Below, piece by piece: positions 1 to 64,000 of a stretch of 64,000 nt of DNA (its first letter is position 1; each line of letters opens with the position of its first letter). The DNA lies in assembly GCF_007752345.1 (NCBI RefSeq), contig NZ_CP036299.1, positions 434,001 to 498,000 on the forward strand, read 5' to 3'. This DNA comes from Planctopirus ephydatiae (lineage in GTDB: Bacteria > Planctomycetota > Planctomycetia > Planctomycetales > Planctomycetaceae). The notes under the pieces were generated by a model, which had not been told where the DNA came from, did no database searches, and saw only the letters and a program-made list of their open reading frames with translations. Both the position numbers and the translations under genes were made by a program.

Positions 1-102
1 CTCAAAGTCGCCAGTGGTGAAAAGACCTGCAGCGAGCAGCAAGGCTTTGGAGACGATGAGTTCTTCCCATGGACACCCGGGCCCGTGCTCTGATGATCTC
101 AT
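1..102 (-). CDS. possible 5' end of a gene running off the left edge
   Basis: An open frame reads leftward from an ATG at 102 to the window edge for 34 codons without a stop. It begins MRSSEHGPGC and includes a short hydrophobic stretch (ALLLAAGLF). I recognise no family. The ribosome-binding site is weak (GATTGGG directly before the ATG), and the run is short enough to arise by chance, so this is only a candidate for the start of a gene continuing past the edge. Confidence 0.3.
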   Translation of the reverse strand, partial: MRSSEHGPGCPWEELIVSKALLLAAGLFTTGDFE

Positions 103-165
103 CCCAATCACAACCTGGCGCCATCGCGCGCCAAGGGTGGCCACGCCATCCGCATGTGGCTTTTG

Positions 166-207
166 AACCCTCGCCCGCGTCTGCGTGGGAGAGGGCAGGG
201 TGAGGGT
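166..207. repeat. REP-like intergenic imperfect palindrome
   Basis: An imperfect inverted repeat in which a CCCTCGCCC-type left arm faces GGGTGAGGG on the right. It lies between the partial left-edge frame and the end of the first membrane-protein gene. It resembles short GC-rich repetitive intergenic elements. The copy number elsewhere in the genome cannot be seen here. Confidence 0.45.
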
Positions 208-274
208 CTTTAGCATTTCTCTTTGTTAGGTAATACGAAGTTTTATTTCTGCGTCACTGGCACAGGGAAGCGGA

Positions 275-1282
275 TTAATTCAACAGCCAGTCGAACTGCA
301 GCCAGTCTTTGAACAGGAATTCGAGCCGCATGGTCAAGAGTGTGATTCGGCCCATGACGGTATAGGCGAATGATGCACCGAAGGTGATCATCAGCACAAA
401 GACTCCCATTCTCGACAGCCTGCCAAACGCCCCGCGATGCTCAATCGAAAAGATGAAGTAGCTGAGACTGCTGATCACGCAGGCAATGATGGAAGTATTT
501 CGCAGCGAGAGCAGCCAGTCGATTTTGAACGGTGCACCAGCTTCAGCACTGTTTGGTACCATCACGATCAGTGGCAGAATGGTACTGCGAATCTGCTCGA
601 CAAAATCGGATTCGATAATCAGCACCAGTCTCAGCCCTGCCATCGTTCCCACAATCAGGGCTAACGGCCACCTTGCCAGCCAGCTGTACGAAGGGATCAG
701 TCGGGCCAGCAGCATGGCTCCGAGAAGTAATGGAAACAATGCGGAGAGATCCGGAGCGGTATAACCAAGAATCTGCCACGTGCCTGGTGGAATCTGCAAA
801 CCCGGGAGCACAGTCGCCTGTGCCAGATCCGGGAGCAGCTTCGCGAAGACCAGCGGCACCAGACTTGACCAGAAAGCGACCACAAACCAGTAGCCGGCAG
901 AGACACCCACCATCAGCGACTCGGCCAGTTTGTAAAACATGTTGTCGCGAAAGAGCGATGAAAAGACAGCGAGAGTAATTGCTGCCGCCAGCCAGACTCC
1001 TAAGGTTCGTTGCCACGAGATAAAACCTTTGGCCTTTTCTTCGTCAGTGGCATTAGGTTTCAACTCGGTATAAATCGGCAGCTCAGCGTTGTTTTTAGCC
1101 TTAATCGTTTTGGCTTGAACGTAGACTGTTCCGTAAAGACCTTGCTTATAAATGCCCCAGCCCACCAGAAAACAAAGGCCGGCAACCATCAACGAGATTT
1201 GAAACTTCCACCAGAAATCCCGCGGAGGAGTGCCCGCGACTCCTGGATCTGTGGAAGATGCCATATCGGCTGACTGATTCAT
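275..1282 (-). CDS. polytopic membrane protein of unknown function
   Basis: A 335-residue protein with about seven or eight hydrophobic segments, the first near residues 22-44 (FWWKFQISLMVAGLCFLVGW). A polar loop of about 50 residues separates the first two helices. I recognise no catalytic motif or named family. The ATG at 1282 is chosen because it overlaps the stop codon of the upstream gene (ATGA, 1279-1282), although the frame is open further upstream. The overlap indicates translational coupling, so the two products probably form one membrane complex. A transporter or envelope-assembly role is possible, but nothing in the sequence establishes it. Confidence 0.8.
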   Translation of the reverse strand: MNQSADMASSTDPGVAGTPPRDFWWKFQISLMVAGLCFLVGWGIYKQGLYGTVYVQAKTIKAKNNAELPIYTELKPNATDEEKAKGFISWQRTLGVWLAAAITLAVFSSLFRDNMFYKLAESLMVGVSAGYWFVVAFWSSLVPLVFAKLLPDLAQATVLPGLQIPPGTWQILGYTAPDLSALFPLLLGAMLLARLIPSYSWLARWPLALIVGTMAGLRLVLIIESDFVEQIRSTILPLIVMVPNSAEAGAPFKIDWLLSLRNTSIIACVISSLSYFIFSIEHRGAFGRLSRMGVFVLMITFGASFAYTVMGRITLLTMRLEFLFKDWLQFDWLLN

Positions 1283-2313
1283 GCCGGGCCTCCTGGAGCA
1301 GGAGTGACATCGGCTCGATGAGAATTCGCACCCACACAATAAACATTGAGCGGGAAGCAGCGCGAGAGGACGTACAGAATATTGCCAGCCACAATCAGGC
1401 AGATCATCAACAGATGAGCCCACAGCTGTGGCCCCATACGCTGTAAACCTTCGTTGAGTTTGGGCTCTGCAAACCTCGGATACTTTTCAGAGAGAGCGGC
1501 TTCGTATTCAGCGGCTCCTTTGATCGCAGCCAGAATCCCCAGCACGCGATCCGGAATGTAAGGGTACAACTGCGGGCCTTGCACACCAGTGCAACCGACC
1601 GCCATCGGTGTGCGTGTGGTCGTGGTGGCATATTGCACCCATTCCTTGGCCCCCGGATAACCTGCCGAAACATTCAGCAGCAGATCAAAGTCCTTCAGCG
1701 AATGGATCCCTTCCATCATCGGAATGTTTTCCAGACTGGTTCCTCGGGCATCCGTGGGAAAGAGGGCGCGAAGATTGTCTGCCACCTTCTTGATGGCGAC
1801 CACCTCGCCAGCCTGATAGCCCAGAAACATCCAGTCTTTGCCATATTCGAGATTCTTCTCAGCAAACTCATCGTTGAGGACATCATCGGTGTTCTCATTG
1901 ATCAGCGGGGATGCGGCTGGCCAGAGCGTCATCAGATAAATCTTGTGCCCCCGGCTGGCGAGATGACGGAGGAACGAAACCGCCATCGGATTCAGTTCGG
2001 CCGCAGAAGCCGGGTCGTAATCCATCGAAACCAGCACGCGTGAGCCCGGTTTCAACTCTTCAATATGATTGAAAACCGCTTTGACGTTCGCAGTCGGCTT
2101 TTCCGGGAACGTTGCCTTGGTGAGGACAGGAATACCCACAGCCAACAGCATCAACAGAAAAATCCAGCGGCGATCAATATTCGCCGCCCCCAGCCTGGCG
2201 AGCAGGTAACCCCAATGCAGGGGCTGTCGAGATGGCGACGATTGAGCATCGTCTGCCTTCGAAGTTGTTGGCCCTGAGGGTGTGGAGGACATACCGTTCT
2301 CTTTGTCGGACAT
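1279..2313 (-). CDS. membrane-anchored protein of unknown function
   Basis: A 344-residue protein. A Ser/Thr/Pro-rich N-terminus of about 35 residues precedes one membrane segment (WIFLLMLLAVGIPVL, roughly 50-65). A soluble domain of about 220 residues follows, then a second hydrophobic segment near the C-terminus (LLMICLIVAGNILYVL). The soluble part has an alternating strand/helix look (GSRVLVSMDYDP, GHKIYLMTLWP, DFDLLLNVSAGYPG) suggesting a Rossmann-like fold, but no cofactor motif is clear. It is the first gene of a two-gene operon with the overlapping polytopic protein downstream. It appears to be a lineage-specific family; no function is assigned. Confidence 0.8.
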   Translation of the reverse strand: MSDKENGMSSTPSGPTTSKADDAQSSPSRQPLHWGYLLARLGAANIDRRWIFLLMLLAVGIPVLTKATFPEKPTANVKAVFNHIEELKPGSRVLVSMDYDPASAAELNPMAVSFLRHLASRGHKIYLMTLWPAASPLINENTDDVLNDEFAEKNLEYGKDWMFLGYQAGEVVAIKKVADNLRALFPTDARGTSLENIPMMEGIHSLKDFDLLLNVSAGYPGAKEWVQYATTTTRTPMAVGCTGVQGPQLYPYIPDRVLGILAAIKGAAEYEAALSEKYPRFAEPKLNEGLQRMGPQLWAHLLMICLIVAGNILYVLSRCFPLNVYCVGANSHRADVTPAPGGPA

Positions 2314-2477
2314 CTCGCCCGGAGGCTTGAAAGCGCTCCCTCACGGGCGAGTCATATCATGTTCAGTACGCTAATCGGTTGCTCGCGTGGCCGCTACTGC
2401 CATCCGTGCAAAATCAGCCACACACCAGTCAGTTCTGATCTATAACAGTCTGTACTCTGTTGGCTGGTCGTAAGTCG

Positions 2478-3251
2478 TTATGGCCGCTCGGCAGCAATCT
2501 CGGGAATCTCACGAATCCAGATATTGCGGAACCGGACAGGATTGCCATGAAACTGCAACTGGAAAGGAGCCTTCGGTGGATGGACCTTGTACTTGGGGGG
2601 AGAGTCCCAGGCTGTCATGCCGAGAATTTCCGTGTGGTTCTGAATCAGAACACCATTGTGCAGAACGGTCACATGGCCAGGCTTGAGCAGAGCCCCTTCG
2701 GCACTGAATCGAGGTGCATTGAAAATGATGTCGTAACTTTGCCACTCGCCGGGTTTGCGGGAGGCATTGACCAGAGGTGGCTTGGTCTTATAGAGCGAAC
2801 CGGCCTGGCCATCGAAGTAAGTCGGGTTTTCGAACGAGTCGAGAATCTGAATCTCGTACTGACCCATCAGATAAACACCGCTGTTGCCTCGCCCCTGGCC
2901 TTTGCCTTCGACCTTTTCGGGAGTGGCCCATTCAATGTGGAGCTGGCAGTCACCAAAACTCTCTTTCGATGAAATCCCCCCACCCTTAGCAATGGCATAG
3001 CCATTTTCAATGACCCACTTCTCGCCACCCTGAAACTGATCAAGACTTTTGCCATCAAACAACACCAGGGCATCGCAGGGGGGATCGCCGGGATTTGTGC
3101 CAGGTGTCACGACGACAGGTTCAGCCCAGCGAATTCCGCTCACCCATTCGCCAGAACTCACGATACCCGCACCGGCTACCAGCACGGCACAACTGATCAT
3201 GGCGACTCTGGCAAAACGGGGTCGATTCGTGCCCCAGCATGACAACTTCAT
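2478..3251 (-). CDS. secreted DUF1080 (3-keto-disaccharide hydrolase-type) protein
   Basis: A 257-residue protein with an N-terminal signal segment (ARVAMISCAVLVAGAGIVSSG), then a single DUF1080 domain. Typical motifs are LFDGKSLDQF near the start, the GNSGVYLMGQYEIQILDSF core, and the C-terminal VRFRNIWIREI strand. The family has a concanavalin-like fold; members hydrolyse 3-keto-disaccharides, and planctomycetes carry many paralogues. The ATG at 3251 is preceded by GAGAGGG at good distance, better than the longer frame starting at 3293. The gene stands alone. Activity on 3-keto sugars is a family-level inference. Confidence 0.9.
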   Translation of the reverse strand: MKLSCWGTNRPRFARVAMISCAVLVAGAGIVSSGEWVSGIRWAEPVVVTPGTNPGDPPCDALVLFDGKSLDQFQGGEKWVIENGYAIAKGGGISSKESFGDCQLHIEWATPEKVEGKGQGRGNSGVYLMGQYEIQILDSFENPTYFDGQAGSLYKTKPPLVNASRKPGEWQSYDIIFNAPRFSAEGALLKPGHVTVLHNGVLIQNHTEILGMTAWDSPPKYKVHPPKAPFQLQFHGNPVRFRNIWIREIPEIAAERP

Positions 3252-3670
3252 GATGACAATCCCTCTCAGAAAACTAACAATGACTCCGATCACGGTAGCG
3301 TCTCACTATGGCCCATTTGAGGCCTGACCTCAAGAATCGGGTGTGAAAAGTCTTCTGGATGGATCTGCGAGATCTGTTGAGCGAGGTTCGTTGTGGCAGG
3401 TATTTGAACCACACAGGGGATCAGGCCCGAAATCAGGGGCTTGCTCATCGTGTGGATGGCATGTCAAAATCGAGGACATCGCGGGCAATCCCTGATACGT
3501 TTTCTATGACCTGACAGCGTTCTATGTGATGTGTGCTATGTGCCATGCTTGCGGCTCTGGGCAAGCATGCCTTCGCAAGTCACAACGTGCTGTTGTTTCC
3601 TGGATAACTTACGAGGTTGATCAGAGCGTTACTTCCCGTGGAAAAGCATTTCCCATTTCAGGACAATCAG
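3252..3670. other. divergent intergenic region
   Basis: About 420 bases between the leftward DUF1080 gene and the rightward esterase gene. It must hold both promoters, but I see no convincing -35/-10 pair. The only distinct structure is the palindromic repeat at 3541-3570. The open frames here lack ribosome-binding sites and recognisable products. Confidence 0.6.
3541..3570. repeat. dispersed palindromic element (copy 1)
   Basis: A 30-base element with a perfect 9-bp stem (CATGCTTGC / GCAAGCATG) and an 8-base loop. Its reverse complement matches 36362-36391 at 29 of 30 positions. A shorter related piece is at 60963-60978. Recurrence at unrelated intergenic sites indicates a dispersed REP- or MITE-like repeat. 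Confidence 0.7.
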
Positions 3671-4573
3671 ATGCCAACAGGGCCTGGACAGAATCGCGAT
3701 TGGGTTTTTCTGCTGCGCTCCCTCCATGCGTTGACCACTCTCTGCATGGTGCTGACAGGCGTGATCGTTGCCAGCAGCGTTGCCGAAGCACAGACAGGGC
3801 CAGAGACACCCGCAGCCCGAAATGTGGCCTATGTCGAAAATGGCCATCAGAGGCAACGACTGCACGTCTACCTGCCAGCCACCGGAAAGAACTGGCCACT
3901 CGTCATCTGGATTCATGGTGGTGGCTGGGAAAGTGGAAATCACGATTATTCACCAGCACGTTTTCTGGTGAATGAAGGGTTTGCCGTGGCCAGTATTGGC
4001 TACCGGCTTTCGACGGACGCTCCCTTTCCGGCACAGATCCAGGACTGTAAATCGGCGATACGCTGGTTGAAGACGCAGGCTCCCAGGTTCGGCTACAATC
4101 CCGAGCGTGTCGGTGTGTGGGGTCAATCCGCCGGCGGTCACCTGGCCAGTCTCGTAGGAACCACCGGGGCCGATTCGATTTTTGACGTGGGGGCCAATCT
4201 GGAAAGTAAGAGTCACGTACAGGCGGTGGTCGATTTCTGCGGCCCGACGGATTTATCGCTCTATGGCCAATCCAAGGCCGATGACACTCTGGGAAGGCTG
4301 ATTGGCGGGCCGATTCAGAACAATGCTGCCAAGGTCAAGGCGGCCAATCCGCTGAGTTACATCCGCAAAGACCAGCTTCCAGCTTTTCTGATCGTGCACG
4401 GCGATCGCGACAACATCGTTCCCATCAAACATAGCGAGCTTCTGATGAACGCAATGAAGGCCAATGGAGGCGATGTGACCTATCATATCGCTAAGGGGAA
4501 GCAGCACGATGTCCGGGAAAATGACACGCCCCAGAGAGTGACTGCCTTTTTGAAAGCGAACCTGCAGAAGTGA
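3671..4573 (+). CDS. secreted alpha/beta-hydrolase (esterase/carboxylesterase-like)
   Basis: A 300-residue protein with an N-terminal signal sequence (LLRSLHALTTLCMVLTGVIVASSVAEA). The alpha/beta-hydrolase domain has the oxyanion-hole motif HGGGW (82-86), nucleophile elbow GQSAGG with Ser153, an acid in HGDRD (Asp245 or Asp247) and catalytic His279 in KQHD. This resembles the BD-FAE/esterase-lipase group, often active on acetylated or feruloylated polysaccharides; the true substrate is unknown. The ATG at 3671 is chosen for the AGGA box about 8 bases upstream and the complete signal peptide. The gene is monocistronic and precedes the cysteine desulfurase gene by about 120 bases. Confidence 0.9.
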   Translation: MPTGPGQNRDWVFLLRSLHALTTLCMVLTGVIVASSVAEAQTGPETPAARNVAYVENGHQRQRLHVYLPATGKNWPLVIWIHGGGWESGNHDYSPARFLVNEGFAVASIGYRLSTDAPFPAQIQDCKSAIRWLKTQAPRFGYNPERVGVWGQSAGGHLASLVGTTGADSIFDVGANLESKSHVQAVVDFCGPTDLSLYGQSKADDTLGRLIGGPIQNNAAKVKAANPLSYIRKDQLPAFLIVHGDRDNIVPIKHSELLMNAMKANGGDVTYHIAKGKQHDVRENDTPQRVTAFLKANLQK

Positions 4574-4695
4574 TCTCTTTCGACAATGTTTAATCTCGCC
4601 AGATTCTTGAGACCTTGTTCTCTCAAAAACTGGGCTAGAACGAGGTGGCGACGAATAGCTTCGACAAGCGAGTTGGCAATGGTAATGATCAAGGC

Positions 4696-5847
4696 ATGAT
4701 TTATCTCGACCATAATGCCACGACGAAACCACTCCCTGAGGTGGTTGAAGTGGTTTCGAACTGTCAGCAGGAAGCCTGGGCCAATCCGGGTTCGCGCCAT
4801 GCCATGGGCCGCCGTGCCAGACGAGTTCTGGATGACAGCCGGGAATCCATTTCGAGCCTGCTGGGGGCCACTCCTGAGGAATTGATCTTCACATCGGGAG
4901 GAACGGAGTCGATCAATCTGGCACTGCGCGGTCTCGTAGGCACCCGGCCCGGCGTGATCGTGATGGGCTCGGGAGAACATCCTGCCACCGTAGAAACCTG
5001 TCGCTGGCTGGCTATGGTGCAAGGTCACAAGCTGCTCGAAATTCCTGTCAATTCTCAGGGTGAGTTGAGAATACCCGACCAGTGCGAAATTCCGTGGGAT
5101 GATGTGCGGCTGGTGACGATTCTCTGGGGGCATAATGAAACTGGTGTGATTCAACCGATTGATGCGTGGAGCCATGCCTGCCGCGAGCGAAGCATTCCGT
5201 TGCATCTGGATGCTGTGCAGATGATTGGCAAAATGCCACTGGAAGAGGTGTCGTTTCAAAAGACCGGTGCCACGGCCATCAGTTTTGCCAGTCATAAGTT
5301 TCATGGCCCGCGCGGGATTGGTGGTTTGCTCCTTTCACCAGCAGCACGGTTAACACCCCTGCTCACGGGCGGGCACCAGGAACGAGATCGCCGGGCGGGG
5401 ACAGAGTTCACACCGCTGATCGCAGGCATGGCGAAAGCCCTGGAATTGTTTGCCCGGGAAGGAAAGTCCGCATATCAGCACATGATCGAGTTGAAAAAAC
5501 TGCTGGAGGATCATCTTCTCGGCAGTTCTGCCCCTGCCCATGTGTTTGGAAACGAGGCTTCCCGCCGCCTCCCTAATACCATTCAAGTGGCCTTTGAAAG
5601 TGTACCGGCAGAGGCACTGCTGGTGAATCTGGATCTGGCTGGTATCGCCTGTTCGGCCGGCAGTACTTGTGCCAGTGGTTCGATGGAGCCTTCCCCGATC
5701 CTGCTGGCCATGGGGGTGCAGCCAGAATTCGCCAAATGCTCAATTCGATTGAGCCTGGGACGATTCACTACGCGCGAGGAAATCATGAGTGCGGCTTCCA
5801 TCATTGCCCAAACTGTGCAGCGCTTACGCGATCAGGTTGCACAATAG
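4696..5847 (+). CDS. cysteine desulfurase (NifS/IscS-like, class V aminotransferase)
   Basis: A 383-residue PLP enzyme that takes sulfur from L-cysteine for Fe-S clusters or thio-modifications. The N-terminal MIYLDHNATT is the usual start of the family. The pyridoxal lysine is Lys201 in SHKFHGP, and HNETG and LDAVQ motifs lie in the cofactor pocket. The persulfide cysteine is Cys325 in CSAGSTCASGSMEPS, in a loop like that of IscS. The ATG at 4696 is used because the family begins there and AAGG precedes it closely. No iscU, iscA or suf gene lies next to it, so its delivery partner is unknown. Its stop is only two bases from the end of the convergent RraA-like gene. Confidence 0.93.
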   Translation: MIYLDHNATTKPLPEVVEVVSNCQQEAWANPGSRHAMGRRARRVLDDSRESISSLLGATPEELIFTSGGTESINLALRGLVGTRPGVIVMGSGEHPATVETCRWLAMVQGHKLLEIPVNSQGELRIPDQCEIPWDDVRLVTILWGHNETGVIQPIDAWSHACRERSIPLHLDAVQMIGKMPLEEVSFQKTGATAISFASHKFHGPRGIGGLLLSPAARLTPLLTGGHQERDRRAGTEFTPLIAGMAKALELFAREGKSAYQHMIELKKLLEDHLLGSSAPAHVFGNEASRRLPNTIQVAFESVPAEALLVNLDLAGIACSAGSTCASGSMEPSPILLAMGVQPEFAKCSIRLSLGRFTTREEIMSAASIIAQTVQRLRDQVAQ

Positions 5848-5849
5848 AC

Positions 5850-6581
5850 TTAATGAGTTTTAAGCAATCGCGACCTGACCTCAGCAATATGAGCCGCACA
5901 GGCTTTGCGAGCATCGTTAAAGCCTGCGACTGTTCGAGCAGGATCTTTGAGATAGCCGAGAACCATGGCCTCAGCTTTCGCGAGTTCACGGCAGACATCG
6001 GGAACTTCGCTCGCGATTTCTGGCGGTATGGTACTCACTCCATTTCGATCTCCATGGAGCAGATCGCCAGGGTAGATGGTGATCCCGCCCACTGTGACAG
6101 GGACGTTGATCGCGAGAATATGGCAATATCCATGGGCGGCGATTGAGCCACTGGTAAAAGCGGGAAACTTGAGTGGAGCCACCTGATCGAGATCGCGACC
6201 GGCACCAGAGGTGATGATGCCCTGGGCACCAAAACTTTGATAGGTTGTACACATCACTTCGCCGAAAGTGGCAGAAGCAACGGGCTCATCGAGATCCTGA
6301 AAAACGATCACGGGTGGGCCGGGAATACTAGCCATGGCTTCAACTTGTGCACCCATGCTGCCATAAGCATCACCACCACGGGGTGGCTTCTGGCTGCGGA
6401 AGGTGCTGGTGAGCGCAAAGCCGACCATCGGTGGAAGATCCGGAAAGCAGGCCCGGATGGACGAGTTCATGTAGCCTTCATTGCGAGGCCGGAGATCCCA
6501 AAGCTCGACCGCATTGCAGATCGTGGGGGTATCGAAGAGTGCCAGTTCCGTGAGGGTTTGCGGTGTAACAGGAGTGGTCAT
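5850..6581 (-). CDS. RraA-family protein (aldolase/decarboxylase-like)
   Basis: A 243-residue protein of the RraA/HMG-aldolase-like superfamily. Motifs include the early [11 protein letters not shown] strand, the central [15 protein letters not shown] region, the [14 protein letters not shown] segment corresponding to the GxxxxGxxRD metal/substrate motif, and [17 protein letters not shown] near the C-terminus. Family members are either inhibitors of RNase E or class II aldolases/oxaloacetate decarboxylases. The intact RD and GD..GV motifs favour an enzymatic role on a small keto acid. The gene is monocistronic and nearly abuts the convergent cysteine desulfurase. Confidence 0.85.
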
Positions 6582-6631
6582 ATTGTCTCTGCGGAAGCTT
6601 GGTTACAGTTGCGAAGGCTCATGAAGTTTGT

Positions 6632-6671
6632 GGAATGCACTGACATGAGTCGTGATCAGTTGGTGCATTCC
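6632..6671. terminator. inverted repeat between two leftward genes
   Basis: Perfect 9-bp arms GGAATGCAC and GTGCATTCC are separated by 22 bases. The structure lies between the end of the UDP-glucuronate decarboxylase gene and the start of the RraA-like gene, both leftward. It may terminate the former transcript. It lacks a clear T-run, so it could also be a repeat remnant. Confidence 0.35.
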
Positions 6672-6706
6672 GAAGACGTCATGCACCCTACCCGAAGAAA
6701 CTTCGC

Positions 6707-7648
6707 TCACTCGATACCCAGTTGCTGTCGATAGTAATGGACGGTCTTCTCGAGACCTTCTGCCAGTGGAATCTGCGGCTCCCACTTCAGCATGGTTTTC
6801 GCGCGGGTGATATCCGGGCAGCGCTGTTTCGGGTCATCTTGTGGCAGGGGGCGGAAGTCGATGGTGCTCTTTGAACCTGTGGCTTTGAGAACCTGTTCAG
6901 CGAGCTCGAGCATGGTGTATTCGCCCGGATTTCCGATATTCACCGGGCCAGTATGAATCCCCTGATCCATGAGTGCCATGATGCCGCGCACGAGATCATC
7001 GACATAGCAGAAGGAACGGGTCTGGCTGCCATCACCATAGACAGTGAGTGGCTCACCTTTGAGAGCTTGCGTGATAAAGTTCGAAATGACCCGCCCGTCG
7101 TTGGGATCCATACGCGGGCCGTAGGTGTTAAAGATGCGGACAATACGAATCTCGAGCTGATGAGCCAGGTGATAGTTCATGCACAGCGATTCAGCGACGC
7201 GTTTCCCTTCATCATAGCAACTGCGTGGCCCTAAGGGATTGACATGCCCCCAGTAATCTTCCGTTTGAGGATGCACAATCGGGTCGCCATAAACTTCCGA
7301 AGTGCTGGCCTGCAGGATGCGGGCTTTGCAGCGCTTGGCCAGACCCAGCATGTTGATCATCCCCAATGTCGAGGTCTTGATCGTCTTGATGGGGTTGTAC
7401 TGATAAGCCACTGGCGAAGCAGGGCAAGCCATGTTGTAAATGCGATCGGCATCAAGTGTGATCGGATGGACAATATCGTGATCAACCAGTTGAAACTGAG
7501 AATGATCCTTCAAGTGAGCAATATTGGCCATGCGGCCTGTGAAGAAGTTGTCGAGGCAGATGACTTTGTCACCTCTCTCAATGAGACGGTCACAAATATG
7601 ACTTCCCACAAAACCTGCACCACCGGTGACGAGTACTGTCGCAGCCAC
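6707..7648 (-). CDS. uxs: UDP-glucuronate decarboxylase (UDP-xylose synthase-type SDR)
   Basis: A 313-residue extended short-chain dehydrogenase that converts UDP-glucuronate to UDP-xylose with bound NAD. The N-terminal Rossmann motif GGAGFVGSH, the [23 protein letters not shown] segment and the catalytic pair in SCYDEGKR (Tyr-x3-Lys) are all present. The ACPASP...NPIKT signature is characteristic of UXS rather than of GalE or RmlB. The GTG at 7648 is the start, with AGGTGG seven bases upstream. The product would feed xylose into envelope or extracellular polysaccharide. No other nucleotide-sugar gene is adjacent, so the acceptor polymer is unknown. Confidence 0.92.
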
Positions 7649-7854
7649 GGCTTACCACCTGCGTGAAAGGAGATTGAATATCTCAACGTCAAAAATTGCA
7701 CGATCAATAACGACCGTGCCTCCGTCAGGATTCTCCTGCCACCTGTGGAGCGTTCGCAAGACGGAAAGTCGCCGTTTAGCCGAAAGTCGAGAGAACTAGG
7801 TACAGATCCCGGGGGCTTCGGGTTTCAAACAGTCGCAGACAACCCGCAGAATCG

Positions 7855-8694
7855 TTACAGGCGGATGTGGTCGAGTGCGTCTTTCGGGTCGAGAATATAA
7901 CTCGTGTAGAATGGTCCAAACTCGGCATAGTGAGCCGAGGCATGGTCAAACCGCATGGTGTAAACGATCTCCTTGAGATATTCCGGAGTTCGTCCCCAGA
8001 GAGTGACACCCCACTCCCAGTCATCGAGTCCAGTGGAGGCCGTGATCAGTTGCGAGACTTTCCCTGCGAAAGCAATGCCACTGGTGGCATGTTCGGCCAT
8101 CAAGGCACTGCGCACACTGAAAGGCTCTTCGTACCAGTTGGCGAGTGGAAGCCGGGCCTTATTCATCGGGTAAAAACACATCACGGGCCAGGCGGGGAAA
8201 TCCGGGCAGAGACGCTGCTGATTCATCATCGGGAGTCGCTGACGATAGCCATTGACCCGGGCCTGAAAGGCGGGTTCTTCGGGATTGCCACCTTCACGAA
8301 TCAGTCGTTCAGCGAACTGTTCGACGGTGGGAACATACTCAGAAACCTCGGTAATCGAGACGAATGAATAAGTTGGCTCGAGTGCCACACCCAAGCTGCT
8401 GGCCCGGATCTTCTGCCGTAGTCGTTCAATCTTGAAGGGGTCAGCATCCATCAGCATGAGCGACAGATCAGCACGATGCCCCGCCACGACAGACGTTTGT
8501 AAACGGACAGGAGCCTCGGGGGCATCGGGCCTAAGCAGTTCTAAAAGTTCTTCGCGACCGCTCGCCCGCTGGCTGTCTGTCAGGCGGGCATAATGGGCCT
8601 GATTGACCTGATAGTAGATGTGCAGGCAGTGCCAGCCTTCGCGGAGAATGGCTGAAGGTGGCGGAAGATCACGCTGTGGAGCTGGATGATTCAT
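7855..8694 (-). CDS. hemQ: coproheme decarboxylase HemQ (chlorite-dismutase family)
   Basis: A 279-residue protein of the chlorite dismutase fold. It should carry out the last step of the coproporphyrin-dependent haem pathway, turning coproheme into protohaem. The signature FYPMNKAR contains the radical-forming Tyr175, and the proximal haem ligand is His202 in LMAEHATSG. The C-terminal DDWEWGVTLWGRTP and FGPFYTSYI motifs match the HemQ group. The distal Arg of true chlorite dismutases is not evident, which also favours HemQ. No other hem genes are adjacent. Confidence 0.9.
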   Translation of the reverse strand: MNHPAPQRDLPPPSAILREGWHCLHIYYQVNQAHYARLTDSQRASGREELLELLRPDAPEAPVRLQTSVVAGHRADLSLMLMDADPFKIERLRQKIRASSLGVALEPTYSFVSITEVSEYVPTVEQFAERLIREGGNPEEPAFQARVNGYRQRLPMMNQQRLCPDFPAWPVMCFYPMNKARLPLANWYEEPFSVRSALMAEHATSGIAFAGKVSQLITASTGLDDWEWGVTLWGRTPEYLKEIVYTMRFDHASAHYAEFGPFYTSYILDPKDALDHIRL

Positions 8695-8889
8695 GGAAGG
8701 TCACTTGATCGATAGACAAATCCGCCGGATGAAGCATGTCCTCATCTTCATCCGATTGTAGTCTCTGGGGCGATGGAGTTCACGCAGGTCGAAGAGGATG
8801 TCTACCATGCTACCTGAGGACTCATCACTTCGAAAAAAGCTGAAGAACAGGCTAACGGGAAATTCTTCAACGTCCCTTCGGAAATTTTC

Positions 8890-10800
8890 TCAACGAGAAA
8901 GATAAGTGGTGTCCGAAATCATGGCTTCATAAGCCAGAGCCAGTTGATCCAGGCGTTCATCGGAAAGGCTGCCAGCCTGCTTGCGAATTTCGAGCTGCTG
9001 CTTGTAGTTGGCCAAAAGCTGTGCCCGGTCGTAACGGGCAAAGGCCACCATCTCTCCCAGCTTGCTCCCTTGAATCAGCTTGGTGATGTGCCAGCGTCCT
9101 TCGGCATCCATGACGACATGCGCCTCATTGGGAAGCCCGAACAGATTGTGGAAACTTCCCATCACTTCCTGATAGGCACCCACCAGAAAAATCCCGAGAT
9201 AATAAGGCTCTTCCGGTTTCCATTTGTGAAGCTCAAGAACTTCCCGCACATCTTTCAGATCGACAAATTTGTCAATCCGCCCATCCGAATCGCAGGTGAC
9301 ATCCACAAGTGTCGCAAAATCGGTCAAAGGTTCGTCGAGCCGATGAATGGGCATAATCGGAAAGAGTTGCCCGATGGCCCAGCTATCAGGGACCGAGCGA
9401 AAGAGCGAAAAATTACACAGGTACTTGGCAGCCAGAATACGCCGTAAGTCTTCGAACTCTTCAGGTGGCGATTTGACACCATCGGCTTCTTTCAGCGCCC
9501 GCGCACACGTTTCCCAGAAGAGGACTTCCCCTTTGGCTCGATCTTCCAGACTGATCAGCCCCAGATTGAACTGCGTGTGCAGTTCGTCTTTGTGCTCGAG
9601 TGCGTCGTGATAAAACTCAGTGAAGTTCTTGCGATTGATCCCGTCGCACAATGCCTTCAGCTCGACGATCACCTGCGGGTCGTCATCATCAACAGTCACT
9701 TCGGGTTTATCATCGGCAAAGGTTTCAATCTCATCGCGAATGCTGGTAATCAGGACGGCATGATACGCCGTCATCATGCGGCCACTCTCGGTCACCAGAT
9801 GTGGATGCGGCACATTCTCTTCATCGCAGACCGATTTGATCGTGTAGACGACATCGTTCGCGAACTCCTGAACAGTGTAGTTCATGGAGGATTCAAAGCG
9901 GGTCTTCGAGCCATCGTAATCAACACCCAGACCGCCACCGATATCCATGGTATCGATGGGAGTGCCCAGTTGCCGGAGTTTGGCGTAAACGCGGGCGGCT
10001 TCCTTCATTGCCATTTTGACGCGTTTGATCTCAGTGATCTGTGAGCCGATGTGCGAGTGCAGGAGCTTGAGTGAACTGAGTCGTCCACGATCTTTGAGCA
10101 GCCGGACACAATCGAGCAGTTCAGAGGTAGTGAGACCAAACTTGGCCGAATCACCACCGGAAGAGGCCCATTTGCCAGAGCCGCGGGAATACAGTTTTGA
10201 TCGCAGTCCGATCATGGGCATGACGCCGGTTTCGTCGGCCAGATTGAGCGTGGTGATCAACTCGCTGAGCTTTTCAATCACAATGACCACGTTCTTACCC
10301 GCTTCGACTCCCAGCATGGCGAGGCGAATAAACGAATCATCCTTAAAGCCATTACAGATCAGGAGCGAATTGGGATGCTGCACCTGAGCCAGGCCTGCAT
10401 AGAGTTCGGGCTTGGAACCACATTCGAGACCCACGTTGAAGCGGGCTGAGTCTTTGAGAAACTCTTCGACAACTTCCCGACGAGGATTCACCTTCATCGG
10501 GAAGACAGGAAGATGTCGGCCCTGGTAGCCGTACTCTTCGATGGCCTGGATATAAGATGTGGCCAGCTTTTTGAGCTGATTGGTCAGAATCTGCGGGAAT
10601 CGCAGGAGCAGTGGAGTGTGCAGTTTCCGTTCATCGCGCAAAGAGTTGACCAGCTCGAACAGATCGAGCGATCGTGGGTCATCGGCGGCTGGCCTCGCAA
10701 TCAGATGGCCCTTCGAATTGATATCGAAGTATCCCGCTGACCAGTTTTCGACTCCGTAAACGTTCTGCACAACCTGCAGTTGTTCTTCGTCCATGGACAT
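8890..10800 (-). CDS. speA: biosynthetic arginine decarboxylase
   Basis: A 636-residue PLP fold-III decarboxylase that makes agmatine from arginine, the first step of polyamine synthesis. It matches the biosynthetic SpeA family over its full length: N-terminal YGVENWSAGYFDINSKGHL, the pyridoxal-lysine motif FPMKVNPRREVV, the glycine-rich DIGGGLGVDYDGS phosphate-binding loop and the TESGRMMTAYHAVLI segment. The C-terminus with AYEAMISDTTYLSR is complete. The length is normal for SpeA (about 630-660). No speB or agmatine deiminase gene is close by. Confidence 0.95.
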   Translation of the reverse strand: MSMDEEQLQVVQNVYGVENWSAGYFDINSKGHLIARPAADDPRSLDLFELVNSLRDERKLHTPLLLRFPQILTNQLKKLATSYIQAIEEYGYQGRHLPVFPMKVNPRREVVEEFLKDSARFNVGLECGSKPELYAGLAQVQHPNSLLICNGFKDDSFIRLAMLGVEAGKNVVIVIEKLSELITTLNLADETGVMPMIGLRSKLYSRGSGKWASSGGDSAKFGLTTSELLDCVRLLKDRGRLSSLKLLHSHIGSQITEIKRVKMAMKEAARVYAKLRQLGTPIDTMDIGGGLGVDYDGSKTRFESSMNYTVQEFANDVVYTIKSVCDEENVPHPHLVTESGRMMTAYHAVLITSIRDEIETFADDKPEVTVDDDDPQVIVELKALCDGINRKNFTEFYHDALEHKDELHTQFNLGLISLEDRAKGEVLFWETCARALKEADGVKSPPEEFEDLRRILAAKYLCNFSLFRSVPDSWAIGQLFPIMPIHRLDEPLTDFATLVDVTCDSDGRIDKFVDLKDVREVLELHKWKPEEPYYLGIFLVGAYQEVMGSFHNLFGLPNEAHVVMDAEGRWHITKLIQGSKLGEMVAFARYDRAQLLANYKQQLEIRKQAGSLSDERLDQLALAYEAMISDTTYLSR

Positions 10801-10893
10801 GGAGGTTGCTCTATCGCTGGGGAGTCACTGGTGATTTACAACACAGTTGCTGTCAAGCGGGTGATGGATCACCGGCATGATGATCCGTCCGCA

Positions 10894-11835
10894 CTACTTT
10901 GGATTTGCACGGAGTGAACCATTGCGATAGGCCGCTGCCATGGCCAGTGGAATCTGGGCTTCGGCCAGCACCACTTTCGCCTGGTTTTCGACGGTGAGAG
11001 CCCGCATTTCCTGTTCGGCAGCAACGGCCCGAGCTCGACGCTCTTCGGCCTTGGCACGGGCAATCCGCTTATCGGCTTCTGCCTGATCGGCCTGGAGCCG
11101 GGCACCAATGTTGTCACCCACGTCGATATCCGCAATGTCGATCGAGACGATCTCGTAAGCGGTCTGCGAATCGAGACCCTTATCCAGCACAGCCTTGGCG
11201 ATCAGCGAAGGATTCGACAGCACATCGTAATGGGTCTGGCACGAGCCAATCGCCGAGACGATCCCTTCACCCACGCGGGCAATCACCGTGTCTTCAGTCG
11301 CACCACCGACCAGTTGCGAAATATTGGTTCGCACAGTGACGCGGGCTTTGGCCTTGAGTTGAATCCCGTTGCGAGCGACACCATCGAGTGTGGTGCGGCC
11401 GAAGTGAGCTGGATCGGGGCAATCAATGACCTTGGGATCGACACTTGTACGAACAGCTTCCAGCACATTGCGGCCCGCGAGGTCAATCGCCGAAGCGGTA
11501 TCCCAGTCGAGGTCAATATTCGCCCGGTGAGCCACAATCAGGGCACGCACAACGGTATTGATATTCCCGCCCGCCAGCATGTGAGCTTCGAGTTTGGAGC
11601 GTGTGATGCCGGAAATTCCCGACTGGGTGGACATGATGAGTGCATCGACAATCTGCGGAGGATTGATCTTTCGCAGCGACATGAAGAGCAGCGAAAAAGG
11701 ATTGATCCGCACACCGGCAAAGGAGGCCCGCAACCACAGATTGAAGTACGAAGCCAGGGCGATGAAGAGAATGATGCCAATGATCGCGAGGAAGATCACT
11801 CCCACGATGATCAGAGCCGTAATGATCTCATTCAT
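10894..11835 (-). CDS. floA: flotillin-like protein FloA
   Basis: A 313-residue membrane scaffold protein of the FloA (YqfA) family, which organises ordered membrane microdomains. One hydrophobic segment spans roughly residues 5-29 ([22 protein letters not shown]). An SPFH-like domain with [26 protein letters not shown] and RNISQLVG-type motifs follows. The C-terminal coiled-coil region is rich in Ala, Glu and Arg ([20 protein letters not shown]). The usual NfeD-type partner gene is not adjacent; the next genes on either side are SpeA and a PhoD-like phosphatase. A GGGAAAA box precedes the ATG. Confidence 0.92.
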
Positions 11836-12034
11836 AAAGGTTTTCCCTGGGTTTCGCTGAAGGAAAGAGCTTGAATCGAACGGGAGTCGCCATACATCGT
11901 CTGATCAGGCAGACAAGCCTGTCTTGGAGTAACGCGTATTCTAGGGAAGTGGATCATTCACCCGCAAGACGCTGGCAACAACATCTGTTCAAAAACCTGA
12001 ACAAGGACGTGATTGCGCTCACAGATATCGGGCA

Positions 12035-12071
12035 CTCAGGTATGCGCCTCATCAGGAGACGCATACCTGAG
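12035..12071 (-). terminator. hairpin downstream of the PhoD-like gene
   Basis: A perfect 12-bp inverted repeat (CTCAGGTATGCG / CGCATACCTGAG) with a 13-base loop, 36 bases beyond the stop codon of the leftward phosphatase gene and upstream of floA. It probably ends the phosphatase transcript. No T-run follows, so it may be a Rho-assisted or transcript-stabilising hairpin. Confidence 0.6.
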
Positions 12072-12106
12072 CGTGGTTTGAATCCTCACGGCCGACTCAC
12101 AACTGC

Positions 12107-14083
12107 TCAGAATTTGACCTGGCGGCTTCCTGCTGCGTCCTTTGGTTTAGGTTCCAAGCCTTCAATCGACTGAGCGTCCGGTCGGTTGCGGCCTACTTTG
12201 ACCGTATGCTTACCCGTCGAATAGACCCGCGGCTGGAAGCGGGTTCCCTGCACGCGAACCGTGTAGAGAATGTCTGCCGTCGCTTCCTCGATCACCTGGA
12301 CCACAGGATTCTCGACTCCCTCGAAGATCAGTTCCGGCAGCCAGCCTTGAATCGCACGACCATCGTTGGCATCGAGTGCAATGGTCACTGGCCAGCCGGG
12401 GAACTGAGCTTTGTCTCCATCGCTAACTTTCGAAAATCGAGGCCAGCACTCGAACGTAATCTTGCGCGACTTCTTATCGAAACGGATGAGGCCATAGCCA
12501 TCGGCCCTTTGTTGTTCGTTCTGGATGTTCTCAGGGTTGGCGTAGGCCAGCATGCTGATCGGGTTGCCCAGTCCATCTTTGAAATCACCAGTCCAAGGTA
12601 GTGGGCTGTTCGGAACGGGATTCGGCCCGGCCTGCTCATCGAGCGGATGCCACCAGCGACCATAGATTGTATTCACGAGGGCGGGACTGGTGAAACCAAA
12701 CGGGCCATCGCCGAACGTCTCAATACCATGCTTGACGACGACCGCCAGATGCTGGTCGCCACAGAGATGCGGAGCCCAGGCGCGGCGAATTTCCCGGAGT
12801 GCCCGATTACGACCACTTTGCGGCCAGCCATTGCAGTCGAGATCGGCCAGCAGTCGGCTATTGGGGCCGCCGTGCATATGGACCGCTCCGCAAAAGGCTG
12901 TCGCAGAGAGGACACATTTCATCTCGGCACCGCCGCTGTAATCCTGCGACCACTCGTGCAGAAATTTCTCCTGTCGCGGGCCAAGCAGTTCGAGACCAGG
13001 CAGATCAATACTCTTCGGGTCATACGAGGGATCATTGATATGGTCAGGACGCGGCCCCATCTGTGGGATCATGCCTGCCGGACCGGTCTTGAACTTTCGA
13101 TCTTCGAGAATGGCAAAGTCGATGCCACCCACAGTCATTCGCGTGAAATAGACCGAGATATCCCGGTTCACTGGTGTGGGATCTGGTGCATCGGGCAGAT
13201 GCCACGATTGCTGCCTTTGTACCTGATTGACGTATGCGACCGGGTACCGATAACCACCGTCCGCATCGCCTTCGATGTGCGATTGACCACCTTCTTCGCC
13301 CCAGAGATTCGGGTGACCGACATCGTGATCGTCGGGAATGCAGACCGTGGGCCGGTCGCGGATGATATCGCGGAACTGCAAGCCGAATTCAATCCAGCCG
13401 GCAGTGTGTTCGGTATGGCGATAGGTCTGATCACCACCGAAGAAAAGGACGTCGGGATCCTGAGCGCGGAGGTTGTCGACGATCTCTGTGCGTGGTCCGA
13501 TGGTGCGACTGCTGTTACAGCTCATGTTGGCGACAACGATCACATCTTTTTCGACGGGGTCGCGACGAATCAGGCCTTCGAACATGGCCTTCTCGCCGTG
13601 ACGAACTCGGTAGGGAACGTTCTTCGTACCATCCCAGCCCTCGACGCGAAAGTGAGCATCCCATCCCGGATAAAACACCTCAGTTCTGGCAATCTCCTTC
13701 CAGTCTTCGCCTGCGGGTTGGATTTCGAGTCGGGCCACACGCTCTTCATCGGGCTTTAGCGGGAAGAGCTGGGCACTCAGCTTCAGCACGCCATTCTGTT
13801 GCGTGTAATACGCGAAGCAGACAACCTCATCTCGCGGCACATTCATCGAAGGAGGTGCCGATGGCCCGCCAGCCGCTTTGGCCTTACCCTTGGCGTTCTT
13901 GTTCGCATTCGGAGTTGCCGCCAGCGTCCCTTTGTTCCACCACTCGCCGGTCGTCAGCGATTCCAGGTTGGGATACTTCTCTCCAAACGGTGGCACGGCA
14001 GCAGCAAAAGCGCGGGAAATACAAGACTGTCCCAACAGAACCACAGGGGCAATCTTCAGCAGCAGGCGGCGTGTCAATTTCAT
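12107..14083 (-). CDS. PhoD-like metallophosphatase (alkaline phosphatase D family)
   Basis: A 658-residue exported protein. The N-terminus has a pair of arginines before a hydrophobic stretch (LTRRLLLKIAPVVLLGQSC), compatible with Tat export. An Ala/Lys-rich low-complexity linker (about 50-75) precedes an N-terminal sandwich domain. The phosphodiesterase core has NMSCNSSR, FFGGDQTYRH (metal-binding GGDQxY), IPDDHDVGHPNLWG (the DDHD motif) and later CGDQHLA. These residues match the PhoD-like metallophosphatase fold. It probably hydrolyses extracytoplasmic phosphodiesters or phosphonate-type substrates. The PhoD subgroup and metal content cannot be told by eye. Confidence 0.85.
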   Translation of the reverse strand: MKLTRRLLLKIAPVVLLGQSCISRAFAAAVPPFGEKYPNLESLTTGEWWNKGTLAATPNANKNAKGKAKAAGGPSAPPSMNVPRDEVVCFAYYTQQNGVLKLSAQLFPLKPDEERVARLEIQPAGEDWKEIARTEVFYPGWDAHFRVEGWDGTKNVPYRVRHGEKAMFEGLIRRDPVEKDVIVVANMSCNSSRTIGPRTEIVDNLRAQDPDVLFFGGDQTYRHTEHTAGWIEFGLQFRDIIRDRPTVCIPDDHDVGHPNLWGEEGGQSHIEGDADGGYRYPVAYVNQVQRQQSWHLPDAPDPTPVNRDISVYFTRMTVGGIDFAILEDRKFKTGPAGMIPQMGPRPDHINDPSYDPKSIDLPGLELLGPRQEKFLHEWSQDYSGGAEMKCVLSATAFCGAVHMHGGPNSRLLADLDCNGWPQSGRNRALREIRRAWAPHLCGDQHLAVVVKHGIETFGDGPFGFTSPALVNTIYGRWWHPLDEQAGPNPVPNSPLPWTGDFKDGLGNPISMLAYANPENIQNEQQRADGYGLIRFDKKSRKITFECWPRFSKVSDGDKAQFPGWPVTIALDANDGRAIQGWLPELIFEGVENPVVQVIEEATADILYTVRVQGTRFQPRVYSTGKHTVKVGRNRPDAQSIEGLEPKPKDAAGSRQVKF

Positions 14084-14242
14084 GGGGGGACTCTGGAGAG
14101 GTACTGCATGAGAGGTATTGAGCGTTTTGGAGCAGTAATAATACTACGTCATCAGTATCAGTGTCAGACCAACGAGGAAAATCAAGGCGACGTCCGATCA
14201 ATCGTTATGGAACATCATCTTGATTTCCCTGGAACGATGAGT

Positions 14243-15475
14243 CTAACCCTCGGTGCCAACCTTCAAGATGACATCACCAGAGCTGCTTGATAAATGCAGT
14301 TCAAAGCCATGGGCCATTTTTTGATATCGAACCATTTTCCCGTCGATTGGTGTCAATGAATTCTCACCTTCCCGGAGGACTCTTAACGCCTGTTCCAGTA
14401 ACTGACGACGAATATACACTTGCTCTTCACGACTGATGACATTTCCAAGCGATGGTAGAGCCCTGCTTGACAGGCAGTGTCTTAAGTCGGCCTTGTCCTT
14501 TAACTGTGTGGCAGCTTCGATCGATTTTTCAAAGGCGTCGACTTTTGCTTTTCGTTGATCGATCGGCAGGGAGGCGATTTGGGATAGAGTGTTGAAATCA
14601 TCGCTCAGTTGCTTAATTTGTGCATCGATGTCGGCCATTGACAAAGTTTTGATCAACTCGGCCCGCCGCTGTCCTTGGCGATCCTCTGGCTTGGGATCCA
14701 GATTACAGGGAACACCCATCGACAGACAAAGCGCTGCAAACAGTTTTTCGATTGAGGGAGAATTGCCCTGCTGTCGAATTTCGGCTTCGAGTTTTCGTTT
14801 CAACCAAGTACCAAAAATCTCGCCTTCCCATTGCATGGCAGTGGCAACAGTGACCGTTGGTGGCAGCAGTGCAAGTTCTTTTTCAAGACGATCCCGTTGA
14901 TCTTTTGTTAACGTCGGCAGTTGGCGGGCCAGAAGGTCAATGGCGGCTTTTTCAATCGAGGCATTGACCAAAATCGAAATCAGAAGGGGACTGCTGGCAC
15001 AATCCCGCGCCATTTTCAGAGTTGCCAGAACATCATCGATCGCTGCATCGTTCTCACGCTCAGCAAACCGCTGTCGAGCCCTGAGAAGACTAACGCGACT
15101 GAGTTCTCGCAATTTCTGGACGTGCGGCAGCAGTAATTCGGGGCCAGCGCTCATGTCCAGTTGCCAGTCACAAGGAGTCACCTGGCGGGCACGCTGCATT
15201 TCATGCAAGGCAATACGGTATTGAGCAAAAATTGGTTTTAGCTGATCAGAAACTGGTGCAGTGTCACTGGAAATGGCAGCTTCGAGAACCTTCTTCTGCT
15301 CTTCAGTCAGATTCGGGATCGCATAAAAGGCCTGCCAGTAGATAACAGCCGCGTTGGGAGCAGTCGCCATCTTGACAACTGGCGCCGATTGAGGAACGAC
15401 TTCAGCACGGAGATGTGAAGAAGTTCCGCCAGATATCAGTAATCCCAGAATCAGCAGGGTCGTTGTTCGTTTCAT
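14243..15475 (-). CDS. secreted protein of unknown function, third gene of the ECF sigma operon
   Basis: A 410-residue protein with a clear signal peptide (MKRTTTLLILGLLISGGTSSHLRA), then a mainly helical, charged region with repeated acidic/basic helices (EKELALLPPTVTVATAMQWEGEIF, IDAQIKQLSDDFNTLSQIASLP). No family is recognised. The ATG at 15475 overlaps the stop codon of the anti-sigma gene (ATGA) and has AAGGAA about eight bases upstream. Coupling to a sigma/anti-sigma pair suggests either an effector or a periplasmic sensor partner of the membrane anti-sigma factor; both are inferences from position alone. Confidence 0.82.
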   Translation of the reverse strand: MKRTTTLLILGLLISGGTSSHLRAEVVPQSAPVVKMATAPNAAVIYWQAFYAIPNLTEEQKKVLEAAISSDTAPVSDQLKPIFAQYRIALHEMQRARQVTPCDWQLDMSAGPELLLPHVQKLRELSRVSLLRARQRFAERENDAAIDDVLATLKMARDCASSPLLISILVNASIEKAAIDLLARQLPTLTKDQRDRLEKELALLPPTVTVATAMQWEGEIFGTWLKRKLEAEIRQQGNSPSIEKLFAALCLSMGVPCNLDPKPEDRQGQRRAELIKTLSMADIDAQIKQLSDDFNTLSQIASLPIDQRKAKVDAFEKSIEAATQLKDKADLRHCLSSRALPSLGNVISREEQVYIRRQLLEQALRVLREGENSLTPIDGKMVRYQKMAHGFELHLSSSSGDVILKVGTEG

Positions 15476-16062
15476 TGTACATTTCCTTGCCATACAGAGG
15501 GAGGTTGAGATGAATCGTTAAAGACATGTTCCGAACATTGGGCGAGAAGTTTGTCGAGGGACTCCTCTGACTCAGAAGCTGCTCGACGAAGTGCCATCAA
15601 TGTTGGCACTGACCGGGAAATGGAGCCATCCGCAACGATGACTGGTGCTTCGGAGACCACTGGTGAAGGAGCAAGCGGGATCAAATTGACAGATCTCGCG
15701 ACTGAAGGCTGATGTTCTCGTGAGAAGAATGGGCTAAAAAGACCTATCATCACCAGAATACCGGCAGCTACCAGCATGACACTCATGAACACTGTGACAG
15801 AGTATCGCTTTCTCTTGGGTATCTCTGACTTCAACGAAAGAAGGGTTTGTTCGATGAGAGCCACACGGGCTGAATCAACTTCAGGTTTTGCAGTCCTTAA
15901 GGCCCCTGTGAGATTCTGCAATTCCACAAAACGCTCCTGGCATCCTGTGCATTGACCAAGATGCTCCCGGAGTTCGCGGGATTCGCTTTCCGTCAGACAG
16001 CCAGCAGCGTGCAGGCTGATCTCCTCAAGGCGAGTTTCACAAGGTGTGAATGAATTGTGCAT
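15472..16062 (-). CDS. membrane-anchored zinc-finger anti-sigma factor
   Basis: A 196-residue protein. Its cytoplasmic N-terminus holds the zf-HC2 (ZAS) motif HxxxCxxC (His34, Cys38, Cys41), which binds ECF sigma factors. One transmembrane helix follows near 82-104 (SVTVFMSVMLVAAGILVMIGLF), then about 90 periplasmic residues. The start ATG shares a base with the TAA stop of the sigma gene (TAATG), so the pair is tightly coupled. Family knowledge says the protein sequesters its sigma factor until an envelope signal releases it. The signal is unknown. Confidence 0.9.
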   Translation of the reverse strand: MHNSFTPCETRLEEISLHAAGCLTESESRELREHLGQCTGCQERFVELQNLTGALRTAKPEVDSARVALIEQTLLSLKSEIPKRKRYSVTVFMSVMLVAAGILVMIGLFSPFFSREHQPSVARSVNLIPLAPSPVVSEAPVIVADGSISRSVPTLMALRRAASESEESLDKLLAQCSEHVFNDSSQPPSVWQGNVQ

Positions 16063-16658
16063 TATGATTTCACTCCTGATTCCCGGGTGTTCGAGAAAAG
16101 GTTCACAGTGATTTTTTGTTGCCGCAGTTTTTCCAGACCGTTGTGAAGTCTCGATTTGACTGTGCCCAACGGAACATCGAGTACAGCCGCAATGTCTTCG
16201 AGGGACGCTTCGGCAAAAAATCGAAGCTCGATCACCTGCCGGTGTTCATCGGGAAGCAAAGCCACCGCCTGCCGCAGTCGTGATGCGTCTTCGTTCAGTT
16301 GTAATTGGTGAACAGGATCAATCGTTTCAGCCGTCATGAGAGGATCTGCATCGAGAAGCCACGAATGCGGTTCTTGCAGCGACTTTCGTCTGAGCGATTT
16401 CAAAAATCGATGCCTTAAAATTCCGTACAACCAGGTGGAAAACTGGCACCGGCCATCGAATCGACCGATGAAACGCCACCCTTCCAGTAATGCCTCCTGT
16501 GCCAGATCCTCTGAGAACTGCTGGTCTCGGCAAAGAGTGAAGGCACACCGCAGCAACGATTCTGAGTGCCGGCGGGCAAGTTCTTGAAAAAGACCTGATT
16601 CCCCCGCCTGTATGCGGCGAATCAGTTCGCTCTCGGAATAAGTGCGATTGCCTTCCAT
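16062..16658 (-). CDS. ECF-family RNA polymerase sigma factor
   Basis: A 198-residue sigma-70 family protein with region 2 (LLRCAFTLCRDQQFSEDLAQEALLEGWRFIGRFDG, then FSTWLYGILRHRFL) and region 4 (LLPDEHRQVIELRFFAEASLEDIAAVLDVPLGTVKSRLHNGLEKLR). It lacks regions 1 and 3, as ECF factors do. It heads an operon with its zf-HC2 anti-sigma factor and a secreted protein. AAAGGG lies just before the ATG at 16658. ECF operons are commonly autoregulated, but I could not identify a matching promoter upstream. Confidence 0.93.
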   Translation of the reverse strand: MEGNRTYSESELIRRIQAGESGLFQELARRHSESLLRCAFTLCRDQQFSEDLAQEALLEGWRFIGRFDGRCQFSTWLYGILRHRFLKSLRRKSLQEPHSWLLDADPLMTAETIDPVHQLQLNEDASRLRQAVALLPDEHRQVIELRFFAEASLEDIAAVLDVPLGTVKSRLHNGLEKLRQQKITVNLFSNTRESGVKS

Positions 16659-17090
16659 GCCCTTTGATTCCCTGCTTCACGGAAAATGGTTCAGCACAAT
16701 CTCATGATTTTTTCAGTTCTATCAGAAAGACCTTGTTTGACTGTCCTGTGACAGTCAGATGCAATTCGCGTTTATCATCATCAAGAAAAGCGTTGCCATA
16801 AGGGGGAAATCTTAGAATTCGCCAGAAGAGAGTCTGCATAGATGAAAATGTTTCTCCGGCATTTCGTTCAAATCATCCTGTGTCGTTCATGACGAAGAGG
16901 TCATGGTGATTCTCAAGTTTCTTGCTTTTGGGGAGCCTTGTGGCCTCTGTCCTTGAGCCGGGCAAGTCGTTACAAAGAAGTTTCTGCCGGGCAATGACTT
17001 TACTTTTTGCCACTTGGTTTTGTTTGACAGCTGGTTTGTTTACATCACGGATTGGCATCTCCTCCTTTTCAGCGAGAAAGGCACGTGCTC
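16659..17090. other. divergent intergenic region
   Basis: About 430 bases between the leftward sigma operon and the rightward sialidase-like gene. It contains the 20-base inverted repeat at 16738-16757. No other clear element or gene is visible. Confidence 0.55.
16738..16757. promoter_or_regulatory. perfect inverted repeat upstream of the ECF sigma gene
   Basis: TGACTGTCCTGTGACAGTCA has perfect 8-bp arms and a 4-base centre. It lies about 80 bases upstream of the sigma-factor start, in the divergent promoter region. It could be an operator for a dimeric regulator or a small hairpin in the leader. No neighbouring regulator other than the ECF pair is present. Confidence 0.45.
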
Positions 17091-19562
17091 ATGCCTCGGT
17101 CGCGCGCTGTATGCATTGTTGTTTCTGAGAACCTCAAAGAGTTCACCCGCTGTCTGAGTTTGTTATTCCTGGGAGGAGTGTGCTTCTTTCTGGGAGGGCA
17201 AGTCACTCTGGGGGCAGAGACTTTGCCCGGACGCGAGATTCTGGATCTTGCGCTGGTTCCACCGGTGATTCAGACCCATCCCGGGCCCGAATATTCGCCG
17301 GAGCAGCTTGACTACTCCATGACTATCGGGATGGAACGCACGCCCAAAGGACGTTTGTGGGCCGCCTGGGTGGCGGGTGGAGACAGCGAGAAAGGTTTTT
17401 TTGTGCTGGGCCTGAGTGATGACGATGGCCAGACCTGGAAGTCGCCAAAACTGGTCATTGATCCACCCGAAGCACCCACAGGTTTGAAGCGTCGGATTCT
17501 TGTCGGAAATTTATGGACTGATCCCACCGGCAGACTCTGGCTCTTTTTCGATCAATCGATGGGCTATTTTGATGGTCGTGCCGGGAACTGGGCGATCACG
17601 TGCGATGACCCCGATGCTGCATCTCCTGTCTGGTCGGCTCCACGCCGGATCTGGGATGGTTGCACGCTCAATAAACCGACTGTCCTCAAGTCGGGGGAAT
17701 GGATGCTTCCCGTTTCATTATGGGATCGCGGCAAGATCGGTCCTGCGGAACTCAAAACCGCTGCTCCAGAACTCGACCCTTACCGCAAGGCCAATGTCCT
17801 CGTTTCCCAGGATCAAGGAAAGACGTGGAACTATCGTGGCGGCGTCGCTTTTCCTGGCCCGCAGTTTGACGAACATATGATTGTCGAACGCAGGGATGGC
17901 ACTCTCTGGATGCTGGCCCGCACCAACGACGGCATGTTTGAAAGTCTCTCGCAAGATCAGGGAAAGACTTGGAGTCAGCCTGAAATGGCGATGCCGCATA
18001 TCCCGACGAGATTTCATATCCGCCGGTTGGCTTCTGGAAACCTGCTGCTGGTCAGGCATGGCCAGGTGGATGAACGCACAAAACATCGGACACGGCTGAT
18101 GGCGTTCCTCTCAGATGATGAGGGCCAGACCTGGGGCGGCGGACTGATGCTCGATGACCGGGGAGGAGTTTCCTACCCGGATGGTTTTCAGGCTCCCGAT
18201 GGAAGAATCTACATTTCGTATGACCGCGAGCGGGCGAAAGAGCGGGAAGTGCTGCTGGCTGTTTTTCGGGAAGAGGATGTGGCAGCTGGAAAAATTGTTT
18301 CACACGATGCACGCCTGCGGGGAGTGATCACCAAGGCCATGGGCGGGCTTCTCGAATCAAAACTGCCCGGCGTGAAAAAAGACACCCTGGCGCAGCCAAT
18401 TAACGTGAAGCTTCTCGCCATGGTGGAAGGTTCGCAGGGTCGATGGAAAGACAAAGCTCTGCAGAACGCGAAACTCGACCGTACGACGATTGCCTATGAT
18501 GGTATCACACCGAACAAACTGGTCTGCGATACGACACTGCGTCAGTTGCCGGACAAATCGTGGGCACTCTACCTGCTGGCGGGTGACGACATCGAACCTT
18601 CGCCGGGGAATTACATCGGCGTCGTCAAAAGTCTGGATCAGGGAAAGACCTGGTCTGCGATCCAGGAGGTTCCCACCGGTCTGCCGCGCAGTGGTCTCAC
18701 CAGTGGACAAGGAGCGACCGAGGTGATTGTGCATCGCGGCCAGTTGACCATGTTCTTTTCGACGCACTCTGAGACCTGGGGCCGCAACTGGCAATCATGG
18801 ATCATGACCAGTCCCAATCAGGGCCGGGCCTGGAGCGAACCCAGATTGCTGCCGGGACGATTGGGCCAGTTCACGTTCATTCGCAATCACATCGTCACCA
18901 AGGATGGGCGTATTATGGTTCCCTTCCAGCATTATGAAGGGCCGGGGCCAGATGTTCCTCCACCACCCGCAGAAGATCGTCCGTGGCACAAGGCATTAAG
19001 GCACTATGTGAGCAATCCGCGAAACGGAGTGCTCATCAGCAGTGATCAGGGAAAAACCTGGACAGAGTACGGCAACATCCGTCTCACCACCGATGATCGC
19101 TACCATGGCTGGGCTGAGAACAATATCGTCGAGCTGGACGACGGTACGATCACAATGATCATTCGTGGGGATCGACTGGGTGGTGTGCTTTACATGGCCG
19201 AATCAACAGATGGTGGCAAGACCTGGCCAGATTTTGCTCAAAAGACCGAGATCCCGAATCCTGGCTCGAAGGCGACCATTTACAAGCTGCTCGATAATGG
19301 TGTCGCCATGTTGCATAACCCCAATTCCAGTCATCGCAGCCCCCTTTCCTTATGGGTGAGCTATGACGGGATGAAAACATGGCCTTATCGAAGAGTCCTG
19401 GTGAAGGAATCTTCGGATGGCCCGCAGGGGCGACTTAATTATCCCGACGGGTTTGTCAGCCAGGATGGTTATCTCCATTTTGCTTACGACGATAACCGCC
19501 ACCGAGCTGTCTATTACGGTGCCAAACTTCCCCAGATTGCGATTGATGAAAATTATCCATAA
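17091..19562 (+). CDS. secreted sialidase/BNR-repeat protein (two propeller-like halves)
   Basis: An 823-residue exported protein. A signal segment (LSLLFLGGVCFFLGGQVTLGA) precedes two consecutive sialidase-like regions. Asp-box motifs (S-x-D-x-G-x-T-W) recur: SDDDGQTW, SQDQGKTW, SDDEGQTW in the first half, then SLDQGKTW, SSDQGKTW and STDGGKTW in the second. This supports two six-bladed beta-propellers or one duplicated unit. The family includes exo-sialidases and other glycan hydrolases, and substrate cannot be read from sequence. The ATG at 17091 follows GAAAGG and gives a complete signal peptide, unlike the longer frame from 17052. It lies beside pectate lyase and sulfatase genes, which suggests a glycan-degrading role. 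Confidence 0.85.
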   Translation: MPRSRAVCIVVSENLKEFTRCLSLLFLGGVCFFLGGQVTLGAETLPGREILDLALVPPVIQTHPGPEYSPEQLDYSMTIGMERTPKGRLWAAWVAGGDSEKGFFVLGLSDDDGQTWKSPKLVIDPPEAPTGLKRRILVGNLWTDPTGRLWLFFDQSMGYFDGRAGNWAITCDDPDAASPVWSAPRRIWDGCTLNKPTVLKSGEWMLPVSLWDRGKIGPAELKTAAPELDPYRKANVLVSQDQGKTWNYRGGVAFPGPQFDEHMIVERRDGTLWMLARTNDGMFESLSQDQGKTWSQPEMAMPHIPTRFHIRRLASGNLLLVRHGQVDERTKHRTRLMAFLSDDEGQTWGGGLMLDDRGGVSYPDGFQAPDGRIYISYDRERAKEREVLLAVFREEDVAAGKIVSHDARLRGVITKAMGGLLESKLPGVKKDTLAQPINVKLLAMVEGSQGRWKDKALQNAKLDRTTIAYDGITPNKLVCDTTLRQLPDKSWALYLLAGDDIEPSPGNYIGVVKSLDQGKTWSAIQEVPTGLPRSGLTSGQGATEVIVHRGQLTMFFSTHSETWGRNWQSWIMTSPNQGRAWSEPRLLPGRLGQFTFIRNHIVTKDGRIMVPFQHYEGPGPDVPPPPAEDRPWHKALRHYVSNPRNGVLISSDQGKTWTEYGNIRLTTDDRYHGWAENNIVELDDGTITMIIRGDRLGGVLYMAESTDGGKTWPDFAQKTEIPNPGSKATIYKLLDNGVAMLHNPNSSHRSPLSLWVSYDGMKTWPYRRVLVKESSDGPQGRLNYPDGFVSQDGYLHFAYDDNRHRAVYYGAKLPQIAIDENYP

Positions 19563-19593
19563 ATAGCAAATCCGATATTCAATAGATATCTAG

Positions 19594-20649
19594 CTATGAT
19601 GGACTCACCTTGAGTGAGATTTTCCGCTTCCATTTGGGGTAGTCGTCGCTCAAGAGTTTTTGTGGCCAGGTGCCGTACCAGGCGTAGCCATTGCGTCGTT
19701 CGTAGCCAATCTCAGCCAGCGTCGCTTTAGGAATCCCGTCGCGATCAACGAAGACCGGCTGATTGGTCTCGATCTGGTAGAAACGAGCCCAGAGCGGAGG
19801 AGCATGTTCATCAGCCACCACCACTCGATTGATCCCCTCGGGGCCTTTCTTGTCTTTCTCGGTGGCTACTCGAATGCCTTTAAGTTGTGACTTCTCAAAC
19901 CAGGCGACGGCGGCATCCACAGACTGCACAATTTCCGGCGATGGATCATCAATGCTCATCAGAAAGCGGGTGATTCCTGCCGATTCGCACCCGCTGAGCG
20001 TTGCCAATTCAAACGTACGGGCGGATTGCGGGCGAAAGTCGATTTCGTCGTGCTGTGCGCACCAGACTGTCAATGTGCCCTCAACCCGGATCTGACACTT
20101 GAGAATGCAGTCGATGCCCCGGCTGACAGCAGCGCTCGCCGCCTGGCGGCGATGGTCATCGACGAAGTCGTATTGATCTGCTGTCGCAACTTCCCGCAGG
20201 AATTCGAGCAGACGCACCATCGCACCATCATTGAATGTGATGTGGCGATGATAGCCAGTCCCCGGCGGTGAGAATTGGGGCCAGCCGCCGTTCTGGTATT
20301 GCCCTTTCAGGATATAGTTGAGGCCACGGTCAAATGCCTGTTGGTACTGCGGATCTTTTGCGGCTATATAAATACGTGCCAGAAATCGCAATTCATCGGT
20401 CGTCGCTCCGTTGTCGTAGGTCCCTTTGAGCTGCGAGCGATCGCCCGTATAGGGGGCGGCCGTCGTATCGACATTCTTGGGCCAGCCGCCGGTTTCACTC
20501 TGGAACGAAAGAATATGCTCGGCGATTCGCTGTGCCTCGTCTCCCGCGAACCAGGAATTGCTCTTTTTTAGGAAATCCTTCGGCCGAGCGTCCGCCATTC
20601 CAGCGACCAGCAGCAAGGCAGGAATTGCCAGCAAGAATCGAAGGATCAT
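19594..20649 (-). CDS. secreted pectate lyase (PL10-like)
   Basis: A 351-residue protein with signal peptide MILRFLLAIPALLLVAGMADA. The body matches the PelA/Pel-15 type of polysaccharide lyase family 10: TYDNGATTDELRFLARIY near the middle of the first third, QYQNGGWPQFSPPGTGYHRHITFNDGAMVRLLEFL, LWARFYQIETNQPVFVDRDG and ERRNGYAWYGTWP at the C-terminus. These enzymes cleave polygalacturonate by beta-elimination. It lies 132 bases after the DUF1501 gene on the same strand, so it may be the last gene of that operon. Its first 35 codons and upstream leader are duplicated at 26.9-27.1 kb. Confidence 0.9.
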   Translation of the reverse strand: MILRFLLAIPALLLVAGMADARPKDFLKKSNSWFAGDEAQRIAEHILSFQSETGGWPKNVDTTAAPYTGDRSQLKGTYDNGATTDELRFLARIYIAAKDPQYQQAFDRGLNYILKGQYQNGGWPQFSPPGTGYHRHITFNDGAMVRLLEFLREVATADQYDFVDDHRRQAASAAVSRGIDCILKCQIRVEGTLTVWCAQHDEIDFRPQSARTFELATLSGCESAGITRFLMSIDDPSPEIVQSVDAAVAWFEKSQLKGIRVATEKDKKGPEGINRVVVADEHAPPLWARFYQIETNQPVFVDRDGIPKATLAEIGYERRNGYAWYGTWPQKLLSDDYPKWKRKISLKVSPS

Positions 20650-20781
20650 CGAACCACACCTTTCAATGATGACTGCCTGCGCGTGGAGATTGCTCGTGTT
20701 GAAGCGTGTCGGTCTGTGTGGGATTAGGCATGACGGGTTAATGCCCCTTCAGTTCGGAATCCAGTCGATAAAACTCTTTGA

Positions 20782-22188
20782 TCAGGCGATTAACTCCTTG
20801 ATGACCTGTCCGCCGAACTGGGAGAGTTGTTTGAATCGCCCGCCATGAAAGTATGTCAACCTGGTGTCGTCGAGTCCCATGAGTCTTAAGATGGTGACGT
20901 GCAAATCGCGGACGTGGTGAACGCATTCCACAGCTTCCGAGCCCGTTTCGTCGGTCGCCCCAATCGTGTGTCCGGACTTCACCCCGCCCCCTGCGAACCA
21001 GACCGTCATGCCTTTGGGATTGTGATCACGACCAAAAGCGGTTCCCATCCGAACCCCGTTATCCGGTGATCGACCGAACTCTCCGCACCACACCACGAGG
21101 GTGGAATCAAGTAGCCCCGTTCGTTTGAGATCAGCAATCAGCCCAGCGATAGGTTGATCGACCTGTTTCACGAGATTGCCGTGCGCCTTTTCGATATAGT
21201 CATGACTGTCCCAGGTACCGGCGTAGAGTTGCACGAACCTCACGCCCTGCTGTATCAATCGTCGGGCGAGCAGGCACCTTCGCCCAAATGCATCGGTTGG
21301 CTCTTCACCTATGCCGTAGAGAGCTTGAGTCTGTTTGTCTTCTTTCGACAGATCGAGGAGGCTGGGCACTTCGGCCTGCATGCGAAATGCGAGTTCGTAG
21401 CTTTCCATACGGGCTGTCAAATCATCGCGGCCTGGATGGTTCTCTTTGTGATACTCATTGAGCGTCGCGAGCAGATCGAGGTTGGCACGCTGGTGTTCGC
21501 GGGTCACGCCGCGAGGTGGCGCGAGGTCAAGGATTGGAAGTCCTTTCGCCCGGAGCGGGGTGCCCTGAAAATCTGCGGGGAGGAATCCATTGCCCCAGTT
21601 TGCAGCACCTCCTTGCGGGTGGCTCACCTCGGGCAGCACCACGAATCCTGGCAGGTTTGCGTTCTCGCTGCCGAGGCCATAGGTCACCCAACTGCCAATG
21701 GCCGGGTCACCGCCGAAGCGATTTCCCGTATTCATCTGGTACATCGCCGTGGGGTGGTTGACTGAATCGACCTGACAGCCACGATAGAAGCACAGATCGT
21801 CAGCCACGCTCGCGAGGTGCTTCCAGTTCGTCGCCATGTCGGCCCCACACTGACCGGCCTTGATGAATTGGAATGGAGACGCGACGAAATAGCGTTTGCC
21901 GCTGCTCATGGCCGACTGCATCTTATCCGTTCGGTGGAATTCTTTCAGATGGAGTTCGGTGAGTTTGGGTTTCGGATCAAACGTATCAATGTGACTTGGG
22001 CCGCCTTCCATCATCAGGAAAATGCATGCCTTTGCCTTGGCCGGTGCGTGTGGTTTCTTCGGCATGAGCGGCTCGGCCTTCTTCTCTTCCGCTGCCAGAA
22101 GTGATGTGAAGGCGACCGACCCGAGGGATGCACCGAGGCCATAGAGAGAATCGCGGCGGGTAAGTTTCGTGAGCAGAGGCGTCATCAT
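20782..22188 (-). CDS. DUF1501 protein (sulfatase-fold, Tat-exported)
   Basis: A 468-residue protein typical of planctomycetes. The N-terminal LTRRDSLYGLGASLGSVAFTSLL is a Tat-type signal. The core has the FLMMEGGPSHIDTFDPKP motif of DUF1501, QLYAGTWDSHDY, VVWCGEFGRSPDNG and a GRDHNPKG segment, related to the alkaline phosphatase/sulfatase superfamily. The usual FGly cysteine is absent, so catalysis by a sulfatase mechanism is unlikely. The ATG at 22188 overlaps the sulfatase stop (ATGA). DUF1501 genes commonly accompany DUF1549/DUF1553 cytochrome genes, as here. The exact reaction is unknown. Confidence 0.88.
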   Translation of the reverse strand: MMTPLLTKLTRRDSLYGLGASLGSVAFTSLLAAEEKKAEPLMPKKPHAPAKAKACIFLMMEGGPSHIDTFDPKPKLTELHLKEFHRTDKMQSAMSSGKRYFVASPFQFIKAGQCGADMATNWKHLASVADDLCFYRGCQVDSVNHPTAMYQMNTGNRFGGDPAIGSWVTYGLGSENANLPGFVVLPEVSHPQGGAANWGNGFLPADFQGTPLRAKGLPILDLAPPRGVTREHQRANLDLLATLNEYHKENHPGRDDLTARMESYELAFRMQAEVPSLLDLSKEDKQTQALYGIGEEPTDAFGRRCLLARRLIQQGVRFVQLYAGTWDSHDYIEKAHGNLVKQVDQPIAGLIADLKRTGLLDSTLVVWCGEFGRSPDNGVRMGTAFGRDHNPKGMTVWFAGGGVKSGHTIGATDETGSEAVECVHHVRDLHVTILRLMGLDDTRLTYFHGGRFKQLSQFGGQVIKELIA

Positions 22189-23963
22189 TTTATCAACCTC
22201 ACAGTGACGTAGAACGCTCCACACAAAGCTATGCCATCGGCGTCCGTAAACCACGCCTTCAGAGTTGTTTTTCCCGCCGGGAGTGTGGCTCTCAGGGTTA
22301 CGCTGGGCAACTTCGGGTCGGCATTGGCATGAATTGTCGTGCCAGCGATCTCCAGCCGGGCTGTCGCAACGGAGGGGAAGCCGACTGTTTTCTCTTTCCC
22401 TCTGGGGCGGTTACTGGGCGATTTCTCGCTGGGCTCGTACTTATCGCCGATGGCCGCCTTCGTCTGTTCGGGCCAGCGGCGCAGTGTCAATTCATACTCT
22501 CCCGCCGTCTCGATAAAGACATGCCACATGCCACCTGTGGGACCGCCGACTGCCTCGCGAACGAATCCGCTGTTATCGGCGTAAATGTTTTCCCAGTCGC
22601 CACTGTTCAGTTCTACCACAGGTTGCTGTTTCGAACCGAGACTGATCGGTATGAAGTCGGTGAGTCCCGGTTCGACACCTTGCCACCACTCCTCGTAATA
22701 GGATCGCATGGCCCTCACCACCTCCGAATGACTGTCTGCCACATTCACCTTCTGTGCCCGATCCGCCTCAATGTCGTAGAGTTCCAGTCCTTTCACCAGT
22801 CGCCACTTGCCCCAGACAACACAGCAGTCGAACATTTGGGGAATCTGGCCGTACTGGACGACGAACATGCGGTCGGGGATCTCCTTCATCGAGGTGAGGA
22901 GTGGTGCCAGGCTGGTTCCCAGATAGGGTGCGTCACCCGTACGCCATTCCGGTCTTGCGACACCGCACAGATCGCAAAGCGTCGGGAATAGATCGATATT
23001 CTGCGTTGGTGTCGCGATGTCACGCGGAGAGCCCAGATTGCCGTTAGGCCAGCGGATCCAGCATGGAACACGGTGACCGCCGTCGTAGTAAGTGGTTTTC
23101 CCGGCGCGCAAGCCGGCATTAAAAGTCGATACTCCCGCAGTCCCACCGTTGTCGGTCATGAAGATCACGATTGTGTCATCCTTCAGCTGTTCCTCAGTGA
23201 GAAGCCGATCCAACTCGCCGAACCGTTGATCAAGGTGGGCAATCATCCCGAAAAAGTCGGTCGGTCCTTTGCCCAGATAAGGCTTCGTATACTCGTCGAA
23301 TTCGATGTGCGGGGCGTGTGGGGCATTCGTCGGGATATAACAGAAGAACGGCTCGGCTCGATCTTTCCTGTCTTTGATCCAGGCTGTTGCTGCATCGAAC
23401 CAGACGTCAGTGCAGTGTCCTTTGAACCTCTTCTCGGAGCCGTTGTGGAAGTACCGACCGTCAACCAGCGGCCAGTCGAACTCCGGTGTGCTGTGGAGTA
23501 GCCCCCAGCCGAGGTGATATACGCACTCCTGAAAGCCTTTGTCCATGGGGCGGTGCGGGTAATGGTCGCCGAGGTGCCATTTGCCGAATATCCCTGTTTT
23601 GTAGCCCGCCTCGGCGAATCTCTCGGGCATTGTTGGAATTCCCGGGCGTAGAAATGTGCGTCCTGCAGTCACTGAGGTCGCGCCGTTCCGCAGTGCTGCG
23701 AGGCCAGTCATCAGTTGCCCACGGGTGGGTGTGCACATGGGCGAGACGTGAAAATCTGTCAGCCGCACAGAGGCCTTTGCGAAGGCATCGAAGTTCGGCG
23801 TCTTCAGCACTGGATTGCCGGTGCAGGAAAAGTCGCCGAGGCCCTGGTCGTCGGTCATGACGATGATCACGTTGGGCCGCCGGGCCAGCTCAGTTGCTCC
23901 GATCGAGCAGGGAAGCACGAAGCCAACCAGCAGGAGGGCCATGATGTTTCGGCTAGTCCACAT
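22185..23963 (-). CDS. formylglycine-type sulfatase
   Basis: A 592-residue secreted sulfatase. After a signal peptide (MALLLVGFVLPCSIGA), PNVIIVMTDDQGLGDFSCTGNP binds the metal. The formylglycine motif is Cys77 in MCTPTRG (C-x-P-x-R), followed by GKWHLGDHYPHRP and IVIFMTDNGG. A C-terminal beta-rich domain (from about residue 450) carries short repeats of Thr- and Ala-rich strands. The ATG at 23963 lies inside the 3' end of the DUF1553 gene; 23975 is an alternative. The enzyme should remove sulfate esters from algal or animal glycans. An FGE gene is not in the window. Confidence 0.92.
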   Translation of the reverse strand: MWTSRNIMALLLVGFVLPCSIGATELARRPNVIIVMTDDQGLGDFSCTGNPVLKTPNFDAFAKASVRLTDFHVSPMCTPTRGQLMTGLAALRNGATSVTAGRTFLRPGIPTMPERFAEAGYKTGIFGKWHLGDHYPHRPMDKGFQECVYHLGWGLLHSTPEFDWPLVDGRYFHNGSEKRFKGHCTDVWFDAATAWIKDRKDRAEPFFCYIPTNAPHAPHIEFDEYTKPYLGKGPTDFFGMIAHLDQRFGELDRLLTEEQLKDDTIVIFMTDNGGTAGVSTFNAGLRAGKTTYYDGGHRVPCWIRWPNGNLGSPRDIATPTQNIDLFPTLCDLCGVARPEWRTGDAPYLGTSLAPLLTSMKEIPDRMFVVQYGQIPQMFDCCVVWGKWRLVKGLELYDIEADRAQKVNVADSHSEVVRAMRSYYEEWWQGVEPGLTDFIPISLGSKQQPVVELNSGDWENIYADNSGFVREAVGGPTGGMWHVFIETAGEYELTLRRWPEQTKAAIGDKYEPSEKSPSNRPRGKEKTVGFPSVATARLEIAGTTIHANADPKLPSVTLRATLPAGKTTLKAWFTDADGIALCGAFYVTVRLIK

Positions 23964-26676
23964 ATAGGAACTCATTGGTGTTGATGAGTACAAGGCATGT
24001 TTCCATCAGCCCACGGAGCTCTTGAGTGGCATGGGCAGGGTGCAGATCGGGAACAAAATCGTTCGCTGAGGGGAGGACTTCCTGAAAGAAGAACTTCTCG
24101 CCAGTGTTTTCTTCGACGGCCTCGCGAATCACCTCGGTCGGTCGCTTTGGTTCCTCAAGCTGGAGTGATTTGTGCCGTTCGGTCATGGCCCGCCAATGCT
24201 CGATGCAAGCGTTCGACTCGAGTTTTGTAGGGAAGCGACCAAAGGTGTAGCGGAAGGCGAGCGACACGGTTTCTTCTGCAGTCTTTGCTTCTTTCGAGAT
24301 TCGTAGGGCGAGTGCCAAGGCCCGCATTCTTGTGGTCTCCCCATTGAAGAGCGTGAACGCCTGCGGGGCGACAATCGAGACTTCGCGGGCCTCACAGGAG
24401 ATCTCCGGTGTGGGGGCATTGAAGACCTCGAGGAGCGGGTCGCGGACACCCCGGAGTTTGAGTGCATAGAGAGTGCGACGATGCCTTTGTTCGGGAAGCG
24501 GGGAAGGTTCCCAGGCAGGGGCGAACGTTCCCATCACCTGTCGCGGTTGAAACCCGACATCCGGGTTGATCTCGGGCCGCACCGGGATTCCGCCCAGAGA
24601 AAGGTTCAGTTCACCCGAGGCTGCGAGCATTGCATCACGCAACTCTTCCGCGGTGAGCCGTCGCGGCAGAAACACCGCATAGCTGGTGCCGGCAGGATCC
24701 TTCGCAGCGACCAGCTTCGAGTCTGGGTGCTGCGAAGCCCGGCGATAAACGTTCGACAACAGGATGATTCGCTGAAGCTGTTTTACCGACCACTGATGCT
24801 CGATGAACTCTGCAGCCAGCCAATCGAGGAGTTCCGGGTGGGTGGGCTTTTTACCGGTCGCACCAAAGTTATTCGGGTTACCAGCCAGGGGATTTCTCAT
24901 CGTCCATTGCCAGATGCGATTGGCCATGACACGAGCCGTCAGCGGGTTCCGGGCATCAGTAATCCACTCGGCCAGCGCTTTGCGTCGACCATCGATTGTG
25001 GTGGGAATCGCCATCTCGCCCGCAGCGCTGAGCACACCGGGAAATACCTCTTCCTTCGGGCTGAATGGATCGCCACCGGCAAGGATATGAGAGACTTCCA
25101 ATTCCCCGACGCTTGGATTATCAGGTAGGCGAAATGGAGTGTAGATCGCTTTAACTTCCGGAGTTCGTCCACTGTAGACCGAGAGTGAAAATGGCTCATA
25201 ACGGTCGTACTCCCACTTGAGTCGTTCGAGCCCTTTGCGGGCGATCCGTTCCATTCCCAGATCAGCCGGACTGAGGAACTCGTGCCGCGGTGGCTTCTGT
25301 CCCTGCTGATCCGGATGGGCCTTTTCCCACTTCTCACGCGCTGCGACTTCCTTGGTCTTGATGCGTTTCAATTCCTCTTCGAACAGGGCTTTGCGAATGT
25401 CGAGGTACTTCTTCTCGGCAAACCCGGCAAGACTCTCGGATGGGAGGAATCCGGCTGGGCGTTCGGTCACCTGTGTGGTGGCGAATGCTGCCTGGATGCG
25501 GTAGTAGTCGCGCGTGGGAACAGGATCAAACTTATGATCATGGCAACGGGCACATTGCAGCATATGTCCCAGAAAGACCTGCCCCACGCCATCGGTTAAG
25601 TCGTCGAGAAACCTTTGCCGGGCGACCTTGGCGACTTCCATCCCCGTCAGTTCCCATGCTCCCATGCGAAGGAATCCGACAGCGACAAGCATTTCGGGAT
25701 TCGTCGGGTCGAGTTCATCGCCAGCAATCTGCTCCATCACGAAGTCGTGATATGGCTTATCGGCATTGAAACTGCGAACGACGTAGTCGCGATATCGCCA
25801 GGCATTGCCGCGTTCGTAGTCGTTCGCGAATCCACTGGAGTCTGCATAGCGGGCAATATCGAGCCAGTGTCGCGCCATCTGCTCGCCGTAGTGTGGTGAA
25901 GCGAGCAACCGATCCACGACTTTTGCATAGGCCAGATCGTCCGAATCCGGGTCATTGACAAAGGCATCGATTTCGTTCGGCGTCGGTGGCAGCCCGATGA
26001 GGTCGAAAGTGACGCGGCGAAGGAGTGTCCGTCGGTCGGCAGGTGGAGCGGGATTTAAACCCTGAGCACTCAGCCTGGCTTCGATAAAGGCGTCGATCGG
26101 GTTTCCGCTGGCACTCGTTTTGGGAACTGGAGGCTTGTGAAGAGGTTGATACGCCCACAAGTCTTCGGCCTTGTAGGTTCGGTTCGTCCAATCGGGAGAG
26201 AGGCCGCCACTGGTCTGAACGGTGACTCCGACAGGCTTGGCTGCTTTCACGATTTCAGCGATCCGCTCATCCGCGGGCCAGGGTGCTCCACTGTCGATCC
26301 AGTCCTTGAAAGCCTGTATTTCGACATCTGAGAGCTGATCATTCTCCTTGGGAGGCATTGGCGAAAAATCGTTGTCGGATCGAATGATCGCTTTGATCAG
26401 CGGGCTCTCTGCAGCTTTCCCGGAAATGATTCCAGGCTTTTCGCTTTCGCCGCCCTTCAGTAATGCCACTCTTGTTGTGAGGTCGAGCCCCCCCTGGATC
26501 TTGGCTGTGTCTGCACCGTGGCATGCGTAACATTTCGCTTTGAGAACTGGCAGAACTTGAAGTACAAACGCTTCCTCGGCCTTCTCCTGCGGGTCGGCAC
26601 CAGACGCCATCGCCGAAAATGCCGCCACAGCCAGCATGGCCAAGAGACCGATCACGGCCGCAATTCGCACATTCAT
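23953..26676 (-). CDS. planctomycete cytochrome c / DUF1549 / DUF1553 protein
   Basis: A 907-residue exported protein with the typical three-part layout. A signal peptide is followed by a cytochrome-c-like domain with CYACHG (Cys49, Cys52, His53), a DUF1549 domain (FDLIGLPPTPNEIDAFV, YADSSGFANDYERGNAWRYRDYVV) and a C-terminal DUF1553 domain (NPLTARVMANRIWQWTMRNPLAGNPNNFGATG, FNAPTPEISC). GGAGG lies eight bases before the ATG at 26676, while the in-frame ATG at 26682 is too close to that box. It is the first large gene of the DUF1553-sulfatase-DUF1501 operon. It is thought to act with the DUF1501 partner in periplasmic redox or glycan processing, which is unproven. Confidence 0.9.
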   Translation of the reverse strand: MNVRIAAVIGLLAMLAVAAFSAMASGADPQEKAEEAFVLQVLPVLKAKCYACHGADTAKIQGGLDLTTRVALLKGGESEKPGIISGKAAESPLIKAIIRSDNDFSPMPPKENDQLSDVEIQAFKDWIDSGAPWPADERIAEIVKAAKPVGVTVQTSGGLSPDWTNRTYKAEDLWAYQPLHKPPVPKTSASGNPIDAFIEARLSAQGLNPAPPADRRTLLRRVTFDLIGLPPTPNEIDAFVNDPDSDDLAYAKVVDRLLASPHYGEQMARHWLDIARYADSSGFANDYERGNAWRYRDYVVRSFNADKPYHDFVMEQIAGDELDPTNPEMLVAVGFLRMGAWELTGMEVAKVARQRFLDDLTDGVGQVFLGHMLQCARCHDHKFDPVPTRDYYRIQAAFATTQVTERPAGFLPSESLAGFAEKKYLDIRKALFEEELKRIKTKEVAAREKWEKAHPDQQGQKPPRHEFLSPADLGMERIARKGLERLKWEYDRYEPFSLSVYSGRTPEVKAIYTPFRLPDNPSVGELEVSHILAGGDPFSPKEEVFPGVLSAAGEMAIPTTIDGRRKALAEWITDARNPLTARVMANRIWQWTMRNPLAGNPNNFGATGKKPTHPELLDWLAAEFIEHQWSVKQLQRIILLSNVYRRASQHPDSKLVAAKDPAGTSYAVFLPRRLTAEELRDAMLAASGELNLSLGGIPVRPEINPDVGFQPRQVMGTFAPAWEPSPLPEQRHRRTLYALKLRGVRDPLLEVFNAPTPEISCEAREVSIVAPQAFTLFNGETTRMRALALALRISKEAKTAEETVSLAFRYTFGRFPTKLESNACIEHWRAMTERHKSLQLEEPKRPTEVIREAVEENTGEKFFFQEVLPSANDFVPDLHPAHATQELRGLMETCLVLINTNEFLYVD

Positions 26677-26753
26677 CTTCATGCCCTCCACTGCCTGGCG
26701 CTTGCCGTAGCTGGGCTGCAACAATCGATCACCGCTCTGCTTCGAAACTTATT

Positions 26754-27023
26754 CTACTGGTGATGAGTGACTTTTGTGTATTGCCATTTGAGTGACTCGA
26801 TATCGGCACTGCTTTTTCTGCCACGCCGCCATTCATTCTGTGAGATTAACCATTTCCAGAATTCAAAGTCTTCGCTCTCTGGAAAAATCTCACAAACGCC
26901 GGTGAAGTGGGAGTTATCAGCGAACCAGCCATCGCTCTTGTTGAGGAAATCCTTCGGCTGGGCATCCGCGATTCCAGCCACCAGCAGCAATGCAGAGATG
27001 ACCAACCAGCATCGAAAGATCAT
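26754..27023 (-). pseudogene. truncated copy of the pectate lyase 5' end fused to unrelated sequence
   Basis: An 89-codon frame. Its first 35 residues (signal peptide then QPKDFLNKSDGWFAD) are about 70% identical to the start of the intact pectate lyase at 20649, and the DNA similarity continues upstream for about 55 bases. After WFAD the sequence diverges completely, ending FEFWKWLISQNEW... and a stop. No lyase domain remains. It is 78 bases upstream of the DUF1553 gene on the same strand, so its leader may now serve that operon. It could still make a small secreted peptide, which I consider unlikely to be functional. Confidence 0.7.
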
Positions 27024-27203
27024 CGAACCAGACCTTTGCCTGTTGATTGCCTGTGGGAAATGACTCGTGTTGAAGAATTTTAGTGATCTATTGGTTAGAG
27101 CGTCGCCGGTTTTTCTAGAAGAGCTGGTGGTTTGCGCAGAGCCTTAACGCCACCCTACAGCACTGGTTTTGACGATGCTTTTGTTTCATATGTTGAATGT
27201 ATC

Positions 27204-28166
27204 CTATTCCCCGGTTGGTCGGATCCATTCGCCTTTCTTGTTGATGAAGGCCTGTTTGCGGTCAAAGGCGACTTCGGCGATGCCGTGGCGAAAGCCTCCG
27301 TAAATCCAGCTGTATCTACCTGGAATCACCGGTTGGCCCGAGCGATCGATGAAACCCCAGCCTTCTTCGCCGAGAGAGACGCCAGCGAGCCCCTCCGAAA
27401 AATCGTTGGCGTACTCGAAGCGTGGGGGAATGGCCCACTCGCCCCGTTTGTCGATGTAGCCGCTTAACCGGTTTTTATAAGCTCTGGCCAGCCCTTCGGA
27501 GAAAGCAGTGGCGTACTCAAATTGCGGCTCAATGACGACTTGACCCTCAGCATTTATATAGCCATACAGACCCTGCTTTCGGAAAGGAATGAGTTCGTCC
27601 TGCTCGCCCGTTGCATAATGCTCCGGAGGTGGTTCGGGGATACGATTGCCGGTACGGTCAATAAACTTGTAACTGCACTCGACCCCCACGTCGGCAATCA
27701 GACTGAGCAGGATCCCTTTGTAAGTGGCAACACCCACCCGGGCGATTCCATTGCGAAACTCTTCGGCAGTATCGAACTGTGGTTTAATGACCACCTGGCC
27801 CGTCTTGTCGATGTAGCCCAGTTTGTCGGTGTGCCGCTTGTCCTGAAACTTGGCCAGGCCATCGGAAAAGGAACCCACGCTGATGAATTGCGGCTCAATG
27901 ACCATGCGCCCGGTTGTGTCAATAAACCCCCACTGGCCTTGCTGAAGAACCGCTGCGAGTCCATCTGTGAAAGGAAGTGCCATTTCAAATGTGGGCTTGA
28001 TGACGATCTTGCCGTTGGGATCCATGAACCCCGCTTTGCCGTTGACCGTCACAACAAAGAGGGGTGGCCCGGCCGGTTCGATTCTTTCGGGAGGAACCAG
28101 TTGCGAGAACGCAGCAGAGGGGAGAAAAGATATCAGCAGAATCGCTGCGAGAATCGGCTTTTGCAT
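27204..28166 (-). CDS. secreted WG-repeat protein
   Basis: A 320-residue protein with a signal peptide (MQKPILAAILLISFLPSAAFS). The rest is built of about seven WG/KWG-type repeats with the pattern GxxGFIDxxGxxVIxPxF (for example GQWGFIDTTGRMVIEPQF, LGYIDKTGQVVIKPQF and GYINAEGQVVIEPQF). Each repeat probably forms beta-strands of a repeat propeller or solenoid. GGAG precedes the ATG at 28166 by six bases (28169 is an alternative). The family has no enzymatic motif and is thought to mediate binding. It is monocistronic. Confidence 0.85.
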   Translation of the reverse strand: MQKPILAAILLISFLPSAAFSQLVPPERIEPAGPPLFVVTVNGKAGFMDPNGKIVIKPTFEMALPFTDGLAAVLQQGQWGFIDTTGRMVIEPQFISVGSFSDGLAKFQDKRHTDKLGYIDKTGQVVIKPQFDTAEEFRNGIARVGVATYKGILLSLIADVGVECSYKFIDRTGNRIPEPPPEHYATGEQDELIPFRKQGLYGYINAEGQVVIEPQFEYATAFSEGLARAYKNRLSGYIDKRGEWAIPPRFEYANDFSEGLAGVSLGEEGWGFIDRSGQPVIPGRYSWIYGGFRHGIAEVAFDRKQAFINKKGEWIRPTGE

Positions 28167-28233
28167 CATGTTCTCCAAGGTTCTGACTAACGAACAGGCT
28201 CAATCGCAGCGGGTGCCGAGTGAGTATTGAGTT

Positions 28234-28518
28234 TTATAAATCTTGCGTGCTTCTATTATTGGAAGCTGTGCTCGGCGCTGCGTGTGTATGACGGTGATTT
28301 GTGGCGTGTGCCAGGAGACCGAGAGCACATAACACGACACCGCCGATGAAGGGGGGCAAGCCCCAGGAGAGCAATTGAACGCCCATCTCGCGATTCTCGG
28401 CAGGACCAACGTCCGCCAGGACTCCGAGGAACGCGAGAGATGCAAAGCCGAGGGGTAGCAAAGAGATCAGGAGGCTGATCATTCCCAAAGCGAGCAATAT
28501 CAGCTTGAGAAGACGCAC
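28234..28518 (-). CDS. small two-helix membrane protein of unknown function
   Basis: A 94-residue protein starting at a GTG (28518) with AGGAG seven bases upstream. This fits better than the longer frame from 28617, whose extra N-terminus is a polar, unstructured stretch. Two hydrophobic segments are visible (LLKLILLALGMISLLISLLPLGFASLAFLGVLA and LLSWGLPPFIGGVVLCALGLLA), joined by a short acidic loop. The tail is His/Ser/Asn-rich. No family is recognised. It lies upstream of the WG-repeat gene on the same strand. Confidence 0.65.
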   Translation of the reverse strand: MRLLKLILLALGMISLLISLLPLGFASLAFLGVLADVGPAENREMGVQLLSWGLPPFIGGVVLCALGLLAHATNHRHTHAAPSTASNNRSTQDL

Positions 28519-28843
28519 AGCCCTGCTCCTGACAAAAGTTTGCACGCAGTCAATTCGAATAAAACTACCGCTTGAGCTTTGCCTGTGGGTGGATATTCGA
28601 CTGTCGCTAGACCGCAATGCCCCATTACAGATTGCGGATGCGGGATGAAATTGTCAATTTTTTCCGCCTGGCGGCCCAATTCGTTGTGACAGATGGTGGA
28701 CTGAGACGCGCTGGGAAACGGCAGGTGCTATAGATGCCGTGCCACCTTAAGGGACTGTCAGGCAGATCGGCTTGATTTTCTGAGCCGCTTAGTATATTCG
28801 ATTATGCGAATGTAATCAGAAGCGAATGTGAGGGCAGGTCGTG
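28519..28843. other. divergent intergenic region with ArsR-type operator
   Basis: About 325 bases between the leftward small membrane protein and the rightward ArsR regulator. It contains the inverted repeat at 28793-28814. I see no further gene or hairpin of note. Confidence 0.5.
28793..28814 (+). promoter_or_regulatory. candidate ArsR-family operator
   Basis: TATATTCG and CGAATGTA flank a six-base centre (ATTATG). The arms are complementary except at one position, and the inner ATTCG/CGAAT is perfect. ArsR-family repressors commonly bind AT-rich 12-2-12-like palindromes near their own start. The site is about 30 bases upstream of the ArsR gene, so autoregulation and control of the membrane protein behind it is a reasonable inference. 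Confidence 0.55.
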
Positions 28844-29200
28844 ATGTTGGAGTCGATGCGGCAATTCAAGGCGGGCATTTTTCAGGCACTTGGCCACCCG
28901 ACACGAGTGGCTGTTGTCGAGTTTCTGAGTCACGGCGAGATGTCAGTCGGAGTGCTCTGCGAAAAGGTCGGTGTAGAACAGGCCAACATCTCCCAGCACC
29001 TGGCCATCCTGCGAAATAAACACATCGTTGAAACCCGCAGGGATGGCAATCAGATCTTCTACCGCCTTCGCGACCCCCTGTTGGGTGAGGTGTTGGAGAA
29101 AATGCGGGAGTATTTCTTCGCCCATCTCGGTGAAGTGATGGAGATGATGCAGGAAGAGAAAAAGAGAGCGAAAAAGTCCGAACAGAAAGCCAGGCGATGA
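28844..29200 (+). CDS. ArsR-family winged-helix transcriptional regulator
   Basis: A 118-residue HTH protein. The ArsR fold is clear: FQALGHPTRVAVVEFLSHGEMSVGVLCEKVGVEQANISQHLAILRNKHIVETRRDGNQIFYRL. The recognition helix is EQANISQHLAIL. Only one cysteine is present (in VLCEK), so neither the ELCVCDL metal site nor the two-cysteine persulfide switch of BigR/SqrR is intact. The C-terminus is a Lys-rich tail. Its likely target is the orphan NuoM/MrpD-like gene 133 bases downstream, with an operator-like palindrome in front. GTG 28841 is an alternative start. Confidence 0.85.
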   Translation: MLESMRQFKAGIFQALGHPTRVAVVEFLSHGEMSVGVLCEKVGVEQANISQHLAILRNKHIVETRRDGNQIFYRLRDPLLGEVLEKMREYFFAHLGEVMEMMQEEKKRAKKSEQKARR

Positions 29201-29333
29201 GACGCGGCCACTCCGTCCACACCACCTGGCCGTGTTGTCACCGGCCAGTACAACCCACCTGGCACACGCTTCTTCAATTGTTGTCGGCCGGGTCTGCTGA
29301 ACTGCTTCCGCCTCTTGTAGGAAAACCACTGTA

Positions 29334-30767
29334 ATGGTCAGGGCAATTCTCGATCCCACTTCCATGGCACTGTTGCTATTGGCGTGGCCGCTGATTCTTA
29401 ATCTGCTGACAATTATCAAGTCAAAATCGAAGCTGTCGTTCTACTTGATTTCGATCTTATCCACCGCCTGTATTGCGGCTATTGCGATTCTGCATGGCCC
29501 GGAAAGCGGTTCGATTCGTCTCGGGAACTGGATTTCGTTCTCTCTGGACAGATCTTCGTGGATGTTCGTGATTGTGGTCTATCTATGCTGGAGCGTCACA
29601 TTACTCTATTCCTTGGGCTATATATCTGCTCATCTGTCGAATCAGGCAGAAGCATTTCACAAGTACATGAATGCGACCGTGGCCTTGTCGGTGGGAGCCG
29701 GGCTTTCTGATAACTTCTTTACACTGCTATTTTTTTACATTGCGGCGATACCAACGATTGTTCCGCTCATCGCTCTCAGGGGAGGGGAAGTTGCTCACCG
29801 CGCGGCAAGATTCTATGTCAAATCAACACTTTGGCCTGTGCTGCTCATTGTGCTGCCTGTCGTCGCATGGAATTTTCCGCTGGGCACCCCTTTTGAACAG
29901 ATCAGTATCACAGACTACGGATGGAGCCATGGCAAGGCGTCCATCATTCTCGCCCTGATCATTGTGGGGTTGTCGAAGAACTGTGTCGCCCCGTTCCACT
30001 TATGGCTACCGACTGTTTCCATCGCACCGGCACCTGTGACTGCCATGATTCACTCAGTCGCGTCTGTGCAGGTGGGAAGCATCGTATTATTCAAGATCGC
30101 CAAGTATGTTTACGGCATGGAATTGCTTCGTGAACTGAGCGATCACTTTTTTGAGACAGGTTGGCTGATATACCTGTGCGGGTTTACGGCTATCTACACA
30201 GCGTATCGAGCGTGGAAAACGCCAGATTTGAAAGAGCGGTTTTCGTTCTCGACTGTCGGTCAATTATCCTACATCATCACTGCGATTCTGGTCGGAACGC
30301 CGCAGAGTATGCAGGGGGCGATGCTGCATATCATTACGCATTCGATTGCCAAACTCGGATTGTTCTTCTGTGCCGGGGCGTTTCTCACATCCTTTGGAAG
30401 TGTCCAGGCCCCTCAAGTGGCCAACGCCATTCCCGGTCGGCGGTGGCTCGGCGTTGCGGGTGTGCTCTTCGGGTTGTCCATCAGCGGCTTCCCGTTTTTC
30501 GCCGGTTACTATAGCAAAGACATCATGCTGCTCGAGGAGATTCATCGTCACCACTATTCAGCCGCTGCGTTCCTGCTCATCGGTAGTTTCCTCAACTTTG
30601 TCTATATCTACCCTCTGATCCGAGCCACAATTCGGCGAGCGACGACAGCGACGCCGGCCCCGGCCCCTCTGCCTTTCGCCATGACTGCGGCAATTGTTAC
30701 GTGTGTGGCATTTATCCTTACGCTTTCGGCAAGTGCTTTTGTCTTGATGCGATTTGTAAGTGTGTAG
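29334..30767 (+). CDS. orphan complex-I/Mrp antiporter-type membrane subunit
   Basis: A 477-residue polytopic protein of the NuoL/M/N-MrpA/D (proton-conducting membrane transporter) superfamily. It has about 13-14 helices. Conserved elements seen are the TM7-8 region GLSKNCVAPFHLWLP followed by AMIHSVASVQVGSIVLFKI, with both expected lysines, and FAGYYSKD near the C-terminus. In TM5 the usual Trp-Glu pair before the LIAL segment is Tyr-Ile (FFYIAAIPTIVPLIAL, about 131-147), so the key glutamate is missing. No other complex I, Mrp or DabA gene lies nearby. It is probably regulated by the ArsR gene upstream. Transport activity is uncertain. Confidence 0.8.
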   Translation: MVRAILDPTSMALLLLAWPLILNLLTIIKSKSKLSFYLISILSTACIAAIAILHGPESGSIRLGNWISFSLDRSSWMFVIVVYLCWSVTLLYSLGYISAHLSNQAEAFHKYMNATVALSVGAGLSDNFFTLLFFYIAAIPTIVPLIALRGGEVAHRAARFYVKSTLWPVLLIVLPVVAWNFPLGTPFEQISITDYGWSHGKASIILALIIVGLSKNCVAPFHLWLPTVSIAPAPVTAMIHSVASVQVGSIVLFKIAKYVYGMELLRELSDHFFETGWLIYLCGFTAIYTAYRAWKTPDLKERFSFSTVGQLSYIITAILVGTPQSMQGAMLHIITHSIAKLGLFFCAGAFLTSFGSVQAPQVANAIPGRRWLGVAGVLFGLSISGFPFFAGYYSKDIMLLEEIHRHHYSAAAFLLIGSFLNFVYIYPLIRATIRRATTATPAPAPLPFAMTAAIVTCVAFILTLSASAFVLMRFVSV

Positions 30768-31586
30768 TTTCGACGGGCCGGGTGAGGGGCTTTCCAATTG
30801 ATATGGATCTCATAAATATTCATACGCAGGTTCGCCAATTCTTAAGTAGCGTACCGCGATGAAGTCGCTGGTGGATTTTTCGCCAACAATGTGCGAGTTT
30901 CCCTCATTCCGGCCTTTCCCCGTCGGAACGGGAGAAGGAGTAAAAAGCGAATGAGCGGGGGTAGGATCGTGCCGCGATGGGGTTCCATGCAGAATCTATC
31001 GGAGTTTATTCAGTCCCTGGGAGATTCTGGTGGTGGCGGGAGTTTCTGGTCGACTTTGGGAATCGGTTCGTTCTGTCCATCCACACGCAGTGACCCGGTT
31101 TGCAGAAACCGCAGGGCGTGTTCACCAACTGCCTGATCACGCATCATCAGTGCATGGATGACCGGGATCGTGATGAAGTCGGCTGCTCCGAGAAGGCGTG
31201 TGCTGGTCACTTCCACTGTGCCGTCGTCCATTCCAGAACTTTCCGGATAGTCCTTTTGCCGGCATTTGCTGAAACCTCGGAATCTGCGGTGACATTTTCT
31301 CGCCAATGAAAACAGGCGCTGAAGGATAAAGTCACCTAGTCAAGAAGTTTACGAACGAAGGGAAATCGCCATTTGCTTCTGGCCGTGAAGTTCGATGCCC
31401 TGTTGAAACATCATTTTGTGGGGTTTCGTACTTTTCAGCGGCGAATGCCCGAGACTGGGATCACTTTTCTGGTTGGAATCTTTTGTTTTTCTGCGTACAT
31501 CAATTCTTTACATAAGGTTGTCATGTTTTGGATATACGGGTGATGATCTCCAATCAAATCTCATTCTTTTGGACGCCGCGACAGAA
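30768..31586. other. intergenic stretch holding repeats and a lipase-gene fragment
   Basis: About 820 bases without an intact gene. It holds a REP-like hairpin near 30905-30930 (CCCGT/ACGGG arms) and the 219-bp lipase fragment at 31010-31228. About 360 bases of AT-richer sequence then precede the methyltransferase gene. A longer frame reaches back to 31416 from that gene, but its N-terminus has no domain similarity. Confidence 0.55.
31010..31228 (-). pseudogene. duplicated 3' fragment of the lipase gene (direct repeat, left copy)
   Basis: 219 bases that match 33498-33716 with three mismatches, about 98.6% identity, in the same orientation. Read leftward they encode the last 72 residues of the lipase (DDGTVEVTSTR ... 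KLPPPPESPRD), ending exactly at the stop codon. The sequence beyond both ends is unrelated to the intact gene. The fragment cannot be a functional gene. It marks one side of a duplication that brackets the methyltransferase and glycosyltransferase genes. Confidence 0.92.
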
Positions 31587-32324
31587 ATGGATGAGCGAAT
31601 TTCTATGGGCCGGTGGTGCCCACCCTGGGTCAAATTCCAGCATCTGGAACGATATCGCTGGGCTTGCAGGTATGTGAAAGAGCGTGTTGTTCTCGATGCA
31701 GCCTGCGGGACAGGTTATGGCAGCCAGATGCTGTTACATCAAGGAAAAGCAGCACTCGTTTACGGAGTCGATCTTTCCGAAGCAGCGATCAAGGAAGCCA
31801 CCTCTTGTTTGGCAGACGAAAATGCCAGGTGGTCGTTAGGTGATGTGACAAAACTCGATTTTCAGAACGATTCGATCGATGTCTATGTGTCGTTCGAGAC
31901 GCTGGAACATGTTCCGAATGATGTCGGTTACGTGGCAGAAGCCGCTCGCGTTGTGAAACCTGATGGCGTTTTTCTCTGCTCAACCCCCAATCGAAAGCTG
32001 TTTCACCCTGGGGCAACTCTTGAAACAAAACCTCAAAATCCCTTTCATGTGCGGGAGTATGTCAAGGAAGAGCTTGAAAGTTTGTTAAAAAATCACTTCG
32101 GCGAGATCTCGTGGTTTGGGCAAACGGCATTTTCTCAGGGATATACGCGTTTTCTTTCTGCCATCAGTCAAACTTCGAAAACACTATCGTTTCGAAGTCA
32201 TCAGGCAACGAAACTGATGACCATGTCATTTGCTTCCTCTGTGCGACATGCAGTTCTTCCACTTGAAGAACTGCCCCAGGCCGAAGTCCTTGTGGCCTGC
32301 TGTTCCCTACCCAAAAAGCCATGA
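31587..32324 (+). CDS. class I SAM-dependent methyltransferase
   Basis: A 245-residue methyltransferase. The Rossmann-type core has motif I VVLDAACGTGYGSQML, GVDLSEAAIKEA (acidic residue after strand beta 2), GDVTKLDF and SFETLEHVPND (post-motif IV), then a C-terminal RVVKPDGVFLCSTPNR segment. The N-terminal MDERISMGRWCPPW...HLERYRWA is a variant of the FTGERxxP...EHLARY start of sugar or lipid methyltransferases. The ATG at 31587 is chosen by that similarity; its ribosome-binding site is weak. It overlaps the glycosyltransferase start (ATGA), so the two probably act on one glycan or lipid. Confidence 0.88.
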   Translation: MDERISMGRWCPPWVKFQHLERYRWACRYVKERVVLDAACGTGYGSQMLLHQGKAALVYGVDLSEAAIKEATSCLADENARWSLGDVTKLDFQNDSIDVYVSFETLEHVPNDVGYVAEAARVVKPDGVFLCSTPNRKLFHPGATLETKPQNPFHVREYVKEELESLLKNHFGEISWFGQTAFSQGYTRFLSAISQTSKTLSFRSHQATKLMTMSFASSVRHAVLPLEELPQAEVLVACCSLPKKP

Positions 32325-33349
32325 GTAATTCTGACTCTTCCTCAGTGCTGACTGAATCATCGATGACCAAGCCTGATGAAAAGCCTTGGCTCTCTGTGAT
32401 TATGCCGGTCTATAATGGTGAAAAATACCTTCGGTTGGCTCTGGAAAGCATCGAGAGCGAATGGAATGAGCATTCCGGCCAGATCAGCATGGAGATCATT
32501 GCCCTCGACGATGGATCGAGTGATTCGTCATTAGAAATCCTGAATGAGTTTGGCCAGCGGATGCCTCTTCATGTCATTTGTCAGGAGAGAGGGGGCAGTT
32601 GGGTCAGAAGTACGAACAGGGGTCTGTCAATGGCCCGTGGTGAGTACTTCTGTTTCCTGCATCAGGATGATCTGTGGCTGCCCGGAAGGCTCAAATTATT
32701 ACTGCAACTGTCACAGACTTATCCCCAGGCAGGAATGCTGTTTCATGCGGTCAAATATCTGGATGATCGCGGGCGGTTTCTTGGTCAATTCCGAGCCCCT
32801 CTTCAGCATGGTCTCAATGCACCCCAGCTGTTTGTTGCCCGCTTGCTGGTGCAGAATTTTATCGCCATCCCTGCGCCCATGGTGAAGCGAAGCCTCCTCG
32901 ACTCGATCGGCCCGATGAATCCCGAGTTATGGTATACTGCAGATTGGGATTATTGGTTGAGCATCGCTCAGTCGTCGCCAGTGGTTTACGATCGACGGGC
33001 CGTCGCAGGTTTTCGAATTCACAATGAAAGCCAGACCGTTCAGCGAAGTGTGGCTCAGGATCGATTTCGAGAGCAACTGACGACCGTCTTCGAGCGTCAT
33101 TACTCCCGTGTTGTGGCAAACTCGGATTTCACACTCAAAGATCGAGGTCTGGATCAGGTCAAGAAGCGGGCAGAGTTTTCCATGGAGGTAAATATCGCAC
33201 TGGCTGGCATGTACCATAGAGGGCGATTCCCATGGCTTGCGCTGATGAAAAAAGCACTGATGCTGGGGCCCTTGGGATTCTACAAGTTCATCCAGGAATC
33301 CCGCATCATTGATCGAGTTTGGGCAAGACTCAAGTTGCCGCGACATTGA
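32321..33349 (+). CDS. family 2 glycosyltransferase
   Basis: A 342-residue GT-A fold enzyme. The N-terminal motif is WLSVIMPVYNGEKYLRLALESI, followed by IIALDDGSSDSS and GGSWVRSTNRGLSMARGEYFCFLHQDD, where HQDD supplies the DxD-like metal site. The acceptor region contains ADWDYWLSIAQ. No membrane segments are seen, so it is a cytoplasmic, probably peripheral, enzyme. Its start overlaps the methyltransferase stop (ATGA 32321-32324). The pair lies as a cassette between copies of a lipase gene segment, which suggests relatively recent arrival. Confidence 0.9.
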   Translation: MSNSDSSSVLTESSMTKPDEKPWLSVIMPVYNGEKYLRLALESIESEWNEHSGQISMEIIALDDGSSDSSLEILNEFGQRMPLHVICQERGGSWVRSTNRGLSMARGEYFCFLHQDDLWLPGRLKLLLQLSQTYPQAGMLFHAVKYLDDRGRFLGQFRAPLQHGLNAPQLFVARLLVQNFIAIPAPMVKRSLLDSIGPMNPELWYTADWDYWLSIAQSSPVVYDRRAVAGFRIHNESQTVQRSVAQDRFREQLTTVFERHYSRVVANSDFTLKDRGLDQVKKRAEFSMEVNIALAGMYHRGRFPWLALMKKALMLGPLGFYKFIQESRIIDRVWARLKLPRH

Positions 33350-33497
33350 TGTTTTTCCAAGGGCAAACGAAAGCAATGGCCCTGGCACTCATCAACATGA
33401 CACCAGCCCTTCAATTACAAGCATGCCTGCGTCGCCCGCAGGTTTTTCGCAAGAGAAGTTTTGCCGAACTGTCGTTGGCTGGTAGAACGTTAAACGA

Positions 33498-33716
33498 TCA
33501 GTCCCTGGGAGATTCTGGTGGTGGCGGGAGTTTCTGGTCGACTTTGAGAATCGGTTCGTTCTGTCCATCCACACGCAGTGACCCGGTTTGCAGAAACCGC
33601 AGGGCGTGTTCACCAACTGCCTGATCACGCATCATCAGTGCATGGATGACCGGGATCGTGATGAAGTCGGCTGCTCCGGGGAGGCGTGTGCTGGTCACTT
33701 CCACTGTGCCGTCGTC
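33498..33716 (-). repeat. direct repeat, right copy (inside the lipase gene 3' end)
   Basis: The parent copy of the 219-bp near-identical repeat, starting exactly at the lipase stop codon. The partner is at 31010-31228, 2,488 bases away in the same orientation. The repeat pair encloses the methyltransferase-glycosyltransferase cassette. No transposase or terminal inverted repeat is visible. Confidence 0.92.
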
Positions 33717-34679
33717 ATCCCCTGCGATGAATGGGTTCCAACCTTTTCCATCGCCACGAACACCGGCAATGACGGCAAATTCACACGGCGGAATAGGCAG
33801 ACTGGGGATCACTCCCTCAGGATCTGTAACAAGCTGTTGACCTGCCGGTCCGAAGACGGTTTTGAAGAGCAATGTTCCCTTCAAATGGTCAGCCATCCGC
33901 GCTCCCTGATTGGGAGTGCCGAGCATGACGAGCCTGCCAATGCGGGGATCATGAAATTTCTCGAAATAAGCCCGCGTCACCAGTCCACCCATACTGTGAA
34001 CGACCAGATGAATTTTCTCGACACCTTCCAGCCCGCTGATGCATTGATGCAGGTACTCGGCACAATCACGAATATCGATCTGGGTGCTGGGATAATCGAA
34101 CTCCAGCCCGGTCATACCATGCTTTTCCGCCAGGCGTGCCAGTGTCGACATCGATTTGGATGAGCGGACGATTCCGTGCACGAAGATGACTACTGTGCCG
34201 GACATCGACGGAATGTTGTCCTTCTTTCGCAGTTCATTCAGTGCATGATGGCAAGCTTCGAGAGTACCACTGGCCAGACGACGATCGTGGCTGTCGAGTA
34301 ATCGATAGTGACCCGTGAAGACGTTCTTTTGAATTCGAAGGTGATGGAAGAAATGGACATCACCCCAGAATTGGCGGCCTCCCAAAGTGCTCGACCAGAT
34401 GCTTCCTTTGGGGTCCCGAAACAGAGCGGCCATGGGATCATCCTCACCAGCAGGAGTTTCGGCAGGCTGGGCCTCAACCAGAGATTTCACCAATGACAAT
34501 CCGTTGGGAGGAAAAACTTCAGCGGGTCGTTCAGATTGTGGCTGGCCGGCCTGCTTTGGGGCTAATCCCTCTTCCTGGCCTGCTGCTGATACCGTGGTCA
34601 AAGCGACTGTGCACAGCCAGGCCACACGGGCAGAGTATACCATCGAGGAATTCAACAGTTGCTGAAGAAGTTTCTGCAT
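33498..34679 (-). CDS. secreted lipase/esterase (alpha/beta-hydrolase)
   Basis: A 393-residue exported protein with signal segment VAWLCTVALTTVSAAGQ. A Pro/Gln/Glu-rich linker of about 70 residues and an all-beta region precede the hydrolase domain. There VIFVHGI carries the oxyanion region and HLVVHSMGGLVTRAYFE the nucleophile Ser in the GHSMG-type elbow. An acidic residue in GDDDGTVEVTSTR and His in IPVIHALMM complete the triad as in triacylglycerol lipases. GGGAG precedes the ATG. The last 72 codons are duplicated at 31.0 kb. Confidence 0.85.
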   Translation of the reverse strand: MQKLLQQLLNSSMVYSARVAWLCTVALTTVSAAGQEEGLAPKQAGQPQSERPAEVFPPNGLSLVKSLVEAQPAETPAGEDDPMAALFRDPKGSIWSSTLGGRQFWGDVHFFHHLRIQKNVFTGHYRLLDSHDRRLASGTLEACHHALNELRKKDNIPSMSGTVVIFVHGIVRSSKSMSTLARLAEKHGMTGLEFDYPSTQIDIRDCAEYLHQCISGLEGVEKIHLVVHSMGGLVTRAYFEKFHDPRIGRLVMLGTPNQGARMADHLKGTLLFKTVFGPAGQQLVTDPEGVIPSLPIPPCEFAVIAGVRGDGKGWNPFIAGDDDGTVEVTSTRLPGAADFITIPVIHALMMRDQAVGEHALRFLQTGSLRVDGQNEPILKVDQKLPPPPESPRD

Positions 34680-34806
34680 GCCTGAACTCCCGGAAGTCGC
34701 CAGTTCACAAAATCAAACAGAGATGACAAATGAAATTTGAGAATGATGAGATCTCACTCAGCCATCCTCCCACATTGAACGATCAGCTGACGATTGTCGA
34801 TCATCA

Positions 34807-36327
34807 TCACAGAGTCTTGAGGTATTCCAGGAGAGCTTTTTTCTCATCGGCAGTCAGTGCATTGGGGTAGTCGTGCCCGACAGATGACTTGCCTTTGAGC
34901 TTTGTATCGAAGTAGCGGCGTCTTTCGGCAGGAATTTTGATACCCGTCGGCAATCGGCCGAACTCTTCCACTTCGAGACCCACTTTGTTCGTATCGTAAC
35001 CATTTTCAGTTCGTTTCCAGACAGCAGGGCGATTCTCAGGATGGAGGACATGCCAGAGTGTAGGGACACTGCCATTGTGAAAATAAGGAGCACTGGCCCA
35101 GATACCGACAAGTGGGGGTGCCACATAACCCGCAGGCTCGATGATCACTGGATGATTGCCGTAATCGCTCATCCAGCCATCTTTCATCCATTGGCGATGT
35201 GTAGCCGTTAATGCCTGCAGTCGAACGGGATCAGTGGCTACATCGCCGATCGGAATAATCTTCTGTTCGTACTTCACGACATCGCGTTTGGCTGAAGTGA
35301 GTGCATTCAGCGGAGTATCGGCTTGAAATTCCCGATCTGAAACAAGGGTTCCCTGACCATAATTGCCATGACAACTGGCACAGTTTTTCTCGAAGACTAA
35401 TCGGCCTGAGGCGGCCAGTGTGTCATCGATGGGGAAGGGATAAGCCGGTGCCTCGACAGATTCGATCCATTTTTCGATGGCTCGGAAATCATCTTCCCAA
35501 CTGTAGATTGTCGATTGGCCGTTCACTGGCAAGAGCATGAATTGCATGAGAGGGCGGTGATACTTGGGAGCGAAACCATCGCAGTAGAGCGAGGTTTTAT
35601 ATTTGACATTCCAGAAGGGTGGAGCATCGACATCGTGATGAATGACTGGCGGAACTGTTCGTGCCAGATCAACCGACATATCCGGACGGCGGAAGGTGCC
35701 CAGGATCACTCCAAAGATGACGGAATTGGTCGTGCCATTGGTCACGTTGAGCGGAATCGTCAGTGATGCAGTTTCCAGATGTGCCAGAGTCTCTTTGTTG
35801 GCGAGCTTGACCTGACGAAGATCTTCGGCAAGCGTTTGCAGGGCAAAGTGGGAATTGGGAAGGCCCGCCTTTGATTGGCCAGCCACTTTACCGCCGTGGC
35901 AGGCGAGGCAGGTCATTACCCAGTTTCCAGATTCTGTTTTGAGATATCCCAAGGCAGGGGTCCCAGAAACGGCTGACTCCTGGCTGGATTCGGCAGGCTT
36001 TTGCTGGGGATCTTCAATCAGGCCATAGTACGAGAAGAGAAGCTGCCGTTTTTCGTGCGAGGCAGCCTGGGCATATTTTGTCTTCCAGGGCTCGGGCCAG
36101 ACAGTCCAGAGCTGCTCAAGGTGGCGATCATGAAAGTCTGCTGGAAGAAAGGGTTTGGATTTGAGGATCCGGTAGCCATCCTCTGCGGTGACTTCCTGAG
36201 GATTGGCCTGCTGTGAAATTGAGACGGTGGGTGAATCGCTGGCATGGGTAATGGCGGTAAAATGACCCGCCATCAGCAGAACGGCCACTGCGAAAAGGAA
36301 GTTCGCAAGATATCGTTTTACACTCAT
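34807..36327 (-). CDS. secreted di-haem c-type cytochrome
   Basis: A 506-residue protein with signal segment YLANFLFAVAVLLMAGHFTA. Two c-type haem motifs are present: MTCLACHGG at about one-third and NCASCHGN at about two-thirds of the length. The layout, with a long inter-haem region, a GYVAPPLVGIWASAPYFHNGSVPTLWHVLHPENRPAVW segment and the EKKALLEYLKTL end, resembles the RoxA-like/di-haem peroxidase group. A peroxidase or dioxygenase role is inferred; no partner gene lies adjacent. The ATG at 36327 follows CCGGG and gives a proper signal peptide; the longer frame to 36636 overlaps the dehydratase gene and is improbable. Confidence 0.85.
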   Translation of the reverse strand: MSVKRYLANFLFAVAVLLMAGHFTAITHASDSPTVSISQQANPQEVTAEDGYRILKSKPFLPADFHDRHLEQLWTVWPEPWKTKYAQAASHEKRQLLFSYYGLIEDPQQKPAESSQESAVSGTPALGYLKTESGNWVMTCLACHGGKVAGQSKAGLPNSHFALQTLAEDLRQVKLANKETLAHLETASLTIPLNVTNGTTNSVIFGVILGTFRRPDMSVDLARTVPPVIHHDVDAPPFWNVKYKTSLYCDGFAPKYHRPLMQFMLLPVNGQSTIYSWEDDFRAIEKWIESVEAPAYPFPIDDTLAASGRLVFEKNCASCHGNYGQGTLVSDREFQADTPLNALTSAKRDVVKYEQKIIPIGDVATDPVRLQALTATHRQWMKDGWMSDYGNHPVIIEPAGYVAPPLVGIWASAPYFHNGSVPTLWHVLHPENRPAVWKRTENGYDTNKVGLEVEEFGRLPTGIKIPAERRRYFDTKLKGKSSVGHDYPNALTADEKKALLEYLKTL

Positions 36328-36361
36328 CCCGGAAGTTAATTGGGTATTGAGGGTGGGTAGA

Positions 36362-36391
36362 GCATGCTTGCTCAGAGCCGCAAGCATGGCA
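36362..36391. repeat. dispersed palindromic element (copy 2)
   Basis: Reverse complement of the 3541-3570 element with one mismatch. It forms the same 9-bp stem-loop. A second CGCAAGCATGGCAC unit follows about 30 bases later. It lies between the cytochrome and dehydratase genes. Confidence 0.7.
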
Positions 36392-36460
36392 CGAAACATC
36401 AAAGTCGCAAGCATGGCACACAGGCGGTTCACGAACTGGTGATGTTCCTGTTGATCAAGA

Positions 36461-38557
36461 TCAGCAACTGCTTCGTCCATGCGTAGTGGCGAGCAGGTCT
36501 GTGCCGGATTCTGGATTTGAGGAGCCAGCCGCGGGGTTGCTGCTGGAACTTCCTTCACCGGATAGGCTGCAGGGAGCAGTCCCCATGCGAGGTGCATTTG
36601 CGAGGGCGTTGACAATGGCGTCGACATCGTAGACACATCCTCCCCAGGTTCCGCCTCCTAACTGCTGCAATGCTGCCCAGAGCCTGGTGTCGGCCGGAAG
36701 TTCTGGGTCTGGAGCTAATTTCGGGTGAGGTGTACGCCCTGCTAGAATTCTAGCACCATGTTCGGCTATGAACGTGGCATCACCTTCGCCAATGAAGTTT
36801 ATACTTCCCGTCAAGTTCCGCGTATCGATCCGTACTTCGATGAGATCATTATCGCGGAGTTTCCCAATCGGGCCACCCGCGAGAGCTTCCGGGCCGACGT
36901 GACCAATGCAGGCCCCCGTCGAGACTCCCGAAAAGCGGGCATCAGTGATCAAAGTCACCTCTTTTCCAAAGGGGAGATATCTGAGGCTGGAAGTGATCTG
37001 ATAAGTTTCTTCCATTCCACAGCCCAAGGGCCCACGCCCGGCAAGAATGAGAATATCTCCTGCCTGGACTGCGGGTTGAGACTGGCCTTTGACCGCACGA
37101 ATCGCTTCCCGTTCCGTCGCAAAAAACCGCACACGGCCGATCTTGTGATAGACACCATTCGCATCCAATGTGGATTTGTCGATCGAAGTGGCTTTAACCA
37201 CAGAACCTTCGGGGGCAATGTTCCCGCGAGGGAAGCAGACAGTACTGGTCAATCCACGAGCCTTCGCCAGAGCGGGAGGCATCACCACGTCATCGGGATC
37301 GACACCATCCCGCTCACGCAATACTTGACGGACGCATTCACGACGTTCACTCTTTTCCCACCATTCGAGAACATCGCCGAGCGGTTTGCCAGTGGCTGTG
37401 AGTGCATTGAGCCGCAACAGACCCAAAGCACGCAAATGGAGCATGAGTTCCGGAACACCACCAGCCAGGAAGAATCGCACAGTGGGGTGACCTACGGGCC
37501 CATTCGGAAGGCAATCCACCAACCTGGGTGTCGCGAGGTTGATGCGGTTCCACTCTTCGACCTGGGGCCGCTCAAGACCGGCAGCAAAGGCGATAGCCGG
37601 GATATGCAGCAGCAGGTTCGTCGAGCCACCGCAGGCTGCATGCACGACCATCGCATTATGGAGCGAATCGGCGGTGAGGATCTTGTTCATCGATAGACCC
37701 GTCAGCCGCTGGGTCACGACAGCTCTGGCTGAACGGACGGCAATATCCAACCAGATCGGCTGGCCAGAGGGTGCCAGAGCGGCATGTGGTAAAGACATTC
37801 CTAACGCTTCAGCCACAACTTGCGACGTGGCGGCTGTCCCGAGAAACTGGCAACCACCACCTGCTGAACCACAGGCGCGGCAGCCTGCTTCGGCAGCATG
37901 TTCCAGCGAGATTTCGCCTTTGGCATAACGGGCACCGATACTCTGGACTTTCCCGGTATCTTCGCCCGAAACAGGAGGCAAAGTGACTCCGCCAGGGACA
38001 ATGACACACGGCAGATCGTGCATCGATGCCAGTGCCATCATCATGGCCGGAAGGCCTTTATCGCACGTCGCAACACCCACAACACCTTCTCGGACAGGAA
38101 GTGATCGAATCAACCGGCGGAGCACAATGGCTGCGTCATTCCGATAGGGCAGGCTGTCCATCATCCCCGTTGTGCCCTGGGTACGGCCGTCACAAGGATC
38201 GCTGACATATCCGGCAAACGGCAATCCCTCCAGACGATCGATTTCTTCGGCGGCAGCACGCATCAACAGGCCAACTTCGTAATGGCCCGTGTGATAACCC
38301 AGAGCAATGGGGCGACCATCTTCGCCACGAATACCACCTTGCGTACTGAGAATGAGGTATTGCGGCCTCAAGACTTCGGCCACTGGCCAGCCCATGCCGG
38401 CATTTTGAGTGAGACCAAACAGATCGCCACTGGGAGCATTTCTCAGCAGTTCGTCGGTGAGTGGCAAAGCACCTTGCGGGCCGGGGCCACGAGTTTCAAT
38501 CTGCCAGAGATCAGGAGTCTGTGAATCGACAAGACTTTCAAAGGTCGCCGGTTGCAT
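36461..38557 (-). CDS. D-xylonate dehydratase (YjhG/YagF family of IlvD/Edd)
   Basis: A roughly 698-residue IlvD/Edd-family dehydratase that should convert D-xylonate to 2-dehydro-3-deoxy-D-xylonate. It matches E. coli YjhG/YagF throughout: [72 protein letters not shown], the cysteine-rich [23 protein letters not shown] that holds the Fe-S cluster, and [31 protein letters not shown]. The ATG at 38557 best aligns with the family; 38581 is an alternative. The last 40 or so residues ([15 protein letters not shown]...) form an extra polar tail. No xylose pathway gene is adjacent. Confidence 0.92.
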
Positions 38558-38730
38558 TGCGAGGCTTTCCCGATGATTCATTCCACGCGGAGTTCGAACG
38601 AGCCAACGTCAGCGTGCAGAATCGAAATCAACACCAGCAAAGCATCAACTGACGGCTTGCGAAATATGTTAGCACAAAGACGGAGTGGGTGCGTGAGATC
38701 AACCCATCCAGAGGAAACCAGGGCAGGTCG

Positions 38731-40488
38731 TCAGGCCTCAATCACCAGATGGCTGCAAGCACGGGCCTGGCAGGGGAGGATATGGCCTTGTGCTCGTTCC
38801 TGCGGCGAAAGAGCTTCCTGGACATCCATCACCACTTCGCCACTGACGAGTCGAACTCGGCACTGGCCACAAACACCCGAGCGGCAGTCGTAGGGCCAGT
38901 CGAGTCCAGCCGCTTCAGCCGCTTCGAGCAGATTGTTGTAGCCGCCTAAATCAATGGTTTGCCGGGACGATTGCAACGTGGCTTGATAATCGCCCGAAGT
39001 TGCGGAGTGTGTGGCAAGTTGGTTTGAGATGGTCGCTGCGGAATTGGCTGGAGACTCCACAGGCAGAATCTCAGTCGCCTCTTTTTGTGCTGCTGGAGAG
39101 ACGAAGGCTTCGGTAAAGATCTGCTCGGCAGGTACTCCAAGTTCTGCCAGAAGCTCACGGGTGGCATCCATCATGGCGTCGGGGCCGCAGAGAAAGACCT
39201 GGCGCTGGGGCCAATCCTGTAAGCATTCGCGAAGCCACGAGGTGTTGATGCGTCCCTCACCTCGCCGCCAGCCATCCGGCACCATCCAATCATCCATCTC
39301 TGGAGATCGCGTTAATGTGACCGCCACATGGAGATTGGGAAATCGTCGGGCAAGATGTCGCAATTCATCGTAAAAGATCAAATCTTTAGGTGAACGATCG
39401 ACAACAAGAAAGTGGATTTCGCCGGCCCAGCAGGTATCGGTGAGGTAACGAGTCATCGACATGAGAGGTGTAATTCCCACACCACCCGAGATGAAAACCA
39501 CGTTGTTTGCCTGGCGACCATTAAAGAAGAACTTCCCTCCTGGTGCCGAGATGGAAACGAGATCCTCTTCTTGCAGGTGATCGTGCAGATACCGCGAGAC
39601 GAGGCCATGTTCCTCCCGTTTGACAGAAATTTCGCAATAGCTCGATTGGCTGGGGGATGATGCGATCGTATACGAGCGACTGATGAACTTTCCGTCGATG
39701 AGTACTTTCAATGTCAGGTACTGTCCGGGTTCAAAGGTAAACGGCAGATCGTTGCCATGGGGAGCCACGAAGCGAAACGTCTTCACAAGAGAAGTTTCAT
39801 GAAAAATGCGTGCCAGCTTGAGCTCTCCCGTCCAGAACTTCGGACGACCGGTCGGGATGGCTGGTGATTTGACGGAGGGGTGGACGGGTGAATGCGAACC
39901 CGAAGTTCTCAACAGTTTTTTCAACGGAACTCGCATCAACAGAAAGGCGCCCAGCACGACGGCAAAGGCGAGGGGCTGGCGAATATCGGCTTTCACCTGC
40001 ATGAAGTAATGGAGCACTGCCAGTGCTCCCACCAGGTACGCCAGGCGATGCAAGAGTTTCCAGCGCTTACCACCGATTCTATTAATCATGGCGTTTGTGG
40101 AAGTGACGGCCAGAGGGATCATGAGCATCAGTGCCGTCATGCCGACCAGAAGAAACCTTCGTTTCGTAATTTCGTCGAAGGTACTCGACAGGCTCAGAGC
40201 GCGATCAAATCCAAAGTAGATTCCGAAGTGAATGGCAGCATAGAAGAAGCCAAACAGCCCCAGAATGCGACGAAAGGCGACTGGTGTCGTCCAACCGGTA
40301 ACGATTCGAAGTGGCGTCACTGCGAGGGACGTCATAATGAACAACAGTGAGACATAGCCTGTTGTATGAATGGCCTGACTGATGGCGTTGCCACCAGTTT
40401 TGCCCTGTAACGCATCCCATCCCAGAAGTGCAAGGGGGATGAGACCATTAATAATCAGCAGCAGCTTCCAGAACTGAATCTCACTCAC
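38731..40488 (-). CDS. MsrQ-ferredoxin reductase-[2Fe-2S] ferredoxin fusion
   Basis: A 585-residue fusion. Residues about 1-195 are the MsrQ/YedZ haem b membrane domain (ferric-reductase-like; helices such as TTGYVSLLFIMTSLAVTPL, FGFFYAAIHFGIYFGF and HRLAYLVGALAVLHYFMQ, with His pairs). About 215-450 is a ferredoxin-NADP reductase module with FAD motif RSYTIASSP and NAD(P) motif GGVGITPLMSM. After a Ser/Thr/Ala-rich linker comes a plant-type [2Fe-2S] domain with DCRSGVCGQC (about 534-542) and a last Cys in LPCQ. The GTG at 40488 has GGAAGG seven bases upstream; the longer TTG frame is less likely. It follows MsrP and should carry electrons from NAD(P)H to it. Confidence 0.93.
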   Translation of the reverse strand: MSEIQFWKLLLIINGLIPLALLGWDALQGKTGGNAISQAIHTTGYVSLLFIMTSLAVTPLRIVTGWTTPVAFRRILGLFGFFYAAIHFGIYFGFDRALSLSSTFDEITKRRFLLVGMTALMLMIPLAVTSTNAMINRIGGKRWKLLHRLAYLVGALAVLHYFMQVKADIRQPLAFAVVLGAFLLMRVPLKKLLRTSGSHSPVHPSVKSPAIPTGRPKFWTGELKLARIFHETSLVKTFRFVAPHGNDLPFTFEPGQYLTLKVLIDGKFISRSYTIASSPSQSSYCEISVKREEHGLVSRYLHDHLQEEDLVSISAPGGKFFFNGRQANNVVFISGGVGITPLMSMTRYLTDTCWAGEIHFLVVDRSPKDLIFYDELRHLARRFPNLHVAVTLTRSPEMDDWMVPDGWRRGEGRINTSWLRECLQDWPQRQVFLCGPDAMMDATRELLAELGVPAEQIFTEAFVSPAAQKEATEILPVESPANSAATISNQLATHSATSGDYQATLQSSRQTIDLGGYNNLLEAAEAAGLDWPYDCRSGVCGQCRVRLVSGEVVMDVQEALSPQERAQGHILPCQARACSHLVIEA

Positions 40489-40608
40489 GCGGTGGCCTTC
40501 CCGAGATGCATGGATTAACGCGGACAATTCAATTCCGTCTTCGAAGCCAACGGAAAGTTGCCCTGGTGGCTGCTCCTGAGAGGCGGCCCCCCAACCGGCG
40601 GACAGGGA

Positions 40609-41595
40609 TCAGTAGAATTTTCGCAGATTCATTCCTGTATAAAGTGAAGCCACCTGCTCTTCATAACCGTTGAACATGAGTGTTTTGCGACGCCCGAGTT
40701 CGCCAATACGCTGTTCAGTCGCCTGGCTCCAGCGGGGATGATCGACTTCCGGATTCACATTCGCGAAGAAACCGTATTCGTGAGGTGCGAAACGATTCCA
40801 ACTGGTGGGTGGTTCTTCGGCCACCAGCGAAATCTTGACGATTGATTTGATGCCTTTGAAACCGTACTTCCAGGGGACAACCAGCCGCACAGGAGCCCCA
40901 TCCTGGGGTGGCAATTCTTTGCCATACAGCCCTGTCGCGAGCAGTGTCAAAGGATGCATGGCTTCGTCGAGCCTCAAACCTTCGACATAGGGCCAGTCGA
41001 GAACAGGCGAGGCCTGTCCCGGCATGCGGACAGGATCGAACAATGTTTCGAACGCCACAAATTTGGCGGCAGATTTGGGCTGAACGGCTTCAAGAATTCG
41101 GGCTAAGGGAATCCCGGCCCAGGGAATAACCATTGACCAGGCTTCGACGCAGCGCATGCGATAGATGCGTTCTTCGGGTGAGCTGAGTGCTTTCAGCGAA
41201 TCCATTGTGAAAGTGGTGGGTTTATCGACCAACCCGCCGACTTCGATTTTCCAGCCCTCGGTTTTGAAGTTTGCAGCAGCTCTGGCCACCCCTTCTTTCG
41301 AGGTCGTGAATTCGTAGAAGTTATTGTAATTGATAATGTCAATCTCAGGGGTTAAGGGTTCATCAACCTTGAATCCCTGGCTGGCCAGATTGGCATCCGT
41401 ATCAGCAGGACGTACCAGCCCCTCAATGGCTGCAGTATTGGCCTCTTTCTGGGCTGGCTGTTTGAAGGCACGATAGAGACCAATGGTGGCACCGACAGTG
41501 CCTAATGCAATGGCTGCCCGCATGATCTGCCGGCGATTGAAATAGAGTTCAGGCGGTGTGATTTCCGCATCAGAGATCTTTGGATCCGTGGACAT
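40609..41595 (-). CDS. msrP: MsrP (YedY) periplasmic methionine sulfoxide reductase, molybdopterin subunit
   Basis: A 328-residue Tat-exported molybdoenzyme of the sulfite-oxidase fold that reduces methionine sulfoxide in envelope proteins. The twin-arginine signal is NRRQIMRAAIALGTVGATIGL. The Mo-ligating cysteine is Cys149 in MRCVEAWSM. Further signatures are YNNFYEFTTSKE, GLRLDEAMHPLTLLATGLYGKELPPQDGAPVRLVVPWKYGFKGIKSIVKI, SWN and the C-terminal LFNGY-like segment, all as in YedY. The ATG at 41595 follows AGGTGGGA (an in-frame GTG at 41601 is possible). It sits between a Met-rich lipoprotein (60 bases upstream) and the MsrQ fusion. Confidence 0.95.
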   Translation of the reverse strand: MSTDPKISDAEITPPELYFNRRQIMRAAIALGTVGATIGLYRAFKQPAQKEANTAAIEGLVRPADTDANLASQGFKVDEPLTPEIDIINYNNFYEFTTSKEGVARAAANFKTEGWKIEVGGLVDKPTTFTMDSLKALSSPEERIYRMRCVEAWSMVIPWAGIPLARILEAVQPKSAAKFVAFETLFDPVRMPGQASPVLDWPYVEGLRLDEAMHPLTLLATGLYGKELPPQDGAPVRLVVPWKYGFKGIKSIVKISLVAEEPPTSWNRFAPHEYGFFANVNPEVDHPRWSQATEQRIGELGRRKTLMFNGYEEQVASLYTGMNLRKFY

Positions 41596-41655
41596 TCCCA
41601 CCTCACTCTCGACGTTACAAAAGACGAATGTGGGCCAGTACTGACAGCCGGAAGC

Positions 41656-41958
41656 TTACTTCTTCTCGCCGGCCGTATCTGGTGCCATCATCGCGGGAGG
41701 TTTCATCTTATCATCACTTTTCATGGCTGGTGCCATCATACCATCTGACATTTTGGGATCTGCCATCATCTTTTCGCCAGCCATTTTTTCGCCGGCCATC
41801 ATGCCATCATTCATCTTCGGCTCACTCATCATGGGAGCCATGGCAGCACCACTCCCTCCTGCGGGGGCAGAACTTGTGGTTGAGGCTGCTTGACCACAAC
41901 CAACCACCAGACCCATTAAACCTGCGCTTGCCCACATCCAGACGGTGCGACGATGCAT
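41656..41958 (-). CDS. methionine-rich lipoprotein (MrpX-like)
   Basis: A 100-residue lipoprotein. The signal peptide MHRRTVWMWASAGLMGLVVG ends at the lipobox Cys21 (LVVGCG). The 80-residue mature part is low-complexity and contains 16 methionines, in repeats of the form EPKM, DGMM, GEKM and DPKM. GAGG precedes the ATG at 41958 by eight bases; the longer frame to 42054 lacks support. It is the first gene of an operon with MsrP and the MsrQ fusion. In Azospira a Met-rich periplasmic peptide (MrpX) encoded with YedY scavenges hypochlorite, and this protein is a likely membrane-anchored analogue. Metal binding by the methionines is an alternative. Confidence 0.85.
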   Translation of the reverse strand: MHRRTVWMWASAGLMGLVVGCGQAASTTSSAPAGGSGAAMAPMMSEPKMNDGMMAGEKMAGEKMMADPKMSDGMMAPAMKSDDKMKPPAMMAPDTAGEKK

Positions 41959-42249
41959 GTGATTTTCCTCAATACCGGGTGAGCTGGATGCGAAGGGAGA
42001 TTCTCGCAAGCTCACACCCGTTGCCATGAATTGGAATGGCCAGACAGGCCACATGACTGTTTAGAGCAGGCGGAATTGAGAAAGGTGACACGCAGTGCAA
42101 CGAATCTGACGAAATGCCGGTTCAACGTAGTCAACCGAGTTGAGGTCTCATGAAGTCTGCAGGTATCAGCAGGTGGCGATGCCTGCGTGCCTTTGGGAGG
42201 GGTGTTCAATTTTGCGGCCAGATGCATTTGCTGAGCCATAAAAGAGCGA

Positions 42250-42279
42250 GGGGTTGGAAATCTTTCGATTTCCAACCCC
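42250..42279 (-). terminator. strong intrinsic terminator of the structured RNA
   Basis: Perfect 13-bp stem GGGGTTGGAAATC / GATTTCCAACCCC with a GAAA tetraloop on the minus strand, followed by TCGCTCTTTTAT. The T-run is on the minus-strand side only, which sets the direction of transcription as leftward. Confidence 0.75.
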
Positions 42280-42410
42280 GAGGCTCGTGCGATACCCCTA
42301 TTGAGTGTTCTTAGTGGAATTCGGAATCACGAAGAATCGAATTCGCAGAACGTTCTCTAAGGATGTGGCCGCTACGAGACGGTGGCTCTAAGCCAGTCCG
42401 TCGACTGTCA

Positions 42411-42455
42411 CTAGGATTTGCCACCTCGCTGGCGACTAGAACTAAGACAATTCAA
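42411..42455 (-). CDS. possible 14-residue leader peptide
   Basis: A TTG at 42455 lies seven bases after a perfect GGAGG (42467-42463) and opens a 14-codon frame ending in TAG, with the sequence (M)NCLSSSRQRGGKS. The frame overlaps the first stems of the structured RNA. It could be an attenuator-type leader peptide. The strong Shine-Dalgarno sequence is the only support, and it may be chance. Confidence 0.2.
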   Translation of the reverse strand: MNCLSSSRQRGGKS

Positions 42456-42748
42456 ACGACCACCTCCTTTCTACAGTTTATAGATCGTCCGCCGGATTCG
42501 ATCGGGGTCACCTCCGATCACATCTCCAGCCGGTCTACCGTCGCACTACGTTTGTGCGAACTGTCGGGATTATTTACTGAGTTTTGAACAACGGCAAGAG
42601 CGTTTTAGCGAAGGAATCGCGAATTTTTGATTTTGATCGCCTCTCTGGCCGCACTTTTCTCAGTGACAATCCTGAGAGACTCAGTTGCTTTGGGCTCTGT
42701 TCACCGAAGATAATTCAAAAACAATTAAAGGTTTGGCAGGTAACAGAA

Positions 42749-43837
42749 GTGACGAATCCTTCGGCTGATCGCCGTGATTTTCTAACAGGTCGGCTGGCAC
42801 AACAGATTGCTGCTGAAGCTGCTCTCCGATCTACTGATTCGCCGAGTACAGAAACGCCAACTCGGGGGCCAGTGCTTCTGCTACAAACCACAGCGATGGC
42901 CTGCCATTTCGATGTGATCCTGAATCCTGATGGCCCGGCCCGGCAAGTGGAGGCCGCTTCTGAGGCACTGGATCTGGTGCATCAGCTTGAAGCGATGATG
43001 ACGATCTATCGTCCCGAAGCCGAGCTGGCGATCATTAATCAAACGGCAGCGCTTGAGCCTGTCGAAGTCAGCGGTGAACTGCTCGACTTGTTGATTGAAG
43101 TGCGGGATCTGGTCGCGAAAACGGAAGGGGCGTTTGATCCCACCACCGGGCCACTGATTGCCGTCTGGAGAACAGCTCGGAAGGAAGGTCGTCTGCCGAG
43201 TACGGCTGAACTGGAAGCTGCGCGGCAACTGACGGGCATGGACCAGATTCAGTTGGATGTGGCGTCAAAAACGGTGCGATATCGCCAGCCAGGTGTGGAA
43301 TTAAATCTGGGTGCCATTGGTAAAGGATATGCCGTTGATTGTGCCGGGAGGCATTTGAGCTCGCGCGGGATCGACCATTGGCTGGTGCATGGTGGAAAAA
43401 GCAGTGTTCTGGCCGCGGGAGACCATGCAGGGCATGGCGGCTGGCCTGTCGGATTGCGCGATCCTCTGCTGCCGCAACATTCGTGGGGCACGATTTTATT
43501 GAAAAATCAGGCCTTGGGGACCAGCGGAACAGCCGCACAGGGGTTTCGAGTCGGTGGACGGCGGTATGGTCATATTCTGGATCCTCGGACGGGCTGGCCG
43601 GTCGAAAATGTCCTTTCTGTCAGCGTATTAACGGCACGAGCGGCCTTGGCAGACGCACTTTCCACGGCTTTTTTCGTGCTGGGGGTCGAAAAGACTCGAC
43701 GTCTCTGTGATAATTCAACAGATGTCGGTGTGTTGTTGTTTACCCAGTCCAGTCGTCAAATGGCTGCGGAAGCCACAATCATCAACGTCCCTCCAGAGAT
43801 TCTTTACCCTGCCCGCTCACCTGCCGCCTCATTCTGA
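42749..43837 (+). CDS. apbE: FAD:protein FMN transferase
   Basis: A 362-residue ApbE-family protein that attaches FMN to Thr/Ser residues of redox proteins. Signatures are TTAMACHFDVIL near the start, EGAFDPTTGPLIAVWR, VELNLGAIGKGYAVD, WLVHGGKSSVLAAG and the metal-site GTSGTAAQGFRVGGRRYGHILDPRTGWP. The GTG at 42749 is chosen, with AGG about nine bases upstream; this gives a short RRDFLTG N-terminus of Tat-like type without a clear hydrophobic core. No flavinylation motif (DxxSGAT) was found in the adjacent Msr proteins. The target is unknown. Confidence 0.9.
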   Translation: MTNPSADRRDFLTGRLAQQIAAEAALRSTDSPSTETPTRGPVLLLQTTAMACHFDVILNPDGPARQVEAASEALDLVHQLEAMMTIYRPEAELAIINQTAALEPVEVSGELLDLLIEVRDLVAKTEGAFDPTTGPLIAVWRTARKEGRLPSTAELEAARQLTGMDQIQLDVASKTVRYRQPGVELNLGAIGKGYAVDCAGRHLSSRGIDHWLVHGGKSSVLAAGDHAGHGGWPVGLRDPLLPQHSWGTILLKNQALGTSGTAAQGFRVGGRRYGHILDPRTGWPVENVLSVSVLTARAALADALSTAFFVLGVEKTRRLCDNSTDVGVLLFTQSSRQMAAEATIINVPPEILYPARSPAASF

Positions 43838-44079
43838 GCTGATGGATTGAGTTCTCTGGATACTCCCAAGCTGGTTTGATGATGATCACTTTTTCGCAGT
43901 GGTCAGAGTGATCGAGCATGCCGTGGGTTTGGCCTGATTCTGTTATAACCCTAAGATTTTCATCTGAGAGAAAGGCTTTGATTGCCGAGGCTGTGATTCT
44001 GCTTCAATTGAGATTAATCAGTGTGAGATTGATCAGTGGCAGATCCAGTTCCAGTAAGTTGAAGTCATGAGGTTAGAGA

Positions 44080-45294
44080 GTGAACGGCGAAGACCGCAAG
44101 ATCTCCAAACTGGCCTGTGTGCTACTGGTCACTTTGCGACTGTTTATCGGCTGGCACCTGCTTTACGAGGGCTGGTGGAAGATCGATACACAAAAATCGC
44201 CTCAGCCATGGTCGGCCGAAGGCTACTTGAAGAACGCGACCGGGCCCTTGCGTGGCTACTTCCGGAGTCTTCTCGGCGACCCCAACGACTTGCGTTGGGT
44301 CAACTACGATTACATGTCGAACAAGTGGGACGACTACGCCAATCGGTTCATGGCACATTACAACATCGCTGGCGATGCTCCCGAAGCAGCTCGCCTGATG
44401 TATCTGCTCAACGGGCCGGCGCAGTTCAGTACAAAACTGGAAGCACTTCCTCCGGGTGTTACTCAGGAAAAAATGGGCCGAGTGGCGCAGTTCGATCCTG
44501 CGAAGAAGATCCTGTCTGTCGATGGGAAGCAGCATCTGCTGGCCGCCGAACGTGATCGACTTTTGAATCTGGTCGATGCTTCTGCTGCTGATACACCGGC
44601 CGCCGTGGGTTATAAGAATGCGGTGAATTCTCTTTACACTCAAGGGACCAGACTGAGTTACAAAGAGCGACTGGCAGTGCTATTGAAGGGAGATCCTGAG
44701 AGAGTCGGCGTCATTCAACGTGAGAAAGACGGCAAAGAAGTCGAGAAGCGGATTGGCGACATTGAACTCTATCAGGTTCAGGTTGATCGCTATGAAGCCA
44801 ATCATGCTCAGGCGAAAACGAAGTACCAATGGGATCATCTCGAAACTCAGTGGCGTGAATTGCAGGATCTTCGCCGGCGTGTCGTCTGGCCGGTTCAGGC
44901 TCTTGAACAGGAACTGCGTGATTCTGCAGAGAAGCTGCTTTCCTCAGATCAACTGGCCATGGGGCCTGTTCCTCAACCGTGGACCGAAGCTCGTGTCCTC
45001 AGTTGGCGAACCATGTGGAGCCTGACGATTTTTGGCTTCCTGCTGATCATCGGTCTGGGAACCCGGTTTGCCGCTGTGGGAGGTGCAGGTCTGTTGATGC
45101 TGTTTTATCTGGCCGCACCACCCTGGCCGGGAACTCCCGAAGCTCCGGGGATCGAGCACAATTACATTGTCAACAAAGTCAACATGGAAGCTCTGACGCT
45201 TCTGGCGATTGCTGCCATGCCCACCGGTCGCTGGTTTGGACTGGATGGGCTGATTTACAGCTTGTGGAAAAGCCGCCGACTACCAAAGGACTAA
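44080..45294 (+). CDS. DoxX/DoxD-like membrane protein with large central domain
   Basis: A 404-residue protein. Its N-terminal segment VTLRLFIGWHLLYEGWWKI and the C-terminal three helices (WSLTIFGFLLIIGLGTRFAAVGGAGLLMLFYLAAPPWPG and VNMEALTLLAIAAM) match the DoxX/TQO-small-subunit fold. A polar domain of about 250 residues is inserted after the first helix, an unusual layout. The start is GTG at 44080 with GAGG upstream. DoxX-type proteins belong to quinone- or redox-linked complexes; the partner here is unknown. It is followed by a Gfo/Idh/MocA gene 147 bases later. Confidence 0.82.
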   Translation: MNGEDRKISKLACVLLVTLRLFIGWHLLYEGWWKIDTQKSPQPWSAEGYLKNATGPLRGYFRSLLGDPNDLRWVNYDYMSNKWDDYANRFMAHYNIAGDAPEAARLMYLLNGPAQFSTKLEALPPGVTQEKMGRVAQFDPAKKILSVDGKQHLLAAERDRLLNLVDASAADTPAAVGYKNAVNSLYTQGTRLSYKERLAVLLKGDPERVGVIQREKDGKEVEKRIGDIELYQVQVDRYEANHAQAKTKYQWDHLETQWRELQDLRRRVVWPVQALEQELRDSAEKLLSSDQLAMGPVPQPWTEARVLSWRTMWSLTIFGFLLIIGLGTRFAAVGGAGLLMLFYLAAPPWPGTPEAPGIEHNYIVNKVNMEALTLLAIAAMPTGRWFGLDGLIYSLWKSRRLPKD

Positions 45295-45441
45295 ACTTCT
45301 TCCGGCACAATTGAAAATCTGGTCGTATCCCTTTATCAGGCGTTAGCCAATCGACTGTTTTTCAGCCATGGCAAGATTGACCGCAAGTTTTTGAATTTCG
45401 TTTTTTGCATTTGTCTCCTTCAATCCTCCGAGGACTGAATC

Positions 45442-46998
45442 ATGCAGCTCACACCCGAACAGGAACGCCTTGGTAAAGATAACTTTCATGAGGCGGTCTC
45501 TTTTTCCCGCCGAGACATGCTGATCGGTGCTGCCGCGGCTGTTCCAGGACTGGGGGCGGCTTACTTCGGCTATCAGAAACTGGCTGGAAACCCCGTCAAG
45601 GTGGGCTTCATCGGTACAGGTGACGAAGGGAGTGTCCTGCTGACCCAGCATCCTGCCGAGTACATGGATATCGTAGGCATTGCCGACATCCGCCCCACGA
45701 ACCGCCTGCGCGCATTGCATGGTGACGGGAATGAAGAGCGGATCGGGCTGATCAAGAAGCTGGGCCGCGATAAGGCCATGAGCATTACGCTCTACGATGA
45801 TCACAAGAAACTGCTGGCAGACCCGAATATCGAAGCGGTTGTGATTGCCGTCCCGCTGTGCCAGCATTATCAGGTGGCGCTCGATGCCCTCAATGCCGGT
45901 AAGCATGTGCTGACCGAGAAGCTCATGTGCCACTCGGTGCAGCAGTGTAAAGATCTGATCATGGCAGCCCGCGAGAAGAAAAAGCTTCTCGCAGTGGGCC
46001 ATCAGCGGCACTACAACGTTCTCTACGATAACGCCAACGATCTGATCCAGAAGGGATTACTGGGTGACATCAAGTTCATCCGGGCCCAGTGGCATCGCAA
46101 CAACAGCTTCCCTGGACGGGACAGCTGGCGAAAGAACGTCCCGGCGGATGACCTGCGCGAACTGACTGCCATCGCCAAGGAAAAGGGCTTCGCCTCGGCG
46201 GATGAAATGCTGGCGAAAGAATATGGCTATCCTTCTGCCCACAAACTCGTCAACTGGCGAATTTACAACGACACAGGCGCTGGCCTGATGGCGGAACTGG
46301 GGAGCCACCAGCTCGATGCCGCCAGCATTTTCCTGGGTAAAGTTCAGCCCATTGCTGTCCAGGGTTATGGCGCCAAGAACTTCTACGGTGTCAAAGGGAT
46401 TGGCTCGTCAGATCAACAGGCGGATGACCGGGATATTGAAGATCATGTCTACGTGACCTTCGAATTCCCCGGGCCACATTACGCGGAAGACAAGAACGAT
46501 GTCTGCGTTGTGACCTACTCTTCAATCAGCACCAACCGCTGGGAGCCTTATGGCGAAACCGTTTTCGGCAGTCGCGGGACACTCGTGATGAAGCAGGAAC
46601 TCGAGGCCATGCTCTTCAAGGAATCCAGCCCTTCCACAGGTGGTGGCGGCGTTGATCAACGCCTGTATGTTCTCGCAGGGAACGACGGCAAGCCCGTGCT
46701 TCAGGCCAGCGACAGTGGCGGGCCTTCACGACAGGCGGCCGTGGCGGATATCGGCAAGGTGAGCCGGGGCTATACGGAAGAAATGGAACATTTCGCGTTC
46801 TGCATTCGCGAAGGCAACTTTGGCAAAGCGAGCGAAGGCGGCCTGCGCTGTCCGGGCGAGCAGGGGATGAAGGACGCCATTATGGCACTGACATCGAACC
46901 TCGCGATGAAGCACAAAAAGCGGATTGTCTTCAAGCCCGAATGGTTCGACCCCGCCAGCCCGCTGGTTCCTGAGACGGATCCCGAAATCGTGGGCTGA
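45442..46998 (+). CDS. Tat-exported Gfo/Idh/MocA family oxidoreductase
   Basis: A 518-residue NAD(P)-dependent dehydrogenase-like protein with a twin-arginine motif ([23 protein letters not shown]). The Rossmann region begins [16 protein letters not shown], and the second half has the [14 protein letters not shown] (EKP-like) motif, [13 protein letters not shown] and the [17 protein letters not shown] helix with the His of this family. Planctomycetes carry many exported members, thought to bind NADP tightly and act on sugars. The sugar substrate is unknown. GAGGACTGAATC precedes the ATG. Confidence 0.9.
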
Positions 46999-47024
46999 TC
47001 CGTCGCTCGATCAGTTAAGCACTC

Positions 47025-47061
47025 AGGCAGCTCCGTGTCGTTTTATGACATTGAGCTGCCT
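47025..47061 (+). terminator. intrinsic terminator after the oxidoreductase gene
   Basis: Nine-bp arms AGGCAGCTC and GAGCTGCCT enclose a 19-base loop and run into TTTT. The hairpin is 27 bases after the oxidoreductase stop and also near the end of the convergent response-regulator gene, so it may serve both. Confidence 0.7.
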
Positions 47062-47118
47062 TTTCTGTTGAGTGAGCTTGATGTGCTGCGTAGAAGGCTT
47101 TTGAGGGAGATATGCCAA

Positions 47119-47772
47119 TCAAGGGGTATCGTTCAACCAGCCCATCTTCATGGCGAAACGCACCAGCTCGGTGCGACCTCTCAGAGAGAGTTTCTGCATA
47201 CCGCGGGATTTGTACGTCTCGACAGTTTTCAGGCTGATATCGAGTTTGGCAGCGATTTCCTTGGCCATGTGTCCGGCAGCAATCAGCTTCAGGACTTCCG
47301 TTTCTCGCTCGCTCAGACTTTCCGCGCCGGTCAGGCGACCTGAAGTTTCGTTGAAACCGAGAGTTTTCACCGCTTTCGATTCTTCCTTTAATGGGAAGAC
47401 TTTCTCGCCGGCTGCAATTTTGCGAATGGCAACGATGAGTTCATCAGCTGCAGATCTTTTGGGCAGATGTCCTGAGGCACCCAGGTTCCATGATCTTTGC
47501 AAAGAGTCGAGATCTTCATTGGCTGTGACCACAAGCACTTTAGGGGGACGCTTCTGATGTTGAAGCTGTTCAAGAAGTTCAAATCCATTGAGATGCGGGA
47601 TGCTCAAGTCGAGAACGACGACATCAGGTAATGTGCGTGCAATAATCTTGAGCCCTTCGGCTCCATCGGCCGCTTCTCCAACGACTTGAAGATCCTTCTG
47701 GCGTTCAATGAGTAGTTTTAAGCCCGTACGAACGAGTTCGTGATCTTCAATGAGCGCGACTTGAATCGTCAT
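47119..47772 (-). CDS. NarL/FixJ-type response regulator
   Basis: A 217-residue two-component regulator. The receiver domain has the acidic pair in ALIEDHELV, the phosphoacceptor Asp in VVVLDLSIPHLNG, Thr in VVTANED and Lys in LPKRSA. A LuxR-type HTH follows (LSERETEVLKLIAAGHMAKEIAAKLDISLKTVETYKSRGMQKL). The ATG at 47772 lies 26 bases inside the histidine kinase gene and has GGAAAG seven bases upstream. The pair forms one operon. DNA targets are not visible. Confidence 0.93.
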   Translation of the reverse strand: MTIQVALIEDHELVRTGLKLLIERQKDLQVVGEAADGAEGLKIIARTLPDVVVLDLSIPHLNGFELLEQLQHQKRPPKVLVVTANEDLDSLQRSWNLGASGHLPKRSAADELIVAIRKIAAGEKVFPLKEESKAVKTLGFNETSGRLTGAESLSERETEVLKLIAAGHMAKEIAAKLDISLKTVETYKSRGMQKLSLRGRTELVRFAMKMGWLNDTP

Positions 47773-48931
47773 GCGATAGCTTTCCGAAGTGATCCAACCG
47801 GACTTTGGCGAACACAGTTGTACCGTTGCCGGGGGATGATTCAATTTCGAGCGATCCACCCACTGCTAGAAGTCGCTCCTGCATTCCCAGTAAACCCAGG
47901 CGTGAGGGACGCACCTCGACAATTTGCTGCCGATGAACCTCGAAACCCACGCCATCATCCTCAATGATCAGATCCAGGCGTTGATCGTGCGCCATCAGCA
48001 GAACACTGACGTGACTGGCCTCGGCATGCCGGGCCACATTGGTGAGTGATTCCTGAAATGTGCGGTAGAGGGCAATTTCGACCTCTTCCGGAATGACCAC
48101 TTCAGGACTGATTCGAGATTCAAAGTCAGCCCGCAGACCCGAGATTTCGCACCATGTCAACAGGTGACTGCGAATCGCGGAAACGAGTCCGTGATCATCA
48201 AGTTCGGGGGGCCTGAGATTGAGGGCCAGCGTATGAATCTCGCTGGAGATGCGATCAATCAACTCGGAGGCTGTGCGAAAGTATGCCGTCTGGCCTGGCT
48301 CATTCGCGAGTGAATCCTCGATCAGTTTAAGTGCCAGTCGTAAAGCTGTGAGATCCTGTCCACATTGATCGTGCAGCTCCCGGGAAATTCTCCGCCGTTC
48401 CTCCTCCTGAGCCTGAACGAGCTTTCTCAGGAGTCCCACCACAGCTTGCTGGGCCGATTCTTTTTCGCGCATTTCGTTCTGCAGCAGCGATTGCTTTCTC
48501 CACAGTCGATCTGCGTTCTCTCGGGCTTCCCATTCGGCTCGCTGGACAAGAAAGAACAAATAGATAATCCCTGCACCTGTGGCGATATACGAGACAGCAC
48601 CAACCTGTGCATCGATCCCGCTGACATAGAAAGAACCTCTCGGGCTGGCAAATAAGTAAAAAGCCGAAAGAAAACCCAGAGTGAGTGCGAAGGTCGCCGG
48701 ACGGGGACCGCAGTACCAGGCGATAGTCGACGTTGCAGCCAGATAAGTGATGTAAGGAAATTTTTCGCCAAAGAGTGGATCGACAATTGCCCGGAGAAAT
48801 GTTGCGAGAACCACCAGCAAAATTGCCAGCAGGTACTGCGGCCACTGACGACTCGCATGTGATTTCTCAGCAGTCTCCCGTTCGGACATGGAGCTCGAAT
48901 GGGCGGAGATGTTGAGGTCAGAAGGATTCAT
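47747..48931 (-). CDS. NarX/DegS-type sensor histidine kinase with DUF4118-like membrane domain
   Basis: A 394-residue kinase. About four hydrophobic segments near residues 31-127 (YLLAILLVVLATFLRAIVDPLF, ITYLAATSTIAWYCG, FALTLGFLSAFYLFA, GAVSYIATGAGIIYLFFLV) form a DUF4118-like sensor. A coiled coil leads into HisKA_3 with the phosphorylated His in RRISRELHDQCGQDLTAL. The ATPase domain has FQESLTNVARHA (N box), EDDGVGF and LGLLGMQERLLAVGG. It has no large periplasmic loop, so it may sense a membrane or cytoplasmic cue such as redox state or turgor. Confidence 0.92.
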   Translation of the reverse strand: MNPSDLNISAHSSSMSERETAEKSHASRQWPQYLLAILLVVLATFLRAIVDPLFGEKFPYITYLAATSTIAWYCGPRPATFALTLGFLSAFYLFASPRGSFYVSGIDAQVGAVSYIATGAGIIYLFFLVQRAEWEARENADRLWRKQSLLQNEMREKESAQQAVVGLLRKLVQAQEEERRRISRELHDQCGQDLTALRLALKLIEDSLANEPGQTAYFRTASELIDRISSEIHTLALNLRPPELDDHGLVSAIRSHLLTWCEISGLRADFESRISPEVVIPEEVEIALYRTFQESLTNVARHAEASHVSVLLMAHDQRLDLIIEDDGVGFEVHRQQIVEVRPSRLGLLGMQERLLAVGGSLEIESSPGNGTTVFAKVRLDHFGKLSHDDSSRAH

Positions 48932-49115
48932 AGGCTGATGATCTCATGCTCACGCCGGAAGACGATGTCGGTGTTCTCCCTGACAAGCAGATTACCGATT
49001 TTCCTGACAGGAAATCCTCTGCCAGACCGAACACCATTTTAGATCAATCGATAGTGATTTGAATCATCTCAGCGACATCACATCCAGCTATCATAGCGAC
49101 AGCCAAGGGCCTTTC

Positions 49116-49922
49116 ATGAGCTTCGTTACCAGAAGAATCGCAGCCACACTTGTTTACCCATTAGCGATTCTGATTGCCTTAACGATCGTTCTCCCTCATC
49201 AAGTGGCATTATCTCAAGAAGAAAACGCTGCTGCTGCAAAACCGGCTGCTGAAGCCGGTGAGCACCCACCCGCTCAAAAGATGTCAACACTCGCCTGGCT
49301 GATCCATACCTCGGGCTGGATTGGTTTTGTGCTCTTTGTGATGTCGATTTATCTCGTGGCCAAGATTACGCAACTCTTCATGAGGCTCAGGCCACAGAAC
49401 ATCATGCCGGAGGATCTGCTTGAAGAGTGGGGTGAAATGCTGAATAAGCGAGACTATCAAGGGATCTACCGGACAGCCAAAGAAAGCGACAGCGAACTGG
49501 GAATGCTGGTTGCCAATGGGATTACGTCTCTCAATGGGGGCCTGGCCGAAGCGCGAGACAGTATTGATCGACACGGGGAGCTGGTGGCTGTGGAGATGGA
49601 AAAGCAAATCAGCATGCTGGCTGTGATTGGCTCACTGGGGCCGCTGATTGGATTGCTGGGTACGTTGAAAGGGATGATCGCGAGCTTCAGCGTGATTGCC
49701 ATGTCGGAAACTCAAATGAAAGCCAGTGAAGTGGCTGGCGGTATTTCTGAGGCACTTCTGATTACGTTCGAAGGAGTGGCTCTCTCCGTTCCTGCGATTT
49801 TCTTCTTCGCCCTGTTTCGCAACCGTGTAGCGACACTGAGCCTGGGTGCTGTCAGTGCCGCCAATGAATTGATTCGTCGCATTCAGAATACGGCGTCTTC
49901 TCGACCTGCTGCCACGACGTAG
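49116..49922 (+). CDS. ExbB/TolQ-type proton-channel protein
   Basis: A 268-residue MotA/TolQ/ExbB-family protein with an N-terminal signal segment and three membrane helices (WLIHTSGWIGFVLFVMSIYLVAKITQLFM, ISMLAVIGSLGPLIGLLGTLKGMIASFSVI and GISEALLITFEGVALSVPAIFFFALFRN). The LGPLIGLLGTLKGMI and EALLITFEGVALSVPA motifs are classical. The N-terminal extension of about 70 residues with AAAAKPAAEAGEHPP is common in planctomycetes. The start ATG at 49116 follows AAGGG. With two ExbD proteins it forms an energy-transducing complex for outer-membrane transport or integrity. Confidence 0.92.
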   Translation: MSFVTRRIAATLVYPLAILIALTIVLPHQVALSQEENAAAAKPAAEAGEHPPAQKMSTLAWLIHTSGWIGFVLFVMSIYLVAKITQLFMRLRPQNIMPEDLLEEWGEMLNKRDYQGIYRTAKESDSELGMLVANGITSLNGGLAEARDSIDRHGELVAVEMEKQISMLAVIGSLGPLIGLLGTLKGMIASFSVIAMSETQMKASEVAGGISEALLITFEGVALSVPAIFFFALFRNRVATLSLGAVSAANELIRRIQNTASSRPAATT

Positions 49923-49998
49923 CGATCGATTCAAAGGCGGGTGCCAGTCAGTCTCAAGTGGTTAAGGCCGTTAAGCGTCGTTCGGGAAGGGTCAGTGC

Positions 49999-50454
49999 AT
50001 GTCGGGGCATTCTGGCGAAGGTTACGAGCCCAATCTGACGCCCATTCTGGATATGGTCTTTCAGTTGATCACCTTTTTCATGCTGGTGATTAATTTTAAG
50101 GGTGCAGCTCTGGACCTCTCTTTGAGGTTGCCTGTTTTAGGTTCAGCGCGGCCACTGGAATACATTGGTCATAATGAGCCGATCACTCTCAACATAGCCG
50201 AAGATGGAACTGTGAAGTCTTATGGCGAACTGATCGACCCTGAGAAGTTCATCGCGCAGGAAGCTCGCCTGCAAAAGCTGCAACAGGAGGGTGTTTCCGG
50301 CAAGAAAGCCTCCGATGAATTGACGACACCCATCATCATTCGGGCCGATCATTCGATACCGTTCTCGACAATCAACGAGATTATTCGGACTTGCCAGAAG
50401 AATGGCTTCCGCAGTTTTGCCCTCAGTGCCATGAGTAAGCAGGAGGGACGATAA
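49999..50454 (+). CDS. ExbD/TolR-family protein 1
   Basis: A 151-residue protein with one N-terminal helix and a periplasmic domain. The conserved membrane Asp is in PILDMVFQLITFFMLVI. The C-terminal half contains IIRADHSIPFSTINEIIRTCQKNGF, typical of ExbD. GGAAGGG is upstream of the ATG. Its stop precedes the second ExbD start by one base. Confidence 0.9.
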   Translation: MSGHSGEGYEPNLTPILDMVFQLITFFMLVINFKGAALDLSLRLPVLGSARPLEYIGHNEPITLNIAEDGTVKSYGELIDPEKFIAQEARLQKLQQEGVSGKKASDELTTPIIIRADHSIPFSTINEIIRTCQKNGFRSFALSAMSKQEGR

Positions 50455-50455
50455 G

Positions 50456-50971
50456 ATGCGAAAGCGAAAACAGCGCGGGCCAGGAACTGTTGAACTCAAT
50501 ATGGCAGCCATGCTCGATATGGCATTTCAGCTGCTGGCATTTTTTATTCTCACGTTTCGTCCCAGTCCGGTGGAAGGACATCTGCAACTGCAGATGCCTC
50601 CCCCGACACCTGTGACGCAGATGGAAACGGAGAAAATTAAACCTTCCACAGACAGTGGGGGGATTCCACCCGATCTTCAGACGCTGAATATCTATCTGGA
50701 GAGTGATGCGGCTGGTCAACTGGTGGGCGTCAAAACCGGGTTGAGAACGATTATTCAGGGCCCCTTCACACCGGCAGCAGCCGATGTGAAGGGAGAACAA
50801 CTGAAGTCGCTACTCTCATCCGGGACAACATCTTTCGATAAAGTGCAGCTCCATGTCGATAGCCAGTTACGCTACGAAGAGCTGATGAAGATCGTCGATC
50901 TGTGCACAATCCAAACGCTTCCCGATGGAACTCAGCTCAGCAAGGTGAGCTTCGTGGAAAAAACGAAGTGA
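50456..50971 (+). CDS. ExbD/TolR-family protein 2
   Basis: A 171-residue paralogue of the preceding protein. It keeps the membrane Asp (AAMLDMAFQLLAFFILTF), but its periplasmic part is longer and more divergent. The GGAGGG ribosome-binding site is inside the end of the first exbD gene, and one base separates the two genes. Having two ExbDs with one ExbB is common in bacteria lacking TonB or Tol neighbours in the cluster. Confidence 0.88.
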   Translation: MRKRKQRGPGTVELNMAAMLDMAFQLLAFFILTFRPSPVEGHLQLQMPPPTPVTQMETEKIKPSTDSGGIPPDLQTLNIYLESDAAGQLVGVKTGLRTIIQGPFTPAAADVKGEQLKSLLSSGTTSFDKVQLHVDSQLRYEELMKIVDLCTIQTLPDGTQLSKVSFVEKTK

Positions 50972-51038
50972 TTGACAGCTCAGAACGTGCGGCGTTCTGA
51001 CGGGGAGACACCTCGACAGAATTTGAGCGAGGTGAATT

Positions 51039-52073
51039 GTGGCAAGGCGAATCATCCATCCCTTTGGTATGTCAATTCCTGGTAACAGGGTCTTTTCGCT
51101 GCTGCTGGTGCTCGTCATCCTATGGGTGATGTACGATACGATCCGGCAGCCTCTGCGTTGGCGGTGGCTGGAAAAAGATAACCTGCCAGCAACAGCCGAA
51201 GTCGTGGGCCCCGGGGATGTCGAGGAAAAGGAACAGGTGGTTCCTGCGCCTAATCATCAAGATGAGGCCGAAGTCGCCGAGTTCCATCGTCTCGAAGAAT
51301 TGCTCAAAGACAAGCTGGAACTTCGTCCGCGGGAGATGCCGCTCTACTGGCGGCTGGTGGCATGGGCTAACTCTCAAACTTTCGATGAGCTATGGACTCG
51401 ATCGAAGAAGGTGACATTCTCTCAACTGTGGGAACAGCCGGATAAATTTCGCACGCAACCTTTGCGGATGCGAGTTCATGTCCGACGTGTCCTGGAGTTC
51501 GATGCTCCTGAGAACCCACAGGGAATCAAAAAAGTCTATGAGGCATGGGGGATCACCGATGATTCGCAGTCTTACCCTTATGTGATTGTCTTTACTCAAA
51601 AGCCAGCCGGTTTGCCGATCGGCCCGGAAGTCTGGGCAGATATCGACTTCGCGGGTTACTTCTTGAAAATCATGGCCTACAAAACCTACGACGTGAAACG
51701 TGGAGCACCGCTGCTGATTGGCCGCATCAAGCTGGCACCTATTGAGAACGTTCGCCGGAAAATGGCTGAGGAGGCACAGGATCCGACGATTTATTGGATC
51801 TATGGGTTTGGATTCGCGATCACCATCGGGTTGGGCTTCATAATGGTACGCCGTGCTTTGGCGCCGGCTTCGAGAAAGGTCGCCACCAAGCCTCAATACT
51901 TTAGTTCCCCGGATGAAACGACAGATGCACCCAGGCTGACTTTTGGTTCAAACCTGGAAAACTTCGCCTCACCGGCTGCGGAGCCAGCATCTCTTCCCGA
52001 TGTACTGGATTTTCAGATTGAGACTCAACCACAAGTCGAGAAAGACCCTCCACCCCCGCCGTCAGGTGCATAA
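51039..52073 (+). CDS. two-helix membrane protein of unknown function in the ExbBD operon
   Basis: A 344-residue protein starting at GTG (51039) with GAGG upstream. Membrane segments lie near residues 18-31 (RVFSLLLVLVILWVM) and about 248-268 (PTIYWIYGFGFAITIGLGFIMV). The region between has a conserved-looking beta-rich domain (LRMRVHVRRVLEFDAPENPQG, EVWADIDFAGYFLKIMAYKTY) that resembles an OB-like or FHA-free extracytoplasmic fold, but I cannot assign a family. A Pro-rich tail ends the protein. Being the last gene of the ExbB-ExbD-ExbD operon, it may be a linker or receptor-contact component. Confidence 0.78.
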   Translation: MARRIIHPFGMSIPGNRVFSLLLVLVILWVMYDTIRQPLRWRWLEKDNLPATAEVVGPGDVEEKEQVVPAPNHQDEAEVAEFHRLEELLKDKLELRPREMPLYWRLVAWANSQTFDELWTRSKKVTFSQLWEQPDKFRTQPLRMRVHVRRVLEFDAPENPQGIKKVYEAWGITDDSQSYPYVIVFTQKPAGLPIGPEVWADIDFAGYFLKIMAYKTYDVKRGAPLLIGRIKLAPIENVRRKMAEEAQDPTIYWIYGFGFAITIGLGFIMVRRALAPASRKVATKPQYFSSPDETTDAPRLTFGSNLENFASPAAEPASLPDVLDFQIETQPQVEKDPPPPPSGA

Positions 52074-52117
52074 ACTTTGGCGAGTGGGTGTCGAAAGATA
52101 AGCACTACATGAAACAA

Positions 52118-52156
52118 AACGGGTCGAGAACGCAGGGAATGCATTCTCGACCCGTT
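52118..52156. terminator. bidirectional terminator hairpin
   Basis: Perfect 13-bp arms AACGGGTCGAGAA and TTCTCGACCCGTT with a 13-base loop, between the end of the rightward ExbBD operon and the end of the leftward bacterioferritin gene. On the minus strand it is followed by a T-rich stretch (GTTTTGTTTC). Confidence 0.75.
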
Positions 52157-52196
52157 GATTCATGATCCTGCAGTGCTGAATGATGCAAGAGCTGAA

Positions 52197-52682
52197 TTAA
52201 TGCTCTTCGGGGAATTCGCCAATCATCTGGGCGAGATAGTGCTGGATGCCCATCTTGCTGATGAGATCAATCTGGGATTCCAGCCAGTCGACATGGCCTT
52301 CTGATTCCACGAGGATCGGGGCGATGATTTCGCGGCTGCCGTGATCTTTCTCGGCCATACAAACTTCGACCGCTTCGTTGTAGGTCTTCACGCCTTTGGA
52401 TTCGAGTTCGAGGTCGAACTTGAACTGTTCTTCCACATTCGTCCCCGGGCGGATCACGTCGTAGCGGGCGATTTCAGGGATCCCTTCGAGATACAGAATG
52501 CGGTCAATCAGCTTCTCGGCATGACGCATTTCACCAATCGACTCTTCGTAGTGCTTTTTGGCCAGTTTGTGCAGGCCCCAGTTGGCACACATTTTGGCCT
52601 GAACGAAGTACTGGTTGATGGCTGTCAATTCGATTGTCAAACCGGCGTTCAGTGCATCGATGACTGCCTGGCTACCTTGCAT
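52197..52682 (-). CDS. bfr: bacterioferritin
   Basis: A 161-residue iron-storage protein of normal length for Bfr. The four-helix bundle keeps the ferroxidase ligands: Glu in TIELTAINQYF, Glu and His around EMRHAEKLIDRILYLEG, and Glu/His in ESEGHVDWLESQ. The haem-binding Met is in GEMRHAE. The ATG at 52682 has GAGG seven bases upstream. No bfd ferredoxin gene is nearby. Confidence 0.95.
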   Translation of the reverse strand: MQGSQAVIDALNAGLTIELTAINQYFVQAKMCANWGLHKLAKKHYEESIGEMRHAEKLIDRILYLEGIPEIARYDVIRPGTNVEEQFKFDLELESKGVKTYNEAVEVCMAEKDHGSREIIAPILVESEGHVDWLESQIDLISKMGIQHYLAQMIGEFPEEH

Positions 52683-53012
52683 GTTCAATCCTCTTTCAAA
52701 TTTGTGGAAGCGGCCCACCTGAGCACCCTTCTCTCAGGGCATTCAGCAGGCTGAGCCGGCTCGTAAAGCATGTTGGCAAAGGGCTTGCTAATCAGCAGAT
52801 TTTAGGTCGCGCGTCATTTCTTCGCCATGTTGGGCCGCTGAACTCTCGAAAGATTTCTCAAGTTGAAATTCAGTCCACAGAGATCGTTTCCCGAGTTTCC
52901 CAAGGATTGGAATTGCGTCTCAATTGTTCTGGGAAGCTTCTTGCCGTACGACAGCATCGACAGACCGGGTTTCTTGAGGAATGTCGCGCAGCCGCAGAAA
53001 TCTCATGACGGA

Positions 53013-53909
53013 TCAAACCGGGCTGATCCATCGGTCAACAATGGCGAGACCCAGAATTCCGAGGCTGATCACGGCATTCACCTGGAAAAAGGCCTCATTA
53101 ACTCGCGAAAGATTCTTTGGGCTGACAATCGCATGCTCATAGATCAGCAAGAGCGAAATACCCGCCATCCCCACGAGAAAGATCATTCCAAATCCAGCAC
53201 TCCACCAGAGGCCAAACAGGCAGAGCACCACCATCAGATGGCTTGCGGCAGCCAGCTTCAAAGCTGCGGGAATGCCCCAGCGGCCCGGGATACTGAAAAG
53301 ACCTTTCTGTCGATCAAAATCGGCATCCTGGCAGGCATAGAGCAAGTCGAAACCACCGACCCAAAAGAAAAGGATCGCTGCCATCCACAGAGGAGGAGCG
53401 TCCACCCGGCCTGTCAGGGCAATCCAGGCTGCAATGGGTGAAAGCATGAGCGCAGCCGACAGCCAGTAATGGCACAACACGGTAAATCGCTTGGCCAGGG
53501 AATACCCGAGCAGAAAAACCAGCACTGGGAAAGAAAGTGCCAGAGGTAGCCAATTGGGCCAGAAGCAAAGTGTGGAGAGCACAAAGCCAATCGAACAAAT
53601 CACGGTAAAGAGGAGCACGGCGGCATTGGAAAGTAACCCGGCAGGAAGATGACGATTTGCCGTTCGTGGATTCTGTGCATCGATGTCCTGATCAATCCAG
53701 CGATTGAAAGCCATCGCTGCGGAGCGTGCGAAGACCATGCAGAGCAGAATGCCAGCCAGATCCTGCCAGCGAAAGCTGATGCCGGGAGTTTGCCAGGCCA
53801 GAATCGCTGCGAGAAGAGCAAACGGCAAGGCGAAGACGGTGTGGCTGAAGCGGATCAAACCCAACAGCCTGCTCACTGTGCTCCACGATTCTGCCAGGAT
53901 ACTCGACAT
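53013..53909 (-). CDS. UbiA-family prenyltransferase (likely MqnP/UbiA type)
   Basis: A 298-residue polytopic prenyltransferase with about eight or nine helices. The two Asp-rich metal-binding motifs are FNRWIDQDIDAQNPRT and CQDADFDRQKG, followed by LFSIP. Such YACQDxDFDRxxGLxSIP signatures occur in 4-hydroxybenzoate prenyltransferases and in the MqnP proteins of the futalosine menaquinone pathway. Which of the two pathways it serves cannot be told here; no other mqn or ubi gene is in the window. Confidence 0.9.
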   Translation of the reverse strand: MSSILAESWSTVSRLLGLIRFSHTVFALPFALLAAILAWQTPGISFRWQDLAGILLCMVFARSAAMAFNRWIDQDIDAQNPRTANRHLPAGLLSNAAVLLFTVICSIGFVLSTLCFWPNWLPLALSFPVLVFLLGYSLAKRFTVLCHYWLSAALMLSPIAAWIALTGRVDAPPLWMAAILFFWVGGFDLLYACQDADFDRQKGLFSIPGRWGIPAALKLAAASHLMVVLCLFGLWWSAGFGMIFLVGMAGISLLLIYEHAIVSPKNLSRVNEAFFQVNAVISLGILGLAIVDRWISPV

Positions 53910-54325
53910 ACTTTTTCCTCAGAGGAGAGCCTCATCCAATCATGCCCGCCATCCATCTACTGTACGAAAGACAATGTTTGATTATAGTCATCCAGACTGA
54001 TGTCTGCTCGTGACGACTTTTGTCTCTTGGCCCCCCTGATTGAATATGTACAAACGGTCATGTTTTGATGCGATGTCGGAGTGCGGTGAAGGGCGGATTA
54101 TTCCTCTCTTTCGTCGAACCCGCCCTGCACCAGAGCTGTTACGGATCGTCAACGGGGCCTGCTCTGGCGTCAGCCCGTTGTCTCCCCTTATACTCTCGTC
54201 AAGAAGACAGGAAACATGGGCTATTCTGTGAATAAGTACTGTTCGATCAGAGTTCATGCTTTTTCAGGGTAACCTCTGGTTGCATCTCCCACATGGCAAA
54301 GTGATTCTGGAAGGTCGGCATCAAT
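53910..54325. other. divergent intergenic region
   Basis: About 415 bases between the leftward prenyltransferase gene and a rightward small membrane protein. No hairpin, repeat or recognisable promoter stands out. Frames crossing it have no ribosome-binding site or product. Confidence 0.5.
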
Positions 54326-54517
54326 ATGGCTTTGAGTATGCCCAAGAAGATCATCTACGCATCATTTGCTGCCTGCGGGCTTGTGGGTCTGGCTGCCATT
54401 CTCGATCTGATTATTGGCATGCCGTTTGGCGGGAGTGTCGTGTTCGATGTTCTCTTCCTGCTTTCTGCAGCCGTGATTGTCTATCTGGGTTACGATTCGT
54501 TGAGTGAAATGGCCTGA
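54326..54517 (+). CDS. small two-helix membrane protein of unknown function
   Basis: A 63-residue protein with two hydrophobic segments (ASFAACGLVGLAAILDLIIG and VVFDVLFLLSAAVIVYLGY) joined by a short PFGG turn, ending in an acidic tail. GGAAGG lies about 11 bases before the ATG; the in-frame ATG at 54338 is an alternative start. Planctomycetes have many such small proteins. It is alone, upstream of the photolyase gene, and no family is recognised. Confidence 0.65.
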   Translation: MALSMPKKIIYASFAACGLVGLAAILDLIIGMPFGGSVVFDVLFLLSAAVIVYLGYDSLSEMA

Positions 54518-54793
54518 TGCTGCCGGCGATCTGCTCAAAGCAGCCTGAGACTATCGGCAGATGTGTCCTGGAGTTGCTGATATTTGCAGAAGCTGTGTGA
54601 AGATCTGCCTGGCCTGTCGATGCCGATAAAACCAGCACTCGGCTCATGGTCGCCAGGTTGTCAGTGACCACCATCAACCTACCATTCCCTGAATCGGGGT
54701 TGCCTGCCCCGCCTGATCATCGCTCAGCCGCACTGTCATTGTTTGATGAGATGATCTGCCGGTTCGAGAGTGAGCCAATTTCAGGGTCATGAT

Positions 54794-56392
54794 ATGCCGC
54801 GCCGGTCTGCCGTCCGTCACACGCCGCCTCCGGGAGCTCATCGCTTCCTGATCATTCTGGGCGATCAGCTCGATGTGAACTCAGCTATCTTTTCGCAGTA
54901 TTGCCCCGAGACGGACATTCTCTGGATGGCCGAAACACCGGAAGAGGTCGAGCAGATCTGGTCTCATCGACTGCGAATCACGTTCTTCTTTTCAGCCATG
55001 CGGCATTTTCGAGATGAACTGCGAGCGAAAAAGTTTCGTGTGCATTATCGCGAGTTGAATCAGGATCCGGCGCAGGATGAAGGGCAGACATTCACGGACT
55101 TACTGTTGCGTGATGCCGATGAGTTTGGAATCAGGGAACTGGTGGTCGTTGAACCTGGGGATTGGCGGGTCAAGCAGCGGCTCGAGGCTGCCGCCCAGAA
55201 GCTGGGTGTCCCACTGACGTATCTCGACGATACACACTTTTTTGCCACGCATGCGGATTTTCAAAAGTTCGCTTCGGGCAAGAAGAAGCTGATTCTCGAA
55301 TACTTCTATCGCGAGATGCGAAAGAAACATCAGATTCTCGTTGATGAAGCTGGACAGCCGGAAGGGGGACAATGGAACTTCGATCATGAGAATCGTGAGA
55401 GCTTTGGTTCGAGCGGGCCGGGCAAGTTGCCAGCTCCACTCAAGTTCACCGCCGATGCGATGACTCAGGAGGTGATGGAACTGGTGCGTGCCAGGTTTCC
55501 ATCGAACCCCGGGGAAGTGTTTGATGAAACGTTAGCAGTCACACGGGCCGATGCACTGAAGCTGCTCAAGTATTTTGTCAGGCATCATCTCCCGCGATTT
55601 GGTCGATATGAAGATGCAATGTGGACGGGAGAGGCCACTTTGCATCATTCGAGGCTATCGGTTTATCTCAATGTCAAACTGCTCAATCCACGGGAATGTG
55701 TGCAGGCGGCTGTGGAGGCTTATCAGGCTGGCCAGGTGGATCTGGCGAGTACTGAAGGATTTGTGCGGCAGATTCTTGGCTGGCGTGAGTTCATTCGAGG
55801 CATTTACTGGAGCCACATGCCCCAATATGCAGAACTGAACTTCTTTGAGCATCAGCAACCCTTGCCCTCGTTCTTCTGGGATGGCCAGACGGAGATGGTC
55901 TGCGTGCGTGAATCGATGAAGCATGTGCTGAAGCATGGCTATGCACATCACATCCATCGGCTCATGGTGCTGGGTAATCTTTCTCAGACCTTTGGTGCTC
56001 ATCCTTATCAGTTTCATCAGTGGCATATGGCGATGTACCTGGATGCCATTGACTGGGTGTCGTTGCCGAACACACTCGGGATGAGTCAGTTTGGTGATGG
56101 TGGAATTGTCGGTACCAAGCCTTATTGTGCCACGGGGGCTTATATCAGCCGGATGAGTAACTTCTGTCAGAGCTGCCAGTTCGATCCCAAGAAATCGACA
56201 GGGAAAGACGCTTGCCCGATCACCACTTTTTACTGGGATTTTCTTTCGCGCCACCGGGAACAATTGCGTGGGAATCAGCGGATGGCAATGCAGCTGAAGA
56301 ACGTGGATCGGAAGACGGAACTGGAACTTCAAGAAATCGCACAGCGTGCCAAAGAGCTTCGAGAGCAATGGAAATCTCAGGAGCCGCATTGA
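54794..56392 (+). CDS. cryptochrome/photolyase of the FeS-BCP (PhrB-like) class
   Basis: A 532-residue flavoprotein that repairs UV photoproducts, or a photoreceptor, of the iron-sulfur bacterial cryptochrome/photolyase class. The N-terminal domain starts RFLIILGDQLDVNSAIFS. The catalytic domain has FVRQILGWREFIRGIYW, HHIHRLMVLGNLSQTFGAHPYQFHQWHMAMYLDAIDWVSLPNTLGMSQFGDGG and the Fe-S cysteines in CQSCQFDPKKSTGKDACP. Members of this class repair (6-4) photoproducts in Agrobacterium (PhrB). AGGG before the ATG at 54794 supports this start over the GTG at 54770. Confidence 0.92.
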   Translation: MPRRSAVRHTPPPGAHRFLIILGDQLDVNSAIFSQYCPETDILWMAETPEEVEQIWSHRLRITFFFSAMRHFRDELRAKKFRVHYRELNQDPAQDEGQTFTDLLLRDADEFGIRELVVVEPGDWRVKQRLEAAAQKLGVPLTYLDDTHFFATHADFQKFASGKKKLILEYFYREMRKKHQILVDEAGQPEGGQWNFDHENRESFGSSGPGKLPAPLKFTADAMTQEVMELVRARFPSNPGEVFDETLAVTRADALKLLKYFVRHHLPRFGRYEDAMWTGEATLHHSRLSVYLNVKLLNPRECVQAAVEAYQAGQVDLASTEGFVRQILGWREFIRGIYWSHMPQYAELNFFEHQQPLPSFFWDGQTEMVCVRESMKHVLKHGYAHHIHRLMVLGNLSQTFGAHPYQFHQWHMAMYLDAIDWVSLPNTLGMSQFGDGGIVGTKPYCATGAYISRMSNFCQSCQFDPKKSTGKDACPITTFYWDFLSRHREQLRGNQRMAMQLKNVDRKTELELQEIAQRAKELREQWKSQEPH

Positions 56393-56396
56393 ACCA

Positions 56397-57263
56397 TCAG
56401 GCCAACTCGGTCAATTCGCGAGCAATGCCCAGCATTGCCTGGGTATCGAGCTTCAGGTCATTTGAAGTAAACAGCTTTTCGATGGCTGCTTTATGAATCT
56501 TGATCTTGAGGTTCCCGACTCCCAGTGCGCCGTAGCAGATCATCCCCTCCCGCTCTTTGGCTTTATCTGTGGATTCAACGCCTCGAACTCCCAGAGGCGG
56601 GACGGCATTCACATCGACGACCACCCGGATTCCGGTTCCTGTTAACTCTTTGAGAGCCGCCAGTTCGATTCCAGCTGCGCCGGCTGAGACTAACAGATCA
56701 GCTCCCTCACAAAGGGCGGTCGTCTCCTCGAAACTGGTCGAGACATGCGGCGTCACTGTTCCCGGAAGTTCCAGCAGCTTCAGTTGGACGCAGGCTTCAC
56801 TGGCTTTAGTGGCATGACGTGAGACCAATTTCACACTCGCACCTTGAGACGCCAGGAGTTGTGCTGCTCGAAAGCCGACGGGGCCGGTGCCACCCAGAAT
56901 GACCGCTTGTGTCTCTTTCAGTGCGAGATGTTTGCCTGCAGAAGCGACAGCCGCTGCGGCTGTGGTATTGGAACCATTCGAATCGAGCATGACACTGACA
57001 CTCATGGGCCCGAAAAACGAATGCAGCACTTTGGCGTAGACCGCTTCTCCGGCTTGAACATCGCTGCCACCGACAAAGATCGCGGTGGATTTCAGGTCAG
57101 CCACTTTGCGGGTAAAGATCGCCCCATGCGTCAGGCTCACGGCAGCTTCGGGAGAAACGCTGCCGTAGCTGAAGAGTTCATCGACGCCGGCATCGACGGC
57201 GACAACCCGGTCGAAGACGCTGGCCAGAGGATCGGTATCGAGCTGAATCAGTATGCGTTTCAT
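56397..57263 (-). CDS. mtdC: NAD(P)-dependent methylene-tetrahydromethanopterin dehydrogenase (MtdB/MtdC-like)
   Basis: A 288-residue dehydrogenase of H4MPT-linked one-carbon metabolism. The N-terminus KRILIQLDTDPLASVFDRVVAVDAGVDELFSYG and the central FVGGSDVQAGE, LDSNGSNTTAAAAVA match the MtdA/MtdB family. The Rossmann motif is AVILGGTGPVGFRAAQLLASQG. Planctomycetes were the source of the MtdC class, so that symbol is suggested by lineage and is not proven over mtdB. It would oxidise methylene-H4MPT from formaldehyde. No fhcD, mch or fae gene is in the window. Confidence 0.88.
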   Translation of the reverse strand: MKRILIQLDTDPLASVFDRVVAVDAGVDELFSYGSVSPEAAVSLTHGAIFTRKVADLKSTAIFVGGSDVQAGEAVYAKVLHSFFGPMSVSVMLDSNGSNTTAAAAVASAGKHLALKETQAVILGGTGPVGFRAAQLLASQGASVKLVSRHATKASEACVQLKLLELPGTVTPHVSTSFEETTALCEGADLLVSAGAAGIELAALKELTGTGIRVVVDVNAVPPLGVRGVESTDKAKEREGMICYGALGVGNLKIKIHKAAIEKLFTSNDLKLDTQAMLGIARELTELA

Positions 57264-57540
57264 GAGATCTCCTGACAGCTTTCATATAGTGCGAGTCAAT
57301 GCCGGTGATGGATTGGAACTTTGAATATATCCATGTGACGAGAGAAAAGTTGATTGATCGAACCGGCAGAAACTGCTGCTGAAGAAACGATGGAGGGAAG
57401 AACTCGTACGAATAGCACCTGTGCTTATGTTCAATTTTCTGCTGCAGAATCCATTTCGCTGATGGCTATTCGCGGTCGTGCCGATGATGAAAAACAAGGC
57501 GGTTGTGCGCCCGTTAACGATTGCAGCGGGAGTGAGCATT

Positions 57541-59778
57541 ATGTGGTGGCCGAAAGTGGCGACCTTGGTACTGGGGTTGTTCTGGGTGGGAGAGATGGCT
57601 TTGGCCCAGTCTCGTCCATCGTCGCCTCGTATCATCAACTTCCAGACAACCGTTCGCGAAGAGATGTTCGTGGCTGTGGTTGGCGAAGTCGCACAACCTG
57701 GTGTTTACCGCCTCCCCGCTGTTGCCGATTCTCAAAATCGAGTCGCGACCATCGAACAGCTGGTGGCACAGGCAGGTGGCCTGAACCCGACAGCATCTCC
57801 CAGCTTGCGGGTGATTCGAAAGTCGAGGCCTGATCAACGGGTTTATTATCATCCCGCGGGAGCGACGTCGTTAGAAGCCGGCGATGTGATCATCGCGGAA
57901 AACCTGCCAGACTACGCACCACCCGATGCAGCCAGAATCGAGCAAAATGGAGTGCAACTGGTTCTTCTGGGCGTACTTCCCCGACCGATTGTCGTCCGTG
58001 TCAAAACTCAGCAGGCCAGTATCAGCAGTATTTGTGCGATGCTGGGGCAACCTCCTGAGTTATCGCGAAATGTCAAAGTCCTTTCTCCAGCGAGAATAGA
58101 ACACGTCGATCAGACGATCCCGCAGACCGCTTTGCTGATCTTCGCACCGGGCTCGATCAATCCTGCTCAATTGCCGGAATTTCCACCTGTTCGCGAGTTG
58201 TTGGCGAATGCAGGAGCCACCACGACCAACGTCGCTGGGTCTCAACGGGATCCTCAGATCACTCCGACCGGCATGTTGCGCACTCCCTCATCGAACCAGA
58301 CCACTGAAGAAGCCAATCTGGCTCTGCTCCAGCAGGCTGAGATTGGTGTTGGTCGATCAGAGCCACTGGGTGAACCCTATGTTCCCGGAAGTCAACCGCG
58401 AGAAGTGGCATCGAATCCTTCTGCTCCATGGCAAAGACAGGCTGCGAACCCGGCTTATCCACAACCCCGTACAAATCGCAGTCAGGTCGAAGATGTCCCA
58501 CCTCCGCCAGGAATGGATGGCCATGGATTGATGGCAGATCATCTACGACCAAACAGTCAGAATCCTGCCAACCCCACAGAGACAATTCCGGTACAGACCA
58601 CGCAGCTTCCCGGAGGAACGAATCCGGGTGAGAGGTATTCGACATCGGGGATGAGTCTTCCGCTGCTCCCGGCGATTTCTCCAGGTACGGCTGGCCGAAC
58701 GGAGGCAGCTATGGCCTCTCGATCAGGAACTGCACCATCGGGGACCGGTGCGGTGACCTCTGCACCGATTTCCCAGCCAGCGCCAGAAGGTTCGTACAAT
58801 GGACCGACCCGTGTAGAGATCCCTGCTTACTCGCAAAACAACGCTTTGTCAGGCAATTCGTCGATCCCGGTCGCGCCACTTCCGCCGGATGTTGCCGACG
58901 TGGAAAACGAAAGTGAAGCCAGCCAGGGAATGGGAAGCTATCTGACCACGATGGCTTTGATTCTGGGGACCGTGATTGGATTGATGGGAGCCGCCTTTGC
59001 GGCCGGTCGATTTCTGGACCCGTTGCATGGTCAATCTGTGAAAGAGAATAGCGCCCGCGAAGAGCATGAGATGGCCCAGGATTTCAGTCTGGCCAGATTG
59101 CAGTCTGAGATACCCGATCCACTTGTTGGTCAGTCGATTCTCAATCCCCCAGATTCTTCTGTGCAGGAAGAGAAACGACTCAGTGATGATGAAGTTCAAT
59201 CCTATCGAAGCATTCTGAAGCCTGCTGCCAATCGAACAGGGATGGCACGAGCTTTGAAGGAGAGCGAAAGTTTGCCCGCTGAGCGGCCTTTGCCCGAACA
59301 GCCAGCTCTACCGACCAGTGAGACTGCATCGATTCAGCAGATGATTGAAGATCTGTTGCACAATCGGCTGGAGCTGCATGAAGAACCCGCATGGATTAAC
59401 CGACAGTTGCGATTCCAGGAATTGCCTGCTGATCGTCGCTTTGCCAGGTTTGATCCCGCTGAAGCACCTCTATCTCAAGAATCTGGCCAAACGCCACACT
59501 TCCTCCTGAGCCAGAGTTCGCGGACGCTCCGCGAGCCCAGTATGGGAGATCGACCGATTCATCGCGACGCGCACGAAGAACTGCCTCGTCGAAGCAGTCT
59601 GGGTGCGAACCAGAGCCGCAGTTCCCACTCGAGTTCGGCGGTTTATCGACGAGTCGATACTGCGCAGGATGCCATCTCACGAGATCGAACAACACCTCCC
59701 GGGAGTGCTGCGGGCAAAGGAGCAACGGCTCCTTTTGAACAGGCTCTTGTGCAATTACGAGGGACAACAAAGTCATGA
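57541..59778 (+). CDS. membrane-spanning SLBB-domain protein
   Basis: A 745-residue protein. A signal peptide (MWWPKVATLVLGLFWVGEMALA) is followed by two SLBB-like units (FVAVVGEVAQPGVYRLP...RVIRKS and LVLLGVLPRPIVVRVK) at about 30-200. A long Pro/Ser/Asn/Thr-rich linker reaches a transmembrane helix at about 466-488 (TTMALILGTVIGLMGAAFAAG). About 255 charged, probably cytoplasmic, residues follow. The ATG at 57541 has GGGAG nine bases upstream and gives a clean signal peptide, unlike the GTG at 57478. It overlaps the actin-like gene (ATGA), so it may link periplasmic polysaccharide or wall to that protein. Confidence 0.8.
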   Translation: MWWPKVATLVLGLFWVGEMALAQSRPSSPRIINFQTTVREEMFVAVVGEVAQPGVYRLPAVADSQNRVATIEQLVAQAGGLNPTASPSLRVIRKSRPDQRVYYHPAGATSLEAGDVIIAENLPDYAPPDAARIEQNGVQLVLLGVLPRPIVVRVKTQQASISSICAMLGQPPELSRNVKVLSPARIEHVDQTIPQTALLIFAPGSINPAQLPEFPPVRELLANAGATTTNVAGSQRDPQITPTGMLRTPSSNQTTEEANLALLQQAEIGVGRSEPLGEPYVPGSQPREVASNPSAPWQRQAANPAYPQPRTNRSQVEDVPPPPGMDGHGLMADHLRPNSQNPANPTETIPVQTTQLPGGTNPGERYSTSGMSLPLLPAISPGTAGRTEAAMASRSGTAPSGTGAVTSAPISQPAPEGSYNGPTRVEIPAYSQNNALSGNSSIPVAPLPPDVADVENESEASQGMGSYLTTMALILGTVIGLMGAAFAAGRFLDPLHGQSVKENSAREEHEMAQDFSLARLQSEIPDPLVGQSILNPPDSSVQEEKRLSDDEVQSYRSILKPAANRTGMARALKESESLPAERPLPEQPALPTSETASIQQMIEDLLHNRLELHEEPAWINRQLRFQELPADRRFARFDPAEAPLSQESGQTPHFLLSQSSRTLREPSMGDRPIHRDAHEELPRRSSLGANQSRSSHSSSAVYRRVDTAQDAISRDRTTPPGSAAGKGATAPFEQALVQLRGTTKS

Positions 59779-60896
59779 GTATGGGTCTTGATCTTGGAAC
59801 CTCGGTCTTTCGATCTGTCCGTGCGCATGGGCGTGAGCTTCGAGCCCGGAGATTTCCCGCCAGTTATGTCATGATTCCCGATCAACCGGCCAATCGCCAG
59901 AAACTGGAGCGATCCGAAGGACTGTTTGTCCCCTGTGGTGAGCATCTGGTGGTACTGGGAGATGCCGCTCTGGAATTGGCACGCAGCCGATCGCTGCCAC
60001 TTTATCCGCTGTTGCCAGGCGGTAAGCTCGATATGCGAGATGCACTTTCGCGGCAGATTATGGCTGCGATGGTGGATGCTGTGCTTCCTGAAGCGAAAAC
60101 GCCGGGAGAGATCTGCTGTCTGACAGTGCCATCGACGCGCATGGCGGAAACTCAGATCGCGCTGAGCGGTGACTTGCTGGACGACCAGAGGTCCACATTC
60201 GACTGGCCCGAACTCGATTACAGTTGCCAACTGGTGAAGCTGCGCGGCTACCAGCCAGTCGCTGTCGGTCAGGCCTTGGCGGTCACTCTGGCAGAGCTTG
60301 TGGGTGAGAGTTTCTGCGGTGTCACGGCTGTCTTTGGTGCCTCCGTAACCGAATTTGCGGTGGCCCATCAAGGGCGAGAAATCGCCCGAGTGGTGATTCC
60401 CCGCGGTGGTGACTGGATTGATGAGCAGCTCACGACGATGTCGAGCTCGAAACTTAATCCACACGAGCGAAATCTGGAGACAGATCGAATTGATGCGGAT
60501 GTCCGTCATCTGCTGAGTATTCAGAAGGCGCGGCATGATCGGGAGCAGGCCTCACGGGCACCTTCAAATGAAGCACATGCTTCTATGATGGTCGAGGGGC
60601 GTTATGCCGATCTGTATCGACAGTTTCTGATGGCGGTTCTTTCGGAAGCTGGTCGAAGGCTGCATCAGGTGGCGGCACTCGCGAACTTCCCGCAACCGAC
60701 AGTACTGGCCTACGCGGGTGGTCTCAGCCGGGCCACGGGATTTCCGACAATGCTGAAAAATGCCATGCGGCAAATCGACTGGCCGATTGCGATTGAGTCG
60801 TATCGATCAGCCGAGCTTTCGCCCTTTGGTGTGGCTCGTGGCTGCCTGATTCATGCGGCCCTGGAAGAACTGGCGACACAAAAGCCAGCAGCCTGA
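59775..60896 (+). CDS. actin/Hsp70-fold ATPase of unknown function
   Basis: A 373-residue protein with the actin-superfamily ATP-binding motifs: phosphate 1 GLDLGTSVFRSV (residues 4-15), phosphate 2 FGASVTEFAVAHQGREIARVVIPRGGDWIDEQL, and adenosine VLAYAGGLSRATGFP. The order and spacing resemble MreB, but similarity is too low for a firm MreB, FtsA or PilM name. No TM segment is present. Translational coupling to the SLBB membrane protein suggests that it acts at the cytoplasmic face on that protein's tail. Confidence 0.82.
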   Translation: MSMGLDLGTSVFRSVRAHGRELRARRFPASYVMIPDQPANRQKLERSEGLFVPCGEHLVVLGDAALELARSRSLPLYPLLPGGKLDMRDALSRQIMAAMVDAVLPEAKTPGEICCLTVPSTRMAETQIALSGDLLDDQRSTFDWPELDYSCQLVKLRGYQPVAVGQALAVTLAELVGESFCGVTAVFGASVTEFAVAHQGREIARVVIPRGGDWIDEQLTTMSSSKLNPHERNLETDRIDADVRHLLSIQKARHDREQASRAPSNEAHASMMVEGRYADLYRQFLMAVLSEAGRRLHQVAALANFPQPTVLAYAGGLSRATGFPTMLKNAMRQIDWPIAIESYRSAELSPFGVARGCLIHAALEELATQKPAA

Positions 60897-61421
60897 TTTA
60901 TCGTGGAATGTAGCGGAAATAGATGCTTCGTGGGAAGTCAGAGCGCGGCGTTGGTCGCGACGACATGCTTGCGCAGAGCTGCTGTCTATTACACACAACT
61001 CTGCTGGCGTTCTGATTTGAGGTGTGGCTGGAGAATGGGTGGCTGGGGTCAAACGTCTTCGTTTGCCCCCAAGTTATCTGAGTCTGGTCGTTGATGGCGA
61101 ACATGCTTGCGAGCCAGGAATAGATGTCGCGGATGCATTCGGGCTAGTGAACTCGATTGACCAAGGGTCGGATGCAGGCATCCGACCCCTGCCACCCGGT
61201 TGATACGTACAACACAGCTGATGACCACGCCGTTTCGTAAAGCCTCCAGTGGCGTGCCACCTATTACCAAGTCAAGTGTGGTGGCAGGGCAAGCGCATGG
61301 CGCGACTTCTTGATGTTCGTGGCAATACACGACTATCCAGCCACGAGTTGGCCGGTCGACTCGAATTCAGGACTGGCATGAAGATAGTGCAATCCGTCGG
61401 AGCTTCCTGCACGTGGCTCCA
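60897..61421. other. convergent intergenic region rich in short repeats
   Basis: About 525 bases between the ends of the rightward actin-like gene and the leftward anchored protein. It contains a partial copy of the dispersed palindromic element (60963-60978, one mismatch over 16 bases) and the hairpin at 61165-61188. I see no gene. Confidence 0.6.
61165..61188. terminator. hairpin between convergent genes
   Basis: Perfect 10-bp arms GGGTCGGATG and CATCCGACCC with a four-base loop, in a convergent gap. It could end both flanking transcripts. No T-run follows, so it could instead be a repetitive palindromic element. Confidence 0.55.
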
Positions 61422-62777
61422 TTACTTCTTATCGACGTTGCGAGACTGTTCGAGCAACCAGCGATCGAGGCGGGCTTGAACATCAGGGACGCGTGACTGC
61501 TGGCTATCCCAGATGACTTTGAGCGGGTAGTCGTCGGCAGGTGCTTCACCACTCAGTTTCAGAATGTACTGCCACATGAGAACGGCTGTGAGGGCGTCTT
61601 CGAGCAGCAGGTCATCGTATTGCACCAGGTCTGGATATTTCTTGAGCATGGCCGCGAAGTTCATCATGCCCGATTCGACCAGACCTTTCGCTTCGGTCAA
61701 ACGCTGTTCGCTGTAAGCGACCTGTGCTTCATAGATTTCCCGGTGAGCATCAGCCATTTGGGGCTCACGTTCACATCGGGCACGTTCTCGCCAATAGCGA
61801 TAGTTGGAAATCTTCTGATAATTATCCACGGCCTTACGAAGTCGCCGTTCTTCGTCGCCGGTCTTGGCCTGTCGGCTGATATCGTCCTCAGTCATTTCCA
61901 TCGACATACCGACTTCGGGGATTTCGGGAACGAAGAAGACTTCCCGGCCGAACTTGGTTGTCCAGTCGCGATAGGCATCATCCCAGGCAACGCGTGTCTG
62001 CTCGCCGAAGACGCCGTCTTTTTGCAGAGCGGTCGCATAATCAAAGTAAGAACGTGCGGGATAAGACCGGAAGAGAGTCCGGTCAAGAATTCGTTGGCGC
62101 TGATTGAGTTCGCGATCGTTAGCCTTCAGATACCAGTCACGGGCGACAAGGTAGTTATCAAGCCCCTGTTCGTTGACTTTGGGATCGGGACCACCTTTGT
62201 AGAGTTCGGTATCCGGGTCATTCTTGAAGAACTTGCGGAAGTAGCGGGCTTCGTCGGACATACCAATTTTGAAGCCAATAATCCGGCCTTCTTCCCAGGC
62301 GAGATCCGGGTTTTTGGCGTTGATATCAATCCCGTTCTGCAGAAACTTAGCCCCTTCCTTCACCCAGTGGAAGCGATCTTTGACGCTGTCCCATTCGGCA
62401 CTCACATTGAAGGCCAGGTTCCAGCTGTTGTATCGCCAGACTGAGATGAAGTGCGGCTGCAAGCGGATGATGGCATCCGACGTGGACTTCATCTGAGCCC
62501 AGTTTTTCGTGTTCTTGTAATGATCCATATTGGACCACAGGGTGTTGACCGCAATCCCTCGAAAACCGAGCAGCACCATATTCATGGCAGCACTGGTGGG
62601 ATCGATCTTGCCGATATCGGATTCACCCAGCTCGAACTTGGATCTCATCGAAGAGAGAAGACCCGGAGGGGTCGAACTTCCACCACCTGGCATCCCCAGG
62701 AGAACGATGGGAACGAGGAGCAGGACGATAAAGCCAAGATAGGCCAGTTTTCGATTACGTGATTCGGACTGGTTCAT
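61422..62777 (-). CDS. conserved membrane-anchored protein, probably partner of the ABC-2-like permease
   Basis: A 451-residue protein with one N-terminal membrane anchor (LAYLGFIVLLLVPIVLLGMPGGG, about 11-33) and a long helical domain of Trp/Tyr-rich pairs resembling TPR-like repeats (NWAQMKSTSDAIIRLQPHFISVWRYNSWNLAFNVS and later NYRYWRERARCEREPQMADAHREIYEAQVAYSEQRLTEA). No catalytic motif is recognised. Its ATG overlaps the stop of the upstream permease gene (ATGA 62774-62777), so the two act together. It looks like a planctomycete-specific family. Confidence 0.82.
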   Translation of the reverse strand: MNQSESRNRKLAYLGFIVLLLVPIVLLGMPGGGSSTPPGLLSSMRSKFELGESDIGKIDPTSAAMNMVLLGFRGIAVNTLWSNMDHYKNTKNWAQMKSTSDAIIRLQPHFISVWRYNSWNLAFNVSAEWDSVKDRFHWVKEGAKFLQNGIDINAKNPDLAWEEGRIIGFKIGMSDEARYFRKFFKNDPDTELYKGGPDPKVNEQGLDNYLVARDWYLKANDRELNQRQRILDRTLFRSYPARSYFDYATALQKDGVFGEQTRVAWDDAYRDWTTKFGREVFFVPEIPEVGMSMEMTEDDISRQAKTGDEERRLRKAVDNYQKISNYRYWRERARCEREPQMADAHREIYEAQVAYSEQRLTEAKGLVESGMMNFAAMLKKYPDLVQYDDLLLEDALTAVLMWQYILKLSGEAPADDYPLKVIWDSQQSRVPDVQARLDRWLLEQSRNVDKK

Positions 62778-64000
62778 TTTGCCTCCAGTTCACGCGAACG
62801 CAGACAGTAGTAGCCGATAAGTACACAAGGAATAAAGTAGCCAATCGTGACCAGCACTGCGGGAAGCAGTGTGTTCCAATTATCTACGTCGAAACCGTTG
62901 GCAACGTAGCCAGTCATATTGAAATAATTGACATTCGGGAGAATCTGCTGGATGAGCCACAAGAACCCATTCATGATCCAGTCGACCCATTTGATGAGTT
63001 GAGTGCCCGGATTGCTGGGCAAATCGGTCGTATCGTTCATGTAGGTCGGGATGCGGTAGGCCGATTCGAAGGCCCCGCCACCTTTCCATTCATCAGAAAG
63101 CAGTTTGCTGATGAATTCACGGGCCGTGATACTGACTGTCAGGAAGGTGAAGATCATCATGATTGCAAAAGGGCCCTTCACGAACGTACTGGCTGTGACA
63201 CCTAAGGTGACAGTCAGCACCATGAATAACCAGATGCCCAGAATCGCTTTGAAGAATGTGACAGCAAAGGGTGCGTCGGGAAGGCGAATGAATAGATCCG
63301 ACCTGGCCATCCCCAGGTATTGACCGGGATCAGTACAGGCCACAGCAATGGTGAGGCTGCCATCTTTGGCGACGAGATCGTTGATTAAGTCGACTGTCTG
63401 GGACTCATTGTCCTTCGTTTCGGCAATCAGTGTGCGGCGAATGCCATCGGTTCGGCCGCTGAATTCATCCCCAATTTCGAGAGTGGCGGCAGTCACCTCC
63501 AGATTTCGCTCGGGATTCAGGATGATGTACTGAAAGCGGGTGGTGCGATCCATATTCCCTTTATGAGAACGGAACGCTTCGATACGGGATTCGAGCCGGA
63601 GGGCTTCGTAGGTTTTGCCATCTTCGTCCGTCATAGTCGTCAGCATGGCGGGAGTGACATTTTCGAAGCGCCAGATGGCCCGGCTTTTCGTGGCCCCTTC
63701 GATATAGCTGCGATATGCCCAGATATCACCCACATTAATACCAGCGTCGGTCTTGTTACCTACGCGATCAAGAAAACTTATCTGGCCCCAGATGGGCTGC
63801 CTGGCGGTGAGTTCTGAACGGGCAGATTCTGGTACCTGGCGATAAATCCAGACCAGTGAGGTAACGGACATGACTCCCAGCAGCACTGTCCCGACGCCGA
63901 CGTAGCCCAATATACGCGAGAGAACAATTTCGAATCGGCGGGCGGGTTTGGTCACGACGGTGTGAATGGATCGCAGCCGGATGTCTTCCGGAATGCCGAT
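62774..64000 (-). CDS. ABC-2-like permease subunit, truncated at the right edge
   Basis: The frame stays open from 62774 to the window edge at 64000; its visible N-terminal side reads PEDIRLRSIHTVVTKPARRFEIVLSRILGYVGVG. The PEDIRLRSIHT...TKPxRR motif and the following helix resemble ABC-2-type transporter permeases, so the real start lies beyond the edge and the GTG at 63955 is internal. A large extracytoplasmic domain of about 150 residues separates the first helix from a C-terminal set (FFKAILGIWLFMVLTVTLGVTASTFVKGPFAIMMIFTFLTVSI and LLPAVLVTIGYFIPCVLIGYYCL). The ATPase gene should lie further right. Confidence 0.8.
   Translation of the reverse strand: MGIPEDIRLRSIHTVVTKPARRFEIVLSRILGYVGVGTVLLGVMSVTSLVWIYRQVPESARSELTARQPIWGQISFLDRVGNKTDAGINVGDIWAYRSYIEGATKSRAIWRFENVTPAMLTTMTDEDGKTYEALRLESRIEAFRSHKGNMDRTTRFQYIILNPERNLEVTAATLEIGDEFSGRTDGIRRTLIAETKDNESQTVDLINDLVAKDGSLTIAVACTDPGQYLGMARSDLFIRLPDAPFAVTFFKAILGIWLFMVLTVTLGVTASTFVKGPFAIMMIFTFLTVSITAREFISKLLSDEWKGGGAFESAYRIPTYMNDTTDLPSNPGTQLIKWVDWIMNGFLWLIQQILPNVNYFNMTGYVANGFDVDNWNTLLPAVLVTIGYFIPCVLIGYYCLRSRELEAK

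Follow-up and report, generated by a model that had tools for sequence, protein, structure and literature searches.

Genes and features of the locus

The window is a stretch of DNA of 64,000 nucleotides. On its minus strand, where all features given below with coordinates are located, lie in this order the genes for a Met-rich lipoprotein precursor, MsrP and a fusion of MsrQ with FAD/NAD reductase and [2Fe-2S] domains. The same gene set and order had been proposed in the first-pass annotation, and family and domain matches together with the lipobox bear it out. The lipoprotein gene (41656..41958) encodes 100 residues and is separated from msrP by 54 bp. Its signal peptide codons are at 41899-41958, and the Cys codon that starts the mature lipoprotein is at 41896-41898, behind the lipobox VVG↓C. 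A recount gave 16 Met among 80 mature residues, the same number as first reported, and the mature protein has no His, Phe, Trp, Tyr, Leu, Ile or Val. The lipobox Cys was invariant in all 12 aligned lipoproteins. Judging from its sequence, the Met-rich protein is apparently a membrane-anchored lipoprotein and not a soluble periplasmic one.

The small protein is of low complexity and had no family match in profile and domain searches, which would be expected of a chance open frame. However, comparison of the window with two congeners gave synonymous/non-synonymous differences of 12/5 and 7/2 in the Met-rich ORF, and its length changes were whole codons. Because of these differences and whole-codon indels, the ORF behaves as coding sequence, and the alignments indicate that the Met-rich small gene is under purifying selection. 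It also occurs at the same position in seven genera. A chance frame is contradicted by these results, and we regard its probability as practically negligible.

MsrP (40609..41601), a Tat-exported molybdoenzyme, matched NCBIfam PRK05363 (459 bits versus the cut-off of 207) and the structures 1xdq and 1xdy. Its translation likely starts at an ATG two codons downstream of the listed GTG. Cys151 and RR, which we take to be the Mo-ligand Cys and the Tat twin Arg of MsrP, were invariant in 10 of 10 aligned MsrP proteins. On the idea that planctomycete MsrP has an uncleaved Tat anchor, a crude search for AxA did not separate the groups (24/32 versus 52/67, with the wrong RR in some rows).

The fusion gene (38731..40527) encodes 598 residues. 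The MsrQ haem membrane domain (residues 16-206, 39910..40482) matched NF003831 at 149 bits versus the cut-off of 130. It is followed by the FAD/NAD(P)H reductase domains (residues ~237-477, 39097..39819; FAD_binding_6, PF00970, and NAD_binding_1, PF00175) and by a [2Fe-2S] ferredoxin domain (residues 518-590, 38758..38976; Fer2, PF00111). His100, His160 and His173, which presumably bind haem, were invariant in 15 of 15 fused MsrQ proteins. In the predicted structure of the fusion (mean pLDDT 74, pTM 0.52), the domains were predicted fairly well and their mutual arrangement is uncertain. An electron path from NAD(P)H to MsrP had been claimed to lie in one operon, and this claim is strengthened by the finding that a single polypeptide has the domains required to pass electrons from NAD(P)H to haem. 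The fusion suggests the electron source of MsrQ in the planctomycete lineage. MsrQ was not a stand-alone protein of ~200 residues in 20 of the 25 clade I loci, the window included, where it was fused to reductase domains. Among 80 named MsrP loci, counted after removal of the rows L060 (204 aa, with the sequence of an ordinary protein) and L096 (227 aa, uninspected), the fusion was almost restricted to planctomycetes (13/15 fused).

Met-rich lipoproteins in related genomes

Conservation of the small gene next to msrP in relatives had been named as a check on the first reading. Where the flanking DNA was examined, a Met-rich gene was found near clade I MsrP in 15 of 25 Planctomycetaceae genomes/loci (L161, the split gene of G443, being counted together with L162), so the objection that the gene lacks conservation falls away. 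In a second, MsrP-like group, a Met-rich ORF was found at the same threshold in none of the 35 loci with examined flanking DNA (15/25 versus 0/35, Fisher 6e-8 with kinship ignored, the counts being phylogenetically non-independent). Thirteen of the 15 genes encode lipoproteins, from seven genera, and all 13 are upstream of msrP on the same strand. The empty second group and this uniform arrangement indicate a linkage between the Met-rich gene and MsrP beyond chance. At L142, L061 and L067, the MsrP neighbours were larger Met-rich proteins without a lipobox, and the N-terminus of the Met-rich neighbour at L151 is close to a contig end.

A lipoprotein profile was searched against 170 genomes, 52 of which matched at E <= 0.01. 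Twenty were taken as having a lipoprotein of this kind, namely 19 at E <= 8.4e-8 and G298 at 3.2e-5. In these 20 genomes, the partner was MsrP (13) or cytochrome b561/SUOX-II genes (7). Among the weaker matches, the inspected loci L222, L223, L226 and L230 encoded a different kind of protein, and L225 (G416) encoded a small Met-rich lipoprotein whose gene has neither MsrP nor SUOX genes inside 1.5 kb; L227-L229, L231, L232 and the matches without a locus were outside the inspected set.

The mature parts of the 20 lipoproteins total 1396 residues, among which are 280 Met, 4 His and no Cys beyond that of the lipobox. Their Met fraction is steady at 17-26% though the repeat number varies, and the spacing of Met with Lys/Asp resembles that of MXKDX scavengers. 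We give a probability of about 0.7 to the reading that the operon provides the cell envelope with a rechargeable Met buffer. Cu(I) binding by Met-rich repeats is established, and the lipoprotein might instead be a Met-only envelope binder of Cu(I)/Ag(I), whose oxidised metal-binding Met would be repaired by MsrP. Such a function would agree with the association of E. coli MsrPQ with CusF, a copper chaperone rich in Met, as given in the available part of the source (PMC9302797), and with the very weak CopL-family match of the L149 relative (E 0.74). We consider metal binding unlikely, as the scarcity of His, the lack of extra Cys and the scavenger-like Met spacing all argue against it, and no copper gene was found among the annotated neighbours, which are a minority of the 453 neighbouring ORFs.

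The Met buffer was also weighed against a general repair of envelope proteins by MsrP/MsrQ, in which the lipoprotein would share the regulon and not be an important substrate. This would fit the 10 of 25 clade I loci where the flanking DNA showed MsrP/MsrQ without a Met-rich gene, and the four loci in which a DUF1223 gene is located between the lipoprotein gene and msrP. In contrast, the 7 genomes in which a similar lipoprotein accompanies another SUOX-family enzyme, and the Met fraction that stays within its range, speak against general repair, which is quite unlikely.

A second enzyme setting and a shared promoter-like motif

In seven other genomes, a similar lipoprotein has as its partners cytochrome b561 and another member of the sulfite oxidase family (SUOX-II). 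SUOX-II was found in exactly these 7 of the 170 genomes, and its gene sits on a separate contig in G435. It scored below the MsrP family cut-off (81 bits versus 207) and shares 34% identity with the window MsrP over 154 residues. Since the enzyme is swapped beside a similar lipoprotein and promoter, we predict that SUOX-II and cytochrome b561 represent another type of Met sulfoxide reductase. The first reading is supported in part, in that a predicted Met-rich lipoprotein is encoded beside MsrP/MsrQ, but it is too narrow, because such a lipoprotein also goes with SUOX-II/cytochrome b561 and the putative regulator, an ECF sigma factor, is encoded outside the window. We see about an even chance for a broader proposal, in which Planctomycetaceae would possess a portable envelope Met-redox module. 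A lipid-anchored Met buffer and an ECF promoter would be paired either with MsrP and the NAD(P)H-driven MsrQ fusion or with an undescribed SUOX-family enzyme and cytochrome b561, the latter as another class of Met sulfoxide reductase within the SUOX family.

The motif TGTCACCTT-N15-MTCK (42063..42090) is located 104 bp before the lipoprotein ATG, and its sequence pattern is that of a putative ECF sigma promoter. A consensus scan also gave a terminator-like 13-bp stem-loop with a T-rich tail upstream of the operon (42250..42279), and a sigma-70 promoter scan of 38560-42300 gave no hit (2.4 expected in shuffles). The motif was first noticed at MsrP loci and was also found upstream of 6 of the 7 second-setting lipoproteins. 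It was absent at 4 of the 13 MsrP-linked lipoproteins (L141, L144, L149 and L153). The genus form of the motif had two matches in the window's whole genome, before this operon and before an ECF sigma gene, and this pattern was derived from the same sites that it later found and is not independent of them. It had two further matches in G295, and the lipoprotein site was the sole match in G296. Of the lipoprotein genomes tested for an ortholog of the ECF sigma factor (at least 51% identity), 13 of the 15 that have the motif contained one, and 0 of the 4 that lack it. With the L148 sigma factor as query, only weak matches were obtained in the window's genome, and a sigma factor from the second setting served better as query.

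The ECF/anti-sigma genes of the window's genome are about 59 kb away, outside the window, and an 81-aa HxxxCxxC protein is encoded after the ECF gene (the Pfam zf-HC2 assignment of the anti-sigma was checked on the L243 homologue alone). Based on the motif and the co-occurrence, the ECF sigma factor, under the restraint of a zinc-finger anti-sigma, probably activates its own gene and the operon. In several second-setting loci, the ECF/anti-sigma genes adjoin the lipoprotein gene, as might be expected if the lipoprotein were a redox sensor reporting Met oxidation to this pair or to another regulator. Sensing is very unlikely, however: nothing evident connects the anti-sigma candidates, which are small HxxxCxxC proteins, with the envelope, the pair is distant from the operon in the window's genome, and the very high Met number suggests capacity and not sensing.

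Proposed Met cycling and known systems

In the proposed Met buffer, the short, apparently unstructured lipoprotein (~20% Met) would be exported and lipid-anchored. It would then meet strong oxidants, its Met side chains would be converted to Met sulfoxide, and MsrP, as expected from its family, would return the Met sulfoxide to Met. Cytosolic NAD(P)H would supply the electrons, which would pass via the observed FAD and [2Fe-2S] domains to the MsrQ haem and so across the membrane. In the seven other genomes, cytochrome b561 and the SUOX-family enzyme would take the place of the MsrQ fusion and MsrP. The analysis suggests a rechargeable oxidant shield in some planctomycetes, in at least two enzyme versions. 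If this is true, sacrificial Met cycling at the envelope extends beyond Proteobacteria and is wired differently, in that the buffer is lipid-anchored, MsrQ contains its own reductase and the anti-sigma is of another kind.

In Azospira, MrpX is reportedly a soluble peptide, MsrQ a stand-alone protein and NrsF a membrane protein. In contrast, the window's genome encodes a predicted lipoprotein, an MsrQ that continues into FAD/NAD/[2Fe-2S] domains and, as candidate anti-sigma, a small HxxxCxxC protein. According to the available parts of the sources, Azospira suillum mrpX-yedYZ with SigF/NrsF, attributed to Melnyk et al. 2015 (mBio 6:e00233-15), is a Met-cycling system (PMC4623255, PMC5748585, PMC8315932). 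The system described here resembles it in that an exported polypeptide rich in Met is encoded alongside MsrP/MsrQ (YedYZ), in the putative sigma/anti-sigma control and in the Met-cycling logic. In the text available, HOCl induces Brucella melitensis bcrXQP, which has a part in resistance to HOCl (PMC8315932). This operon, which goes with BcrS/AbcS, likewise combines MsrQ and MsrP with an MXKDX protein rich in Met and adjoins an ECF sigma gene, and TGTAACC, which is like the window motif, appears in the promoter table of that paper. The Brucella Met-rich protein is annotated as MXKDX family, and the available part of the paper describes neither a lipid anchor nor a reductase fusion, unlike the window. 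A figure legend there mentions transmembrane helices, presumably those of the anti-sigma, whereas here the HxxxCxxC protein follows the ECF gene in place of the membrane-spanning anti-sigma of SigF/NrsF-type (BcrS/AbcS) control. The earlier view of the combination as undescribed is therefore to be narrowed: the logic matches both systems, but the anchor, the fusion, the regulator and the second enzyme pairing are new in the literature searched. By this comparison, the best reading of the window system is a lipid-anchored relative, in logic, of MrpX/YedYZ Met cycling that would have been wired separately.

The short exported Met/Lys/Asp repeats are also like those of the TIGR02953 pentapeptide MXKDX proteins. 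Membership of the lipoprotein in this family was rejected, since the window protein gave no match and its relatives were under the cut-off of 41 bits (25.8 and 31.4 bits for the L141 and L153 proteins). Over the 170 family genomes, the best score was 34.7 bits and none was above the cut-off. In this search, L233 and L236 were the G216 and G358 lipoproteins, and L234, L235, L238, L239, L240 and L241 turned out to encode different proteins or to be repeats translated in a different frame; L237, L242 and the matches without a locus were outside the inspected set.

YedZ fusions to electron carriers are said to be the subject of von Rozycki et al. 2004, and MsrQ-domain fusions are thus known in principle. 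The MsrQ haem domain is shared with E. coli MsrPQ and bacterial NOX, and NOX joins haem and FNR domains in one chain in the available text (PMC5676040). The window MsrQ differs in carrying FNR together with a C-terminal [2Fe-2S] domain, and its gene is beside msrP.

The Met-rich gene and its conservation

The gene for a lipoprotein precursor of 100 aa (41656-41958) is transcribed first on the minus strand of the window, followed by msrP (40609-41601) and the gene for an MsrQ fusion of 598 aa (38731-40527), with intergenic gaps of 54 bp and 81 bp. This operon order had been reported by the first-pass annotation and was confirmed by gene calls, family scores and domains. The lipobox of the lipoprotein ends at Cys21, and the mature protein of 80 residues contains 16 Met, 9 Lys/Arg and 10 Asp/Glu, with no His and no large hydrophobic residues. 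The family score of MsrP is 459 bits (cut-off 207), and 1xdq/1xdy is its match among solved structures. An ApbE-family gene (42584-43837) is read divergently from the operon, and a gene for a RoxA-like cytochrome (34807-36636) lies downstream; similar-sized genes at these positions cluster with the two closest congeners only.

The MsrP search of 170 family genomes gave 77 matching genomes, 25 with the MsrP type of the window (clade I, at least 59% identity, window genome included) and 52 with a second MsrP-like group. With flanks of up to about 6 kb on each side, shorter at contig ends, 24 clade I loci were compared with 35 second-group loci (33 from the 52 family genomes and 2 from other families). 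MsrQ adjoins MsrP in all 24 fetched clade I loci and in the window, and was not found at the 35 second-group loci, a few of which have less than 1.1 kb of downstream DNA. Of the 24 fetched clade I loci, 14 have a Met-rich ORF (at least 10 Met in 60 residues) in their flanks, or 15/25 counting the window, against none of the 35 second-group loci. Because the flanks of the other ten clade I loci contain no such gene, it is common and not obligatory. Thirteen of the 15 genes, from seven genera, encode lipoproteins and all lie upstream of msrP on the same strand. The remaining two proteins are larger and lack a lipobox; their genes lie 3 kb off on the opposite strand (L142) or start near a contig end (L151). 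Within the genus, the Met-rich gene shows 12 synonymous versus 5 non-synonymous changes against one congener and 7 versus 2 against another, and length differences come in whole codons. The small Met-rich gene is real and conserved.

The genes, their conservation, their domains and the upstream motif are established, and we infer that the lipoprotein would be exported and lipidated, that its Met residues would react with oxidant, and that MsrP would recycle the oxidised Met with NAD(P)H as the electron source. The Met fraction is steady at 17-26% across 20 lipoproteins while the repeat number varies, as would suit a buffer. That the lipoproteins have so few His and Cys argues against a classical copper site, although Met-only Cu(I) binding would be compatible with it. 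The buffer reading follows the same logic as two known systems, mrpX-yedYZ with SigF/NrsF in Azospira suillum (passages of PMC4623255, PMC5748585 and PMC8315932) and bcrXQP in Brucella, which is HOCl-induced and adds to HOCl resistance according to passages of PMC8315932. In the literature searched, which included few subscription papers, the term 'methionine-rich lipoprotein' was not found, nor was a paper linking Planctomycetes, ECF sigma and methionine-rich. Two papers there mention planctomycetes together with methionine sulfoxide reductase and hypochlorite; passages of one of them, PMC9751292, concern chlorite dismutase neighbourhoods.

Several other features were seen near MsrP loci. The second MsrP-like group (L163-L197), without neighbouring MsrQ, is frequent in the family (52/77 matching genomes). 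Met-rich proteins of 153-269 aa with up to 55 Met and no lipobox are encoded near MsrP at L142, L061, L151 and L067, and the first three cluster together; Pfam gave no match for that of L061, and NCBIfam no good match for those of L142 or L067. At L145, L147, L150, L152, L142 and L061, msrP is immediately preceded by a DUF1223 gene (PF06764 by Pfam at L147), which separates the lipoprotein gene from msrP in the first four. Chloroflexota-labelled MsrP of ten loci (L088, L094, L096, L098, L099, L101, L106, L112, L126 and L137) may itself be a lipoprotein, because a lipobox-like LAAC, LSAC or VAAC follows the twin Arg.

Fusion of MsrQ to a reductase

The MsrQ part of the fusion scores 149 bits against a cut-off of 130, and is joined to reductase domains that bind FAD and NAD and to a [2Fe-2S] domain. 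All 15 fused proteins compared keep three His, four Cys and the FAD and NAD motifs. We take the four Cys to be the cluster ligands, and the roles of the His and of the FAD and NAD motifs are likewise presumed. The AlphaFold model supports the domains and not their arrangement (mean pLDDT 74, pTM 0.52). Fusions of MsrQ domains to electron carriers are reportedly known in principle from von Rozycki's work of 2004.

Among clade I loci, 20 of 25 have the fusion, including all 15 with a Met-rich gene; none of the five unfused loci has one. Among the best 80 named MsrP relatives in a bacterial genome collection, fusion was found in 15 and not in 60, of which L061 and L069 are cut off by a contig end; 5 were unassigned. 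Thirteen of these 15 fused loci are labelled planctomycetes, and the other two, in a Proteobacteria MAG (L064) and a Myxococcales MAG (L066), may be transfers or misfiled bins. Small lipoproteins were recognised at four of the best 80 (L058, L059, L062 and L065), all beside fused MsrQ; their contigs are those of four of the 13 clade I lipoprotein loci. Judging from its domains, the fusion would give MsrQ a built-in NAD(P)H donor. For E. coli MsrQ, passages of PMC8315932 and PMC5676040 name quinones as the electron source and a separate flavin reductase as another possible donor.

A second setting with cytochrome b561 and SUOX-II

The first-pass reading of an oxidant-scavenging system around MsrP is right in outline, its mechanism being predicted, and too narrow, since the same kind of lipoprotein is also encoded with cytochrome b561 and SUOX-II, a non-MsrP sulfite-oxidase-family enzyme, in 7 genomes. 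Lipoprotein profile A1, built from 12 lipoproteins and run over the 170 family genomes, found a clear member in 20, of which 13 are clade I genomes. The remaining seven (G390, G393, G433, G435, G388, G387 and G298, with loci L243-L249) belong to three genera, and the MsrP search found no clade I MsrP in them. In a phylum sample of 284 genomes, the profile at E <= 1e-6 found two genomes, both Planctomycetaceae.

In this setting, downstream of the lipoprotein gene come genes for a cytochrome b561 (recognised in 6/7, L247 aside; PF01292 by Pfam at L243) and for the sulfite-oxidase-family enzyme, which starts with a twin Arg (PF00174 by Pfam at L243) and whose gene is on a separate contig in G435. 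With a score of 81 bits, SUOX-II falls below the MsrP cut-off of 207; it shares 34% identity over 154 residues with the window MsrP, and was found in exactly those 7 of the 170 genomes. Sulfite oxidases typically differ from MsrP at the Cys-Val-Glu site, and SUOX-II keeps the MsrP-like Cys-Val-Glu. Because it is found with MsrP/MsrQ and with SUOX-II/cytochrome b561, the same kind of lipoprotein accompanies two different molybdoenzyme/haem-protein pairs. Of the indirect evidence that the lipoprotein is a substrate of such enzymes, we consider this the strongest. Counter to the pairing, neither MsrP nor a SUOX-family enzyme is encoded within 1.5 kb of a Met-rich small lipoprotein in G416 (L225). 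Its gene adjoins a queC-like gene.

The pairing gives a testable prediction, that the SUOX-II/cytochrome b561 pair would reduce Met sulfoxide as a candidate second type of SUOX-family Met sulfoxide reductase. In the literature searched, which included few subscription papers, cytochrome b561 was not found together with two or more of methionine sulfoxide, sulfite oxidase and MsrP; a passage of PMC5449189 mentions a haem-molybdenum fusion protein that is distantly homologous to MsrP/MsrQ.

A promoter-like motif and ECF sigma factors

TGT[AC]AC[CT], followed by [AC]TC 16-17 bases on, occurs upstream of the lipoprotein in the genus of the window, in four genomes of genus g252 and in genus g223, and is missing upstream of four other MsrP-linked lipoproteins (L141, L144, L149 and L153). 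Second-setting loci had no role in defining the motif, and TGTAAC[CT] with GCATC or ACATC at matching distance lies 144-156 bp upstream of 6/7 of their lipoproteins, with a variant at L249. In about 1.03 Mb of loci that overlap in part, scanned on both strands, the strict form TGTAAC[CT]-N14-[GA]CATC precedes Met-rich genes at 9 distinct sites and lies elsewhere at 3. A pattern for the genus, TGTCACCTT-N15-MTCK, derived from the sites that it then found, matches the window genome twice, before the sigma gene and, at 42063-42090, before the operon. Congener G294 also has two matches, G296 has one, at the lipoprotein, and G295 has three, of which those at G295:C3:51441 and G295:C132:6622 are possibly further regulon members or chance. 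The reversed control pattern had no match in these four genomes.

An ECF sigma gene is immediately upstream in the second-setting loci L243, L244, L246 and L249. Orthologs of this ECF (at least 51% identity; other ECFs at most 42%) are present in 13 of 22 chosen genomes: 13/15 of those with both lipoprotein and motif (counting the variant of G298), 0/4 of those with the lipoprotein and no motif, and 0/3 of those lacking the lipoprotein. The two motif genomes without an ortholog are G295 (88% complete) and G433 (66% complete). In 11/12 ortholog loci the sigma gene is followed by one for a small HxxxCxxC protein; at L283 such a protein is encoded on the opposite strand. That of L243 is zf-HC2 by Pfam. 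In the window genome, the probable cognate ECF/anti-sigma pair is at G000:C1:416192, 17.8 kb before the window start, with the motif upstream. The operon would probably be under ECF control.

In several of the loci L243-L249, the lipoprotein, b561 and SUOX-II genes lie behind ECF sigma and zinc-finger anti-sigma genes. At L277 (window genome 412000-421500, outside the window), an Rrf2-like regulator and a flavohaemoglobin-like globin, assigned by eye, adjoin the probable ECF/anti-sigma pair, hinting at a possible link to nitric oxide stress. A different ECF gene with a small Cys-rich partner of 82 aa or similar, for which Pfam gave no match, directly adjoins the MsrP/MsrQ-fusion loci L148, L149 and L071, whether or not the lipoprotein is present. 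Judged by sequence, L142 and L061 have a two-component pair nearby.
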